Source of the DNA: Merismopedia glauca CCAP 1448/3
GTDB lineage: Bacteria > Cyanobacteriota > Cyanobacteriia > Cyanobacteriales > CCAP-1448
Assembly: GCF_003003775.1 (NCBI RefSeq)
Contig: NZ_PVWJ01000047.1
Coordinates: 1 to 37,506, forward strand
Direction: 5' to 3'
DNA length: 37,506 nt
Numbering within the stretch: the stretch's first letter is position 1; each line of letters begins with the position of its first letter. A model generated the notes under the pieces. That model did not search any database, was not told the origin of the DNA, and saw only the letters and a program-made list of their open reading frames with translations. This document shows, piece by piece, positions 1 through 37,506 of the stretch. The position numbers were made by a program, and so were the translations under genes.

Positions 1-67
1 CTCAAGAGTACATTCAATTTATCACTAGCAACTTGGGTTACTAGTACAGGTTGGCGTAAATTACTTG

Positions 68-133
68 AGTTCGCTAGTGAACTACCCTACCCTGTTGGTT
101 CGTGCTACGCACTCACTACCGAGGGTGGGGCTT
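68..133 (-). ncRNA. Candidate right-end / guide-RNA region of the tnpB element
   Basis: This stretch covers the last codons and the 3' flank of tnpB. It contains an inverted repeat AGTTC-6 nt-GAACT (68-83) and a second pairing CCCTACCCT (85-93) with AGGGTGGGG (about 124-132). In this family the guide RNA is made from this position. The exact RNA ends and the guide sequence cannot be fixed, because the right boundary of the element is not defined by a second copy. Confidence 0.3.
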
Positions 134-1304
134 CCGACTTCAAGGGCGACAGCCTCACAGATGTCTTTCGACCCCTGCTTGGTCTTACGTTGCCTCCACC
201 GGCAGTCGCGCTAGTTCCTAACGCGAGAAGTCTAAGACCCTCAGCCTTTAGGTTCTGTGCCGCATTGACATCTCTGTCGTGGTGCTTTCCACAACTAGAG
301 CAAGTCCAATGACGCACATCCAAAGGCAAAGAGGAGACTCGGTGATAACAATTACTACAGGTCTTCGATGAAGGAAAAAATCTCTCCACCTTGACCAATA
401 TTTTGCCAGAACGCTCACACTTATAGTTCAGCATTCCAACGAAACTAGACCAGCCACAATCGCTTATCGCTTTTGCTAAACAATGATTTTTTACCATGTT
501 CTTGACTGCTAGATCTTCCACAACGATGACTTGGTTTTCGTTCACCAGTTTATGGGAGAGTTTGTGCAAAAAGTCTTGTCTCGAATTACTTATTTTCTGA
601 TGGACTTTAGCAACTAATTTTCTAGCTCTATTGCGACTATTAGAGCCTTTTACTTTTCTAGATAGTTTGCGTTGTTTACGCTTGAGGTTTTGCTCATGCT
701 TCTTGATATGCCGAGGATTGGGATACTTAGAGCCAGTGCTAGTAATAGCAAAGTCAGTGATACCCAAATCGATACCAATCGCATTGCCCTCACTGCTAGG
801 GGTGGGATATTCGCCTTCTTGCTGGGTAAGAATAGCCGCAAAATATTGACCACTAGGATTCTTGGAGATAGTAACAGTTTTGACTTCACCGTCAAGGGGG
901 CGATGCAAGTTGATTTTGATCCATCCCAATTTAGGAAGATAAATCAAGTTATCAACAAACTTAGTCCCTTGAGGATACTGGAGAGACTGCTTTCCGTGCT
1001 TCGATTTGAAGTTAGGAAACTTAGTTCTTTTCTCAAAAAAGTTGATAAACGATTTGCTCAAATTCAGGGTGACAGATTGCAGAACTTGAGAATGACATTC
1101 ACCCAGCCAAGGAAACTCTTTCTTGAGTGCTGGCAGCAGTGCATTGAGTCCTTCTCTAGACAATCCCTTCCCTGTCTCGGCATAGGTAGTAGTAGTCTCG
1201 TTCAGAGCGCGATTCCACCACCAACGGGCGCAACCGAAAAACTGAGAGAGCTTTTCGGCTTGTGCGTCGGAGGGATAGATTCGAGCTTTGACAGACTGAT
1301 ACAT
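105..1304 (-). CDS. tnpB: IS605-family OrfB / TnpB, RNA-guided nuclease-type protein
   Basis: 399 residues, a normal TnpB length. The fold runs from an N-terminal helical/OrfB part to a RuvC-like nuclease with an inserted zinc ribbon. RuvC acidic residues are visible: D179 in GIDLGITDFA, E263 in VVEDLAVKNM and D343/D345 in HHDRDVNAAQN. The zinc ribbon has C316xxC319 and C335xxC338. All key residues are present, so the protein looks functional. TnpB proteins of this family are known to cut DNA using a guide RNA made from the right end of the element, overlapping the 3' end of the gene. No tnpA transposase is next to it, so this is a solitary tnpB element that would need a transposase in trans. 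The ATG lacks an obvious Shine-Dalgarno sequence and has a hairpin directly upstream (1311-1335). Confidence 0.93.
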   Translation of the reverse strand: MYQSVKARIYPSDAQAEKLSQFFGCARWWWNRALNETTTTYAETGKGLSREGLNALLPALKKEFPWLGECHSQVLQSVTLNLSKSFINFFEKRTKFPNFKSKHGKQSLQYPQGTKFVDNLIYLPKLGWIKINLHRPLDGEVKTVTISKNPSGQYFAAILTQQEGEYPTPSSEGNAIGIDLGITDFAITSTGSKYPNPRHIKKHEQNLKRKQRKLSRKVKGSNSRNRARKLVAKVHQKISNSRQDFLHKLSHKLVNENQVIVVEDLAVKNMVKNHCLAKAISDCGWSSFVGMLNYKCERSGKILVKVERFFPSSKTCSNCYHRVSSLPLDVRHWTCSSCGKHHDRDVNAAQNLKAEGLRLLALGTSATAGGGNVRPSRGRKTSVRLSPLKSEAPPSVVSA

Positions 1305-1310
1305 CGTTGT

Positions 1311-1335
1311 TTATCACGAAATGTTTTCATGATAA
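1311..1335 (-). promoter_or_regulatory. Inverted repeat just upstream of the tnpB start
   Basis: TTATCACGAAA (1311-1321) pairs with TTTCATGATAA (1325-1335): 10 of 11 positions with a 3-nt loop. It ends 6 nt before the tnpB ATG on the minus strand, where a ribosome binding site or operator would lie. A role in limiting expression is inference. Confidence 0.35.
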
Positions 1336-1382
1336 CACAGATTGATTCAGTGGTTAAAACAAGGAATTTGCTCGTCTCGTCG

Positions 1383-1435
1383 CCCATCCACCCATCTCTC
1401 TATGGCTTACGCCTACTAGCTCGTGGGTGGATGGG
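1383..1435. repeat. Left-end hairpin of the tnpB element
   Basis: A perfect 12-bp inverted repeat, CCCATCCACCCA (1383-1394) and TGGGTGGATGGG (1424-1435), lies 5' of tnpB. Subterminal imperfect hairpins are the ends recognised by the Y1 transposases that move IS200/IS605 elements. The exact left boundary, probably within 1436-1528, is not determined. Confidence 0.5.
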
Positions 1436-1528
1436 ACTCCTCATCTCGTTTCTCGTGCGAGACGCTACGCGAACGGCTTTCATCCCCTAAGAGCTCCGTT
1501 CTCGCCAGGAAGGGGAATTCCCGCCTGT

Positions 1529-1948
1529 TCAGTTAAATAACTCAAAAACTTGGCGACAAAAAAACTTAATTTGGTCGATCGTTTGAGCATTAGGTTGAAC
1601 TTCCCCCACAAACTGCCAATCTTGGACAGTAGATAGTCGCCACTTTTCCCCAGTATGATTAAATCCAACTACCTCCAGACCGATCGCTCTTCTCAAATTC
1701 TCTATGGGGTCTTGATACAGCCTAATTTGCACCAAAATACTCCGACTTTGCCAACGCCGACTCCATCCAGGTAAATGGAAACCAATATCAATGGAGTCAG
1801 GATCGACTAATTCTCGCGTGTCTGGATCGTTCTTCCAAGGTTTTAGATCTGCTCTAGCATCTGGAAACTGGGACTTAAAGAGATTAACTACAGCAGCGAT
1901 TTTACTGGTTAATTCAATATTTGTGGCTTGTTCTGCTGCATTCACCAA
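1529..1948 (-). CDS. Conserved-looking hypothetical protein
   Basis: 139 residues with no signal peptide, membrane segment or motif I recognise. The composition is soluble and mixed, with several Trp and Asp residues (KPWKNDPDTREL, HLPGWSRRWQSR), and the codon use resembles the neighbours, so it looks like a real gene. Its stop lies close to the presumed left end of the tnpB element, so that element probably landed just behind it. The function is unknown. Confidence 0.6.
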   Translation of the reverse strand: MVNAAEQATNIELTSKIAAVVNLFKSQFPDARADLKPWKNDPDTRELVDPDSIDIGFHLPGWSRRWQSRSILVQIRLYQDPIENLRRAIGLEVVGFNHTGEKWRLSTVQDWQFVGEVQPNAQTIDQIKFFCRQVFELFN

Positions 1949-2035
1949 ACAAATTTCCTAATAACACTTTAGGTAATTATATCTACTAATTTTGTGTAGG
2001 CAAGGTTGTATAGCAGAAGTCATTTGTAGAGACGT

Positions 2036-2159
2036 AGCATTGCTGATTTGAAGTATGAATTGTTGATTGTTGATGGTTGATTGGGTTTTCTTTCGCCCTA
2101 ATCTCTCACTATTCCGAATTGGGGTGTCAACCTAGTTCATACCTTAATTCAGCAACGCC
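2036..2159 (+). mobile_element. Miniature inverted-repeat element, family 1, copy 1
   Basis: About 124 bp with ends GCATTGCTGA (from 2037) and TCAGCAACGC (to 2158), inverted repeats with one mismatch whose similarity continues inward (TTTGAAGTATGAA against TTAAGGTATGAA read from the other end). Inside are three 7-bp GTTGATT-type units (2062-2082). The same element recurs at 20019-20157 and in part at 29787-29853. It has no coding capacity. No target duplication is visible here, so the copy may be old. The left flank GTAGAGACGT (2026-2035) is half of a hairpin repeat seen complete at 30711-30739. Confidence 0.75.
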
Positions 2160-2210
2160 CCCTTTCCCCCAATGCTTGATAATTGTTAATTACTATTTAG
2201 GATTTTGAGT

Positions 2211-3059
2211 GTGTCAACCACAGAGCAAAAAATCAAAGTCGGTAACCTAGAGTGGTTTTATCGGGAAGCTAAAGCCGTTGGAGCAGAAGAAGAAGGGGTA
2301 GTAGTATTTTTACATGGATTACCTGCCCAAAGTTACACTTGGACGGTAATTATGCCAGAATTAGCAACTAAGGGGTGGCGATCGCTGGCTCCTGACTGGA
2401 TTGGGAGTGGTTTTTCTAGCAAACCTCAACGGCGTGACTTTGACTACACCCCAGACACTTTTATTAAAGCTTTAGAAGATTTAATTGCTGCTTGGGAACT
2501 GACCAAATTCTCGCTGGTGGTGCAGGGATTTTTGGGTTCTATGGGTATCCAATACGCTTTACGTCATCCAGAACAGATAGACCGCTTAGCCATCTTAAAC
2601 GCGCCGTTATCCTCGAATGCGACATTACCCTGGCGAATGCGACAACTGGGTTTACCCCTAGTAGGTGATATGCTGACTCAAGATCCTCTCTCATCGGAGC
2701 GGATTTTAGAAGCTGGTTGTCGGTATATCATTGCAGAAAAAGATTTAGAGGTCTATCGGGGACCTTATCTCAAAACATCTGCTGCTGGACGCAGCTTATT
2801 AGCAACTGTCCAAAATTTACAGCTAAAATCATCCCTGACTGAAATTGAAACTGGGTTAAAACAGTGGATGCATCCAACCCAAATAATTTGGGGAATCAAA
2901 GATCCGTGGTTAGATATAGATACGGCGATCGCCACGGTCAAATCTTTAGCTAAAGGGGAATTAGTTAAAATTGAGGAAGCTGGACACTATCCCCAAGAGC
3001 ATTACTCAGGTCAAGTATCTGATGCTTTGAGTAACTTTTTGCGTCGGGAAGTTGTTTAA
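2211..3059 (+). CDS. Alpha/beta hydrolase fold protein, apparently lacking the nucleophile
   Basis: About 282 residues of the alpha/beta hydrolase fold, closest in layout to the haloalkane dehalogenase/epoxide hydrolase branch. Counting from an upstream TTG at 2205, the oxyanion motif HGLP is at 37-40, the acid D233 is in GIKDPWL and H261 is in EEAGHYPQEH. The nucleophile elbow normally reads like VVQDWGG or VGHSMGG. Here it reads VVQGFLGS, with Gly108 where Asp or Ser should be. It may therefore be non-hydrolytic or use other chemistry. I prefer the GTG at 2211, 8 nt after AGGA, because the upstream TTG is only 2 nt from it. psbQ lies about 110 bp downstream on the same strand. Confidence 0.85.
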   Translation: MSTTEQKIKVGNLEWFYREAKAVGAEEEGVVVFLHGLPAQSYTWTVIMPELATKGWRSLAPDWIGSGFSSKPQRRDFDYTPDTFIKALEDLIAAWELTKFSLVVQGFLGSMGIQYALRHPEQIDRLAILNAPLSSNATLPWRMRQLGLPLVGDMLTQDPLSSERILEAGCRYIIAEKDLEVYRGPYLKTSAAGRSLLATVQNLQLKSSLTEIETGLKQWMHPTQIIWGIKDPWLDIDTAIATVKSLAKGELVKIEEAGHYPQEHYSGQVSDALSNFLRREVV

Positions 3060-3168
3060 AAATGGTGAGTTAAGTAAACTCCTAGCCTTAAGATAATTTA
3101 TGGACTACTTACCCCAAATATGGATTGGTATGAGAGTTCGGCTCAAGAGTCAATTCAGGAAACCGACT

Positions 3169-3609
3169 ATGATTCGTTATCGCTCTATATTAAACGTGCT
3201 GATTGTCCTAGTAGCAGTCTTGGTCGTCAGTTGTGGCGGTCCTGCGGCTAAAGCACCTACCTACAGCACTCAACAAATCCAACAATTTCAACAATACAGT
3301 TCTAGAATCGCAGGTTTTGGCGATCGCCTATCAGAATTACAAACTTTAGTCGATGGCAAAAAATGGAATGATGTCAGAAGCTTTATCCACGGTCCTCTAG
3401 GCGATCTTCGCTTACAAATGGTGAATTTGTCCAGAGAACTATTTCCTGACGCTAAAGCCAAGGCTCTGGCTCAATCCAAGGATGTTTTCAATCACTTAGT
3501 CAAAATCGATGAAGCGGCTCAATCTGGTAATTATGAGCTAGCTAGCCGCAACGTATCGGAAGTAGTTGAGGATATTAAAGCTTTTCTACAACTGGTTCCC
3601 CAAGGATAA
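3169..3609 (+). CDS. psbQ: Photosystem II lipoprotein PsbQ (CyanoQ)
   Basis: An extrinsic, lumenal subunit of cyanobacterial photosystem II that helps stabilise the oxygen-evolving side. From the ATG at 3169 (AGGA 8 nt upstream) the protein has 146 residues. It has a short basic n-region, a hydrophobic stretch (ILNVLIVLVAVLV) and the lipobox LVVSC with the modified Cys at residue 22. The rest is a helical-bundle domain rich in Gln and Lys, as expected for PsbQ. The frame stays open upstream to 3100, but that extension would put 23 residues before the signal peptide and is unlikely. A terminator-like hairpin follows at 3644. Confidence 0.85.
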   Translation: MIRYRSILNVLIVLVAVLVVSCGGPAAKAPTYSTQQIQQFQQYSSRIAGFGDRLSELQTLVDGKKWNDVRSFIHGPLGDLRLQMVNLSRELFPDAKAKALAQSKDVFNHLVKIDEAAQSGNYELASRNVSEVVEDIKAFLQLVPQG

Positions 3610-3643
3610 AATTTTGATTTTTGTTGAACATACTTAAATCTAG

Positions 3644-3663
3644 AGGGAGCTTTTGCTCCCTTT
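3644..3663 (+). terminator. Putative psbQ terminator
   Basis: AGGGAGC (3644-3650), loop TTTT, GCTCCCT (3655-3661), followed by TTAATT. A compact GC stem 35 nt after the psbQ stop. The T-run is short, so strength is uncertain. Confidence 0.55.
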
Positions 3664-3770
3664 AATTCTGAGAGTAGCGACACTAAATTGGAATTCCGTA
3701 AAAATACAGTTGTGAATAGTGATTTATACTCTTCACAATACTTATTAAAGTGTTAATTTTGGTAATAATT

Positions 3771-4619
3771 ATGGGAATGCTTGGAAACTTAGAAGACTTT
3801 TCTCTAGCTAACATATTACAGATGTTTGAACGGTCTTCGAGATCGGGTCAATTGTCTATTTGGACACCAAACGGTATTTATCGGATTTGGTTTTATCAAG
3901 GTAGAGTTATGGCAGGTGTATCTCCCCAGCCAGAAAACAATTTGAGAAACTTTCTTAAATCTCACCCAGAAGCAGATGACAAACTCAAGTCTTTTCTAAG
4001 TTCTTCTTTATCTATCGATCGCCCTTTAGGAATACATCTCAAAGAAAAAGAATTAGTGTCACGTAAATTATTAGCTGATGCTTTTCGCCAACAATTACAA
4101 ATAGCGGTGTATAGCATCATCAATCATCCCAGTGGGCAATTCCGATTTACATCTAATTTACCATTTCCATATTTAGAAATGACTGGTTTGAGTAAAAGTG
4201 CTATAGAAGTAGCTCTGCAAGGTTTGCGTCAAGTAGAAAAGCAGAAACAATTAGAAGCTAGTTTCCCCCAGCCAGATAGTTCTTTCTTTCGATTGACTCA
4301 AGAATTACCATTAGTTAATTTATCAACTTTAGAGTGGAGTATTTGGGAACGAGTTTCCCCAGATATTCCGATTAACAACCTAGCTCAGAAATTGGGCGAA
4401 GATTTGTTAGAAATTCGCCAAGCTTGTTCTAGGCTAATTCAGATTGGTTTGTTAGAAGAAATAACAGCAGAACGAAGGCAAGAAGCTCAAGAAAGTTCAC
4501 AAGTAAATGAAGGAACTATAGCTACTAAAAAAGCAAATGGTTTCTTAGAAACTATGAATGCTCCAGTTAATCTAGATCTCTTAGATAAACTGAAAAATAT
4601 GCTCAAATCAATTCGTTAG
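3771..4619 (+). CDS. DUF4388 (PATAN-like) domain protein
   Basis: The N-terminus (MGMLGNLEDFSLANILQMFE, then SSRSGQLSIW, IWFYQGRVMAG) matches the DUF4388/PatA N-terminal type of domain. This domain is found in cyanobacterial signalling proteins and some response regulators, usually with REC domains. No receiver domain is present here. The C-terminal part (about 180-250) looks like a winged-helix or helical module (SPDIPINNLAQKLGEDLLEIRQACSRLIQIGLLEEI). I prefer the ATG at 3771; an in-frame GTG at 3750 would only add a hydrophobic start. The partner and signal are unknown. Confidence 0.75.
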   Translation: MGMLGNLEDFSLANILQMFERSSRSGQLSIWTPNGIYRIWFYQGRVMAGVSPQPENNLRNFLKSHPEADDKLKSFLSSSLSIDRPLGIHLKEKELVSRKLLADAFRQQLQIAVYSIINHPSGQFRFTSNLPFPYLEMTGLSKSAIEVALQGLRQVEKQKQLEASFPQPDSSFFRLTQELPLVNLSTLEWSIWERVSPDIPINNLAQKLGEDLLEIRQACSRLIQIGLLEEITAERRQEAQESSQVNEGTIATKKANGFLETMNAPVNLDLLDKLKNMLKSIR

Positions 4620-4647
4620 CATTGGGCATTGGGCATTGGGCATTGGG
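4620..4647 (+). repeat. 7-bp tandem repeat (CATTGGG)x4
   Basis: Four perfect copies of CATTGGG starting on the base after the stop codon of the DUF4388 gene. One of several period-7 arrays in this window. Confidence 0.9.
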
Positions 4648-4719
4648 TAAAAGTTAGTAGGAAAAACTATATATACAACATTAATTTGTACAGCACCTTA
4701 GAAGAATATAGTGAATATT

Positions 4720-6204
4720 TCAAAGCCGAGAGTTTCGTAATCCATCTATCAAAACAAATCTGATATCTCGCTTTTCAGTTATTAGTTTAATTCCAGGTTC
4801 TTTAAGATTAATAAATTCCAAATCCCTTTCTTGACCACTAACCAAAAAATCATTAATGGCAATTCGGTAGTTACGCTTAGTTTCTAATAGTTTTCCCCCA
4901 ATTAACCATTTACCTGTCTTCTCATCTTTACTGACATTGGCTGTTTGCAAATATCCCCCCCGACCTAGATTAACTTGACCTTGGATTAACATCTTTTCTA
5001 GAAGGCTGCCATCTATTTCTACACCTAATACTTTACCTCCAAAAGGTAGAGTCCGAATCACATCATATTCAGTCACTACACCAGGAGGAATAACATCATC
5101 TATTCTGATAGAGCCACTATTAAAAACTGCCAAATCTGCATTCTCTACTTCTTTCAACATAGAGTTAGCTAAAATTTCAGTTAAATTAGTGCTTTGATTG
5201 CGGACATGAGATTCTAATCCATCTAAAGCGACTTTGGTAGTAGTAACTTTTTTGTCTGGAGAAAAGCCTTGAGCACGGAAAGCATTAAAGCCTTTTTGCA
5301 CCCATTCATTCACTAACTTAGCAGTTTGTGGATCTTCAGGAATTGCTTCAGTAACTGGCTGTAGTTTAGCATTAATGCTTAAGTTACGAGATTCAGTATC
5401 AAAAGTTAAATTGTGGATGTAAACGCTACGAGCATTAGCATCAGCTTTATAAATTGGAGTAAAATCTCGACCTCGCCACTGCTGAATATTTTCATGTTCG
5501 TGACCGCCCAAAATTACATCTATTTCGGGAACTAATTCAGCTATTTGTCTATCTTCAGTAATAGAAAGATGAGTGACAGCGATGATAATATCTACCCGTT
5601 CTTTGAGGACTTTTACTTGCTCCTTAGTCGTAGCTAAAGCATCTCGATATGTCACATAATCTTTTTTGTTACTATTAATAGTCACTCCGATTAAACCTAC
5701 TTTGACTATTTTACCTTCATTGGTTTTAATCTCAATAATTTGATAAGGGTTGACATTAGGAAAAGGTTGACCTTGACTATCAAAAACATTCCCAGAAAAG
5801 AACTTAAATTTAGCTTCCTTCAGCCTTTGATAAAAAGCTTCTTTGGGCAGATCGAACTCATGATTTCCAAAAGTAGCAAAATCTAAGCCAATCTGATTTA
5901 AAACCGCTACCATTTGTTGACCAGCTAAAGGCTGATTATTAACCTTCGCAGTACCTAAAGCGGATGGACTCAAAAAGTCACCAGCTAAGATAGTATAAGT
6001 GCGAGGATTTTGAGTTTGCAACTGTTTTTTAATAGTAGCAACTCGCGCTAATCCTCCTCTAGTTCCTCCTTCAACTGGAGCAATTTCATAAATATCATTG
6101 AGGTGAAGTAAAGTGAAGTTAACTACTTCAGCTAAACTAGGAGTCGCCCAAGAAAGTATTAGTGCAGGTACACTGACAGCTAAAGCTTTATTTACAAGTT
6201 TCAT
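4720..6204 (-). CDS. Exported metallophosphatase / 5'-nucleotidase family protein
   Basis: About 495 residues of the UshA/5'-nucleotidase superfamily, expected to hydrolyse nucleotides or related phosphate esters outside the cytoplasm. It has a signal peptide with likely cleavage after ATPSLA (about residue 27). The calcineurin-like domain shows LHLNDIYEI (D39), GDF (D78), GNHEFD (N116, H117), THLS (H214) and GGHEHE (H237, H239). The C-terminal 5'-nucleotidase domain has NSGSIRID and LPFGGKVLGVEIDG. The first motif has Tyr where classical enzymes have the His of DxH, as in the NDVYE-type subgroup of this family. The start is one of two adjacent ATGs after AAGG; an upstream in-frame GTG (6210) is less likely. 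The substrate is not predictable. Confidence 0.85.
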   Translation of the reverse strand: MKLVNKALAVSVPALILSWATPSLAEVVNFTLLHLNDIYEIAPVEGGTRGGLARVATIKKQLQTQNPRTYTILAGDFLSPSALGTAKVNNQPLAGQQMVAVLNQIGLDFATFGNHEFDLPKEAFYQRLKEAKFKFFSGNVFDSQGQPFPNVNPYQIIEIKTNEGKIVKVGLIGVTINSNKKDYVTYRDALATTKEQVKVLKERVDIIIAVTHLSITEDRQIAELVPEIDVILGGHEHENIQQWRGRDFTPIYKADANARSVYIHNLTFDTESRNLSINAKLQPVTEAIPEDPQTAKLVNEWVQKGFNAFRAQGFSPDKKVTTTKVALDGLESHVRNQSTNLTEILANSMLKEVENADLAVFNSGSIRIDDVIPPGVVTEYDVIRTLPFGGKVLGVEIDGSLLEKMLIQGQVNLGRGGYLQTANVSKDEKTGKWLIGGKLLETKRNYRIAINDFLVSGQERDLEFINLKEPGIKLITEKRDIRFVLIDGLRNSRL

Positions 6205-6282
6205 CATCACCTTATGATTTGCAATTTTGATGGGATATCGGACTCAAAAAAGGCTTAATTGAGTCGAATCATATTAATTAAA

Positions 6283-6870
6283 TCAATTCTCTGATTTAAC
6301 TTGACTGCTATGACTGCGGGGGTCATCAGTATTAGATTGGGAAGGCATAATTTTAGGTGCAAAAGCGGAAATTTGTCCTGATGCTTTGGCGTAGGGTAAA
6401 GAAGAATTAGCGATTAAAGCATCTAAATTAGCTGCCATAATCAAACGAGGAATTTCACCAATTGTTTCGGCTACAGATTCTCCTTGAGGATTGAGATAGA
6501 CAAAATGAGGAATTCCATCAACCCGATATCGAGTAATTTCTGGTAACCATTTAGTATTATCAACATTGAGCATGACAAAGTTTAATTTATCCCCATATTC
6601 CGTCTTCAATTTGCTGACATCTTCCGCCATTGCTTGACAAGTAGTACACCAATTGGCATAAAACTCTATTAAAGTTGGTTTGCCGTTATTCACTGCTACG
6701 TCTATAGGGACAGCTTTAGTCGCTAGCGTCTCTAAAGTTGTAGTGGGGGTTTGAGTCCGAAATCCCAAACTCAAGGCGATCGCGAGGGCGATCGCAGCCA
6801 TAGCGATGATAAAATTGCGCCAGCGAGGATCGGATGGGGCAGAATTGGATTCGGGGAGGTTCGCAGCCAT
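6283..6870 (-). CDS. txlA: Membrane-anchored thioredoxin-like protein (TxlA/HCF164 type)
   Basis: 195 residues with one N-terminal membrane anchor (about 19-37), then a thioredoxin fold facing the lumen or periplasm. The active site is W74-C-T-T-C78, followed by the cis-Pro region (DGIPHFVYLN). This layout matches cyanobacterial TxlA and plant HCF164, which pass reducing power across the thylakoid membrane and serve cytochrome assembly. The C-terminal 35 residues are Ser/Gln-rich and look disordered. It is transcribed divergently from the NIL-ferredoxin gene, 58 bp away. Confidence 0.8.
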   Translation of the reverse strand: MAANLPESNSAPSDPRWRNFIIAMAAIALAIALSLGFRTQTPTTTLETLATKAVPIDVAVNNGKPTLIEFYANWCTTCQAMAEDVSKLKTEYGDKLNFVMLNVDNTKWLPEITRYRVDGIPHFVYLNPQGESVAETIGEIPRLIMAANLDALIANSSLPYAKASGQISAFAPKIMPSQSNTDDPRSHSSQVKSEN

Positions 6871-6928
6871 GTCTAATATTGCGTAGGATCAAAATACCAG
6901 TATACTTTCACTCTCCAAAACCCCTACC

Positions 6929-7333
6929 GTGAAAAAACGGGTCAAACTTACCTTCCCCAAACGTTATATCCAAATGCCGATTACCTATCGGCTAGCCAAA
7001 GATTTTAACGTCGCTGCTAATATTATTCGCGCTCAAGTAGCCCCCAATCAAGTGGGTAAGCTAGTGGTAGAACTATCGGGAGATATCGATCAATTAGATA
7101 GTGCCATTGACTGGATGCGATCGCAAGGGGTTCAAGTCTCTCTCGCTAGCAAGGAAATCTTGATTGATGAAGAAACCTGCGTTCATTGTGGGTTATGCAC
7201 CGGAGTTTGTCCGACAGAAGCCTTAACCCTCGAACCATCGACCTTCCGTCTCCATTTTGCCAGATCTCGCTGCATCGTCTGCGAACAGTGTATCCCGACT
7301 TGTCCGGTACAAGCAATTTCTACTAATATTTAG
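6929..7333 (+). CDS. NIL domain 4Fe-4S ferredoxin-like protein
   Basis: 134 residues. The N-terminal NIL domain (about 1-75) has the fold of the regulatory domain found at the end of methionine ABC transporter ATPases. It is followed by two 4Fe-4S motifs: C84xxC87xxC90xxxC94 and C115xxC118xxC121xxxC125. A GTG start is chosen because the sequence from KKRVKLTFPKR is part of the expected NIL domain; the later ATG (6977) would cut into it. The product is probably a small electron carrier with a ligand-binding domain. Links to sulfur amino acid metabolism are inference from the family. Confidence 0.85.
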   Translation: MKKRVKLTFPKRYIQMPITYRLAKDFNVAANIIRAQVAPNQVGKLVVELSGDIDQLDSAIDWMRSQGVQVSLASKEILIDEETCVHCGLCTGVCPTEALTLEPSTFRLHFARSRCIVCEQCIPTCPVQAISTNI

Positions 7334-7342
7334 TGAAGATAC

Positions 7343-7545
7343 CTCATACCAATTCACCTTGAAGACGCTACAAATTTTGGGTAGGGGCGCAACGCGTTGC
7401 GCCCCTACTTCAGTGGACTTGAGCTATGAGCCGTGAACTTGAGTTCACGGCGGAGCAAGGCTTTCACGTTAAGTTGACACCAATGAATCCTTTGCGCCCC
7501 TACAGAGAATTCATGCGTAGTGATTATTTAGTGAATTGGTATAAG
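7343..7545 (-). mobile_element. Repeat element, family 2, copy A (uninterrupted)
   Basis: About 200 bp bounded by a perfect 12-bp inverted repeat, ATACCAATTCAC (7346-7357) and GTGAATTGGTAT (7531-7542). Inside are a 28-bp perfect palindrome (7381-7408) and a hairpin CCGTGAACT/AGTTCACGG (7431-7450). Read on the minus strand, it aligns from its end inward with 26541-26772, including the ATGAATTCTCTG segment that in the other copy is split by a second element. It contains no coding frame. Confidence 0.75.
7381..7408. repeat. 28-bp perfect palindrome
   Basis: The half-site GTAGGGGCGCAACG is followed by its exact complement without a loop. The outer part GTAGGGGCGCAA also occurs at 26678-26689 and, inverted, at 26909-26920. 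Confidence 0.9.
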
Positions 7546-7572
7546 TTGCGATCGCTCGATCGCTTGATATAT

Positions 7573-7595
7573 TAGGGTAGGCAATGGCTAACCTA
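7573..7595. repeat. Dispersed TAGGGTAGGC hairpin, degenerate copy
   Basis: TAGGGTAGGCA then TGGCTAACCTA: three differences from the perfect hairpins at 18718-18740 and 26619-26641. It lies 15 bp before the PucC-family start codon. Confidence 0.6.
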
Positions 7596-7609
7596 CTTCT
7601 ATAGAACCC

Positions 7610-9037
7610 ATGTCAACTAGCGATCTATCAAATTCAGAAACAGGCTATCGCCATCTTCCTCAGTTAAAGTTACCAGCAATGTTTCGGTTGGGATTATTTC
7701 AAGTCGGTTTGGGAATGATGTCTGTTCTCCCAGATGGGGTTTTAAACCGAGTTTTAATTAAGGAATTAGGAGTTCCTGCAACTATTGCTAGTTTAATTTT
7801 AGCCATGACTTTGTTTGTGGCACCAGCAAGAATCTGGTTTGGGCAAATGTCTGATGCGAAAAAGCTTTGGGGTTATCACCGCACTGGCTATGCTTGGATT
7901 GGCATCATTTCTATGGCTATTATGGCGATAGTAACTGTTCAACTAATGTGGCAACTTAATAATAGTTTAGTTGCTAATGGTTGGAGTGGAGAAACATATG
8001 CAAGGGCAGGATTGTTAACTCTGGGATTTGGGACTTATGGGTTAGCTGTGTCGATTTGTTCTACCCCATTTGCCACTTTATTGGTAGATGTCTCTGATGA
8101 CGATAACCGTTCGCAACTGGTGGCGATTGATTGGGGAATGCTGATTGGGGGAACGGTAGTGGGAGCCGTTACGATTGGGGTTTTACTCAAAAAACTGAAC
8201 TTTGATGCGGAAATTGGGCAAGTTGAAACAGCCATCAACCGACTATTTTTTATCATACCTGCGATCGCAGTTACCCTAGCTTTTTTGGCTACTTGGGGGA
8301 TGGAGAAGAAGTATTCCCGTTACAGTTTGCGTTCTCAATTAGTTAACCGAGAGGAAAGTATCACTCTCAAACGCGCATGGCGGATTTTAACTACTAGTCG
8401 TCAAACCAAGATTTTCTTTATTTTCTTACTGTTCATGACATTGGGTTTATGGATGCAAGATCCAGTTTTAGAACCCTATGGCGGTGAAGTATTCAAAATG
8501 GAAATAGGCGCTACAGCTAGTCTAAATGCTTTTTGGGGGATAGGAACTTTAGTTGGGCTGGTTATCTCTGGATTTTTCCTGGTTCCTCGGATTGGCAAGC
8601 AAAAAACCGCTAAGATTGGCTGTATTGCCTGTGCTGCTTGTTTGACATTAGTGATTCTATCTGGATTTACCCAAGCGCGTGTAGCTTTACAAATTGCCTT
8701 ACTTTGTTTTGGTTTAGGTTCGGGAATTTTAACCTCTGGGGCGATTACACTGATGTTAGACCTAACAGCAGCCGAAACTGCTGGTACTTTCATCGGCGCG
8801 TGGGGATTAGCTCAAGCTTTTGCCAGAGGAATGGCTAAAGTGATTGGAGGAGGGTTATTAGATCTTGGTAGAGGAATATTTGGCAGTAACTTAGTGCTGG
8901 CATATGGGTTAGTATTTATCTTGCAAGCCGCCGCGATGTTGACAGCAATTATATTTTTGCAGCAAGTAAGCGTACAAGAGTTTCGCACCAACGCCCAACA
9001 AGCGATCGCTTCTGTGTTAGAAAACGAGAGAGATTAG
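7610..9037 (+). CDS. PucC-family (BCH/PUCC) MFS transporter
   Basis: 475 residues with about 12 hydrophobic segments. The start region (LPQLKLPAMFRLGLFQVGLGMMSVLPDGVLNRVLIKELG) and AMTLFVAPARIWFGQMSD are typical of the BCD/PucC branch of the major facilitator superfamily. Members are linked to (bacterio)chlorophyll handling and assembly of light-harvesting complexes, and cyanobacterial members are thought to act in chlorophyll delivery or under high light. The substrate is not proven. The next gene begins on the base after the TAG stop, so the two are almost certainly co-transcribed. Confidence 0.88.
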   Translation: MSTSDLSNSETGYRHLPQLKLPAMFRLGLFQVGLGMMSVLPDGVLNRVLIKELGVPATIASLILAMTLFVAPARIWFGQMSDAKKLWGYHRTGYAWIGIISMAIMAIVTVQLMWQLNNSLVANGWSGETYARAGLLTLGFGTYGLAVSICSTPFATLLVDVSDDDNRSQLVAIDWGMLIGGTVVGAVTIGVLLKKLNFDAEIGQVETAINRLFFIIPAIAVTLAFLATWGMEKKYSRYSLRSQLVNREESITLKRAWRILTTSRQTKIFFIFLLFMTLGLWMQDPVLEPYGGEVFKMEIGATASLNAFWGIGTLVGLVISGFFLVPRIGKQKTAKIGCIACAACLTLVILSGFTQARVALQIALLCFGLGSGILTSGAITLMLDLTAAETAGTFIGAWGLAQAFARGMAKVIGGGLLDLGRGIFGSNLVLAYGLVFILQAAAMLTAIIFLQQVSVQEFRTNAQQAIASVLENERD

Positions 9038-9847
9038 ATGGATAATTTTTGGGCGCAGGTTCTAGAATTTGCCGAAACAACTACTCATCGCGTAGGCGAA
9101 CAGTTGTTACAATACTTTGGCAATGTCCAAGCAACCAGAAAAGCTGATGGTAGTCTAGTCACCGAAGCCGATCGATGGTCAGATACCGAGATAAAAGCAG
9201 CTATAGCCAAAAAATTCCCAGATCATGCTGTATTAACCGAAGAATCGCAACATATAGTCCCAGGATCAGATTGGTTTTGGGCAATAGATCCTTTAGATGG
9301 CACCACTAACTTTACCAGAGGAGTTCCCATTTGGGGAATTGTCTTGGGATTATTTTATAAAGGAACTCCCGTTTTTGGTTACGTCCACTTTCCCCCATTA
9401 AACCAGTCTTTTCACGGTTTTTGGGATGCTAGCGGCGAACTCAACCTCACACCAGGGGCTTTCTTAAATCATCAACCGATTCACAGCAGTCTAGAAAATC
9501 CCAGTCAGAACCATTTTTTCAGCTTGTGCGCTCGGAGTACCTTCATCCTCAAACCTGGTTTTCCCTGCAAAATCAGAATGCTAGGAGTCGCCAGTTACAA
9601 CTTTCTCGCCGTTGCTTCTGGAACCGCTTTGGGAGGCGTGGAAGCAACCCCAAAAATATGGGATTTAGCGGGAGTTTACCCAATTATTCAAGCTGCTGGC
9701 GCTAGTTGGATACATCTGTCTTCTGAACCCCTATTTCCCCTCAAAGCTGGCGAAGACTATGGTCAGCGTTCTTTACCCACTTTAGTCGTTAGCCGCCCAG
9801 AATTGGTTCCGATTTTTGAGCCTTGGGTAGAAGCTTTGAGGAGTTAG
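9038..9847 (+). CDS. Inositol monophosphatase family protein
   Basis: 269 residues with the metal-dependent phosphatase signature: E68/E69 in LTEES, D84 and D87 in DPLDGTTNF, and W208-D209 in WDLAG. Family members hydrolyse inositol phosphate, 3'-phosphoadenosine phosphate, fructose bisphosphate or histidinol phosphate, and the sequence does not decide among them. The second signature reads WDLAG rather than the commoner WDxAAG. There is zero spacing to the PucC-family gene, which suggests translational coupling. Confidence 0.88.
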   Translation: MDNFWAQVLEFAETTTHRVGEQLLQYFGNVQATRKADGSLVTEADRWSDTEIKAAIAKKFPDHAVLTEESQHIVPGSDWFWAIDPLDGTTNFTRGVPIWGIVLGLFYKGTPVFGYVHFPPLNQSFHGFWDASGELNLTPGAFLNHQPIHSSLENPSQNHFFSLCARSTFILKPGFPCKIRMLGVASYNFLAVASGTALGGVEATPKIWDLAGVYPIIQAAGASWIHLSSEPLFPLKAGEDYGQRSLPTLVVSRPELVPIFEPWVEALRS

Positions 9848-9863
9848 GAGAGATGCAATAAGT

Positions 9864-9886
9864 GCCCCATGCCCCATGCCCCATGC
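9864..9886. repeat. 7-bp tandem repeat (GCCCCAT)x3
   Basis: Three perfect copies plus GC. It fills most of the 42-bp gap between the convergent stops of the IMPase-family gene and mreC. Confidence 0.85.
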
Positions 9887-9889
9887 AAT

Positions 9890-10627
9890 TTACTTACGCC
9901 GATGAACCACCACCCACTCTAAATAACCAATTGGCGCATTTAACTTAATTAAGGCTTCTGGAGCCGGATCTTTCTGCAAATTAATTGATTCAACTCGTCC
10001 AATCGGTAATCCAGCCGGAAATAACTGACTAACAGTAGAAGTAACTATCAAGTCTCCTGGGCGGACATTTGGTACTTTATCAAAAAACTCTACCACTGCG
10101 CGATCGCCCTCTTGACCACGCAAAAAGCCCATATTGCGACTTCTCCCAACAGCTACACCCACTCTACTGCTGCGATCGCTAATTAGCAATACCCGACTAC
10201 TACTAGCAGAAGTTGTCACTACTCTACCAATTAATCCTCCAGGAGCCATCACCGTATCACCGACGCGGATACCATCTTTTTCACCCCTAGCCAGAGTTAA
10301 TTGATGCCACCAATTATCGGCACTGCGTCCGACTACGGGGGTTATGATACCAGGGAATTTGCTGGTCTTAGAATAATTAATCAGTTTTCGCAGTTGCTGA
10401 TTTTGGGTTTCTACCTCTTTCAGACGTGCTTCTAGTTCTTCTATCTTAGCATTAGTCAATAGCTGAACTTTACTAATATTTCCTTGCCAAGGGCGAGATA
10501 TCTGTTGATATAGCTCCAAAATCAAAGATCCTTGGGTTTGCCGGAAAAACCAAGCACCTCCCAAAGCTAAACTTATAAGGATCAAGGGAACGCGGTAACG
10601 TCCCCACCACTGACTCCAACCATACAT
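9890..10627 (-). CDS. mreC: Rod-shape-determining protein MreC
   Basis: About 245 residues: a short cytoplasmic start, one membrane segment (VPLILISLALGGAWFF), a coiled coil (about 55-85, KIEELEARLKEVETQNQQLRKL) and the beta-rich MreC core (GRVV, SSRVGVAVGRSRNMGFLRG, PAGLPIGRV). MreC links the MreB filament to the wall-synthesis enzymes in the periplasm. I chose the ATG at 10627; a TTG 21 nt upstream is in frame. It follows mreB on the same strand. No mreD follows: the next gene is convergent and 42 bp away. Confidence 0.92.
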   Translation of the reverse strand: MYGWSQWWGRYRVPLILISLALGGAWFFRQTQGSLILELYQQISRPWQGNISKVQLLTNAKIEELEARLKEVETQNQQLRKLINYSKTSKFPGIITPVVGRSADNWWHQLTLARGEKDGIRVGDTVMAPGGLIGRVVTTSASSSRVLLISDRSSRVGVAVGRSRNMGFLRGQEGDRAVVEFFDKVPNVRPGDLIVTSTVSQLFPAGLPIGRVESINLQKDPAPEALIKLNAPIGYLEWVVVHRRK

Positions 10628-10732
10628 AACATTTACAGCTAATTCCAAGTTGTTGAGAGTAAGGAAGAAGGAAGGAGGAAGGAATTTTTACGGTAGCTTA
10701 CCTATGAACTAAGTCAAAAGCAAAAAGTTTTT

Positions 10733-10774
10733 CCCGATTCCCGATTCCCGATTCCCGATTCCCTAATCCCCAAT
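10733..10774. repeat. 7-bp tandem repeat (CCCGATT)x4 plus two variant units
   Basis: Four perfect CCCGATT units (10733-10760) followed by CCCTAAT and CCCCAAT. Located in the mreB-mreC spacer just after the mreB stop. A purine-rich AAGGAAGGAGG-type run at about 10662-10684 lies on the same spacer. Confidence 0.9.
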
Positions 10775-10780
10775 CCCCAT

Positions 10781-11833
10781 TTAAGAGTTACGAAAATGAC
10801 CGCTAAATACCCGCTCTAACTGTTTGAAATTCTCTAAAACCTTACCCGTACCCATAACTACGCAAGTCAGAGGATCGGCTGCAATATGAGTTACAATTCC
10901 AGTTTCATGAGTAATTAATTTATCTATACCTTTGAGTAAAGCACCACCACCTGCTAACATAATCCCGCGATCGACAATATCCGAACCAATTTCTGGGGGT
11001 GTCTTTTCCAGAGTTCGCTTCACAGCTTCAATGATGATTGACAGTGGTTCTGACATACTTTCACGGATTTCTGGGGCTTTGATAGTGATATTTCTCGGTA
11101 AACCAGAAAGTAGGTGTAATCCCCTAACTTCCATCACATTTTCTATATCCCCATCGCTAGGAAAAGCCGAACCAATCTGAATTTTAATATCTTCAGCCGT
11201 CCGCTCTCCAATGACAATGTTATGGACTTTTTTCATGTACTGAATGATACATTCAGTCAATTCGTCTCCAGCTACCCGCACAGACTCACTGATTACCGAA
11301 CCTTGTAAACTGAGGACGGCGACTTCTGTCGTTCCGCCCCCAATATCGATAATCATATTACCTGTGGGTTCAGTGATGGGTAAGCCAGCCCCGATCGCAG
11401 CAGCCATTGGCTCATCTATCAAATATACTTCCCTAGCTCCAGCTTGAGAAGCAGCTTCCATCACCGCACGCCGTTCTACGCTAGTAATCCCACTGGGAAC
11501 CCCAATAATAATTCTAGGAGAAACTAGAGTCCTGCCTTCATGAACTCGCCGAATAAACTGTTTGAGCATTAATTCTGCGTTATCAAAGTCGGCAATCACT
11601 CCGTCTCGCAAAGGGCGCACCACGATGACATTACCTGGTGTCCGTCCTAGCATACTCTTGGCTTCTTTACCGACAGCCAGGGGTATTTTCTCATTTTGGT
11701 CAACAGCAACTACAGACGGCTCTTCGAGGACAATCCCTTTACCTGGTACGTAAATTAATGTATTAGCAGTTCCCAGGTCAATCCCCATATCCCTGGATAA
11801 ACTGGATAAAGAGAAGCGACTAAACCAACCCAC
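10781..11833 (-). CDS. mreB: Rod-shape-determining protein MreB
   Basis: 350 residues, normal length for the bacterial actin homologue that organises cell-wall synthesis. The phosphate-1 motif MGIDLGTANT, the phosphate-2 region IIDIGGGTTEVAVLS and the adenosine motif AGGGALLKGID are all intact, as is RAVMEAASQAGAREVYLIDEPMAAAIGAG. The start is GTG (MGWFSRFSL), with GGGAG about 10 nt upstream. The 207-bp gap to the divergent ssb must hold promoters for both genes. mreC follows 153 bp downstream. Confidence 0.96.
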   Translation of the reverse strand: MGWFSRFSLSSLSRDMGIDLGTANTLIYVPGKGIVLEEPSVVAVDQNEKIPLAVGKEAKSMLGRTPGNVIVVRPLRDGVIADFDNAELMLKQFIRRVHEGRTLVSPRIIIGVPSGITSVERRAVMEAASQAGAREVYLIDEPMAAAIGAGLPITEPTGNMIIDIGGGTTEVAVLSLQGSVISESVRVAGDELTECIIQYMKKVHNIVIGERTAEDIKIQIGSAFPSDGDIENVMEVRGLHLLSGLPRNITIKAPEIRESMSEPLSIIIEAVKRTLEKTPPEIGSDIVDRGIMLAGGGALLKGIDKLITHETGIVTHIAADPLTCVVMGTGKVLENFKQLERVFSGHFRNS

Positions 11834-12040
11834 CTATTTTATGCTCCCACAGTGCAATGGTTCGACTTTTGACTTAGAATCTAACCGAGTGGATTCTATT
11901 ACTTTTTATCTTCACAGTCTAGTGTGAATTTTTACAGTCGTGGTTGGCTGCAACTAAAATTTATCCACTGGCGATCGCAATCTGGGCTAGGAACCAGTTT
12001 TTGTTCTAAAATTTATTAGTACATAAGTACTGAAATATAT

Positions 12041-12415
12041 ATGAGTATCAATGTTGTACATTTAGTCGGACGGGTTGGTGGCGAACCAGAAGTTAGGTAT
12101 TTTGAAAGTGGCAGTATCAAGTGCAGTTTGACGTTAGCGGTAAATCGACTCAGTAAGAATAAGGATAATGAGCCGCCAGATTGGTTTAACTTAGAGTTAT
12201 GGGGAAAGACGGCGGAAATAGCTGCTAATTATGTCCGAAAAGGCAGTTTGATCGGTGTCCAAGGAGCTTTTAAAATAGAGACTTGGCAAGATCGTACTAC
12301 TAATACCGAAAGATCTAAGCCAGTAATTAAGGTTGAGCGCCTAGATTTGCTAGGTTCTAAGCGCGATAGCGATCCTAATGCTGTGAGTAACTACACTACC
12401 AATGTAGAGATGTAA
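12041..12415 (+). CDS. ssb: Single-stranded DNA-binding protein (short, no acidic tip)
   Basis: 124 residues, mostly one OB-fold (VVHLVGRVGGEPEVRYFESGS, CSLTLAVNR, DWFNLELWGKTAEIAANYVRKGSLIGVQGAF). It ends in VEM and lacks the DDDIPF-like tip that bacterial SSBs use to recruit partner proteins. The short tail-less form resembles the one known from Anabaena next to mreB, so it is probably the normal form here and not a truncation. Divergent from mreB. A second, tailed SSB may exist elsewhere in the genome; this is inference. Confidence 0.93.
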   Translation: MSINVVHLVGRVGGEPEVRYFESGSIKCSLTLAVNRLSKNKDNEPPDWFNLELWGKTAEIAANYVRKGSLIGVQGAFKIETWQDRTTNTERSKPVIKVERLDLLGSKRDSDPNAVSNYTTNVEM

Positions 12416-12419
12416 AATT

Positions 12420-13244
12420 CTAAGCTAGGCGGCGACGGTGCCAAAGATTAGTCCAAATCAAGGCACCTGCAAAGACTAAAGTGGAGAGGAGGACGACACT
12501 AGCTCCAGAGGCGATATCGAGATAGTAACTCAGATAGATGCCCAAAAAAGAGATAATCATGCCTGTGATTCCAGAGATGATCATAATATGACTAAAGCGA
12601 TCGCTCAACAACCGAGCGATCGACGCAGGAATCACTACCGCCGAGATAATCAACGTTACGCCCAAAATATTCAACGTAGAGACGAGTAAAGTCGCCAGCA
12701 TCAAAGCAAACAAGGTATCCATCGCTACAACGGGAACCCCATGCACTTTAGCTACATCGCGATCGAAACTCCAAAATAGCAAAGGTCTGTAAAAAATTAC
12801 TACCAAAGCCAGTAGAGTAATTGTGACTCCAGCTACCACTATTAGATCGCTCTGAGAGACACCTAAAACGTTCCCAAACAAGGCTGCTTCAAAATTACGA
12901 CTGAAGTTGCGATGAGTGCTAATAATAGCCACTCCCAGGGCAAAACTGGCGGTAGTAACAATCCCGATCGCCGCATCAGAATAAACTTTGCGTCCTGTGA
13001 GATACTGAATTAATAAGGCGGTAATAAACCCCCAAATCCCCGAACCAATGTAGAAATTAATTTCTAAAACATAGCTCAAAACCGCTCCACCCAAAATGGC
13101 ATGGGATAAGCCATGAGCAATGTAACTTAGTCTGCGAGTAATAATATAAACCCCCATTACCCCACATAATAGCCCTGCCATAGTTCCTACTAGCAAAGGT
13201 ATGACAAAGATTTCGCGGGTAAATGGCTGTAATAATGTGTTCAT
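12420..13244 (-). CDS. Metal ABC transporter permease (ZnuB/MntB family)
   Basis: 274 residues with about eight membrane segments of the ABC-3 permease family (RRLSYIAHGLSHAILGGAVLSY, TLNILGVTLIISAVVIPASIARLL). It forms the membrane channel of a Zn/Mn/Fe importer with the two genes upstream on the same strand. The stop lies 4 bp from the convergent ssb stop. It is the last gene of the three-gene unit, 72 bp after the ATPase gene. The sequence does not identify the metal. Confidence 0.9.
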   Translation of the reverse strand: MNTLLQPFTREIFVIPLLVGTMAGLLCGVMGVYIITRRLSYIAHGLSHAILGGAVLSYVLEINFYIGSGIWGFITALLIQYLTGRKVYSDAAIGIVTTASFALGVAIISTHRNFSRNFEAALFGNVLGVSQSDLIVVAGVTITLLALVVIFYRPLLFWSFDRDVAKVHGVPVVAMDTLFALMLATLLVSTLNILGVTLIISAVVIPASIARLLSDRFSHIMIISGITGMIISFLGIYLSYYLDIASGASVVLLSTLVFAGALIWTNLWHRRRLA

Positions 13245-13316
13245 AAGCTGCCTTAGCCTTTAATTTACTAGAAGACAGGAAGAAGGATCGATTCTCAAAA
13301 TACTTTTGACTTTTTT

Positions 13317-14183
13317 CTAGAGATGAGAATCACTTCCCCAGATAGAAGTGGGTACTTGATTCAGTGTTTGATGTAGACGTGAGGTTTGACCGCTAGCAAT
13401 GAGAATGCGATCGCCTTGATGAACTACAATCATTTCTGCACCAAATGTTTTTTCCAAATTACTGGGATTAAACACATTAATTGGTTCTCCTTGACACACC
13501 ACACCTCGATTAAAACAAATTACCCAAGGAAGATGAGAAGCAACTGAATTGAGATCGTGAGTTGAGAGTAAAATTGTTAATCCTTGTTGATTTAATTCTC
13601 CTAACAGATGTAGTAATTCGTGTTGCATCCTTAAATCTGAACTGCTAGTTGGTTCGTCTAAAATTACTAGATCTGGTTCCCCAACTAAAGCTCTAGCTAG
13701 AAAGACTCTTTGTTGCTGTCCTCCCGATAATTCTCCAATTGATTGATGCGCTACATGAGCAATATTTAAACGTTCTAATATCTCTTTGACTAAACGGCGA
13801 TCGCGTTTGCTAGGTCGTGAGAAGAGTTTTCTCTGGCGATAGCGACCCATCAAGACTACTTCATAGGCTGTTACTGGAAAGTTCCAATCGACTGTTTCTA
13901 CTTGGGGTACATAACCTACTTTCGGCGGTGATTGTCCTTTTTTGAGTTGTTTTCCTTGAAACAAAACTTCTCCAGACCAAGGAGGAATTAACCCTAAAAT
14001 AGTTTTCATCAAGGTACTTTTACCTCCACCAGATGGTCCGACTAAACCACACATATTACCTGGAGGAAAAGAGAGATTTACATTAGTAAATACGGGCTGA
14101 TTTTGATAACCACAGCTTAAGTTTTTGACTTCTAATAAAGCGGGTTTTGAGATTTTGGGTTGAATGGTTAAAGTATCAGCCAT
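13317..14183 (-). CDS. Metal ABC transporter ATPase (ZnuC/MntA family)
   Basis: 288 residues with a complete ABC ATPase set: Walker A GPSGGGKST, Q-loop VPQVETVDWNFPVTAYEVV, signature LSGGQQQRV, Walker B LVILDEPTS and switch His in LSTHDL. The VDWNFP stretch is typical of manganese/zinc importer ATPases. It supplies energy for the neighbouring permease. The spacing to the binding-protein gene is 25 bp, so the two are co-transcribed. Confidence 0.92.
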   Translation of the reverse strand: MADTLTIQPKISKPALLEVKNLSCGYQNQPVFTNVNLSFPPGNMCGLVGPSGGGKSTLMKTILGLIPPWSGEVLFQGKQLKKGQSPPKVGYVPQVETVDWNFPVTAYEVVLMGRYRQRKLFSRPSKRDRRLVKEILERLNIAHVAHQSIGELSGGQQQRVFLARALVGEPDLVILDEPTSSSDLRMQHELLHLLGELNQQGLTILLSTHDLNSVASHLPWVICFNRGVVCQGEPINVFNPSNLEKTFGAEMIVVHQGDRILIASGQTSRLHQTLNQVPTSIWGSDSHL

Positions 14184-14208
14184 TAATTAAAAAGATAAAG
14201 AATAAATA

Positions 14209-15270
14209 TTACTGATTGTTTTTGGCAGTAGGTCCAACTACATTTGCTGTATTTAATTGAGCAACCAATTGGGGATTTCCTCCTAAATTTTCGGCTAATA
14301 TTTTCAAGTTATCTGCCATCATGCCAACATATGTATGCTGCGGATTACTATTTTCCATTGCATTCGCTGAACCCTCGCCAGGTAATGCATCATCACTGGT
14401 ATTAGCTAGCTTGACTTTGGCTTCTTTGGCAATTCGCTCAGAAATTTTGCTGGGGTAAACTTCCGAACCAAAAATAGCTGGAACTCCTGTTTGATTAATT
14501 TGGTCTAACAATTTAGCAATATCTTGGGCTGAAGGTTCATTAAAGTCTGAAGGTTGAATGGCACCAATAACTGTAAAACCATAATCTCTTGCCCAGTATG
14601 CCCATGAATCATGATAGGTTAATAGCTTGCGATTTTGAGGAGGAATACTGGCAACTACAGCACGAGTAACTTTATCTAAATCATCTAGACGAGCTAGATA
14701 ATTTTTTAAGTTAGTATTATAGTAATCTTTTCCTTCTGGATCTAACTCAATCAGGTGCTTGGCGGCTAGTTTAGCATAATTAGCTGCATACTTGTTATTG
14801 ACCCATAAATGCGGATTTGGATCTCCTTTTTCTTGGGGAAAACTGAAGTCAAAAATCCAATCTTTTTTAGCGATAGTTTCATCACCTATTTGATATATTT
14901 TAGTATCTTTGGGTTTGCTAGAATTAGCTAATTTCTGAGTAGGAATTTCCAAACTAAGACCATTGACTATAATGAGATTAGCCTTAGCCAAAATTTCGGC
15001 ATCAGAAGGACGAGGTTCAAATGTGTGAGAGTCTGTACCCTCTGGAATAATTCCTTGAACTTTAACTCTTTCTCCAGCAATGTTACTTACAATATTGGTA
15101 ATAGGAGCTACAGTTGTAACTACTAATAGTGGGGTTTTAAAAGTGCGATCGCCAACAGATAATGGTGTGGATGTCACCGCAACTGGAGGAGAAGTATTGA
15201 CATTTTGAGAAGTTTCACAACCTACTAAAAAGCAGCTTAGAAATAACAAAAATCCGGACAGTTTTTTCAT
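14209..15270 (-). CDS. Metal-binding lipoprotein of an ABC importer (ZnuA/MntC/TroA cluster)
   Basis: 353 residues. The lipobox FLVGC gives a lipid-anchored Cys18. Expected metal ligands are H82 (GTDSHTFEPRPSD), H154 (NPHLW), H220 (YHDSWAYWARDYGF) and D293 or D294 (TSDDALPGEG). The third ligand is His, as in zinc-binding ZnuA and TroA, not Glu as in the manganese proteins PsaA and MntC. There is no His-rich loop. The gene order (binding protein, ATPase, permease) is that of the mntCAB operon, so order and ligands point to different metals; I lean to zinc. I see no clear Zur palindrome upstream. Confidence 0.88.
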   Translation of the reverse strand: MKKLSGFLLFLSCFLVGCETSQNVNTSPPVAVTSTPLSVGDRTFKTPLLVVTTVAPITNIVSNIAGERVKVQGIIPEGTDSHTFEPRPSDAEILAKANLIIVNGLSLEIPTQKLANSSKPKDTKIYQIGDETIAKKDWIFDFSFPQEKGDPNPHLWVNNKYAANYAKLAAKHLIELDPEGKDYYNTNLKNYLARLDDLDKVTRAVVASIPPQNRKLLTYHDSWAYWARDYGFTVIGAIQPSDFNEPSAQDIAKLLDQINQTGVPAIFGSEVYPSKISERIAKEAKVKLANTSDDALPGEGSANAMENSNPQHTYVGMMADNLKILAENLGGNPQLVAQLNTANVVGPTAKNNQ

Positions 15271-15876
15271 TCTTTAATGTACCACTAATCCCAGTCTGAT
15301 AAACAATATAAGATAGCCTCCTTAATCTTAATAAATCAATCCCCTATAGGGGTATATTTATTAAACCTTTAGATTGTCTTTATATTTATGCACTCGAATT
15401 TATTAGCTCAAAAGAATGAAGATAATATAGAATATTTCTACCGAATGATAGATGCGATCGCGCAGATAATCTCTGGCGGACAGTTAGGAGATTTCCCTTA
15501 TTAATTTCCCACGTCAAAGTACATAAGCTTTTATTGATGACAAACCGGAAATATCTCAAACAATTTGATAATTAAATTAATTTATAGAGCTAGTTTAAAA
15601 TTGAACAAATCGTGCAGAGTACCAAAATTAGTGAATTAATAATATGACAATCCTAAATTATTTATAAGGTAAGACGCATCTAAATAAATTTGTTAATCCG
15701 GATCTTTGCGTCAGACTCATACCCCAATTTAAATGCCGAACAGCTTAGCTCTGTCTCCCTTATCCCTCGTTTTTGCATCTAAAATAGGACTGGCAAACGC
15801 GATTGCGATCGAGGCAATTTTAAGCAGGGTATCTTGCGAGTAAACTAGTAAAAAACATTGTCAACTAGCAATTTCT
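15271..15876. other. 606-bp spacer upstream of the metal importer and the M16 protease
   Basis: An AT-rich divergent promoter region. No RNA gene or recognised operator is visible. Two short frames start with ATG and end in a clean stop: 15388-15504 (38 codons, MHSNLLAQKNE...) and 15733-15843 (36 codons, MPNSLALSPLS...). Neither has a good Shine-Dalgarno site or a recognised family, and I do not call them genes. Confidence 0.5.
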
Positions 15877-18696
15877 ATGAATTTGAGATTTATCTTATTC
15901 CCTAAGTGGCTCAGACGAAGGTGGTCAGTCGCAACATTTTCATTATGCCTCATCCTCGTCTTGTTACTAGGTGGCGGTAATTCGGTTTTGTTCGCTTTTG
16001 CTGACGAAAGTCGGATTTCCAATAGTGTTGAATCAGTTTCCTTAACTAAAAACGCCCGTAGAACACGTTTAGCTAACGGTTTGACGATTCTGACTAAAGA
16101 AGTACACACCGCACCTATCGTCACCGTTCAGGTATGGTACAAAGTTGGCTCTCGCAACGAAGCGCCAGGAGTCAATGGGATTGCACACCAACTAGAGCAT
16201 ATGCTCTTTAAAGGCACCAAAGATCGTCCCATTCAATTTGGAAGGTTATTTAGCGCCTTGGGTAGCGATTCCAATGCTTTTACCAGTTACGATATGACAG
16301 CTTACTTTGGCACTGTAGAGCGGAACAAACTCAAAGCCTTGATGGAAATAGAAGCAGATCGCATGAAAAATTCGGTAATTGACGACAAAAAGCTAGAAAG
16401 CGAAAAAAGAGTCGTTATTTCTGAGTTACAAGGCTATGAAAATGGTCCTGGATATCGCCTCAGTCGTGCAGTTAAACGTGATGCTTTCCCAAATCATCCC
16501 TATGGCTTGACTGTGGGGGGAACTAAAGCCGATGTAGAGAAGTTTACTCCAGAGCAGGTTAAATCTTATTACAACAGGTTTTATAGTCCAGATAACGCCA
16601 CCTTAGTTATTGTCGGAGATTTTGAGACGGAAGCGACTTTAAAGGCTGCAAAAGATATTTTTGGCAAAATTCCCAAACATCAAAGCTCAACTTCCGAAAA
16701 GCTAGGAAATACAATACCTAAGCTAGAAACTACCATCAAACCCCCACTAGAAGGGAAAGTTAAACCACCTATTGTTTTAAAAGAACCAGGAAGTGCAGCT
16801 TTACTAGAGGCTGTATATCCTGCACCTGATGTTAATAACCCTGATGTTCCAGCTTTAGATGTCATGAACTATATTCTGACTGAAGGGCGCAATTCTAGGT
16901 TATATGAACCCCTAATCGAGTCAGGATTAGCTAGTGGCATTGACGGTGGGGTAGCCAACCTAATTTCTGGTGGTTGGGCGGAATTTTCAGCTACAGCTAC
17001 TCCTGGGAAGAAATTACCCGATATCGATGGCGCTATCTTACAAACCATCGAAACTTTGCAAACCAAAGGGGTGACTTTAGAAGAAGTCAACCGCGCTAAA
17101 GCTCAGCTAACAGCCAGTGCGATTTTAGGCAATAGAGATATTAACAGTCAAGCTCAGCAGTTGGGTAACGACCAAACTGTAACTGGAGATTATCAGTTTA
17201 CCGATAAGTATTTAGCTGGAGTGCAAAAAGTTACACCTGCTGATGTAAAGCGAGTGGCTAATAAGTATCTCAAACCGAGTCTACGCACTGTAGGATACTT
17301 TGAACCCACTCAAATTTCGGGAAAACCAGGCTCTCAAGCCACTAATTCAAGTCAAACTTCAGAAAGCTTTAATGCAGGACCACCTGTAGATCCGGCGGAA
17401 GTAGCTAAATACTTACCAAAAATCGATTCAGAGACTGTTTCCTCTACTCAGTCTTTACCGCAAACTTTTGAACTCAAAAATGGGTTAAAGGTATTACTGC
17501 TCAAAGATACTAGCACTCCCACAGTCAGTTTGAGCGGTTATATCCAAGCTGGAACCGAATTTGATGCGGCTGAAAAATCCGGTTTAGCATCTCTAACGGC
17601 AGATAATTTAACTAATGGCACCAAAACCAGAGATGCATTAACTATTGCTAAAATTCTAGCTGATCGCGGCGCGCAACTTGGTGCTAGTGCTAACCGAGAA
17701 GGTGTCAGTATTGGGGGTAGAGCTTTAGCTAGAGATTTACCGATTCTAGTTGATGTATTAGCCGATCTAACTCAAAATGCCATCTTTCCGACTCAAGAAT
17801 TAGAATTAAGTCGCCAAAGAGCGTTAACCTCTTTAAAACTAGAGCTAGATAATCCAGGTCGTGTAGGGCGGCGTACCTTTCAACAGCAAGTTTATCCCAA
17901 AAATCATCCCTTCTATAATTTCCCCACAGAAGCGAGTTTAAAAGCCATTAGTCGCGAAGATTTGGTCAACTTCTACCAACAGCACTATGCACCAAATAAT
18001 ATGACCTTGGCTATAGCTGGTGATTTTAGTCCCAAACAAGTGCGATCGCTGCTGGAATCCAAATTTGGTAGTTGGAAAAAGACGACTCAAACTAGTTCTA
18101 GCACACTACCAGAGGTAAAACTCCCAGCTAAAACCGTTCGATTGAACCCAACTTTACCAGGTAAAACCCAATCCATCTCAATTTTAGGTTACCAGGGCAT
18201 CTCCCGCCGCGATCCTCAGTTCTACCCAGCCTTAGTCATGAACGATATGTTAGGGGGAAGTACCTTATCGAGTAGATTAGGATCGGAAATCCGCGATCGC
18301 CTTGGCTTAACCTACGGGATCTACAGCGTCTTTGCAACTGGTAGATATCCAGGACCATTTTTTATTCAAATGCAAACTGCTCCAGAAGACGCTCAAAAAG
18401 CCGTTGATAGCACCATTAATGTCCTCAAGCAAATTCGATCTCAAGGGTTTAGCGTCGAGGAAATTAACGCTGCTAAATCATCTTTAGCTAGTAGCTACAA
18501 CGTTGAAATTGCCGATCCCGATGCTTTAATTAGTACAATTTTGTCCAATCAAGTTTATGGACTTAGTAAAGAGGAAATTAGAGACTTTAGCCGCAAAATC
18601 CAAGAGGTAACTCCAGAACAAGTCAACCAAGCTACTAAGGATTTATTACATCCAGACAACTTGGTGATTGTCACAGTTGGACCACCATTGTCATAA
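15877..18696 (+). CDS. M16 (pitrilysin-type) zinc protease, two-domain
   Basis: 939 residues with an N-terminal membrane/signal segment (about 17-42), so probably exported. The first M16 half has the inverted zinc motif H104-Q-L-E107-H108, with the third ligand in SEKRVVISELQ (E183, 75 residues later). The second half (from about 525, QTFELKNGLKVLLLKD) has the same fold, but GLASLTADNL replaces the zinc motif, so it is non-catalytic. This active/inactive fusion is a known arrangement. A Thr/Ser-rich linker joins the halves (about 475-500). A substrate role in peptide degradation or outer-envelope quality control is inferred from the family only. Confidence 0.9.
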   Translation: MNLRFILFPKWLRRRWSVATFSLCLILVLLLGGGNSVLFAFADESRISNSVESVSLTKNARRTRLANGLTILTKEVHTAPIVTVQVWYKVGSRNEAPGVNGIAHQLEHMLFKGTKDRPIQFGRLFSALGSDSNAFTSYDMTAYFGTVERNKLKALMEIEADRMKNSVIDDKKLESEKRVVISELQGYENGPGYRLSRAVKRDAFPNHPYGLTVGGTKADVEKFTPEQVKSYYNRFYSPDNATLVIVGDFETEATLKAAKDIFGKIPKHQSSTSEKLGNTIPKLETTIKPPLEGKVKPPIVLKEPGSAALLEAVYPAPDVNNPDVPALDVMNYILTEGRNSRLYEPLIESGLASGIDGGVANLISGGWAEFSATATPGKKLPDIDGAILQTIETLQTKGVTLEEVNRAKAQLTASAILGNRDINSQAQQLGNDQTVTGDYQFTDKYLAGVQKVTPADVKRVANKYLKPSLRTVGYFEPTQISGKPGSQATNSSQTSESFNAGPPVDPAEVAKYLPKIDSETVSSTQSLPQTFELKNGLKVLLLKDTSTPTVSLSGYIQAGTEFDAAEKSGLASLTADNLTNGTKTRDALTIAKILADRGAQLGASANREGVSIGGRALARDLPILVDVLADLTQNAIFPTQELELSRQRALTSLKLELDNPGRVGRRTFQQQVYPKNHPFYNFPTEASLKAISREDLVNFYQQHYAPNNMTLAIAGDFSPKQVRSLLESKFGSWKKTTQTSSSTLPEVKLPAKTVRLNPTLPGKTQSISILGYQGISRRDPQFYPALVMNDMLGGSTLSSRLGSEIRDRLGLTYGIYSVFATGRYPGPFFIQMQTAPEDAQKAVDSTINVLKQIRSQGFSVEEINAAKSSLASSYNVEIADPDALISTILSNQVYGLSKEEIRDFSRKIQEVTPEQVNQATKDLLHPDNLVIVTVGPPLS

Positions 18697-18717
18697 TATT
18701 TCTTCTCCAAGATAAAG

Positions 18718-18740
18718 TAGGGTAGGCACTGCCTACCCTA
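18718..18740. repeat. Dispersed TAGGGTAGGC hairpin
   Basis: TAGGGTAGGC, loop ACT, GCCTACCCTA: a perfect 10-bp stem between the convergent M16 and narM genes, where it may end transcription from either side. The same stem forms the core of the miniature element at 26577-26667. Confidence 0.8.
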
Positions 18741-18745
18741 ACCTT

Positions 18746-19198
18746 TCATAAAAGATGAAATTCCTTTGCTGCTGGTAAAAAGTTTCGATTTTCGTGGCTG
18801 GAACGACTCAATTTAATTAAAGCAAAACGTTCTACAGGTAAAAGATTTCTCCACTTTTCTACAGTTACCTCTAAATTAGATTCTTGAGCTTTAGCAATCA
18901 CACTTTCGGGAACCATATCTTCATTCATCCAAGAAGGGTTTTCCTCAATTGGTAAATCTTTTGGTTCTGCTCCACTTCTAGCTAACACTATCTGTTTCAA
19001 ATATTGCCGATAAGCGTTGATTTCTGTAAGTGTCGTACAGGGTAATTCTACTAGGGATTGCCTTTCTTCTGCTTGTAAATGATGCCAATCTGGTAATTTT
19101 AATTTGACTCCACAAGTATCTAATTTGAGGCGTACTTGCATGGGAATACAACGAAGGGAATCAACAAAGTCGGCTTCAAACTGGAAAAAATCAGACAT
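18746..19198 (-). CDS. narM: Nitrate reductase-associated protein NarM
   Basis: 150 residues starting FFQFEADFVDSLRCIPMQVRLKLDTCGVKLKLPDW, the signature of the cyanobacterial nitrate-reductase-associated family. NarM is needed for active nitrate reductase in cyanobacteria, probably for maturation of the enzyme. It is soluble with no signal peptide. Here it lies alone, not next to nir, nrt or nar genes. The identification rests on remembered family sequence. Confidence 0.78.
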   Translation of the reverse strand: MSDFFQFEADFVDSLRCIPMQVRLKLDTCGVKLKLPDWHHLQAEERQSLVELPCTTLTEINAYRQYLKQIVLARSGAEPKDLPIEENPSWMNEDMVPESVIAKAQESNLEVTVEKWRNLLPVERFALIKLSRSSHENRNFLPAAKEFHLL

Positions 19199-19376
19199 TT
19201 TTCTTGGCTATTTACTATGTTGCTAGCTACGATGCGATCGCCTGGTGCCCTCAAGTTCCTGATACTGTAGTATGAAAAGGAAAGTTGCCAGAATCAGCGA
19301 TCGCTTTTTGATTTAATTGGCAAATTATCAGTTAAAGCTTTATCTTAAGATGAGCATCCTTGTCTAACTATAAATC

Positions 19377-20003
19377 ATGTCTTTCGATCTGCCAGCCTTA
19401 AAAGAATTTATTAAAACATCTCCTGAAATTTTCCGATATTTATTGATTTGGGGCATTATATTTGCTGAATCTGGGATTATGTTAGGTTTTTTCCTCCCAG
19501 GAGATACTCTCTTAATTATCGCTGGAGTATTAGCTAAAGCTGAATTGATGGATATCCGAGTCTTAATATTTGGCTGTTTTGTAGCCGCAGTTTTAGGTGA
19601 TAATATCGGTTATGCGACAGGTCATAAATTTGGCAGAAAGCTATTTACTAAGGAAGATTCTCTCTTATTCCATAAAAAGCACTTAGTCAAAGCCCAAAAT
19701 TTTTACGAAGAACACGGCAAAAAAACGATTGTTTTGGCTAGATTTTTACCCATTGTCAGAACGTTTGCGCCGATTGTTGCCGGAATTGCGTCGATGCGCT
19801 ACCGGACGTTTATGAGCTATAACCTAATTGGTGGCTTTATTTGGACGTTCGGAGTTACTTTAGGAGGTTATTTTATCGTTGGGATAATATCTGAAGAACT
19901 CTTAGATAAATATCTAATTTTAATTATTTTGTTTATTATCGTAATTTCTTTGTTGCCATCAATTATTCACTTAATTAAAGAAAGTAAATCTGATAATGGG
20001 TGA
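19377..20003 (+). CDS. DedA-family membrane protein
   Basis: 208 residues with 4-5 hydrophobic segments. Family hallmarks are visible: ESGIMLGFFLPGDTLL near the start, then GDNIGYATGHKFGRKLF and ARFLPIVRTFAPIVAGIASMRYRTF, with the conserved Arg and Pro of the re-entrant loop. DedA proteins are lipid-carrier or membrane-homeostasis transporters of the SNARE-associated/VTT superfamily. It is monocistronic and is followed by a stretch of repeats. Confidence 0.9.
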   Translation: MSFDLPALKEFIKTSPEIFRYLLIWGIIFAESGIMLGFFLPGDTLLIIAGVLAKAELMDIRVLIFGCFVAAVLGDNIGYATGHKFGRKLFTKEDSLLFHKKHLVKAQNFYEEHGKKTIVLARFLPIVRTFAPIVAGIASMRYRTFMSYNLIGGFIWTFGVTLGGYFIVGIISEELLDKYLILIILFIIVISLLPSIIHLIKESKSDNG

Positions 20004-20010
20004 GGAATAG

Positions 20011-20165
20011 GGAATTTTGGCATTGCTGATTTGAAGTATGAATTGTTGATTGTTGATTGTTGATTGTTGATTGTTGATTGGGTTTTCTTTCGCCCCGATC
20101 TCTCACTATTCCTATCTTGGGGTGTCAACCTAGTTCATACCTTGATTCAGCAACGCCGGAATTTT
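20011..20165 (+). mobile_element. Miniature inverted-repeat element, family 1, copy 2, with 8-bp target duplication
   Basis: The element is 20019-20157 (139 bp) with ends GGCATTGCTGA and TCAGCAACGCC. It is flanked by the direct repeat GGAATTTT at 20011-20018 and 20158-20165, the footprint of a transposition event. Inside are five perfect GTTGATT units (20045-20079). It has no coding frame, so movement must rely on a transposase encoded elsewhere. An 8-bp duplication fits several IS families, and I cannot name the parent. Confidence 0.88.
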
Positions 20166-20181
20166 TATTTACAGCGCAGCT

Positions 20182-20192
20182 TACCAATTCAC
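20182..20192. repeat. Solitary end of repeat family 2
   Basis: TACCAATTCAC, identical to the inverted-repeat end of copy A at 7347-7357. No partner end is visible nearby, so it looks like a remnant. Confidence 0.45.
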
Positions 20193-20241
20193 CTAAGTAT
20201 TCTCTCCAACTTTGGCGATCGCTGGCATAAACATTATCAGA

Positions 20242-20341
20242 TATAGCACTACGCATTTAGGTTAGGACATTGTGTTTTGCGCTGAAAACTATGAGCCGTA
20301 AACTTTTGACTTTTGACTTTTGACTTGCGCGTAGCGCTATA
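20242..20341. repeat. 100-bp inverted-repeat block with 7-bp tandem array
   Basis: Ends TATAGCACTACGC (20242-20254) and GCGTAGCGCTATA (20329-20341) pair at 12 of 13 positions. Inside, 20289-20305 matches 7424-7440 of repeat family 2 at 16 of 17 bases, followed by (TTTTGAC)x3 at 20304-20324. It may be a further miniature element; no target duplication is seen. Confidence 0.5.
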
Positions 20342-20378
20342 CCTCATCAAATTTACCCATAAGCGTGCCTAATTTCCT

Positions 20379-20411
20379 CAAAAAAAATCCCACGGATTAA
20401 AAACGTGGGAA
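20379..20411 (-). terminator. Rho-independent terminator of the agmatinase-family gene
   Basis: On the minus strand TCCCACG, a 9-nt loop and CGTGGGA are followed by a run of eight T. It lies about 12 bp after the stop of the gene at 20423. Confidence 0.85.
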
Positions 20412-20422
20412 CTGTCAAAAAA

Positions 20423-21328
20423 CTATTTTTCAGCAAAATTATAGCCAATCATCTTGTAAACTAACTTGGCGGCGGTAAACTCAGAAACTACCGAATCTGT
20501 CACTGGTGCTAATTCCATCACATCAGCACCGATTACCTCAAATTTCTGGAATACTTGACGTAAAAACGTCATAAAAGCATACCAATTCAAGCCACCTGGT
20601 TCTGGCGTACCAACTCCAGGGATAATTGTGGGATCGATTCCATCTAAATCGATAGTGAGAAAGACTTTTGGAGTTTTAATGCTATTTATCGCCTGTTCGA
20701 TCCAATCTAAGGAAAAAGCGAGATTTCTCGCCCGAAAAACTGTGAGATTCTTCTCTTTAATCAAATCTGCTTCTTCTTTACAAATCGCTCGAATCCCAAT
20801 CTGTACGGTAGGTAAACCCATATCCACAATTCGCCGCATCACACAAGCATGATTGTGAATGGAACCTTCATACTCGTGACGTAAATCCCCATGAGCGTCA
20901 ATTTGGACTACAGTAAAGGACTCACCTGGGTAAGCTTGACGATAACCTGCTACTACCCCAGCCGTGATACTGTGTTCTCCACCGAGAGAAATCACAAATT
21001 TACCATCATTAACTAGTTTTGCTACCGTTTCTTGCGTGACTTTCAGCATTTCTTCGGCAGAAACGTGGTAGTTGTCTCTAGTATCTGCGATCGCATTATG
21101 GGTATAGATCTTAATCTCGTGACAGACTTCCCAATCTAACTCTTCATCGTAAAATTCCACCTGGGTAGATGCATCTAAAATGGCATCAGGACCATTTTCA
21201 CACCCTTTGCGATAGGTAGTAGTGGCTTCGTAGGGAATCGGTAAGATCGCAACTTGTGATTCTGAGTAAGATGCGGCGACTTCTTCACCCAAAAACGGAA
21301 TGATATCAGTAGAAGTTTGAGTCAGCAT
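20423..21328 (-). CDS. speB: Agmatinase-family ureohydrolase
   Basis: About 301 residues of the arginase/agmatinase fold. Manganese-binding motifs are complete: GGEHSITAG, DAHGDL with the nearby IHNHACVMRR, and DLDGIDPTIIPGVGTPEPGG. Agmatinase makes putrescine and urea from agmatine. Some cyanobacterial relatives of this family act on guanidine or other guanidino compounds, so the substrate is likely but not certain. I prefer the ATG at 21328; a GTG 39 nt upstream is in frame. A terminator follows the gene. gcvH begins about 245 bp away on the other strand. Confidence 0.85.
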   Translation of the reverse strand: MLTQTSTDIIPFLGEEVAASYSESQVAILPIPYEATTTYRKGCENGPDAILDASTQVEFYDEELDWEVCHEIKIYTHNAIADTRDNYHVSAEEMLKVTQETVAKLVNDGKFVISLGGEHSITAGVVAGYRQAYPGESFTVVQIDAHGDLRHEYEGSIHNHACVMRRIVDMGLPTVQIGIRAICKEEADLIKEKNLTVFRARNLAFSLDWIEQAINSIKTPKVFLTIDLDGIDPTIIPGVGTPEPGGLNWYAFMTFLRQVFQKFEVIGADVMELAPVTDSVVSEFTAAKLVYKMIGYNFAEK

Positions 21329-21572
21329 GATCTGTTCAAGCAGTTTAGACAACCTCGATCCTGACACAAGCTAGCACTATTTGACTGGGTATTACTTCTA
21401 ATTTCCCCACTCTCCCCGTCAAACAAAACCATTAAATGTAAAAAGTCTACCTTTGGGAGACTCTCCCCATCCCCATAATTCAGTAGAATGTGGTACTTTC
21501 TCCTCTTGACGGATTAGGTTGGATTGGTGGCATGATCCATCTATGAAATTCAAATTTACTTGAGGCAATCCC

Positions 21573-21962
21573 ATGAGTTTAGAATATCCAGAAGATTTAA
21601 AGTACCTTGATTCCCATGAGTATGTGCGGTTAGAGGGAGAAATCGCCACAATAGGGATTAGCGCTTTTGCGATCGATCAGTTAGGGGATATTGTTTATCT
21701 AGAACTCCCTAGTGATGGAGACGCTTTGGAAAAAGGAGAGCGTTTTGGTACGGTAGAATCAGTCAAAGCTGTAGAAGAACTGATCTCACCTATATCAGGA
21801 ACGGTGATAGAAGTTAATAAAGCAATGGAAGAAGCACCTGAAGAACTCGCTGAAGATCCTTATGGAGAAGGCTGGCTAGTCAAAGTGAGAACTGCTAGTG
21901 GAGAAGATTTAAGCGAGACTTTATCTGCACAGGAGTATCGGGAACAAGTAGAAGGACACTGA
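21573..21962 (+). CDS. gcvH: Glycine cleavage system H protein
   Basis: 129 residues, standard length. It carries the lipoyl arm that shuttles the aminomethyl group between the P, T and L proteins of glycine decarboxylase, central to photorespiratory glycine use. The lipoylated lysine is K65 in [15 protein letters not shown]. The gene lies upstream of gcvP on the same strand with a 365-bp spacer. gcvT is not in the window. Confidence 0.96.
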
Positions 21963-21964
21963 AT

Positions 21965-21999
21965 GAAGTCAGAAGTCAGAAGTCAGAAGTCAGAAGTCA
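21965..21999 (+). repeat. 7-bp tandem repeat (GAAGTCA)x5
   Basis: Five perfect units plus a degenerate sixth, starting 3 bp after the gcvH stop codon. Confidence 0.92.
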
Positions 22000-22222
22000 G
22001 AAGTAAGTAGGCATAATTAAACATAAAGTATTTGCTAGGGGCGGGTTTAGCCAAGATTTATAGGGTTTAACCGTTAGAGACGCGATATACCCTTGTCTCT
22101 ACTTCTAGAAAACCCGTCCAGCGACTCTACTTATTAGTTTCCACAGTTTCCGATCGCTGACTAATGGGTGCTTCATTTATACTAGCTACCATTGAGAAAT
22201 TATTGCAAAATATGAAGAAGCT

Positions 22223-22270
22223 ATCTCTGAGAATTATTACTTAGTTCTCAGAGATTTAAAAGTTTTTCTT
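22223..22270 (+). promoter_or_regulatory. Strong hairpin in the gcvP leader (terminator or attenuator)
   Basis: ATCTCTGAGAA (22223-22233), an 11-nt loop, then TTCTCAGAGAT (22245-22255): a perfect stem followed by a T-rich stretch (22262-22270). It could end the gcvH transcript or attenuate gcvP, whose start is about 70 nt further on. Confidence 0.5.
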
Positions 22271-22327
22271 TCCTATAAAATTAAGACAAATTTGCGGTTT
22301 TAAATCCTCTGAGGGTAGTTCAGTCTA

Positions 22328-25318
22328 ATGCAAGAGTATTCTATGTCAGATTCTTCTAACTACGAGCAGTTAATCCCTAGTATCGATCGCAATCGTCCAG
22401 TTAAACCATCGGTGGATCGGGTAGAATCTAATTCTTGGGTAACTCCCTCAGCCGATTGGCAGTTAGGAGATGAGTTCCTGTGGCGGCATATCGGACCTCA
22501 ACCGGAAGATATTGCCCAAATGCTGAGTTTTTTGGGATTCTCTAGTTTAGACGAACTAATCGATCGCACTGTTCCCAGTCAAATTAGACAGCAAGAAGGT
22601 CTGAGTTTAATTAAATCGGGAACCGAATCTCAAGTCTTAACTAGTTTAAGAGCGATCGCTTCCCAAAACCAAGTATTTCGCTCTTTCATCGGGATGGGTT
22701 ACTATAACTGCATCACCCCAGGAGTAATTCAACGCAACATATTGGAAAATCCGGGCTGGTATACCCAATACACTCCTTATCAACCCGAAATATCTCAAGG
22801 GCGCTTGGAAGCTTTATTAAACTTCCAAACAATGGTCATAGATCTCACAGGGATGGAAATCGCTAACTCTTCCCTATTGGATGAGGGAACCGCCGCAGCA
22901 GAAGCGATGACAATGGCTTACAATGCTCAAGGTAAGAACCCAGTCAAAACCTTCTGGGTATCTCAAGATTGTCACCCCCAAACCATCGCAGTTGTCGAAA
23001 CTAGAGCCAAATATTTAGGCGTAGAGGTAATTATTGGGGATTACAAAACCTGGGATTTTACTCAAAAAATCTTTGGTATTCTCTTGCAATACCCTGCCAC
23101 CGATGGCGCAATCTATGACTACCAAGAATTTGTCGCCAAAGGTCACGAAAAAGGTGCATTAGCTATTGTTGCTGCCGATTTACTCAGTTTAACCCTACTC
23201 AAACCCCCAGGAGAATGGGGTGCTGATGTGGTAGTTGGCAATACCCAGCGTTTTGGCGTACCTCTAGGTTACGGTGGTCCTCATGCGGCGTATTTTGCCA
23301 CCAAAGAAGCTTACAAGCGGCAAATCCCTGGCAGATTAGTTGGTGTTTCTAAAGATAATCGGGGAGAAGTCGCCCTCCGTCTAGCACTCCAAACCCGCGA
23401 ACAACATATTCGCCGCGATAAAGCTACTAGTAATATTTGTACCGCCCAAGTGCTATTAGCTGTTATGGCAAGTATGTATGCGGTTTATCACGGTTCTGAG
23501 GGTTTAAAACGAATTGCTCTACGGATTCACGGATGGACGAGTGTTTTGGCGACAGGTTTAGAAAAATTGGGGTATGAAGTTGGTAAAGCTCCATTTTTTG
23601 ATACCATCAAAGTCAAAGTTCCTGGTACTGCAAGCCAGATTTTAGCGAAAGCTACGGCTAACTCCCTCAATTTAAGAGAAATTGACAGTCAAACTATCGG
23701 TATCTCTCTCGATGAGACTACCACTAAAATAGATATTATCGATCTGCTAGAAATATTTGCAGTTGATGGTAACTTAACCTTTTCAGTCGAAGAAATTAGC
23801 CAGCACCATCTGGCTGAATTATCGATAATTAAGGGTTTTGAACGGACTAGCAAGTATTTAACCCATCCCGTCTTCAACACCCACCATTCAGAAACCGAAT
23901 TGCTGCGCTATATGCAGCGTTTGCAGAATAAAGACTTATCCCTCACCCACTCCATGATTCCGTTGGGTTCTTGTACCATGAAACTCAACGCCACAGCCGA
24001 GATGATTCCGGTGACTTGGGCAGAATTTGGACAAATTCATCCCTTTGTACCAATCGAGCAGACTAAGGGCTATCAAATCTTGTTCCAGCAGTTAGAAAAG
24101 TGGCTGGCAGAAATTACAGGATTTGCGGCAATTTCCTTGCAACCTAATGCTGGTTCTCAAGGAGAATATGCTGGATTGTTGGTAATCAGCCAATATCACG
24201 CTCAAAAAGGAGATATTAGCCGTAATATCTGCTTAATTCCTCAATCTGCTCACGGCACTAACCCAGCGAGTGCGGTTATGGCGGGGATGCAGGTAGTCGC
24301 AGTCGCTTGCGACGATGAGGGAAATATTGATGTGGCAGATTTGCAAGCCAAAGCAGAGAAGCACAAAGATAATCTAGCTGCTTTAATGGTGACTTACCCC
24401 TCTACCCACGGCGTATTTGAAGAATCTATTCAGGAAATTTGCCAAATAGTCCACGATTGTGGCGGACAAGTTTATATGGATGGAGCCAATCTTAACGCTC
24501 AAGTTGGTTTATGTCGCCCTGGGGATATTGGCGCAGATGTGTGTCACCTCAACTTGCATAAAACCTTCTGCATCCCCCACGGTGGCGGTGGTCCTGGAAT
24601 GGGACCAATCGGTGTAGCGGCTCATTTAGCGCCATTTTTGCCCAAACATCCGGTAATTAAAGTAGGTGGAGAACAGGGCATAGGAGCGATCGCCTCTAGC
24701 CCTTGGAGTAGTGCTAGCATCCTGCCAATTTCCTGGGTTTATATCGCTCTAATGGGCGCTTCAGGGCTACAGAAAGCTACTCAAGTGGCAATTCTCAACG
24801 CCAACTACATTGCCAAGCGTCTGGAGGCATATTACCCCATTCTCTATAAAGGGAAAAACGGTTTAGTAGCTCACGAATGCATCCTCGATTTGCGGCAATT
24901 TAAGAAAACCGCCGATATTGATGTCGATGACATTGCTAAACGCCTGATTGACTATGGTTTCCATCCGCCTACGGTATCTTGGCCCGTCGCTGGAACTATA
25001 ATGGTAGAACCGACAGAAAGCGAGTCTAAAGAAGAATTAGACCGCTTCTGCGAGGCTATGATTGCGATTCGCGCGGAAATTCGGGGAATTGAGTTAGGAG
25101 AAGTGGATAAAGCCAATAATGTCCTCAAAAATGCGCCTCATACTATCGCCGATTTAACTGCAATCGAGTGGAATCGCCCTTATTCCCGCGAAAAAGCCGT
25201 ATATCCTACTGATGCCGTCAAAAAACACAAATTCTGGGCAACAGTAAATAGAATAGATCAAGCTTATGGCGATCGCAATTTAGTCTGTTCCTGCCCGTCT
25301 ATGGCAGCCTACAGTTAA
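22328..25318 (+). CDS. gcvP: Glycine dehydrogenase (decarboxylating), P protein
   Basis: 996 residues, full length. This PLP enzyme decarboxylates glycine and loads the residue onto the GcvH lipoyl arm. The PLP lysine is K745 in [20 protein letters not shown]. Other conserved blocks are [44 protein letters not shown] and [13 protein letters not shown]. Two start codons are possible: ATG 22328 (GAGG 13 nt upstream) or ATG 22343 (AAGAG 6 nt upstream, giving MSDSSNYEQ). The second has better spacing. The gene ends in a clear terminator. Confidence 0.97.
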
Positions 25319-25330
25319 TTTAGGGGTGAT

Positions 25331-25372
25331 GCTGCAATCTCAAACTTTTAGATTCAAGGATTGCAGCTTTTT
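25331..25372 (+). terminator. Rho-independent terminator of gcvP
   Basis: GCTGCAATC (25331-25339), a 19-nt loop, GATTGCAGC (25359-25367) and TTTTT. It begins 12 bp after the gcvP stop. Confidence 0.88.
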
Positions 25373-25837
25373 CTTCTGCTTGAGACACAGTAACAGTTAA
25401 TTTTAGTCTGCGTAGGCAGACTTTGTTTGTATAGCTGCGATTTAAATCGCCGAGACAATGAATTCTCTCCTTAAGGCGATCGCTCTCTATCCAGTTTTAT
25501 GGCAACATCAAAAGCACACATATAGGAAAAACAAAAAATGCCACCATCCAACCACCTCTCTACTCGTTGAATTTACCTCCCCTTGTGAAATAGTTTGGTT
25601 ACAGTGCATAAGTCCTATAATTGTAGGTATGAGATTGAAAGCAATTGGGTTGATGGTAGCGGTTGGTCAAAGAATATCTGCAACGTAGGAATTGTTTATA
25701 TTTTCTCAATTTGACGATTTTTCCGATTCCAGGTCACCAAATGAGGTAAATAATTTGGGCATTGGGAATTGGGAAACTTCCATATCAGCCCTTAACCTTC
25801 ATAAATCATTTTAAAATACTTGAAAGAGAGAAAAGTT
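25373..25837. other. Spacer with hairpin repeat, no convincing gene
   Basis: About 465 bp. At 25405-25422 there is a hairpin AGTCTGC-GTAG-GCAGACT, followed by GCGATTTAAATCGC, another palindrome. A frame at 25458-25688 (76 codons, rich in His and Cys) has no family resemblance or ribosome site and is not called. A degenerate ATTGGG-type array lies at about 25756-25776. Confidence 0.5.
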
Positions 25838-26056
25838 ATGAAAACTATCAATATCTATGAAGATTCTCAACAGGTTATAGCTTTGTTAGAGCAAGCCCGT
25901 GAGGAAGATCTAGTTTTACAGCTTGTTGATGGCAGTCAGTTTGTCTTAAGCGCTGCTAAGAAAGCCAATGAATATGAAGTTGAGATGGCGCAAGAACAAG
26001 CAAGTGGTCAGTTAAAGGCAGTATTAGACGAACGTGCCAAAGAACCACAAAAATAA
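25838..26056 (+). CDS. Small acidic protein, antitoxin-like, solitary
   Basis: 72 residues from the ATG at 25838 (MKTINIYEDSQQVIALLEQAREED); a purine-rich GAGAGAAAAG precedes it. A short beta/alpha start (LVLQLVDGSQFVLSAAKKA) is followed by a charged helix (EVEMAQEQASGQLKAVLDERAKE). The layout resembles small proteins annotated as antitoxin-like partners in cyanobacteria, but no toxin gene is adjacent: the next gene is convergent and encodes a thioesterase. I do not recognise the family with certainty. Confidence 0.6.
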   Translation: MKTINIYEDSQQVIALLEQAREEDLVLQLVDGSQFVLSAAKKANEYEVEMAQEQASGQLKAVLDERAKEPQK

Positions 26057-26067
26057 CTGAAAACCTG

Positions 26068-26508
26068 TTAAAGTCTCCCTAGGTTACTAATTTTCAGGAG
26101 AGCATCATTCACCGTCTCAGGTAACTGACGCATAATCTTACCTTTTTCCCGGTCTACAGGGACTAAAGTAACAGTGGCGGTAACATATGTTTGCTCTCCA
26201 TCTGGAGACTCAATTCGATATTTCCAGCAAATACGAGGCTTAATTGCTTCTGTCATGCGAGTTTTGACTAAAGCCTGCATTCCCATTTTGAGTGAATAAT
26301 GGTAGCGCACGCTGAGTTCTACTACTGGTAACTCGCACCCCGCAGCGACTAATTCGGCATAGTTCATACCGACAGCGCGCAAACACTCTACTCTAGCTTC
26401 TTCCATCCATGCGATATAACTGCCGTGCCAAGCTATCCCACCGTAATCTGTATGATGGGGATGAACGGTAATAGGATAGATAAACCAGCGATCGGTAGAG
26501 TTATTCAT
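26068..26508 (-). CDS. Hotdog-fold acyl-CoA thioesterase (YbgC/4HBT type)
   Basis: 146 residues. The 4-hydroxybenzoyl-CoA thioesterase-type signature is HHTDYGGIAWHGSYIAWMEEAR, with D21 as the likely catalytic acid, H28 and E36/E37 nearby. It is expected to hydrolyse an acyl-CoA. The homologous cyanobacterial enzyme in phylloquinone synthesis acts on 1,4-dihydroxy-2-naphthoyl-CoA, and that role is possible but unproven here. The gene is monocistronic; its stop lies 11 bp from the convergent small gene. Confidence 0.82.
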   Translation of the reverse strand: MNNSTDRWFIYPITVHPHHTDYGGIAWHGSYIAWMEEARVECLRAVGMNYAELVAAGCELPVVELSVRYHYSLKMGMQALVKTRMTEAIKPRICWKYRIESPDGEQTYVTATVTLVPVDREKGKIMRQLPETVNDALLKISNLGRL

Positions 26509-26571
26509 AGAGTTGATGGAATTAAGGAAGAAAAGTTATCTTATACCAAATCACTAAATACTTGCTACGTA

Positions 26572-26672
26572 TGAATCAGGACTTACGCAAATTGCCAAAT
26601 TCTACACTATATGTAGAGTAGGGTAGGCATTGCCTACCCTAGCTATGGTGTCTCTGCGTAAGTCCTGTGAAT
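26572..26672 (+). mobile_element. 91-bp miniature element nested in copy B, with 5-bp target duplication
   Basis: The element is 26577-26667 with perfect 13-bp ends CAGGACTTACGCA and TGCGTAAGTCCTG. The direct repeat TGAAT flanks it at 26572-26576 and 26668-26672. Copy A of the host repeat (near 7508-7514, minus strand) has a single ATGAATTCTCTG at this point, which is the empty site. The core holds the hairpin TAGGGTAGGC/GCCTACCCTA (26619-26641). Confidence 0.88.
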
Positions 26673-26730
26673 TCTCTGTAGGGGCGCAAAGCTTTCACTA
26701 GCGTCAACTTAACGTGAAACCTTTACCCCA

Positions 26731-26844
26731 CCGTGAACTCAAGTTCACGGCTCATAGCCCAAGTCCACTGAAGTGGACTGAAAATAGTTCTTAGAGTCCT
26801 CTTTAGAGGACTTTAGCTATAAGCCAGGGGTTGAAAACCCCTGG
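26731..26844. repeat. Cluster of four hairpins
   Basis: Perfect stems in series: CCGTGAACT/AGTTCACGG (26731-26750), AGTCCACT/AGTGGACT (26762-26779), AGTCCTCT/AGAGGACT (26795-26812) and CCAGGGGTT/AACCCCTGG (26824-26844), with loops of 2-3 nt. They stand between the 35-bp inverted arms and may form a cruciform or structured RNA. Confidence 0.8.
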
Positions 26845-27030
26845 CGGTTGTTCCCTAAACCCAGCGTACAGGAAGCGTTTGAGCCTTAAATTGACATCAA
26901 TGAAAGCTTTGCGCCCCTACAGGAGGAATTTGAGTCCACGTATTAATCGGTTATACCCAGAAGATTGGGGGCGATCGCCGATCTAACCTATCCCCTTTTC
27001 TTTTATACAATGTCCATATTACAGATTTAA

Positions 27031-27057
27031 AGATCGAGGCTAAAAAACCGTCGATCT
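27031..27057 (+). promoter_or_regulatory. Hairpin in the clpB leader, behind a putative -10 box
   Basis: AGATCGA (27031-27037) pairs with TCGATCT (27051-27057), with GG/CC continuing the stem around an A-rich loop. It lies about 40 nt before the clpB ATG. TATACAAT at 27004-27011 could serve as a -10 box. No CIRCE repeat is visible. A role in heat or stress control is inference. Confidence 0.4.
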
Positions 27058-27096
27058 GGAAACTTTATAGCAAAAACATACAGGGAGTATCCAAGG

Positions 27097-29715
27097 ATGC
27101 AACCAACTAATCCCAATCAATTTACCGAAAAAGCGTGGGATGCGATCGCTCGCACTCCAGATCTAGCTAAGGCAGCTAATCAGCAGCAAATCGAAACTGA
27201 ACACCTGATGAAAGCCCTATTGGAATCAGAAGGGCTGGCTAGTAGTATTTTAACCAAAAGTGGCGCAGATGTCGTCAAAATCAGGGATCGGGCTGAACAA
27301 TTCATTGCCAATAAACCGAAAGTTTCTGGAGATGGAACTTCTGTATACTTAGGACGCAGTTTAGATACATTACTAGATCGGGCTGACGGTTACCGCAAAG
27401 AATTTGACGACCAATATATTTCTATTGAACATTTATTACTCGGATACGCCAAAGATGACAGATTTGGGAAATCCTTATTTACAGAATTTAAGTTGGACGA
27501 AAACAAGCTTAAAGAGACGATTAAACAGGTAAGAGGGGCGCAAAAGGTGACAGATCAAAACCCAGAAGGAAAATATGAATCTTTAGAAAAATACGGTCGT
27601 GACCTGACAGAAGCGGCTCGTCAAGGTAAGCTAGATCCCGTAATTGGTCGAGATGACGAGATTCGCCGCACGATTCAAATCTTGTCTCGCAGAACCAAAA
27701 ATAATCCCGTATTAATTGGGGAACCAGGGGTAGGAAAAACCGCTATAGCTGAAGGTTTAGCCCAAAGAATCCTGAGTGGAGATGTTCCTCAATCCTTGAA
27801 GGATCGGAAATTAATTGCCCTAGATATGGGTTCTTTGATTGCTGGTGCGAAATATCGGGGTGAGTTTGAAGAACGTCTCAAAGCCGTATTGAAGGAAGTT
27901 ACGGATTCTCAAGGCAAAATCATCCTCTTTATTGATGAAATTCATACCGTAGTTGGTGCGGGTGCTACTCAAGGAGCGATGGATGCAGGTAACCTCCTCA
28001 AACCCATGTTGGCGCGGGGAGAATTGCGCTGTATTGGGGCAACAACTCTAGATGAGTATCGCAAGTATATTGAGAAGGATGCGGCGTTAGAAAGGCGTTT
28101 TCAGCAGGTATATGTCGATCAGCCGAATATAGAAGATACCATCTCCATTCTGCGGGGACTCAAGGAACGCTATGAGGTTCACCACGGGGTACGAATTGCT
28201 GATAATGCATTAGTCGCAGCAGCTACTTTATCTAGTCGGTACATTAGCGATCGCTTTTTACCCGATAAGGCGATTGACTTGGTAGATGAAGCTGCGGCTC
28301 GTCTGAAGATGGAAATTACTTCTAAACCCGAAGAGCTAGACGAAATTGACCGTAAAGTTCTGCAATTGGAAATGGAGCGACTTTCTTTGCAGAAAGAGAG
28401 CGATCTGGGTTCTAAGGAACGCCTAAATCGCTTAGAAAAAGAACTGGCTGACTTGAAGGAAGAACAACGCACCTTCAATACTCAATGGGAATCTGAAAAA
28501 GGTGTTATTAATCAGATTCAAACCATTAAAGAAGAGATTGACAAGGTTAATACCGAAGTAGGGCAAGCAGAACGAGATTACGACCTCAATCGCGCGGCTG
28601 AATTGAAATATGGCAAGTTAACTGACTTACACAGACAGCTTGAAGAAGCAGAAGTCAAACTCTCTCAATCTCAAAAGAGTGGTAAATCCTTGCTGCGAGA
28701 AGAAGTAACGGAAGGAGATATAGCGGAAGTTATTTCTAAATGGACTGGAATTCCCATTGTTAAGTTAGTAGCTTCAGAAATTGACAAACTGCTACATCTT
28801 GAAGACGAACTCCATAGACGAGTCATCGGACAAGATGAAGCTGTGGAAGCCGTTAGTAGTGCCATTCAGCGATCGCGCGCAGGTTTAGCCGATCCCAATC
28901 GTCCTACTGCTAGTTTTATCTTCTTAGGTCCTACTGGCGTTGGTAAAACCGAACTTGCTAAGGCTTTAGCCGCCTTCCTCTTCGATACTGAAGAAGCAAT
29001 GGTACGGATCGATATGTCGGAATATATGGAGAAACACGCCGTTTCTCGTCTCATTGGCGCACCCCCAGGATATGTAGGCTATGAAGAGGGCGGACAACTC
29101 ACCGAAGCCGTTCGCCGTCGTCCTTACGCCGTTATTCTGTTTGATGAGATTGAAAAGGCGCACCCAGACGTATTTAACGTCATGCTGCAAATCTTAGATG
29201 ATGGAAGGGTGACGGATGCTCAAGGAAGAACTGTTGATTTTAAAAATGCAGTCATTATTATGACTAGTAACATCGGTTCTCAGTTCATTTTAGATATCGC
29301 TGGAGATGACTCCCGTTATGAAGAGATGCGAACTAGGGTGATGGAAGCGATGCGTACCAGTTTCCGTCCCGAATTCCTGAACCGAATTGATGAAATTATC
29401 ATCTTCCACGGGTTACAAAAATCTGAACTGCGGAGAATCGTGCAGATTCAGGTGGGAAGATTGGGACAAAGATTGAGCGATCGCAAGATATCCCTCAAGC
29501 TTAGTGAAGTAGCTTTAGATTTCCTCGCCGAGGTGGGTTACGATCCTGTTTACGGCGCGCGTCCTTTAAAACGCGCAATTCAACGGGAATTAGAAACCCA
29601 AATTGCTAAAGCGATTCTCCGAGGTGAGTTTAATTCGGGAGATACGATCTTTGTAGATGTGGAAAATGAACGTTTGGCTTTCAAGCGTTTACCAGCAGAT
29701 TTGATTACTGCTTAA
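27097..29715 (+). CDS. clpB: ATP-dependent disaggregase ClpB
   Basis: 872 residues, full length. ClpB is a hexameric AAA+ chaperone that pulls proteins out of aggregates with DnaK. Domain order: Clp N-domain (1-150), AAA1 with Walker A GEPGVGKT (208-215), a coiled-coil middle domain (about 405-525, with [18 protein letters not shown]), AAA2 with Walker A GPTGVGKT (611-618), and the C-terminal region ([15 protein letters not shown]). It lacks the ClpP-binding loop expected of ClpA or ClpC. The start [17 protein letters not shown] matches cyanobacterial ClpB1. GGGAG stands about 11 nt before the ATG. Confidence 0.96.
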
Positions 29716-29730
29716 CTGTTGCTCGAACTG

Positions 29731-29757
29731 TATCGGAAGTCGTTATGACTTCCGGTA
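29731..29757. terminator. Hairpin behind clpB
   Basis: GTATCGGAAGTC and GACTTCCGGTAC pair at 11 of 12 positions around a short loop, 16 nt after the clpB stop. No good T-run follows, so it may be a repeat and not a true terminator. Confidence 0.45.
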
Positions 29758-29786
29758 CGGTCTTTGGTTCTTTGGTTGAGGACGTA

Positions 29787-29853
29787 GGAATAGTGAGAGA
29801 TCAGGGCGAAAGAAAACCCAATCAACAATCAACAATCAACAATCAACAATGCC
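29787..29853 (-). mobile_element. Miniature element family 1, partial copy 3
   Basis: Read on the minus strand: GGCATTG, then four GTTGATT-type units (29820-29847), then GGGTTTTCTTTCGCCC and ATCTCTCACTATTCC as in copies 1 and 2. The segment GCTGATTTGAAGTATGAA next to the end and the entire other half are missing. Confidence 0.75.
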
Positions 29854-29962
29854 AATTTATTTCAACTGTCTTAGAGCAGGTATTGTAACTGCTCTAGGTA
29901 TAATTATCATGATTTAATGTTAAGATATATGAAGTAAAGAAAATAAAATAATTTCTACCAAA

Positions 29963-30667
29963 ATGACTTTTTTGAATCATAAGGAGCCACTTTTTCAGAA
30001 AAAACCCCAAGAATTAGACTTTCAAGATCTCTACGGCTCTTTATCTTTCAATTACCAACTTAAAGGCTTAAAGCTGTCATTAGGAACTTATACACGGATT
30101 GACCAAGTATTTCTGGTTTGGGGTATCTTGTGTGGAATGATGTTTACTACGGCTCAGTTTTTGCCAATTAGCTGGCAAACTCAAGCAATGGTTTGGTCAA
30201 TTGTCACCATTGTTGGTACGCTGGCGATGGTTTTGTTAACCCGCTTTTGGGTGAAGGTAGAGCGCCTGGTTTGGGTGCTTTATTTTTGGGTATTATTGAT
30301 GTTACTAGGTGTAGCGGTCACTGATTTAGCGATTTTCTTAGGTTGGGGTTCAGTGCTGCTAAATTTATGCCCAATGTGGCTAGGAATAACTGGAATTGGC
30401 TATTTAGCGACTGGAATAGGTACGCGATCGCGTTCTCTTGGCATTGCGAGCTTGGTTCACTTCATCGCCATTGCATTTCTACCCCAGGTTCCCACTTTGC
30501 CATTTTTGACGACAGGGATCGTGATGACTGTCACTTGCTTGGTATTTGCTCAAGTTCAATGGGATATGCGATCGCCCATTGATTATGCCATGCTCACGGT
30601 TCAACAGAAACAGTTTAATCAATTACAACATCAATTACGCCAAACTATGTCTATATTAGAGTCGTAA
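29963..30667 (+). CDS. Membrane protein of unknown function
   Basis: 234 residues. A 45-residue soluble start (QELDFQDLYGSLSFNYQLKGLKLSLGTYTRIDQ) precedes about six hydrophobic segments between 48 and 200 and a short Gln-rich tail (QQKQFNQLQHQLRQTM) that may form a helix. I recognise no family. Codon use is like the neighbours, and two GCGATCGC-type sites lie within it. It converges with the kinase gene, separated by a hairpin repeat. Confidence 0.65.
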   Translation: MTFLNHKEPLFQKKPQELDFQDLYGSLSFNYQLKGLKLSLGTYTRIDQVFLVWGILCGMMFTTAQFLPISWQTQAMVWSIVTIVGTLAMVLLTRFWVKVERLVWVLYFWVLLMLLGVAVTDLAIFLGWGSVLLNLCPMWLGITGIGYLATGIGTRSRSLGIASLVHFIAIAFLPQVPTLPFLTTGIVMTVTCLVFAQVQWDMRSPIDYAMLTVQQKQFNQLQHQLRQTMSILES

Positions 30668-30710
30668 TAAGTCATACCATTTTCATTTTGTTGTCCTACA
30701 TAATTGGTGT

Positions 30711-30739
30711 GTAGAGACGTTGCAATACAACGTCTCTAC
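30711..30739. repeat. GTAGAGACG hairpin repeat at the kinase stop codon
   Basis: GTAGAGACGTTG (30711-30722), loop CAATA, CAACGTCTCTAC (30728-30739): a perfect 12-bp stem. The TAG stop of the kinase gene (30736-30738) lies inside the right arm. A half copy occurs at 2026-2035. It may act as a two-way terminator for the convergent genes. Confidence 0.8.
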
Positions 30740-32169
30740 TCAATAAATTTGACAGAATTTATCAGATCTTTAGCAGTATTTAAAAAGTTATTGTAGTGGC
30801 TAAATTCAGCCCTATAAGTTAAATAATATGCTTGGTTTCCCCGTAAAGTTACTACTAAAAGATATCTCACCTTAATCCCTTCTTCTTCACCTTGATAACA
30901 AATAGCTTGAGTTTTTCCGCCACCTAAACTCAAATCTGTTTCACAAGTTGGTAAAAGCTGAAACTTGTCTAAATTCTGGTTAATTCTAGATGTTAAATCG
31001 TGGCTATATTCATCTAATAAAATGGGATTTTTCAGAGTTTCTACATTAATAATTACTTGTTCATTAAAAGTATCTTTCGAGCTTTCTTGAGGCGATTCTA
31101 AAATATCAACATCTGGAGTCGAAGGATAAGCACCAGGCTGAAGTTTCCAATTTTTCGGATACTTGAGAGAAATTTTGGGATTAAGATCGGGAACTGACCA
31201 AGTATATTCATTCAGTTCTACCTTGGGTTTAGGGTTGAGGAAAATGCTGAAAATAGTGCCTAATAATAAGAAGGCGATCGCCCCTCCCAAAAATACTAAA
31301 TCAAATTTATTGAGCCATATTTTGGGTTTAGTTAAAGTTGATATTTCCTCCAAAGCTTCTACCGCAGAATGATAACGTTGATCGGGATCGTAGCGCACCA
31401 TTTTCGATAAAATCTGGGCTAACTTAGGACTGACTTTAGCATTTTGCTGCCAAATAATTTCCTGATTATTAGGATCTCTAGGGAGTTTTGCCACCGAAAT
31501 TCCAGTTAAAGCTTGAATCGCAGTTATTCCCACTGCATAAATATCGCTACTAGCTTGAGGATAGCCCATCGCTTGTTCATCAGGCATATATCCAATCGTC
31601 CCGACGGGGACTTTATCTGTATCTAGTAAAGTTTCACTGGCTAAACCTTGAATCTGTTTCACCGCACCAAAATCAATTAAAAATAACTTGCCATCCGATC
31701 TTCTTCTGATTAAATTAGAAGGTTTAATATCACGGTGAATAATTTTTTGTTGATGGACAAATGCTAATACTTCGAGGATTTCTTGCAAAAGTTGGATTAC
31801 TTCTGATTGGGTTAGACTTTTTCGGAAAGCCAACTCAGTTTTACTGAGATCTTCGCCATCAATATATTCTTGCACTAAATAGAATTCCCCATTTTCCATA
31901 AAATCAGCTAGTAATCTAGGAATTTGAGGATGTTGTAAGTGATATAAAACTTCAGCTTCTGTTTGAAATAATCTGGTAGTGACAATTACTAATTGCGGGT
32001 TAGACAAGTTGACTTTGAGGCGTTTAACTACACACAAAGGTTTACTTCTAATATCTTCATCTTGAGCCAGATAAGTTTCTGCAAACTCACCTCCTCCTAA
32101 ATAAGAAGTAATCCGGTAGCGTCCTCTAAGTATTTTGCCGATCATGGCATTTTGGGTAGAGGTTAACAT
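30736..32169 (-). CDS. Receptor-type Ser/Thr protein kinase with extracytoplasmic domain
   Basis: 477 residues from the ATG at 32169 (AGGTG 8 nt upstream). The Hanks-type kinase domain has the glycine loop LGGGEFAETYL, K49 in VVKRLK, H145-R-D-I-K-P-S-N and D166-F-G; APE is replaced by PDEQ (197-199). One membrane segment spans about 289-311. The C-terminal 165 residues lie outside and begin YTWSVPDLNPKISLKYPKNW, reminiscent of PsbP-like domains; this likeness is inference. The frame is open to 32328, but that extension would overlap the next gene and translate a repeat remnant. The signal sensed is unknown. Confidence 0.87.
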   Translation of the reverse strand: MLTSTQNAMIGKILRGRYRITSYLGGGEFAETYLAQDEDIRSKPLCVVKRLKVNLSNPQLVIVTTRLFQTEAEVLYHLQHPQIPRLLADFMENGEFYLVQEYIDGEDLSKTELAFRKSLTQSEVIQLLQEILEVLAFVHQQKIIHRDIKPSNLIRRRSDGKLFLIDFGAVKQIQGLASETLLDTDKVPVGTIGYMPDEQAMGYPQASSDIYAVGITAIQALTGISVAKLPRDPNNQEIIWQQNAKVSPKLAQILSKMVRYDPDQRYHSAVEALEEISTLTKPKIWLNKFDLVFLGGAIAFLLLGTIFSIFLNPKPKVELNEYTWSVPDLNPKISLKYPKNWKLQPGAYPSTPDVDILESPQESSKDTFNEQVIINVETLKNPILLDEYSHDLTSRINQNLDKFQLLPTCETDLSLGGGKTQAICYQGEEEGIKVRYLLVVTLRGNQAYYLTYRAEFSHYNNFLNTAKDLINSVKFIE

Positions 32170-32250
32170 TAATTCTACACCTGACGCAGGGGCTGAGCAG
32201 AAAGTTGCGCCTGTGCCTCTTTCGTCTTTGGTGACATAATTTTGCCACAG

Positions 32251-32262
32251 TGCGTAAGTCCT
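32251..32262. repeat. Single end of the 91-bp miniature family
   Basis: TGCGTAAGTCCT matches 12 bases of the inverted-repeat end at 26655-26666. It lies in the 95-bp gap between the debranching-enzyme stop and the chosen kinase start. A very degenerate partner may sit at about 32178-32190. Confidence 0.5.
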
Positions 32263-32264
32263 AA

Positions 32265-34241
32265 TTAATTCTCTGTCGCTACCCAAGCCCGCAAAACTTC
32301 GGCTACTGTCCAAGCTTGAGCAATGCACCCCCTTGGGTTCAGGGGCGGATCGCCGTCAAAAATCTCGCTGAGGGTGCCTAAACCAGCAGCAGATAGGTGA
32401 TTTGCCATTGGTGTGAGGAATTGCCGTGCTTGTTGGGGATTCTGGTAAACTCGCAGATGTGCCAAGACAAACGATCCTAATAACCAACCCCAGACAGTAC
32501 CTTGATGATAGGCTCCATCGCGCTGATACTGGTTTCCGCCATAGGTTCCCTGGTATTGTGGACTATCGGGGCTGAGCGATCGCAAGCCGTGAGAAGTTAG
32601 TAGCACCCTTCCACAAGTATCTACAACCCCTTTTTGTTGCGCTGGTGTCAGGGGACTTTCGGGTAAAGATACAGCAAAAATCTGGTTTGGGCGCAGGGAT
32701 GGATCGTCACCATCAGGACCATCTAGGACATCATAGCAATAGCCTAAATCCTGATTCCAGAAGCGAGAAAATCTGATGTGGGCGCGTTCGGCGATCGCTT
32801 CATACTCTTGATAGGGTTTCGCCAACTGACGGGCAAATTTTGCCATCGTTCGCAAAGCATTATACCATAGAGCATTGACTTCCACTGGCTTGCCAATTCG
32901 AGGGGTAACTACCCAATCCCCCACTTTAGCATCCATCCAAGTAAGTTGCACCCCAGGTTCTCCAGCGTAGAGCAAGCCATCAGCAGGATCGAGGTGGATT
33001 TGGTAGCGAGTACCCAGGCAATGCCAGTTAATGATGTCTGCTAGTACCGGAAACAGTTCATGCAATAGCTCGTCATCTTCTGTTTGGCTGTAGTAAGCGC
33101 GGACAGCTTCAAAGTACCACAGGGTAGCATCAACCGTATTATATTCTGGAGCTTCACCCCGATCTGGAAAGCGATTGGGTAACATTCCTCGATCTACATA
33201 CCTAGCAAATGTAATCAGGATCGATCTGGCGATTTCTGGTCTTCCAGTGCTTAAGGTCAGTCCTGGTAGGCTAATCATCGTATCTCGTCCCCAGTCACCA
33301 AACCAGTGATAACCAGCAATAATCGTTTTGCCTTGGGGTTCTTCTGGTACAGATCGGTCTACAATAAACTGGTCAGCAGCTAGAACCAACTGATTTACCC
33401 AAGCTGGATTGAGTGCATTTCCAGATTTCCAAAGTCCAATTAACTTCTGCTGTCGATCGCAGTTGTGTTTCAGAGCAGTTTCACCATTCAAGTCTACTTG
33501 CTTTTCGGTGCTAGCCACAAACGCGATCGCTTCGGTAGGATTCAGGGTAGCTGTGAAGGTAGCAGCGTGGAGGTGATCTTCTTTGTCACTTAGTCCTCGG
33601 TACTGTTCTACAGCTAATTCAAATCTATAGTACCAATTGTGATTCAATGAGACATCGCCTCTATCGGCACACAAATATAGGGGTACAGCACCAGGATAGG
33701 CGGTTACGCAAACCCCTTGAGGTACACTGTCAATGGACATTCGCCAGCTATCAGCTTGGGTACTACCATGATCTTCGCGGTAGTTTACCATTGCTTTAAC
33801 CTTCAGCTTCAGGGGTTGAGTGCCACGACGCAAGGTATATTGAACATAAGTAGTATTTGCTCCTTGCTGCATCCACACCCGTTTTTCTAACAGGGCATCA
33901 GCCATAGCAAAACGCCAGACAGGGATAGTCCCTTCCAGAGCAAAACTCTCTAGGTATTGGTAGCCTTCAGGACTGATGATACCATCTGCCCAACGGTTAG
34001 TATGAAGAGGATAGCAGCGATCGCCATCGCCATATTGTGCTGTTTCATCTAGCTTTGTCAACAGCAAAGTCCGCCCTAAAGGTGGTTCTAAAGCTGCCAT
34101 TAGTAAGCCATGATAGCGACGAGTTAGCACCCCTGCGACAGTTCCAGAGGCATAACCACCAATGCCATTGGTGACTAACCATTCCTTCGATTCAGCTAGA
34201 TCCAGTCTGCCACAAATTTCCCGCCCAAATTCCAGAGACAT
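32265..34241 (-). CDS. Amylo-alpha-1,6-glucosidase (glycogen-debranching type)
   Basis: About 658 residues with the two-part architecture of this family: an N-terminal beta-rich domain (GGYASGTVAGVLTRRYHGLLM) and a C-terminal (alpha/alpha)6 catalytic domain. Key blocks are YHWFGDWGRDTMISLPGL (around 315-325), RGEAPEYNTVDATLWYFEAV (around 365) and YQRDGAYHQGTVWGW (around 575-590); the acidic residues expected to be catalytic are in the first two. It removes branch glucose from glycogen or similar glucans. A GGAGG site precedes tandem ATGs at 34244 and 34241; the second has the better spacing. No other glycogen gene is near. Confidence 0.88.
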   Translation of the reverse strand: MSLEFGREICGRLDLAESKEWLVTNGIGGYASGTVAGVLTRRYHGLLMAALEPPLGRTLLLTKLDETAQYGDGDRCYPLHTNRWADGIISPEGYQYLESFALEGTIPVWRFAMADALLEKRVWMQQGANTTYVQYTLRRGTQPLKLKVKAMVNYREDHGSTQADSWRMSIDSVPQGVCVTAYPGAVPLYLCADRGDVSLNHNWYYRFELAVEQYRGLSDKEDHLHAATFTATLNPTEAIAFVASTEKQVDLNGETALKHNCDRQQKLIGLWKSGNALNPAWVNQLVLAADQFIVDRSVPEEPQGKTIIAGYHWFGDWGRDTMISLPGLTLSTGRPEIARSILITFARYVDRGMLPNRFPDRGEAPEYNTVDATLWYFEAVRAYYSQTEDDELLHELFPVLADIINWHCLGTRYQIHLDPADGLLYAGEPGVQLTWMDAKVGDWVVTPRIGKPVEVNALWYNALRTMAKFARQLAKPYQEYEAIAERAHIRFSRFWNQDLGYCYDVLDGPDGDDPSLRPNQIFAVSLPESPLTPAQQKGVVDTCGRVLLTSHGLRSLSPDSPQYQGTYGGNQYQRDGAYHQGTVWGWLLGSFVLAHLRVYQNPQQARQFLTPMANHLSAAGLGTLSEIFDGDPPLNPRGCIAQAWTVAEVLRAWVATEN

Positions 34242-34344
34242 CATCAACCTCCGAGGTCAAGAGATCGAAATCTTGCACATTACCTAGCGATCGCTATTAT
34301 AGTTAGGGTCGATGCCCATATTACTATGGGACACCTCCCCTTCA

Positions 34345-34378
34345 GAACGTAGCGTGCAACTTTCACCGCACTACGCTC
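34345..34378 (-). ncRNA. Group II intron domain V
   Basis: A 34-nt hairpin on the minus strand, from GAGCGTAGTGCGG through a GAAA tetraloop to CACGCTACGTTC. Length, GAAA loop and closing GAG...TTC match the conserved catalytic domain V. The stop codon of the intron protein (34371-34373) lies inside it. Confidence 0.85.
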
Positions 34379-35636
34379 CTAGTTTGACATCTACTAAATC
34401 GGGATTAACCCGTTTTTCGGACTCACATCTTCTACCATGATTGGTTTGATGTAGATGACATTCGCGGTGCAGAACTTCCAGATTATTGGCTTTCCAATTG
34501 GCATGGTTGCCATCTTTATGGTGTAATTCTGCAATGTCACCCGAATAGAACATTAGACCGCAGTGGGCACACCTGTGATTCTGTTTCTTCAGGACTTTAG
34601 CCGTTATACCGTCGTAATTAGCATTTTCTCTCTTTGACCAGTAAGCTAAATCGCCATCGAACGGGGATTTTGTACCCGTGACGTTGACAAACCTGCACGC
34701 CGCCCATTTTACAGATGGAAATGCTTTCTTTAAAACCCTATTGGTTTGGTATCGGTCGTATCTCCCTTGTTTGCGAATGAACTTCCACGTCCAGTAGTTT
34801 AAACTCCATAGGTCGTGTTGACTCATATCGCAGAATCGATGGTAATTTCTCCAACCTCTTATCACCGCGCCACATTTATCGATGCGTTCTTCGAGGGTGA
34901 ATCGACTATCCTTCATCACTTCTTTCACTTTTGTCTTAATTCCTTTCACGGATTTCTGACTTGGTGTAGAGATGAATTTACCATTGGGTTTAACACAGAA
35001 ATTCCACCCAAGATAATCGAACCCATCAGTGCTTTTAATCACTTTGGTTTTAGCTTCTTTTACTTTTAACCCTCTTGTCGCCAAGAATTGGTCAATGCGT
35101 TCTCTAAGGATGTTTTCGTCGTCTTCAGGATTGAGGATGTACACAACGTCATCCGCGTAACGGAATCCTTTTAGTGCATCTAGATAAGTGCCCCCGTTTT
35201 TAACTTTGTATCTCAATTCATATTCCACATTTTCTAGTCCATGAAGAACTATATTTGCGAGTAATGGGCTGATTACTCCGCCTTGAGGGGTTCCTGTTTC
35301 TGAGGACGGGAATTCTCCTCGGACTCCGGCTTTAATTGCTCGAAAAAGTCCTTGTTTGGCTGCTCTGGGAAGTTGGACAGATTGCATTAGGAATTTGTGG
35401 TCAATCTTGTCAAAACACTTTTCAATATCGAGTTCGAGGATTCTTTTGTGTATACCCTTAGCGTTAGCTTTGAGTTGATTAAAGATTCCTTGCTGGACAT
35501 CGTGGCAGCTTCTTCCTGGTCTGAACCCATAAGAATGGGCGTTGAATTCGGCTTCGGCTGCTGGTTCCAGAGCATATTTGAGAAGGCATTGATAAGCTCT
35601 ATCGCTGATGGTGGGAACGCTACAAGCAGACTGCAC
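34371..35636 (-). CDS. ltrA: Group II intron reverse transcriptase/maturase, N-terminally truncated
   Basis: 421 residues. Homology begins at VPTISDRAYQCLLKYALEP and continues with SYGFRPGRSCHDV, LELDIEKCFDKIDH, GTPQGGVISPLLANI and the catalytic FRYADDVV. The maturase domain (GWRNYHRFCD, LNYWTWKFIRK) and an HNH endonuclease (CAHCGLMF, AELHHKDGNHANWKANNLEVLHRECH) follow. The layout is that of chloroplast-like group II introns. Roughly 100-180 N-terminal residues, including the first reverse-transcriptase blocks, are missing. A stop codon stands just upstream in this frame and the apparent start is GTG. Probably not functional as an intron. Confidence 0.88.
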   Translation of the reverse strand: MQSACSVPTISDRAYQCLLKYALEPAAEAEFNAHSYGFRPGRSCHDVQQGIFNQLKANAKGIHKRILELDIEKCFDKIDHKFLMQSVQLPRAAKQGLFRAIKAGVRGEFPSSETGTPQGGVISPLLANIVLHGLENVEYELRYKVKNGGTYLDALKGFRYADDVVYILNPEDDENILRERIDQFLATRGLKVKEAKTKVIKSTDGFDYLGWNFCVKPNGKFISTPSQKSVKGIKTKVKEVMKDSRFTLEERIDKCGAVIRGWRNYHRFCDMSQHDLWSLNYWTWKFIRKQGRYDRYQTNRVLKKAFPSVKWAACRFVNVTGTKSPFDGDLAYWSKRENANYDGITAKVLKKQNHRCAHCGLMFYSGDIAELHHKDGNHANWKANNLEVLHRECHLHQTNHGRRCESEKRVNPDLVDVKLGA

Positions 35637-35689
35637 AAAATTACAACTCTTTTTCGGAAAGCGCGACTATCATAAATCCCATTCACCCT

Positions 35690-36100
35690 TTGCACGAGCA
35701 ATCCCTGAGTGTGCATCGGATTCGTCAGAATGGGAAACTGACCCAAGTCATCTTTGAACATCCAGATGGTGGACTCATTTCAGTGCCGATGAGTGAAACC
35801 AGCTTAGAACTGTCACCACCATCTCTACAAATTGCAGGTGTAACTCCGCCATTCGACCCCAAAAAATTACTGCAATTAACTGTCTTGGTATCTAATTTCA
35901 GATCGACTGTTTCCACACAAACAGAAGATGAAGAGGTAGTTCACCCAGAAATCGATGCCAAAACCGCCTCTAACACCCAAAATCAAAATTGTCGCCAGCC
36001 ACCCCAACCGAGAGCAATTGATCGGACTGACCGCTCAGTTAGTCGCGAAAATCCTCGACCAAAAAGTGACGTTGTTAATGCCAACGAGGAGGGAAATTGA
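35690..36100 (+). CDS. DUF5372-like fragment upstream of the recombinase
   Basis: Up to 136 residues. The frame continues upstream without ATG, reading INPIHPLHEQSLSVHRIRQNG, which resembles the start of DUF5372 proteins. These small proteins accompany serine recombinases in some bacterial elements. The core (PMSETSLEL, DPKKLLQLTVLVSNF) fits; the tail is disordered and rich in Gln, Asn and Arg. The true start seems lost at the junction with the group II intron, and only a TTG (35690) is available. The stop overlaps the recombinase ATG (TGATG), so the two were translationally coupled. Function unknown. Confidence 0.55.
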   Translation: MHEQSLSVHRIRQNGKLTQVIFEHPDGGLISVPMSETSLELSPPSLQIAGVTPPFDPKKLLQLTVLVSNFRSTVSTQTEDEEVVHPEIDAKTASNTQNQNCRQPPQPRAIDRTDRSVSRENPRPKSDVVNANEEGN

Positions 36101-37505
36101 TGGTTGAGCGAAAAATCGGTCAAGCTCATCTATCCCGACGAGCCGTAGTTTATCTCAGGCAGTCTACAGCCCACCAAGTCGAGTCGAATCGTGAAAGTAC
36201 AATCCGCCAATATGCTCTGGCTGAACGCGCCCGTGAACTAGGTTGGGATCAAAGTCTGATTCAAATACTAGATGGAGATTTAGGCAAAAGTGGTCAAAGC
36301 ACCACAGGGCGAGCCGATTTTCATCAGCTAATGGCAGCAGTTGGTTTGGGAGAAGTCGGTGCGGTTTTGGCATTAGAAGCCTCCAGATTTTCTCGTTCTC
36401 AGGCAGATTGGCATAAACTGATAGATATCTGTGCCCTGACAGATACTCTAGTCATTGACCATGATGGGATTTACAACCCGAATGATTTTAATGACCGAGT
36501 GTTGTTAGGCTTCAAAGGCACTTGGAGTCACACCGAACTGCATGGAATGCGTCTACGCTTGCAGGGAGCCAAACTCAATAAAGCCAAAAAAGGGGAACTG
36601 CGTTGTACTCCACCGACTGGCTATGTTTACGACCCAGATGGTTTATTAGTACTTGACCCAGATGAAAGTGTAGTCGCCGCCATCCGTTTGGTTTTTGAGC
36701 AGTTCCAGTTGTTGAGAACAGCCTTTAAAGTCATGCGCTACTTTGCCCAAAATCAGATTCCTTTCCCCAGAAGGACTTGGCGACCAGGAGAAAGTGGGAC
36801 ACTGAGATGGGGACCAACCAACCTCAGTCGGATTTTAGCCATTTTACACAATCCAACTTATACTGGCACCTATGTCTATGGCAGACGGCGCACGACTTCA
36901 GTGATTCAATCGGGAGAAATTGCCAGCCACAGGACTACAGCCAGACCGCCTGAAGAATGGATTGTCACGATTCGGGATGCTCACCCCGCTTACTTGAGTT
37001 GGCAGCAATACCAAGATAATGAAGCACAATTGACCCGTAATCTAGGTAACCAAATTGTGGAGGGACGTTCTGGGTCAGCCAGAGTCGGGGCGGCTTTGTT
37101 ACAGGGGCTACTCATTTGTGGTCAATGTGGACGGCGCATGAGTCCCCGCTATCACGGCAACGGTGGCAAGAGGGTTACTTATCAGTGTGACCAACGTAGA
37201 AGTCAAGATGGACTGCACGGCATTTGTTGGAGCGTTCCAGGTGCATCTATTGAAGAGGCGATTATCAGCCATTTGTTCGCTGTCCTCACCGAAAGTAATC
37301 TGGACATTCAGTTTGGCTCTCCCCGACCACCACCAACCAGGAACGCAAAGAAATGCTAGGTTTGCTGGTCAAGCAAGTCGCTATCACCCCAGAAGAAAGT
37401 CCAGTTCGCCAAACAGGGCTTGTTATTTGGGACACTAGAAAAAATAATATCCTAATTTGGTTTGATGAGATAGTTCCACTCACCGTGGAAAGAATCTGGG
37501 TGTAA
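36100..37505 (+). pseudogene. Large serine recombinase, internally deleted and frameshifted
   Basis: The N-terminal catalytic domain has the nucleophile serine in VYLRQSTAHQV, and RFSRSQADWH. The recombinase domain (GYVYDPDGLLVLDPDE, ILHNPTYTGTYVYGRR) and a zinc ribbon (CGQCGRRM, then CDQRR and C in GICW) follow. The first frame ends at 37359. After NLDI (about 37307) the expected sequence continues in another frame as SVWLSPTTTNQERKEMLGLL to a stop at 37503-37505. About 100 residues expected between these two parts are absent, so a deletion removed the helical segment and shifted the frame. A strong GAGGAGGG site precedes the ATG. It lies at the window edge. Confidence 0.82.
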
Positions 37506-37506
37506 G

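What the first reader, a model, noticed from the sequence alone, without database searches (positions are those of the whole stretch)
26572..26672. Nested miniature element with its empty site preserved in the same window
The 91-bp element at 26577-26667 has perfect 13-bp inverted ends and a TGAAT duplication. Its host repeat also exists, inverted, at 7343-7545, and there the site reads ATGAATTCTCTG without the insert. This shows the order of events (host repeat first, small element second) and defines ends and target size without any database. A lone end at 32251-32262 suggests more copies.
Basis: seen in the sequence. Interest (0 to 1): 0.72.

Follow-up and report, generated by a model that had tools for sequence, protein, structure and literature searches.

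The report
Small jumping element inside another repeat
A 91-base non-coding jumping element with matching ends has landed inside an older repeat, probably in a cyanobacterium; its ends, its target duplication and its probable helper transposon were all found, so it is a clear but ordinary case of a known kind of mobile DNA.

Summary
Window 26577-26667 is a 91-bp element with perfect 13-bp inverted ends (CAGGACTTACGCA), flanked by TGAAT on both sides. The uninterrupted site with one TGAAT is at 7509-7513 (inverted). Three more host-repeat copies in the genome carry it, two of them letter for letter around the site. The element is a MITE. The same genome holds one 1181-bp IS with identical ends, a 5-bp duplication (CTGCC) and an open 335-aa IS701-family transposase gene. 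A Planktothrix copy annotated as ISPlag1 family has the same ends and a 5-bp duplication. Of 85 distinct two-ended elements from eleven genomes, 61 have an exact 5-bp duplication, against about 1 when partners are shuffled. Four element types with different interiors share these ends in this genome, and 40 of 100 related genomes (own included) hold such pairs. The palindrome at the element's centre also occurs alone in the genome, and many copies are one-ended. This is a new member of a known kind; the independent palindromic core is the least explained part.

The parts
26577..26667 (+). 91-bp non-autonomous element (MITE), 91-bp type of the CAGGACTTACGCA group
   Evidence: perfect 13-bp inverted ends; one of 11 full-length copies, itself included, among 68 own-genome loci compared
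26577..26589 (+). left 13-bp terminal inverted repeat CAGGACTTACGCA
   Evidence: exact match; identical to both ends of the IS in L009 and of the ISPlag1-family copy in L228
26655..26667 (-). right 13-bp terminal inverted repeat
   Evidence: exact match
26572..26576 (+). target-site duplication TGAAT, left copy
   Evidence: single in host copies without the insert
26668..26672 (+). target-site duplication TGAAT, right copy
26618..26641 (.). central palindrome GTAGGGTAGGCATTGCCTACCCTA, also found without the MITE elsewhere in the genome
   Evidence: positions 42-65 of the element
26544..26576 (+). left part of the host repeat, beginning with its end TACCAAATCAC
   Evidence: identical to L171 and L176
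26668..26774 (+). right part of the host repeat; no clean right end was found
   Evidence: 89.7% identical over this stretch to the inverted copy; end search found no good right end
7347..7541 (-). second copy of the host repeat, without the insert (195 bp, ends TACCAATTCAC / GTGAATTGGTA)
7509..7513 (-). uninterrupted target site with a single TGAAT

Best explanation
The 91-bp element is a MITE: a non-coding transposon that carries only the two ends recognised by the transposase of an ISPlag1-like insertion sequence of the IS701 family. The transposase, made from a full IS elsewhere in the genome (now or in the past), binds the two CAGGACTTACGCA ends, cuts the element out (DDE chemistry) and joins it to a target cut with a 5-base stagger; repair of the stagger gives the 5-bp duplication, here TGAAT. 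At this locus the target was an older repeat of another MITE-like family. Shown: ends, duplication, uninterrupted site, an IS with the same ends and duplication size, many copies with the same boundaries. Inferred: that this particular transposase moved this copy, the cut-and-paste chemistry, and when it happened.
For: Perfect 13-bp ends and TGAAT pair. Uninterrupted site in four host copies: window 7347-7541 and L150, L171, L176. Exact 5-bp duplications at 61 of 85 distinct two-ended elements (15 of 19 own, 46 of 66 from ten other genomes); shuffled-partner control mean 0.96, maximum 5 in 1000. Length 5 is specific: of the 69 non-own rows before duplicates were removed, the longest duplication is 5 in 49, 7 in 1, 4 in 4, and 0-2 in 15; of the 19 own, 5 in 15 and 0-1 in 4. 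One full IS in the genome: 1181 bp, the same perfect ends, CTGCC on both sides, 335-aa open frame, NCBIfam IS701 model NF049921 at 401 bits against a cut-off of 250, Pfam DDE_5 and DDE_Tnp_1. Planktothrix copy annotated as ISPlag1 family (L228): the same ends, duplication TTCAA, 1306 bp. Subterminal likeness read by eye: the IS ends continue GATACGCTATATGTAG and AGGACACTATATATAG; the element has ACACTATATGTAG inside its left end and GAGACACCATAGCTAG next to its right end.
Against: No transposition was observed. 24 of 85 two-ended elements lack an exact 5-bp duplication. Over the same 100 genomes, transposase and MITE presence are only weakly associated: both 12, transposase only 8, MITE only 28, neither 52; one-sided Fisher P 0.038, and 0.059 without the window's own genome (counts). 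Hence many MITE carriers have no detected close relative of this transposase. Of 17 distinct two-ended IS candidates (own included), 9 have no exact duplication; nor has the Nodularia copy. The other element types in the genome show no subterminal likeness to the IS by eye.
Confidence: 0.94

Rival explanations
1. The element is a fixed palindromic regulatory or structural repeat (for example an RNA hairpin) and the TGAAT pair is a chance feature of the host repeat.
For: The strand folds far better than its shuffles (DNA parameters, -26.5 kcal/mol, z -9.67); many copies are degenerate or one-ended.
Against: TGAAT is single in host copies without the insert; 5-bp duplications recur with different sequences at 61 of 85 elements; the same ends bound an open transposase gene. 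Strong folding is expected of any element with 13-bp inverted ends and a palindromic core.
Confidence: 0.03
2. The MITEs are moved by a transposase other than the ISPlag1-like one, for example a more distant IS701-type IS with similar ends.
For: MITE pairs occur in 28 of 100 genomes in which the transposase query found nothing at E up to 1e-30. L215 (34% identical transposase) has ends CAGGAGTTACGCA with duplication TCCTA, so the end group is wider than ISPlag1. Several element types have no subterminal likeness to the window genome's IS (by eye).
Against: In the window's own genome the one transposase gene found with this query is bounded by the identical 13-bp ends. More distant transposases were not searched for.
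Confidence: 0.15
3. The arrangement at 26544-26774 arose by recombination between repeats rather than by insertion.
For: The genome is rich in shared palindromes (34 places of the core at up to 1 mismatch) that could recombine.
Against: The two flanks fit together exactly into the uninterrupted site with one extra TGAAT at the element boundary; recombination gives no reason for a 5-bp duplication directly outside the ends.
Confidence: 0.02

Closest known systems
ISPlag1 (IS701 family, Planktothrix agardhii)
   Same: the copy annotated as ISPlag1 family in L228 has 13-bp ends CAGGACTTACGCA identical to the element's and a 5-bp duplication (TTCAA); its transposase is 69% identical to the one in the window's genome
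   Different: 1306 bp with a transposase gene; the element is 91 bp and codes for nothing
ISAba11 (placing it with IS701 is recalled)
   Same: 5-bp duplications TATAG and ATTTA are reported in PMC7885321 (passages seen); Acinetobacter plasmids hold relatives of the transposase at 47% identity, not shown here to be ISAba11
   Different: its end sequence was not examined here; other hosts
Cyanobacterial MITEs such as Nezha, and those of Anabaena sp. 90
   Same: small non-coding elements with inverted ends in cyanobacteria; 147 complete or partial MITEs of 77-541 bp in Anabaena sp. 90 (PMC3542288, passages)
   Different: that paper reports no evident likeness to the ends of the ISs of that genome ('type II'); here a full IS with identical ends exists. 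Nezha was seen only as a mention and in reference lists; its ends were not compared
GTAG-tagged REPs (PMC3733652) and very small mobile repeats (Elhai et al. 2008, seen only in a reference list)
   Same: the central palindrome is about 25 bp, occurs alone at many places and begins with GTAG
   Different: GTAG here pairs with CTAC inside the palindrome, whereas tagged REPs carry unpaired motifs at one end (passages)

Membership tests
MITE of an IS701-family (ISPlag1-like) IS | terminal inverted repeats shared with a full IS | tested here: met
   13 of 13 identical at both ends to the IS in L009 and to the ISPlag1-family copy in L228
MITE of an IS701-family (ISPlag1-like) IS | target-site duplication of the same length as the IS | tested here: met
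   TGAAT (5) against CTGCC and TTCAA (5)
MITE of an IS701-family (ISPlag1-like) IS | short, no coding capacity, several copies | tested here: met
   91 bp; 11 full-length copies, itself included, among 68 own-genome loci compared; no ORF of 100 aa or more overlaps it
MITE of an IS701-family (ISPlag1-like) IS | mobilised by that transposase | not testable with these tools
   needs an experiment
IS701 family (the full IS, C57) | transposase reaches a curated family cut-off | tested here: met
   NF049921 transpos_IS701_2, 401.4 bits, cut-off 250; the other IS701 models NF033540 and NF049999 stay below theirs (95 of 150; 49 of 170)
IS701 family (the full IS, C57) | 4-bp YTAA duplication of the founding member (recalled, from no call) | tested here: not met
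   5 bp here, as reported for ISAba11; it goes with a 5-bp group, not with the founding IS701
GTAG-tagged REP (central palindrome) | unpaired GTAG at one end of the stem | tested here: not met
   GTAG pairs with CTAC in GTAGGGTAGGCAWTGCCTACCCTAC (definition from passages)
IS1031-type (IS5 family) MITE (host repeat) | 3-bp TNA duplication (family trait recalled) | tested here: inconclusive
   equal 3-bp TNA flanks at 7 of 11 copies with both ends (L150, L159, L162, L171, L173, L175, L177; unequal at L148, L160, L172, L176) (rows, tally); no helper IS was sought by protein

The most novel reading that the evidence does not exclude
The locus is a three-layer nest: a TACCA-ended MITE, inside it an ISPlag1-type MITE, and inside that a 25-bp palindrome that is itself an independent mobile unit. 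MITEs of this end group in different genomes carry different GTAG-starting palindromes in their middle, as if such palindromes repeatedly enter MITEs and ride on them. The palindrome's edges would also be the points at which one-ended MITE copies are produced.
Probability: 0.3. Interest if true: 0.5.

Novelty: new member of a known kind. Interest (0 to 1): 0.3.

Why it matters
It gives a MITE group with defined ends, target size, uninterrupted sites and a probable helper, present in 40 of 100 sampled genomes of one order. Such a system is convenient for testing IS701-type transposition. The repeated presence of palindromes in the middle of these elements offers a testable route by which highly repeated palindromes may spread.

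Tried and rejected
A search for the host repeat as a clean pair (TATACCAAWTCACT, 60-90 bases, GTGAWTTGGTATA) found 0 places in the genome; the pattern demanded fixed bases outside the ends and was too strict. A DNA search for relatives of the lone end at 32251 found none but itself. The solved-structure search with the transposase found 0 matches at E up to 0.1. The terminator scan of 26400-27100 found none and one promoter-like site, fewer than the shuffle mean of 1.5.

Literature: a text search for GGACTTACGCA found one paper, unrelated by its listing; MITE with IS701 and cyanobacteri found two, neither about this element by title and abstract start; 'miniature inverted-repeat transposable element' with cyanobacteria found 43, of which 20 were listed and three had passages looked up; a search on nested MITEs with target site duplication found eight (listing only); ISPlag1 is in one held paper, whose main text does not contain 'mite' or 'miniature'. 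I found no print on a MITE with these ends in these searches, but most subscription papers and ISfinder are not held.

A palindromic target preference was looked for: TAAC...GTTA is favoured in composition around the duplication (at most 0.57 per position after symmetrising 61 sites), but only 1 of 61 sites carries all of TAAY-N5-RTTA, so it is a weak bias, and the TGAAT site of the window does not fit it.

Rows dropped before counts: L103 (contig edge) and L064 (own genome, held under other locus ids); three duplicate loci removed (88 to 85). L130 and L141, in two genomes, share both flanks and look like one inherited insertion; both are kept in the 85. In one search, of 38 loci examined, 17 distinct two-ended candidates remain after leaving out L221, L222, L223 and L226 (repeats of L205, L209, L207, L203) and a second chance pairing in L199. 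In one search a 981-bp pairing in L017 was left out as a chance pairing with a degenerate end. In one search the tool scored 40 of 68 first-look candidates.

Full report
What is there. The 91-bp element at 26577-26667 has perfect 13-bp inverted ends and is flanked by TGAAT on both sides. In the window only this pair matches the 13-mer exactly. The reverse complement of the inverted copy (7347-7541 by its own ends) reads through the same place with one TGAAT. Two more host copies, L171 (contig 36) and L176 (contig 33), match both flanks of the insert letter for letter around the site, and L150 has GCTACGTATGAATTCTCTG. So the site existed without the insert, and TGAAT was doubled on insertion. 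The window is probably cyanobacterial: GCGATCGC occurs at 40 places against 0.24 expected (that this marks many cyanobacteria is recalled), and the closest named transposases are cyanobacterial. The organism itself was not identified.

More copies. The 91-bp query gave 62 matching stretches in the 5.2-Mb genome (many are only the palindromic core, on both strands). AGGACTTACGCA at up to 1 mismatch occurs 78 times against 15 for the reversed control. In the 48 own-genome loci then in hand, a search for paired ends (up to 3 mismatches together) gave 19 two-ended elements. By interior, sorted by eye, these are: eight of the 91-bp type (L001-L006, L010 with a later insert, L024), four of a 103-bp type (L011, L012, L013, L015), one 93-bp (L014), five of an 84-94-bp type (L016 with a later insert, L017-L020) and one 1181-bp IS (L009). 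The interiors look unrelated between types; the ends are the same.

Target duplication. Fifteen of the 19 own elements and 46 of 66 distinct elements from ten other genomes have an exact 5-bp duplication directly outside the 13-bp ends; the shuffled-partner control gives a mean of 0.96 and at most 5 of 85. Of the four own elements without it, L015 and L016 differ by one base and L006 and L024 by more. By genome the other counts run from 16 of 20 (G090) and 9 of 11 (G073) to 11 of 19 (G003) and 0 of 1 (G084). In the scan of shifted registers no other register exceeds 10 of 69.

Helper. The 1181-bp element (contig 57) has the same perfect ends, CTGCC on both sides and one 335-aa open frame, the only place in the genome found with this protein. 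It passes the NCBIfam IS701 model NF049921 (401 against 250 bits) and Pfam DDE_5 and DDE_Tnp_1. Elsewhere, 7 of 16 further distinct two-ended IS candidates have exact 5-bp duplications, including Nostoc L050 (ATGAT). The best named match, annotated as ISPlag1 family in Planktothrix agardhii (69% identity), has ends CAGGACTTACGCA and duplication TTCAA in L228; a Paraburkholderia copy (L229) has TAGGACTTACGCA and ACCTC; a Nodularia copy (L230) has TAGGACTTACGCA ends but no duplication. [quoted passage not shown]

Spread. The strict pair pattern occurs in 40 of 100 genomes (window's own included), with 0 for the reversed control in each of the 100; counts run from 1 to about 195. The transposase query at E up to 1e-30 hits 20 of the same 100, many as fragments. 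Both together: 12; one-sided Fisher P 0.038, or 0.059 without the window's own genome. That is weak support and leaves room for other helpers or for stranded MITEs.

Order of events. At this locus the host repeat is older. The opposite order also occurs: L010 is a 91-bp-type element split by a repeat with TACCAATTC and TGGTA ends, and L016 is an 84-94-bp-type element split by a related repeat with a worn left end; L017-L020 show the latter's uninterrupted sequence (by eye). The two families were therefore mobile over overlapping times.

The core palindrome. GGGTAGGCAWTGCCTACCC occurs at 34 places at up to 1 mismatch. Of 68 own-genome loci compared with the 91-bp element, 46 matched: 11 full-length, 7 left-only (one of them the split L010), 10 right-only and 18 core-only (twelve of the core-only loci were fetched because of the palindrome, so these are not frequencies). 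Left-only copies stop at position 65, the palindrome's edge, in 3 of 7 (L007, L032, L034); right-only copies start at 33-38, just outside the other edge, in 5 of 10 (L008, L022, L027, L030, L033). Local alignment and the search itself favour pieces that keep the palindrome, so this clustering is not a clean statistic. In other genomes the middle of many such MITEs holds other palindromes that start with GTAG (by eye; not all do, for example most listed for G090). One of these kinds, GTAGGGTGCGTTAGCG...CGTAACGCACC, occurs in all four genomes searched: in G003, whose listed MITEs carry a different palindrome, and at four places of G073, none of them among the MITE places listed for it. The palindrome is thus probably a separate repeat that sits inside MITEs. 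How it got there is not shown. The genome has five places with a Y1 transposase domain; no link to the palindrome was tested.

Mechanism, shown and inferred. Shown: ends, duplication, uninterrupted site, an IS with the same ends and duplication size. Inferred: binding by the IS transposase, cut-and-paste, 5-base stagger, and that the present helper or a past one did it.

Verdict. A well-documented MITE of an ISPlag1-like IS701 element, nested in another MITE-like repeat.

Noticed in passing
window 32176-32263: The lone end TGCGTAAGTCCTA at 32251-32263 may close an old element: TACACCTGACGCA at 32176-32188 is 4 mismatches from a left end, and ATTAATTC flanks both sides (32168-32175 and 32264-32271), 8 bp rather than the usual 5 (read by eye). 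No relative in the genome.
   Followed up: partly
window 25605-25617: A further end-like site (TAGGACTTATGCA, 2 mismatches, minus strand) with no partner seen by eye.
   Followed up: no
window 18720-18738: The palindrome GGGTAGGCACTGCCTACCC stands between two convergent ORFs (15877-18696 + and 18746-19198 -), where it could serve as a terminator.
   Followed up: no
L008, L022, L027, L030, L033, L007, L032, L034: One-ended copies of the 91-bp element that stop at or just outside the edge of the central palindrome; cause unknown.
   Followed up: partly
L010 (545-737), L016 (491-728): Host-type repeats inserted inside CAGGACTTACGCA elements, the reverse of the nesting in the window.
   Followed up: partly
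window 26678-26920: The host repeat's own palindrome GTAGGGGCGCAAAGCTTT...AAAGCTTTGCGCCCCTAC is opened at its centre by about 215 bases that are absent from compact 100-bp copies such as L171; the host's right end in this copy was not found.
   Followed up: partly
window 34302-35636 (minus): Group II intron match (Rfam RF00029, 55.4 bits, 34302-34380) next to a 421-aa ORF that looks like its reverse transcriptase (read by eye).
   Followed up: no
window 105-1304 (minus): 399-aa ORF that looks like a TnpB of the IS200/IS605 group (read by eye; not searched).
   Followed up: no
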